From contig CAKRLN010000070.1 in assembly GCA_934359535.1 (NCBI GenBank), positions 1-10,584 of the forward strand: a stretch of DNA of 10,584 nucleotides, read 5' to 3'. The position numbers and the translations under genes are program-made. This stretch comes from an uncultured Lachnospiraceae bacterium (GTDB lineage Bacteria > Bacillota > Clostridia > Lachnospirales > Lachnospiraceae). The notes under the pieces are model-generated. The model searched no databases. It worked only from the letters and a program-made list of their open reading frames with translations, and was not told the DNA's origin. Position 1 is the first letter of the stretch, and each line of letters begins with the position of its first letter. Positions 1-10,584 of this stretch are shown in pieces.

Positions 1-570
1 GGCCAGAACATGAACAAGGGAAGCTATGACGGTGAGGTGTCAATCTATGCCCATGATGAGGTAATCTCCATCCTGCGCATGATGTCCGATACGCTTTTGC
101 AATCAAAGGTAACCAAGTTAATTGATGACCGGATTCATCTTGTCACGGTAACGGATGGTGAAACACAGACGCTTCTTGGCAGAAATGTCACATTCTTTGA
201 TATCCATTCTACCAAGGCAAAGCAGTTCGGCTTCTCTATGGAGCTTTCCTGCGGAAAGAAGCTTACCTGCTGCGGGGATGAGCCTTACAATGATTTTGAG
301 AAGGACTATGTCAGGGACAGTACCTGGCTTTTGCATGAAGCCTTCTGCCTTTATTCGGAAGCAGATCTCTTCTCCCCTTATGAGAAGCATCATTCCACTG
401 TAAAGGATGCCTGTGAGCTTGCAGAACGCTTACACATTGAAAACCTTGTGCTCTACCACACGGAAGATACCCATATTTCTGACCGCAAAGCACTGTATTT
501 GGCAGAAGGAGCACCTTATTTCCATGGAAATCTGTACATTCCAAATGATCTGGATGCGCTCCTTCTTTAA
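1..570 (+). CDS. MBL-fold metallohydrolase, RNase Z-like (C-terminal part)
   Basis: The frame is open through base 1, with sense codons before the Met at 10, so this is the C-terminal part of a longer gene whose start lies outside the window; the stop is TAA at 568-570. Counting from the Met at 10, several elements match the second half of RNase Z-type metallo-beta-lactamase proteins: GDEP at 89-92 (position of the metal-bridging Asp), LLHEAFC at 107-113, KHHST followed by D133 (the HST..DA motif) and LYH at 148-150 with a candidate metal-ligand His. The diagnostic HxHxDH motif would lie upstream and cannot be seen. Family members process tRNA 3' ends or are general hydrolases; I cannot tell which applies here, and the divergent tail (GNLYIPNDLD) argues against calling it housekeeping RNase Z. 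It is the only plus-strand gene and converges on the GtrA/GH3 operon, sharing a bidirectional terminator. Confidence 0.85.
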   Translation, partial: GQNMNKGSYDGEVSIYAHDEVISILRMMSDTLLQSKVTKLIDDRIHLVTVTDGETQTLLGRNVTFFDIHSTKAKQFGFSMELSCGKKLTCCGDEPYNDFEKDYVRDSTWLLHEAFCLYSEADLFSPYEKHHSTVKDACELAERLHIENLVLYHTEDTHISDRKALYLAEGAPYFHGNLYIPNDLDALLL

Positions 571-645
571 GCATTCATCCTAGTGAATGAATGTTCTATT
601 CCAGATCACTCCATCCCGTTTAATACCGGCATTTCAGAAATTTTC

Positions 646-690
646 AAAAAACAGGATTTACCAGACTTACTCTGATAAATCCTGTTTTTT
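646..690. terminator. bidirectional rho-independent terminator
   Basis: A 15-bp perfect stem (646-660 with 676-690) has sequence AAAAAACAGGATTTA and its complement. It continues inside with CAGA/TCTG (662-665 with 671-674) around a 5-nt loop, with one C-A mismatch between. T-runs follow the GC-containing core on both strands. It lies between the plus-strand metallohydrolase stop (570) and the minus-strand GtrA stop (698), so it can end both transcripts. Confidence 0.85.
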
Positions 691-697
691 GTAATTT

Positions 698-1258
698 TTA
701 TTTTGCTTCCCCTTCTGGGAAAATGATTTTATTCACGAAGAAGAATACGACCATGGACACACCTCCGTTTAATACCGTTGTTCCGATATTATAAAGCCAG
801 CCCGGTACGAACATTCCTGCAACGGCTACCCAGATACAATTGATCGAATTTACGATACAGGTAACGATGCAGAATGCAATCAGATACCAGAATGCCTGAT
901 ACCAGATCTTTCCTTTGCTGCGGAATACAAAATTTCTCTGGATCGGGAAATTGATACACTCTCCAATCACCATTGCAATCATGTAAGCGCAGAAGTATGG
1001 CAGTCCGCCGTGCGCCGCATCATATCCAATGATGTTCCATTTGAAGGTCTCTCCAAACAGTGTGATATCAATTCCCGGGAACCCGAAGTCAATCTTCGGA
1101 AGTCCGGCAAATGCCAGTGGCAGAAATAACAGCATGACGTATTTGAATACCGTAATCAGATTGCTTACGATTACAAACAGACCGCCCTCCCGGACCCATT
1201 TTGAGGCTCCGGGATGCTTATCTGCGAAGTTCTGCCATAGATTTTTTATACCATTCAT
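698..1258 (-). CDS. GtrA-like polytopic membrane protein
   Basis: This is a 186-residue hydrophobic protein with about four membrane segments (roughly residues 26-51, 84-105, 118-148, 156-176). The motif INFPIQRNFVFRSKGK at 102-117 corresponds to the NFxxxRxxxF signature of the GtrA family, and a charged VNKIIFPEGE tail follows the last helix. GtrA-type proteins are usually 120-150 residues and are linked to moving or modifying lipid-linked sugars for cell-surface polysaccharides; this one is longer because of a loop at about 52-83. Start: ATG at 1258 with AGAGG 8 nt upstream. It begins only 26 bp after the stop of the membrane-anchored GH3 gene, so the two are very likely co-transcribed. A role in surface glycan handling with that enzyme is inferred from this pairing. 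Family call fairly sure; substrate unknown. Confidence 0.8.
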   Translation of the reverse strand: MNGIKNLWQNFADKHPGASKWVREGGLFVIVSNLITVFKYVMLLFLPLAFAGLPKIDFGFPGIDITLFGETFKWNIIGYDAAHGGLPYFCAYMIAMVIGECINFPIQRNFVFRSKGKIWYQAFWYLIAFCIVTCIVNSINCIWVAVAGMFVPGWLYNIGTTVLNGGVSMVVFFFVNKIIFPEGEAK

Positions 1259-1284
1259 ATGTAGTACCTCTATGTGTATATGTG

Positions 1285-4155
1285 CTATTCTGCGGCTCTT
1301 TCTTTTCTGTACTTTCTGATTGCAAGTACTTCTAAGAAGATTACAAGTGCTCCAAGGATCACATCAATGACAATTGCCATGATCTGCCAGTTCATAAGAC
1401 CTGTCTTTAAGTTGTCCGGATCATATGCACGGCTGTTTACAACGGTGTACATAATGTTCTTACTTGCCTGACGCATTGCTTTTACGCCTGTTGCACTCTT
1501 TGTATCTGTTACATGGTTTGTCTCTGTATCGTATGCAACTAACATACAATCTGTACCACCGCGGATACCCATATCAGAATCCATGTAGCCGTATACACCA
1601 AAGTAATCGGTTAATACAAATCCACGGAATCCCCACTCATCACGAAGAACGGTTGTCTGTAATGGATAGCTTCCGCCTGCCCATTTTGTTCCGATGTAGT
1701 TGAAGGAAGACATTACGGCCTTTGCTCCGCCATCTTTGACTGCAATTTCAAATGGTTTTAAGTAAATCTCACGGATTGCCTGCTCATTTGACCATGTACA
1801 GAGCATTCCTGTACGGTTTGTTTCCTGGTCGTTTAATGCAAAATGCTTGATATACGCATAAACGCCATATTTTTCAGCTCCGATCACGGCATTGGCTGCC
1901 ATGCTTCCGGAAAGAACGCCATCCTCAGAATAATACTCGAAGTTACGTCCTGCAAATGCGCTTCTGTGTGTATTCATTGCAGGTGCATACCATCCGGATA
2001 CCTGCATCTCATCTGCCATTTTTCCGATGCTCTCACCAAAGGCAAGTGCAACGTCTTTGTTCCATGTATTTGCGATCATCACTGCAGATGGGAATCCGAT
2101 GGAACCGGTTCCGGTAAAGTTGTTGTTGATGGATGCCGGTCCATCACAATCAATGGTCATAACCTTTCCAACGCTAGATGCAGCTGCGGTCTGATATCCG
2201 CCAAGTGCGATCATCGTATCCATATCAGAAATAGTTAATTCGTCTAACAGATCATCCCATTTTGCATCATCATAGTCAAGTCCACGCATGTCTGCAAGTG
2301 TCAAACCGTTCTGGGCTCCAGTTGTCGGCATTTCATCGGAATCATCGTTATAATCCTCTGGATCATAGTTACTGTTATTTACAAATTCAGCCTTGTCTTC
2401 ATCTGATAATGTAAAGTTTGTCGGTGCAGCAGTTGCCTTGGCATAGTTTGCAAAATGATCTGCTCTGGAAAGGTAAGTCGCATCTCCTTCTGCATATGCA
2501 AACTGATTGGTTGCTGCCGCATCATCGGTAGAACGTGCATTGTTTTCATCATAAACAACGGTTTCCGGCACGTTTACGTTCTTTGTGTCTACCACGTTAT
2601 GGGAATCCGTGTTAATGGAAATTCCATAATCCCCAGCCTCTAATACATAGCATCCATTTCCATAAGTATCATAGGATGCCATATCCTCTTCGGAAAAGCT
2701 GATTGTAATTGTCTCAGACTCGCCTGGCTCTAATACACCGGTTTTTGCAAAATCAATCAGGTTTGCCGTTGCTTTTTCGATTCCTCCATTTGTGTATGGT
2801 GGATTGTAGTAAGCTTCTACCACATCTTTTCCAGCAGAATCACCGGTATTCGTTACCGTTACATCAAAAGATACTTCACCGTCTGCCACGGTAATGTCTC
2901 CCATTTCCTGTGTAAATTCCGTATAAGAAAGTCCGTAACCAAATGGGAACTGAACCGTCTCATCATAGTTAATCATGCCTTCTGCTGCTGCGGTCTCGTA
3001 GAAACGATATCCAACATAAATGCCTTCTACATAATTTACGAAAGCAGGAATGGTTGGCTCTTCTTCTCCGGTACCGAAGTTTTTAGAAGTTGCTGCAAAC
3101 TCATCCATGTTATCATAGGTAAAGTTTCCAAAATTGTTGTAGGTAGGTGTTGCTGTTAAATCATATACGAAAGTATCACTTGTCTTACCAGATGGATTTA
3201 CTTCACCTGAAACAACTTTTCCTAACGACTCAAATCCGGACTGACCCGTACCTGGACACCAGATTGCACCCTTGATCTGCTCATAGTCATCTAAGAAGCC
3301 AAGCTCCATCGCATTTGCGCCATTGTATACAACAACGACATTGTCAAAATTATCACAAACAAGATCTAACATATTCTTTTCGGTCTGGCTTAACTGTAAG
3401 TAATGCTCGCCATCCTCGAAATCCTTGTAATCCTTTGAATTATCCGTATAGGTTACCTGGCTTACATCAGTTGGAAGGTCTGCCCCCTCACCACCAACAC
3501 GGGTGATCACAACCATTGCAGTATCGGAAAATTCTTTTGCATTCTCGATCAGCTCATCCGAGTAAGAATCTGCGGTTGGCTCCGGTAATGTCCAGTCCTG
3601 TGCCCACATTCCAACTTCTGGTCTGTCTTCCCGGTATTCTTTGTAAAAATCGGTAAGCTCGGAATTTAATTTGTAGCCTGCATCTTCCAGCCCGCCAAGC
3701 AGTGTTGTTGTCTCATAAGCATCGGATAATGCTCCTGATCCAGTTCCACCGTAGCATGGGTTTGTGGATGCCCATCCAAATACATTCAGGTTTTTCGTAT
3801 CTGCAAGCGGAAGAATATTGTCTTCATTTTTTAATAACACAATACCCTCATCTGCAATGTCCTCGCAAAGCTCTGTTGCTTCCTTTGAGGTATCCTCTGT
3901 AATTGTTCCATTTCCCATTGCAAGCGAAATCATGCTTGACATTGGAATAAAGCAGATCATATTGATAATGATAACTGCTGCTAAAAGGAATGCGATCCAT
4001 GCTTCCTTCCGAACCAGCTTTTTCACTGGTTTTTTGAGCTTCATGCATGCCACAGTGACAACGATTGCGAGCACAAGTGCTACCCCGAGCGCAATCAGAT
4101 ATGGCTTGCAGGAATTCAGGACGTTAATTACGTCATCCATGTTAATTGCTAACAT
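1285..4155 (-). CDS. membrane-anchored GH3 glycosidase with reversed domain order
   Basis: This is a large glycoside hydrolase family 3 protein of 956 residues from the preferred start; numbers below use the in-frame ATG at 4164 (959 aa), so subtract 3. Two membrane helices (about 22-41 and 55-75) flank a Lys/Arg-rich loop, and a third helix (about 924-946) ends in RKYRKERAAE; the positive-inside rule puts the catalytic body outside the cell. Domain order is inverted. The GH3 C-terminal-type domain comes first (EGIVLLKNEDNILPL at 106-120; GGEGAD at 224-229 with candidate acid/base E226; FPFGYGLSY at 406-414), then a fibronectin-III-like part (about 430-520). An acidic linker (about 535-660) follows, then the TIM-barrel domain: DCDGPAS 672-678, GRNFEYYSED 739-748, KH 773-774, and LTDYFG 851-856 with candidate nucleophile D853. 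Reordered GH3 enzymes are known from Ruminococcus albus and Butyrivibrio; beta-glucosidase-like activity is likely but substrate unproven. Start choice: GGGAGG directly abuts the ATG at 4164 but lies 9 nt before the ATG at 4155. GtrA-like gene follows after 26 bp. Confidence 0.93.
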   Translation of the reverse strand: MLAINMDDVINVLNSCKPYLIALGVALVLAIVVTVACMKLKKPVKKLVRKEAWIAFLLAAVIIINMICFIPMSSMISLAMGNGTITEDTSKEATELCEDIADEGIVLLKNEDNILPLADTKNLNVFGWASTNPCYGGTGSGALSDAYETTTLLGGLEDAGYKLNSELTDFYKEYREDRPEVGMWAQDWTLPEPTADSYSDELIENAKEFSDTAMVVITRVGGEGADLPTDVSQVTYTDNSKDYKDFEDGEHYLQLSQTEKNMLDLVCDNFDNVVVVYNGANAMELGFLDDYEQIKGAIWCPGTGQSGFESLGKVVSGEVNPSGKTSDTFVYDLTATPTYNNFGNFTYDNMDEFAATSKNFGTGEEEPTIPAFVNYVEGIYVGYRFYETAAAEGMINYDETVQFPFGYGLSYTEFTQEMGDITVADGEVSFDVTVTNTGDSAGKDVVEAYYNPPYTNGGIEKATANLIDFAKTGVLEPGESETITISFSEEDMASYDTYGNGCYVLEAGDYGISINTDSHNVVDTKNVNVPETVVYDENNARSTDDAAATNQFAYAEGDATYLSRADHFANYAKATAAPTNFTLSDEDKAEFVNNSNYDPEDYNDDSDEMPTTGAQNGLTLADMRGLDYDDAKWDDLLDELTISDMDTMIALGGYQTAAASSVGKVMTIDCDGPASINNNFTGTGSIGFPSAVMIANTWNKDVALAFGESIGKMADEMQVSGWYAPAMNTHRSAFAGRNFEYYSEDGVLSGSMAANAVIGAEKYGVYAYIKHFALNDQETNRTGMLCTWSNEQAIREIYLKPFEIAVKDGGAKAVMSSFNYIGTKWAGGSYPLQTTVLRDEWGFRGFVLTDYFGVYGYMDSDMGIRGGTDCMLVAYDTETNHVTDTKSATGVKAMRQASKNIMYTVVNSRAYDPDNLKTGLMNWQIMAIVIDVILGALVIFLEVLAIRKYRKERAAE

Positions 4156-4164
4156 CTTTTCCAT

Positions 4165-4170
4165 CCTCCC
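4165..4170 (-). promoter_or_regulatory. ribosome binding site deciding the GH3 start
   Basis: GGGAGG on the minus strand touches the ATG at 4164 with no gap, too close for initiation there, but is 9 nt from the ATG at 4155. This favours 4155 as the true start. Confidence 0.65.
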
Positions 4171-4182
4171 AAAGATTTATTT

Positions 4183-4195
4183 GTCCGCTTCGGAC
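4183..4195 (-). other. small hairpin in the GH3 5' leader
   Basis: GTCCG (4183-4187) and CGGAC (4191-4195) form a perfect 5-bp GC-rich stem with a 3-nt loop in the untranslated leader, 12 nt upstream of the ribosome binding site. It may affect transcript stability or translation; no function is shown. Confidence 0.35.
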
Positions 4196-4206
4196 CTTGT
4201 AACTCT

Positions 4207-4235
4207 ATCCTAGCATAAAGTTTTTCTTTCAGCAA
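4207..4235 (-). promoter_or_regulatory. likely promoter of the membrane GH3-GtrA operon
   Basis: On the minus strand, TTGCTG (4230-4235) and TAGGAT (4207-4212) are separated by exactly 17 bp. TG stands one base before the -10 element (TGCTAGGAT, extended -10). The -35 matches consensus at 3 of 6 and the -10 at 4 of 6, so it is weak and suits an activator-dependent promoter. The LytTR-like motif at 4244-4272 lies just upstream. Confidence 0.5.
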
Positions 4236-4243
4236 AAAACTGC

Positions 4244-4272
4244 ACAAAATGCATTTTTTCCGCATAAACTGT
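4244..4272 (-). promoter_or_regulatory. candidate LytTR-type binding site upstream of membrane GH3
   Basis: ACAGTTTAT (4264-4272, minus strand) fits all nine positions of the general LytTR half-site pattern [TA][AC][CA]GTTN[AG][TG]. A weaker copy, GCATTTTGT (4244-4252, 7 of 9), lies 11 bp downstream in direct orientation and ends 8 nt before the -35 element, the arrangement typical of AgrA-type activators. The same ACAGTTTATG with A6 three nt later occurs upstream of the other GH3 gene (10102-10111). Binding is inferred. Confidence 0.45.
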
Positions 4273-4297
4273 ATTTCACCATGTACAACATAAACAA

Positions 4298-4343
4298 AAA
4301 AGCATTACAATTCTATACATATTGTACAAATCATAATGCTTTT
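4298..4343 (-). terminator. likely terminator of the LytTR-kinase-AAA operon
   Basis: AAAAGCATTA (4298-4307) pairs perfectly with TAATGCTTTT (4334-4343), with an inner CAAT/ATTG pairing (4308-4311 with 4321-4324) and an internal bulge. On the minus strand the stem ends in TTTTTTGTTTATG, and it begins 3 nt after the AAA-ATPase-like stop codon. The large loop and AT-rich stem make it a moderate terminator. Confidence 0.55.
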
Positions 4344-4346
4344 CTG

Positions 4347-5267
4347 TTATTTTATCCCGTCTTCCAGATCCGAACCAATCTGTACCTTTTTTCCTTCAAA
4401 TGCAAATCCATAATACCAGGTCTTTATGAGTGCTTTCTGCTCAGAAAGACCAAAAGTATCCAGCGCATCAAAGACCTCCTGCTCGGTAAATCCAAAGCAG
4501 TCCGCATAACGGTCTGATGTTGTTGTAATGACCGTCAGATTATTCAAATCCGAAAAGATGGATTCCTTTGACACACGTGTGATACCGGTCATCATGGCTC
4601 GCTCCAGATATGGGTTCGTCTTAAATGTCAGATTAAACATACTGCGGATAAACGCGGAAAATTCCTTCCAATATCCATTCACATAGGCTTCCTGCATCGG
4701 TGTATCATACTCATCCAAAAGAAGAAGCACTTTTTTTCCATAAAAACGATACAGACAACCAGAAAGTGTCCGAAGCGCCCCACATACAATGTCATTGGAA
4801 ATCTTCTTCTCGCAAGAGCCATTTTTCGTGTAATGGTCAAGCTGCGCAAAAACTGCTTTTTCCCCATCGGTCAGACGGTCACTTTCCACCAGCTCTTCCT
4901 GCATCCGGTAAGCTTCATTGACCGCATCGATCACCTGATTTCTCGCATCCGTGAAATTATCTGCCTTTACCGATGCAAAGCTCAGAAAAATAACCGGATA
5001 ACTTCCCTGAAGCAGTCTATAGCTTTCCTCTTTCCAGACCGCAAGCCCTTCAAACAAATCAGCCCTGTTTTTATACTGATTTGAAAAAAAGCAGTTTAAC
5101 ATACTCATATTGAGCGTTTTCCCGAAACGGCGTGGGCGTGTGATGAGCGTAATTACATCTTTAGACTCCCACCATTTCCAGATAAACGTCGTTTTATCAA
5201 TATAAAAGCTATTTTCCTCGCGTATGCTGTCAAATCCCTGATTTCCTATACTAATTACCGGTGTCAT
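4347..5267 (-). CDS. AAA-ATPase-like protein, C-terminally truncated
   Basis: The 306 residues match the N-terminal ATPase part of the AAA-ATPase-like family (PF09820 type): GNQGFDSIREENSFYIDKT at 8-26, a Walker A-like RPRRFGKT at 44-51 (K50, T51), Walker B LLLLDEYDTP at 181-190 (D185, E186), TGITRVSKESIFSDLNN at 227-243 and the WYYGFAF box at 284-290. Full-length members are usually about 500-600 residues and continue from this last box into a PD-(D/E)XK nuclease-like domain. Here similarity ends near residue 292 and the frame stops 14 codons later, so the nuclease-like half is missing. The following bases in the other frames show no recognisable continuation. The ATG at 5267 lies inside the kinase gene (17-nt overlap) with GGAGG 6 nt upstream, so translation is probably coupled to the kinase. 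The family's function is poorly defined and its genes are multicopy and mobile-looking. This copy may be a decaying remnant or a retained ATPase-only form. Confidence 0.8.
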   Translation of the reverse strand: MTPVISIGNQGFDSIREENSFYIDKTTFIWKWWESKDVITLITRPRRFGKTLNMSMLNCFFSNQYKNRADLFEGLAVWKEESYRLLQGSYPVIFLSFASVKADNFTDARNQVIDAVNEAYRMQEELVESDRLTDGEKAVFAQLDHYTKNGSCEKKISNDIVCGALRTLSGCLYRFYGKKVLLLLDEYDTPMQEAYVNGYWKEFSAFIRSMFNLTFKTNPYLERAMMTGITRVSKESIFSDLNNLTVITTTSDRYADCFGFTEQEVFDALDTFGLSEQKALIKTWYYGFAFEGKKVQIGSDLEDGIK

Positions 5268-6582
5268 ATGCTTCCTCCCTGATCGGAATTAAAATCTTAA
5301 GGTCAAACCAATTCTCCTTCGTGTCAATCGTAACCGCGCCCTCATATTTATTAACGGTATAACGGATACTCTTTAAGCCATAGCCATGATACTCCTTTTC
5401 CTTCTTTGTTGTAACAAGCGCCCCCTCCTTATAAAGAAGGGCATCCTCATAATAATTTTCAAACCGCAGGATCAGAAAATTTTTCTGCTTCGACACAGTT
5501 ACGTGGATCAGCCGCTTCTCCTTATCCGGAATCTTTAATTCACATTCGATCGCATTGTCAAGCGCGTTTCCGAAAATGCTGCATATGTCCATGACGTCCA
5601 TGAATTCTAAAAGCGTTCCATCCGCCACACAGGTAAAGGTGATTCCATGCTTCGCACAGTAAAGGCTCTTTGTCGTAAGCACCGTATCAAGCACCTTATT
5701 TCCGGTCTTATTCTGTGCCTCATACTGACGGATTTCCTCCTCCATGCAGTTTAAAAATTCCTCCCGCTTTTCCTTATCCTCCTCGCTTCTTAAAAAGGCA
5801 ATCTGATGCTTCAAATCATGATATTTGTAGTTGATTAACTCAATACTCTCTCTTGACTGCTTGTACTGTACATACTGATTCTGAAGAACGTTTTGCACCG
5901 CCTCAAGCTCTTTTCTCACACGCAGCTCACAGCACTGGGTCAGGTGCGCATAAAGAATCGCGATCCCGCCGAGATTGACAAGTGTCCGGATATTGGCAAT
6001 CTCAAAGGAATATCTTCCGGAAAACGGTGTATTGACCGTAATATAGCTTAAATTGCTGACAGAAAAAACGGCAATTGCAATTAAAAGCCCGGAAAAATAC
6101 TCTTTCCGGGTGATGTTCATCCTGCCATCCTTTGGTAGATGCAGATGCACAACCTTAAGCAGTAACACCGCGATAATTCCATAGCTGCCGGTCAGAACAA
6201 GCGTCTGGATTGCCCAGTCCGATACCACTCCACTCCAGAAAAAGCAGACAATCTGCCACTCGATCGATGCCATAAACTCGGCAGCAACAAAAGCAATCAT
6301 GCCAAAATATGCGGCATCCATGATCCCGACATCACAGCAGCCGAAAATAAAGCCGATCATAAGCAGCACTGCAAAAATCATACACGGAATCCAGAATATA
6401 ATCTTAAGATCCCCCGTCAAAATTAAAAAGACACTTTGCACCAGGAGCATGGCTGCCATAAGAAGTCCGGTTTCCCATTTCTGAAACCGTTTTTTCAGCG
6501 GCAGAATAAAAACCATGCATGCCACCCACTCTGCAAGTGCCGTATAAAATCGCGGAATATCCGGCATCATATAATCGATCAT
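5251..6582 (-). CDS. GHKL-type sensor histidine kinase (AgrC-like)
   Basis: The 443-residue protein has an N-terminal half with about six or seven hydrophobic helices (roughly 13-30, 38-56, 60-82, 90-115, 123-147, 161-184, 197-215), then a helical stretch (about 216-250), then a kinase core. YKYHDLKHQI at 252-261 holds the candidate phospho-acceptor H255, NALDNAIE at 339-346 is the N box of GHKL ATPases, and GYGLKSI at 400-406 is the G box; the F/D boxes are reduced, as usual for the AgrC/ComD class. These kinases sense peptides or other extracellular signals with the membrane domain and phosphorylate a LytTR regulator. Start: the ATG at 6582 overlaps the regulator stop as ATGA, with GGGGAGAGG 7 nt upstream; an in-frame TTG 18 nt further out is less likely. 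No peptide precursor or AgrB-like protease gene is present in this window, so the ligand is unknown. Confidence 0.92.
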   Translation of the reverse strand: MIDYMMPDIPRFYTALAEWVACMVFILPLKKRFQKWETGLLMAAMLLVQSVFLILTGDLKIIFWIPCMIFAVLLMIGFIFGCCDVGIMDAAYFGMIAFVAAEFMASIEWQIVCFFWSGVVSDWAIQTLVLTGSYGIIAVLLLKVVHLHLPKDGRMNITRKEYFSGLLIAIAVFSVSNLSYITVNTPFSGRYSFEIANIRTLVNLGGIAILYAHLTQCCELRVRKELEAVQNVLQNQYVQYKQSRESIELINYKYHDLKHQIAFLRSEEDKEKREEFLNCMEEEIRQYEAQNKTGNKVLDTVLTTKSLYCAKHGITFTCVADGTLLEFMDVMDICSIFGNALDNAIECELKIPDKEKRLIHVTVSKQKNFLILRFENYYEDALLYKEGALVTTKKEKEYHGYGLKSIRYTVNKYEGAVTIDTKENWFDLKILIPIREEAYDTGN

Positions 6583-7289
6583 TTGACTACCTCTCCCCAA
6601 TACCGAGTCAGTGCTTCCATAAATTCCTTCTTTCTTGCACGGCTAAGTACAAGCGGCTCTCCTTTTACGTTCGCACAACCATCCTGAATACCGTCCACAT
6701 GCTGTAAATTAATGAGATACCCTTTGTTGCCGCGGCAAAAATTCATCCCGGCAAGCTTCTCCTCCATCTCCTTCATCGTCCCGGCCGTCTCATAATCCCC
6801 GAGTATCGTATGCAGGATCAGTGTATGTCCCTGGCTTTCGATATAATAGATATTCGCGATATTGATCCGGACAGTTCCACCCTTGATGTTTACCATGATC
6901 ATTTTGCTCTCACGCTTTTTCATGCGTCCAAGCGCTCGGTTTAAGCGCTGTGAAAATGCAAAATACGATACCGGCTTTAACACATAGTCGAGTGCATCCA
7001 CCGCATAGCCCCGGATCGCATACTGAGCCATGTTCGTAATAAAGATAATCACAACCTCCGTGTCCACCTTCCGGATCTCCTCTGCGGCAGACATCCCATC
7101 CATAAATTTCATTTCCACATCCATAAAAATCAGGTCATACTGCGACTGATATTTATTAACAATCTGGTCTCCATCTGAATAAACCGTAATATCAAACGCT
7201 TCCCCGTTTTCTATTTCATACTGGTGCAGGAATTCCTGCAGCTGTTTTGCATACATTGCCTCGTCTTCCACAATTGCAACCTTAATCAT
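6579..7289 (-). CDS. LytTR-family response regulator (AgrA-like)
   Basis: The 236-residue protein has a receiver domain at about 1-120 with acidic residues E8/D9, phospho-acceptor D57 (LIFMDVEM), T85 (FITN) and K105 (DYVLKPV). A LytTR DNA-binding domain spans about 131-232, with NIYYIESQGHTLILHT at 145-160 and the typical NKGYLINLQHVDGI at 189-202. The length is normal for the AgrA/VirR class. Such regulators bind pairs of 9-bp half-sites, usually as activators. The gene is first in its operon, with a strong predicted promoter upstream and AGAGG before the ATG at 7289; its stop overlaps the kinase start by 4 nt, the usual sign of a cognate pair. LytTR-like half-sites lie upstream of both neighbouring GH3 genes, making them candidate targets. 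Confidence 0.95.
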   Translation of the reverse strand: MIKVAIVEDEAMYAKQLQEFLHQYEIENGEAFDITVYSDGDQIVNKYQSQYDLIFMDVEMKFMDGMSAAEEIRKVDTEVVIIFITNMAQYAIRGYAVDALDYVLKPVSYFAFSQRLNRALGRMKKRESKMIMVNIKGGTVRINIANIYYIESQGHTLILHTILGDYETAGTMKEMEEKLAGMNFCRGNKGYLINLQHVDGIQDGCANVKGEPLVLSRARKKEFMEALTRYWGEVVK

Positions 7290-7356
7290 ATGCCGCTTTC
7301 CTCTTTCCTTCTGCCACGCAGCAATTCCACTGTATCAGACAGATTTTCCTTTTTTT

Positions 7357-7385
7357 ATCATAAACGAATCCTACGCTTTTCTCAA
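7357..7385 (-). promoter_or_regulatory. sigma-A promoter of the regulator-kinase operon
   Basis: On the minus strand, TTGAGA (7380-7385) and TATGAT (7357-7362) are exactly 17 bp apart, each matching consensus at 5 of 6. The ATG of the response regulator follows about 70 nt downstream. A partial LytTR half-site (TTCGTTTAT, 8 of 9, at 7360-7368) overlaps the -10, so autoregulation is possible but unproven. Confidence 0.7.
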
Positions 7386-7464
7386 GTCCCTTTTCCGAAG
7401 AGCGTGCCTTTTTACACGAGCATAACGGCTGCTTCTATGCTTGACAGGTGAACAATAACACAAA

Positions 7465-7503
7465 ATCCCCTATGGCAAAAAAGTTCTTTTCACCACAGGG
7501 GAT
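7465..7503 (-). terminator. rho-independent terminator of the canonical GH3 gene
   Basis: ATCCCCT (7465-7471) pairs with AGGGGAT (7497-7503). After one mismatch the stem continues as TGG/CCA and then, in minus-strand sense, GAAAAG/CTTTT around a small loop. On the minus strand TTTTGTGTTATT follows. It lies 54 nt past the GH3 stop and 80 nt before the regulator promoter, separating the two units. Confidence 0.75.
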
Positions 7504-7556
7504 ACTTCTATCCTACACTTTAAATTCTCTTTTTTTATCCGTTTTGGACTACATAG

Positions 7557-9953
7557 TTAGTCGCGTTTTACTGCGGCACGAATCAGATGCGCGGTTCCTT
7601 TGATCCGGTGTCCGTTTGCCATCTCGGTCAGTGCCTCTGCCATCTCCATTGTGACAAAGCCGCCTGTCATCTTCGCATAGCCGCGGATCGGCATGTTATA
7701 GTTAAACAGCACATTTAAGTTCGGCTTGCCCTGCCATTCACTGATTTTAAGCAGGATACGTAAAACACCGTAAAACAGCTTTCCGAAAATTCCTTTTCCA
7801 TAGTAAAGCTGACACACTGCATCGTTCATCCGGATTTCTCCGCTCCAGCTTCCATCCGGAATCTCTCTTCCATACAGCTTGCGGAATGTTTCATCGCTCA
7901 CGTTCTGGATCTGTCCGGCAAAATATTCTGGCATCTCATCCTTGCGATATGCGCCTTCTTTTACGGTTCCTTCTACATAAACTGTACCCTCTAACTGCAT
8001 TTCTTCCGCATTTTTTCCAATGAAAATGCGGTATTCGCCGGATTCAATCTCCCAGCTGTCTGTTCTTGTATCATAAAAACGGAAGGTTTTATCATCGAAT
8101 GGGATATGAACTTCTTTTTCCTCACCCGGAGCAAGCGTCACACGGGAAAAGCCCTTTAACTCGCGAAGCGGACGAAAGACTGTATCCGATTCTTTTCCGA
8201 CATAAAGCTGTGCAATCTCGGTTCCTTCTACGCTTCCGGTATTTTTCAGGATAAAGGAAACCCCCTCTTTATCAACTGATAAATTTTCATAGGAAAAGCT
8301 TGTATAGCTTAGTCCAAATCCAAATGGAAAACGCACTTTTTTTCCAACAGTTGTGTAATAACGGTATCCGACATAAAGAGATTCGCGGTATTCGCTGCTC
8401 CGTTCCTTGCTCGGGTAATAGTTATAGGCTGGTGTGTCCTTATAGCTCATCGGATAGGTTTCGTTTAGTTTTCCGGATGGGCATACCTTACCCGTCAGCA
8501 CATGCATCATCGCAGAAGCCCCTGCCTGTCCACCTAAATATCCATGTACGATTCCCTTAACATGGGAATACCATGGTATCTCAATCGAAGATCCTGCCGA
8601 TAAAATAACTACAACGTTCGAATTCACCGTTGTGATCTCATCAATCAGCTGGTTCTGCGCAAGTGGCATGTGCATATGGGTACGATCCAGGCCTTCCGAT
8701 TCACTGATTTCATCCAATCCTGCAAAAACAAGCACAACATCTGCCTTTTTTGCTGCTTCAACCGCTGCATGCACAAGCTTTTTGTCTGCCTTGCGGTTTC
8801 TTACATACCCCTGCTCATAGGCAGCCATGGAAAGCCCGCTTTCCCCGATCACATCTAAAATAGCTTCTGGTTTCTTTGCCGGGTTCACAAGGGATGAGCC
8901 TGCGCCCTGATACCTTGGTGTTTTCGCGAAATCTCCGATCACGGCAACCTTTGTGCCTTTCTTCAAAGGAAGAATCTGATCTTCATTTTTCAAAAGAACA
9001 ATGCTTTCCTCCGCCGCTTTTCTGGCAAGCGCGTGATGCCCTTCCACATCAAAGGTTTTGCCTTTTCCATCTACGGTTGCCTGATGCGTTGCAAAAATAA
9101 CATTGAAAAGCTCATCAAGACGCTGATCGAGGATTTCTTCCTCCAGGGTTCCATTTTTCACGGCTTTTACAATGTCATGCATTCCGGATTTTCCAGTTCC
9201 CGGCATCTCCAGATGGCTTCCATTTTTCACTCCAAGTGCGTGGTCATTGCTTCCGCCCCAGTCAGAAACCACATAGCCTTCAAAGCCCCATTCATCCACA
9301 AGGATTTCCTGCAGCATATGTTTATTCTCATTTGCATAAATCCCATTGACTTCATTATAAGAAGACATGATAGACTTCGCTTTTCCCTCTTTTACCGCAA
9401 TTTCAAAACCGGTTGTATAGATCTCACGGAAGGTCCTCTCATCGACAACAGAATCACTTGCCATTCTTCGGAGCTCCTGGCTGTTTGCCGCAAAATGCTT
9501 TGGACAGGCTGCGATTCCTTTGCTCTGGATTCCCTTGACATATGCAGCCGCCATTTTTCCTGCATGATATGGGTCCTCGGAAAAATACTCAAAGTTACGG
9601 CCACAAAGCGGACTTCTTTTGATATTTAATCCCGGTCCTAAAATAACATTTACATCCATCGTAACCGCTTCTTCTGCAAGAGCTGTACCGATTTCCTCTC
9701 CAAGTGCCTCATCCCAGCTATTCGCTACCGTTGCCGCTGTCGGAAAACACGTTGCCGGAAGACTCGCATTTAATCCAAGATGGTCTCCTGCCCCCGCCTG
9801 TCTTCTAAGTCCGTGCGGTCCATCGGACATTGCCATGGATGGAATCCCATACTTCTCAAAATCCATCGTTTCCCATGTGTTTTTTCCAGACATCATCAGT
9901 GCCTTTTCTTCTAATGTCATCTGACGAATGATTTTTTCGTATTTTAAGCTCAT
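7557..9953 (-). CDS. GH3 beta-glucosidase, canonical domain order, cytoplasmic
   Basis: The 798-residue family 3 glycosidase hydrolyses terminal beta-glycosides with retention. The TIM-barrel domain (about 1-290) shows SDGPHG 43-48, GRNFEYFSED 118-127, KHFAANSQE 152-160 and VVSDWGG 228-234 with nucleophile D231. The alpha/beta sandwich (about 305-505) has EESIVLLKNEDQILPL at 315-330 and SESEGLDR at 417-424 with likely acid/base E420. FPFGFGLSYTSF (542-553) leads into a fibronectin-III-like domain (about 560-660). A further 120 residues follow, with a hydrophobic patch (about 723-736) and IRGYAKMTGGF (756-766); this tail recurs in clostridial GH3 enzymes, and its function is unknown to me. There is no PA14 insert, signal peptide or membrane anchor, so it probably acts in the cytoplasm on imported oligosaccharides, complementing the outward-facing GH3. 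The ATG at 9953 follows a modest ribosome binding site (AAAGGA, 11 nt). Beta-glucosidase is most likely; xylosidase or mixed activity cannot be excluded. Confidence 0.96.
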   Translation of the reverse strand: MSLKYEKIIRQMTLEEKALMMSGKNTWETMDFEKYGIPSMAMSDGPHGLRRQAGAGDHLGLNASLPATCFPTAATVANSWDEALGEEIGTALAEEAVTMDVNVILGPGLNIKRSPLCGRNFEYFSEDPYHAGKMAAAYVKGIQSKGIAACPKHFAANSQELRRMASDSVVDERTFREIYTTGFEIAVKEGKAKSIMSSYNEVNGIYANENKHMLQEILVDEWGFEGYVVSDWGGSNDHALGVKNGSHLEMPGTGKSGMHDIVKAVKNGTLEEEILDQRLDELFNVIFATHQATVDGKGKTFDVEGHHALARKAAEESIVLLKNEDQILPLKKGTKVAVIGDFAKTPRYQGAGSSLVNPAKKPEAILDVIGESGLSMAAYEQGYVRNRKADKKLVHAAVEAAKKADVVLVFAGLDEISESEGLDRTHMHMPLAQNQLIDEITTVNSNVVVILSAGSSIEIPWYSHVKGIVHGYLGGQAGASAMMHVLTGKVCPSGKLNETYPMSYKDTPAYNYYPSKERSSEYRESLYVGYRYYTTVGKKVRFPFGFGLSYTSFSYENLSVDKEGVSFILKNTGSVEGTEIAQLYVGKESDTVFRPLRELKGFSRVTLAPGEEKEVHIPFDDKTFRFYDTRTDSWEIESGEYRIFIGKNAEEMQLEGTVYVEGTVKEGAYRKDEMPEYFAGQIQNVSDETFRKLYGREIPDGSWSGEIRMNDAVCQLYYGKGIFGKLFYGVLRILLKISEWQGKPNLNVLFNYNMPIRGYAKMTGGFVTMEMAEALTEMANGHRIKGTAHLIRAAVKRD

Positions 9954-10081
9954 TTCCCAATCGATCCTTTCTCAATGTAATGTTATCTCTGTTTCCATCT
10001 AACGTGCTGACATTAAATAATTTCAGTTCCATTTTCTATATTCAGAGTAACATAACTGGAAAATGAAAATTGGATTCTTTC

Positions 10082-10111
10082 GTAAATGGTCGTTTTTTTG
10101 ACATAAACTGT
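10082..10111 (-). promoter_or_regulatory. candidate LytTR-type binding site upstream of canonical GH3
   Basis: ACAGTTTAT (10103-10111, minus strand) fits all nine positions of the LytTR half-site pattern. A second imperfect copy, ACCATTTAC (10082-10090, 7 of 9), lies 12 bp downstream in the same direction, the spacing known for AgrA-type sites. The 10-mer plus the A-run 2-3 nt later matches the site upstream of the membrane GH3. No clear -35/-10 pair follows; the best guess for a -10 is TATAGA at 10035-10040. About 130 nt separate the site from the ATG. Confidence 0.42.
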
Positions 10112-10220
10112 TATCGATCTGTATGGTTTTTCACTGCATCATCTGTCAGGCTGAGCAGTGTACTCTTTATGCCGTTATCCAGTGCCGTACGCCACCGATC
10201 TTGTCTGCTAAATCTGTCAT
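10111..10220 (-). pseudogene. possible frameshifted micro-gene (about 36 codons)
   Basis: An ATG at 10220 has AGGAG 9 nt upstream. It opens a 17-codon frame (MTDLADKIGGVRHWITA) that stops at 10167-10169. If one base is restored near GTACGG (about 10188), the reading continues in another frame as TALDNGIKSTLLSLTDDAV and stops at TAA 10111-10113, giving about 36 residues of hydrophilic, helical-looking, protein-like composition. I do not recognise the family. It sits between the rRNA-operon terminator and the GH3 regulatory site, a place where insertions and decay are common. It could equally be chance or a short leader peptide. Confidence 0.25.
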
Positions 10221-10267
10221 ACCTTTTCTCTCCTGTAGTGTTCTTCTTTAACTGTCTATTTATAAAC

Positions 10268-10294
10268 AAAAAAAGCCCTGCTCTTTCGAACAGG
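10268..10294 (-). terminator. rRNA operon terminator
   Basis: On the minus strand CCTGTTC-GAAA-GAGCAGG forms a 7-bp stem (one G-T pair; 10277-10283 with 10288-10294) closed by a GNRA tetraloop. GC and seven T follow (10268-10274). It lies about 210 nt beyond the 23S 3' end and ends the rRNA transcript before the GH3 region. Confidence 0.88.
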
Positions 10295-10501
10295 ACCAGT
10301 GTTGTACCTTCAAAATTTCATACAGATTCCGATTATCGTTCTTATTGCTCTAAAAGTGGTCACTTCGATTCCGCTTCGCTTCATCTCAGTTCCTTGCTTT
10401 CGAAAGTTATTCTCTATGGAAGTTCGAGTTCGCTTCGCTTACTCGAACGACCAAACGACTAAATTCATACTTCGTCTTCGACTCGTATTCATTAAGTCTT
10501 A
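10295..10501 (-). other. repeat-rich rRNA trailer without a 5S gene
   Basis: This non-coding stretch runs from the end of 23S to the terminator. It holds an 8-bp stem GTTCGAGT (10422-10429) with ACTCGAAC (10441-10448), the 10-bp palindrome CTTTCGAAAG (10397-10406), and a direct repeat CGCTTCGCTT at 10372-10381 and 10431-10440. No 5S rRNA sequence or tRNA is recognisable. Such repeats near 23S ends often serve pre-rRNA processing stems. Confidence 0.6.
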
Positions 10502-10584
10502 TTGGTCAAGCCCTCGACCGATTAGTAACAGTCAGCTCCATGTGTTGCCACACTTCCACCTCTGCCCTATCTACCTTGTAGTCT
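10502..10584 (-). rRNA. 23S ribosomal RNA, 3' end (partial)
   Basis: Read on the minus strand, the sequence matches the conserved 3' end of bacterial 23S rRNA: AGACTACAAGGTAGATAGG, then GAGGTGGAAGTGTGGCAACA, then GTTACTAATCGGTCGAGG and CTTGACCAA. The final GGGCTTGACCAA is the strand that pairs with the 23S 5' end. The exact mature 3' end is placed near 10502 by analogy and may be off by a few bases. The rest of the gene lies beyond the right edge. The rRNA operon therefore transcribes leftward, in the same direction as the carbohydrate genes. Confidence 0.93.

Follow-up and report, generated by a model that had tools for sequence, protein, structure and literature searches.

Why would a LytTR two-component system, a type of system known chiefly from virulence, bacteriocin production and quorum sensing, lie between two genes for family 3 glycoside hydrolases (GH3) that are preceded by the same short string? 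This question is raised by a stretch of DNA from an uncultured Lachnospiraceae bacterium, analyzed over its full length of 10,584 nucleotides (the window). On the basis of comparisons with related loci, it is probable (roughly 0.85) that the two motifs are tandem binding sites of the LytTR regulator encoded between them, which most likely activates both GH3 units.

Gene content of the window

All features described here are located on the minus strand. The gene of the LytTR response regulator (6579..7289; Response_reg and LytTR domains, PF00072 and PF04397) is found beside that of a sensor kinase (5251..6567; start uncertain, TTG at 6600 possible), whose product combines a hydrophobic N-terminal half with a GHKL (HATPase_c_5) domain according to Pfam and hydropathy. 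The kinase matches PF14501 at an E-value of 5.5e-31, and its H, N and G boxes and hydrophobic segments are present. A regulator with receiver and LytTR domains, encoded next to a GHKL-ATPase membrane kinase, makes up a two-component system with it, and the Pfam annotation agrees with an earlier sequence-only reading in placing this pair between the motifs, with a GH3 gene on either side.

As judged from Pfam, hydropathy and GH3 motifs, the membrane GH3 (1285..4164) is circularly permuted (GH3_C, Fn3-like, GH3_N) and has two N-terminal hydrophobic segments and one C-terminal segment. In the cytoplasmic GH3 (7557..9953; Pfam) no hydrophobic segment was found by hydropathy; its C-terminal extension of ~130 residues carries no assignment, and among the PDB matches listed all end by residue 666. 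Both enzymes carry GH3_N and GH3_C (PF00933 and PF01915), placing them in Glycoside hydrolase family 3, and inspection revealed the nucleophile motif of the family (TDY and SDW) as well as KHF motifs. The gene of a GtrA/DPMS family membrane protein (698..1258; Pfam), a recurrent neighbour in relatives, starts 26 bases downstream of the membrane GH3 gene and is probably cotranscribed with it. Between the kinase and membrane GH3 genes lies an AAA-ATPase_like gene (4347..5267; Pfam, PF09820), whose family is absent among those recurring in at least 6 of 80 loci and which is outside the conserved module. This gene, the GH3 permutation and a weak third motif match at 7368 (see below) are points absent from the earlier reading. 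A scan with a loop limit of 8 found no intrinsic terminator between the kinase/AAA genes and the membrane GH3 gene; an inverted repeat at 4343-4298 is visible there by eye. The window contains no transporter gene.

Two tandem LytTR-type sites and their proposed promoters

The string ACAGTTTATGNNNAAAAAA, reported upstream of both GH3 genes, is indeed present at 4254-4272 and 10093-10111, with zero mismatches at both. Allowing up to two mismatches yields one further match (7967-7985), within the cytoplasmic GH3 gene, and three matches occurred in 0 of 200 shuffles. The tandem site of the membrane GH3 unit reads ACAGTTTATG-N10-GCATTTTGTG (4243..4272) and is the top match in the window to a matrix trained without the window (29.95 bits), followed by that of the cytoplasmic GH3 unit, ACAGTTTATG-N11-ACCATTTACG (10081..10111; 19.33 bits). 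These scores were reached by 0 and 1 matches, respectively, in 100 first-order Markov random windows. The second half-sites, suspected from partial matches, proved to be real: they start 20 and 21 bases after the first ones, a spacing also seen in relatives. The relevant passages of a study of LytTR sites describe two direct repeats of 9-11 nt separated by a spacer of 11-13 nt, with repeat length and spacing, and not the consensus, held in common (PMC4847170); the window repeats, with 11 or 12 nt between 9-nt direct repeats, fit this description. Could the shared string be a chance match or a recent duplication? It is short, and the second half-site at 10111 is weak, this site scoring 10 bits below the one at 4272. 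However, 0.01 chance matches are expected at two mismatches, the flanks of the two copies differ by eye, and orthologous sites occupy the same places in relatives (see below), so that this explanation is already contradicted by conservation and is barely credible.

The extended -10 element of the membrane GH3 unit, TGCTAGGAT (4207..4215), starts 28 bases downstream of the second repeat, with a spacing as in relatives, and that of the cytoplasmic GH3 unit, TGTTACTCT (10044..10052), starts 29 bases downstream of its own. A TGnTAnnnT extended -10 at a fixed distance accompanies 28 of the 44 non-redundant sites as well as both window sites, compared to a mean of 0.62 and a maximum of 5 in any of 1000 rounds of composition shuffles. 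Likewise, sites outside the training set have it at +27 to +29 in 15 of 17 cases. A scan of the minus strand revealed no sigma-70-like -35/-10 pair at either of the proposed promoters.

The weak third match is located upstream of the regulator gene (7338..7368; 15.8 bits, with 14 such matches in 100 random windows). Autoregulation through this match was considered and rejected: among 49 regions upstream of orthologous regulator genes, 0 scored 12 bits or more (a few of these regions, at contig ends, are shorter than 300 bases), and an extended -10 is missing at the usual distance. The match is probably not a functional site, and conserved targets do not include the regulator's own gene. In three loci (L006, L007 and L015), the region upstream of the kinase gene has matches of 12-17 bits; these fall where the regulator coding sequence has its 3' end and were dismissed as coincidence.

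Conservation of the element

The sequence-only reading had proposed to judge the motif by its conservation upstream of orthologous GH3 genes and by its abundance across genomes. De novo motif discovery in 66 orthologous membrane-GH3 upstream regions, with the window excluded, reproduced the element as a direct repeat, ACAGTTTATG followed by a second copy 20-22 bases on, which was found in 50 of the 66 (posterior above 0.5). In a rerun the motif scored 450, compared to 111-134 for six randomised sets, with 80 restarts for the real set and 25 for the randomised ones. Regions outside the training set point the same way: a site of at least 16 bits precedes the cytoplasmic GH3 gene in 17 of 24 cases where this gene heads a unit versus 3 of 51 inner operon positions, in a count over related loci that includes near duplicates, which makes its p-value too small, and uses a threshold chosen, like the 31-column width, after the site had been seen. 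Two cytoplasmic GH3 unit heads (L098 and L100) have no site, for which we have no explanation, and none was found at 13 cytoplasmic GH3 paralogues (40-48% identity). Upstream of other ORFs at the same loci the threshold was reached in 2 of 618 regions, and both of these ORFs encode GtrA proteins. Judged by its pattern of conservation, the repeated motif is a real, conserved regulatory element. An A-rich spacer and a fixed extended -10 could also mark a core-promoter feature of strong promoters (A-tract plus extended -10) that is no regulator site; however, the half-sites recur in direct orientation at a distance of about two helical turns, and the near absence of the element from the 618 other regions and its absence from the 13 paralogues make this highly improbable.

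Strong matches are few across 31 whole genomes of relatives: pattern scans (up to two mismatches) returned 13 matches, of which 10 are at promoters of GH3, GtrA or chemoreceptor genes, 2 are intragenic and 1 is unassigned, with 8 matches for the reversed-pattern control. The site travels with the genes when these are rearranged: in Roseburia inulinivorans, the cytoplasmic GH3 and GtrA genes are no longer in one operon with the membrane GH3 gene, and all three have their own sites. A whole-genome scan of this species with up to three mismatches gave 8 matches (control, 1): two at GtrA and the cytoplasmic GH3, one (L083) inside a gene, and five with three mismatches (L084-L088) away from the module genes in the ORF and tblastn listing; the membrane GH3 site was missed by the scan pattern because the spacing there is 20. 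A genome of the R. inulinivorans genus group (L161) has the gene order of the window except that the AAA gene is missing, and its sites score 30.8 and 26.9 bits. Motif conservation and the small number of strong matches thus support the proposed regulon, which should be widened to GtrA and, for some relatives, to a chemoreceptor or third GH3. The evidence that the element is conserved in Bifidobacterium is suggestive: with this genus left out of training, the best position was again the same candidate site in all 8 loci, its score being rare among shuffles in only 3 of the 8 (0, 1 and 2 of 300; the rest, 19 to 120 of 300). A plasmid collection gave no match to the membrane-GH3 upstream region, a query so short as to be uninformative on horizontal spread.

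Linkage to the neighbouring regulator

Five families dominate the 80 loci: the LytTR regulator, the AgrC-like kinase, the two GH3s and GtrA. No transporter is widely shared at these loci, the sole transporter-like family being an ABC ATPase in 10 of the 80. The site is present at 45 of 49 loci with the regulator versus 4 of 14 without it, and no 16-bit site is present in the six genomes where regulator homologues above 35% identity are missing. In 8 of 17 genomes with a regulator relative of at least 41% identity, no 16-bit site was found at this GH3 locus (L040, L042, L048, L060, L063, L065, L069 and L073). Genomes contain up to 11 LytTR-regulator matches; therefore, another regulator could bind the sites, with the neighbouring pair controlling something else or sharing them. 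Four site-bearing loci that lack a regulator of at least 40% identity in the locus stretch, a regulator being present elsewhere in their genomes, would fit control by such a paralogue. However, the association of the site with the neighbouring regulator, together with the place of regulator and kinase among the dominant families, argues against it, and we consider it unlikely.

A proposed model for coordinated activation

Binding by the neighbouring regulator thus remains our preferred reading. What is observed is a conserved direct repeat, a fixed spacing to the extended -10, a place at the heads of GH3 and GtrA units, and co-occurrence with the regulator. From this we infer binding of the element by this regulator, an activating effect, and a shared glycan substrate on which one enzyme acts outside the cell and the other inside. 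In such a model, the AgrC-like membrane kinase would sense a signal, the likeliest being a beta-glycoside or a breakdown product thereof, and the LytTR regulator would be phosphorylated. On the two direct half-sites, roughly at -73 to -64 and -52 to -43, the phosphorylated regulator would bring RNA polymerase to a promoter that has an extended -10 but lacks a good -35. The two units, i.e., membrane GH3 with GtrA and cytoplasmic GH3, would be turned on together, and one glycan could be cut by both enzymes, on either side of the membrane.

Relation to known systems

LytTR direct-repeat regulators include AgrA, VirR and FsrA, which have virulence targets. The system in the window had been called AgrAC-type, a description that holds for its domain architecture, in which a GHKL-domain membrane kinase and a LytTR regulator form a pair. 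It holds for architecture only, because no AgrB family is among those recurring in at least 6 of the 80 loci and, in 10 genomes with regulator, kinase and GH3, AgrB exceeds Pfam's cut-off in 5, gives one sub-cut-off match in 1 and no match in 4. The window regulator also falls far below the cut-off of NCBI's AgrA equivalog model (33.9 versus 400 bits). Peptide quorum sensing was considered and rejected: no AgrB match lies close to the module genes, either in R. inulinivorans (C137 and C10) or in a second genome (G053; C1, 0.92-0.93 Mb). As ORFs were called at a length of at least 90 aa, the missing likeness to agr at the locus refers to AgrB alone and not to AgrD.

The linkage of LytTR regulators with membrane GH3s is already known from Butyrivibrio. 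In B. proteoclasticus B316, three LytTR regulators are each encoded near a secreted GH3 with a C-terminal transmembrane helix, a likeness to the membrane-anchored GH3 here, and the 2010 study suggested that they have a function in common and a role in carbohydrate sensing (PMC2914790). The relevant passages of that account give no binding site and no distribution past that genome, and do not use the term GtrA (PMC2914790). Two repeats of 9-11 nt with a spacer of 11-13 nt are likewise described for HdrR/BrsR (PMC6193735) and YpdB (PMC4847170), and the hdrRM repeats precede a promoter that carries a putative extended -10 (PMC6193735). The targets in those descriptions, in contrast, are bacteriocins, autoregulation and a pyruvate response (PMC6193735; PMC4847170), and, unlike these direct-repeat LytTR systems, the GH3 locus has no conserved site at the regulator's own gene.

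Similar to the GH3 locus, Gram-positive polysaccharide utilization loci of Roseburia contain glycoside hydrolases beside regulators, and one of them, Ros-7, is described with a LytTR regulator, a kinase and a chemotaxis transducer (PMC5320581). As defined in that source, however, such loci require a transport system in addition to a degrading enzyme and a regulator (PMC5320581), whereas the GH3 locus has its ABC ATPase in a minority of cases and falls outside this class. In Cellulosilyticum ruminicola, a LytTR gene lies beside glycoside hydrolase genes and transcription shifts on cellulose or xylan; the partners are endoglucanase and cellobiohydrolase genes, not GH3, and the relevant passages describe no binding site (PMC5733062). 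No earlier account of the site or regulon was found in the open-licence PMC literature searched.

Implications

A LytTR system is here tied to membrane and cytoplasmic beta-glycosidases of gut and rumen bacteria by a conserved predicted site with a precise promoter geometry. As a speculative extension, which we rate as possible though rather doubtful, the five genes could act as a glycan-sensing unit that has no classical transporter and is found in several Firmicutes families and Bifidobacterium. The AgrC-like kinase would sense a glycoside or lipid-linked glycan, not a peptide; the membrane GH3 would trim this glycan outside, GtrA would bring the product into the cell, and the cytoplasmic GH3 would finish it. 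A chemoreceptor controlled through this site in some species would add movement towards the source.

The site also provides a simple sequence handle for the regulon in relatives, which already leads to GtrA, a chemoreceptor and one more GH3, and it makes the Butyrivibrio LytTR-GH3 proposal directly testable. It raises the question of what an AgrC-like kinase senses where AgrB is missing. One conserved DNA signal for a membrane and a cytoplasmic enzyme points to a widespread, little-studied glycan-sensing control circuit.

Gene Organization and Composition of the Module

All genes of the window read along the minus strand. Its far end holds 23S rRNA sequence (3' end of the gene, 10584-10502), directly upstream of the cytoplasmic GH3 gene (9953-7557). 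The two-component system comes next, with the LytTR response regulator at 7289-6579 and a GHKL-domain membrane kinase at 6567-5251, and is followed in turn by genes for an AAA-ATPase_like protein of 306 aa (PF09820; 5267-4347), the membrane GH3 (4164-1285) and, last, a protein of the GtrA family (1258-698). The ATPase gene, located between those of the kinase and the membrane GH3, overlaps the kinase stop. No 5S gene is reported in the window by Rfam, and in L161, a stretch from a relative, other genes occupy the place of the 23S rRNA 3' end. The membrane GH3 is circularly permuted, with the Pfam domain order GH3_C, Fn3-like, GH3_N, and has a hydrophobic segment at each end; such segments were sought in the cytoplasmic GH3 and none was found. 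Both enzymes retain the usual GH3 motifs. The cytoplasmic GH3 carries a C-terminal extension of ~130 residues (window 7557-7960) that has no Pfam match, and all 60 PDB matches listed for this protein end by residue 666.

Relatives were the best 80 of 107 loci found in one scan of a species-genome collection with the membrane GH3 as query, the closest named one being Roseburia inulinivorans (82% identity). When their ORFs of at least 90 residues were clustered, five families dominated: the two GH3 enzymes (membrane and cytoplasmic), the regulator, the kinase and GtrA. Each is present in 37 to 58 loci, and 32/80 have the complete set at the thresholds used; the other clusters found in at least six loci were, in our reading, antisense ORFs, together with one ABC-type ATPase in 10 loci. 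No AgrB family appeared among these clusters. As to the signal, no AgrB scored above the cut-off in 5 of the 10 genomes tested, which makes an AgrD-type peptide unlikely as the general signal.

A Direct-Repeat Site Upstream of Both GH3 Genes

The sequence-only reading started from a string shared by the regions upstream of the two GH3 genes, and this repeat is real: 19 bases are identical, with zero mismatches, at both positions. The available sequence before the membrane GH3 was 150 bases or longer in 78/80 loci, 66 of which were kept after near-duplicate removal. Motif discovery by expectation-maximisation, with the window excluded and a width of 31 set by us, returned a direct repeat (consensus.CaGtTTaTGC..aAAAa..gacagtTt.tg) with a posterior >0.5 in 50/66 regions. 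A rerun on the 58 regions without Bifidobacterium reached 450 log-likelihood units, vs 111-134 in six randomised sets (fewer restarts). The first matrix ranked the site before the membrane GH3 (4243-4272) first in the window, at 29.95 bits, and the site before the cytoplasmic GH3 (10081-10111) second, at 19.33 bits; a weak third match lay upstream of the regulator gene (15.8 bits). Equal or better matches numbered 0, 1 and 14, respectively, in 100 random windows. Because cytoplasmic GH3 promoters were absent from the training set, the site at the cytoplasmic GH3 constitutes independent confirmation. Established LytTR sites consist of two repeats of 9-11 nt with an 11-13 nt spacer (PMC4847170), and in hdrRM direct repeats precede a promoter that has a putative extended -10 (PMC6193735).

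An extended -10 element (TGnTAnnnT) starts 27-30 bases past the second repeat in 28/44 non-redundant sites; in 1000 composition shuffles, for which starts from 24 to 31 were counted, the average number was 0.62 and the highest 5. Among 17 sites outside the training set, it is found at 27-29 in 15, at 24 in one, and is absent in one. The window sites have it at 28 (membrane GH3) and 29 (cytoplasmic GH3), and the weak match at the regulator gene has none at that distance. A sigma-70 scan of the minus strand returned no -35/-10 pair at either window site. With this geometry, the repeats would span roughly -73 to -64 and -52 to -43, immediately before the -35 region. Such a position is normal for an activator, and we infer that the site would serve activation.

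The Site Follows the Genes and Tracks the Regulator

In the commonest order (35/80 loci by our count), the regulator, kinase, membrane GH3 and cytoplasmic GH3 genes succeed one another and the site precedes the membrane GH3; in many loci GtrA stands before or after the cytoplasmic GH3. At a threshold of 16 bits, the cytoplasmic GH3 has its own site in 17/24 cases when it is first in its unit vs 3/51 when it is inside, i.e., with a membrane GH3 or GtrA gene at most 300 bases upstream (Fisher p = 9e-9, a value that is overstated owing to the relatedness of the loci and the near duplicates retained among them). The 75 cases were drawn from the 80 loci and from 30 loci found by searching 60 genomes around R. 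inulinivorans; matches were excluded if they fell below 50% identity, lacked a complete start or had <200 bases upstream. The three inner genes with a site have gaps of 140, 282 and 298 bases. Seven head genes have no site: two follow a divergent GtrA gene that carries one (L020, L041), one lies 353 bases past a membrane GH3 (L070), one scores 13.5 (L050), one belongs to a genome without a regulator match (L056), and we have no explanation for L098 and L100. Thirteen cytoplasmic GH3 paralogues from the same search (40-48% identity) have no site, the top score being 8.0.

A natural experiment is provided by R. inulinivorans, whose module is split: the cytoplasmic GH3 is on a different contig, an AAA_14/DUF4143 ATPase gene separates GtrA from the membrane GH3, and each of these three module genes has its own site. 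L161, from the R. inulinivorans genus group, encodes a cytoplasmic GH3 87% identical to that of the window and shows the window's gene order minus the AAA gene, in a stretch that ends within the membrane GH3; its two sites score 30.8 and 26.9 bits. Since the ATPase genes of the window and of R. inulinivorans differ, this suggests that such genes were inserted into the module repeatedly.

The site also accompanies the regulator, being present in 45/49 loci with a regulator gene vs 4/14 without (63 loci with enough sequence; 17/80, truncated and without a regulator, were omitted). In the four regulator-bearing loci without a site, the membrane GH3 scores 12-15 bits. The regulator was further searched for in 23 genomes, picked mainly for an absent regulator or site, several of which are metagenome assemblies, so that absence may reflect incomplete assembly. 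Six (L002, L052, L056, L059, L074, L079) have no regulator homologue above 35% identity and no 16-bit site at any module gene. The other 17 have regulator relatives of at least 41% identity, with a 16-bit site in 9 and not in 8 (L040, L042, L048, L060, L063, L065, L069, L073), among which L073 scores 14.0 and L042 offers no more than 121 bases of upstream sequence. In four Butyrivibrio loci (L029, L030, L064, L066), the region upstream of the membrane GH3 contains, by eye, a half-site within an inverted repeat; a T-run follows the repeat, and the whole resembles the terminator of the upstream gene.

Specificity and Extent of the Proposed Regulon

Upstream of the other ORFs in the 80 loci, only 2/618 regions reach 16 bits, and each of the two precedes a GtrA gene that had initially escaped recognition. 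Whole-genome scans with a fixed-spacing pattern (11 + 20 genomes, up to 2 mismatches) gave 13 matches, 10 of them at promoters of a membrane GH3, a cytoplasmic GH3, GtrA, a third permuted GH3 or a chemoreceptor, 2 intragenic and 1 not assigned to a gene. The reversed pattern gave 8 matches in these 31 genomes, and single matches therefore call for caution; 22/31 genomes have no match to the fixed-spacing pattern, though many have known matrix sites. In one relative (L162), a site at 5702 lies before the third permuted GH3 (2419-5586), whose N-terminus is lipoprotein-like. Genes for HAMP/MCP chemoreceptors (methyl-accepting chemotaxis proteins) follow a site in Konateibacter (L159 4371-6116) and in one clostridial metagenome assembly (L160 2761-4533), a hint that the regulon may extend to chemotaxis. 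In Konateibacter, the chemoreceptor gene adjoins genes for a regulator and kinase and for another cytoplasmic GH3. Konateibacter also encodes two near-equal LytTR regulators (61% to that of the window) in neighbouring GH3 loci (L159 8015-11328), which suggests an expansion of this regulator family alongside the GH3 genes. Elsewhere in L159, a 17.6-bit site at 1054 lies in the gap of a divergent ORF pair, one ORF being TetR-like by eye.

Three LytTR regulators, each near a secreted GH3 that carries a transmembrane helix at its C-terminus, were reported in Butyrivibrio proteoclasticus in 2010 (PMC2914790), a 2016 paper listed one Roseburia locus with a LytTR regulator (PMC5320581), and a LytTR gene was linked to cellulase genes in Cellulosilyticum in 2017 (PMC5733062). 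In the open-licence literature searched, we found neither the binding site described nor a two-enzyme regulon of this kind and its distribution. The sequence-only reading was right in its observation, and its interpretation, a LytTR regulon of both GH3 genes, is largely right; its extent was drawn too narrowly, the regulon being wider than proposed. The GH3-linked site and its probable regulon are a well-conserved new form of a known type of regulation.
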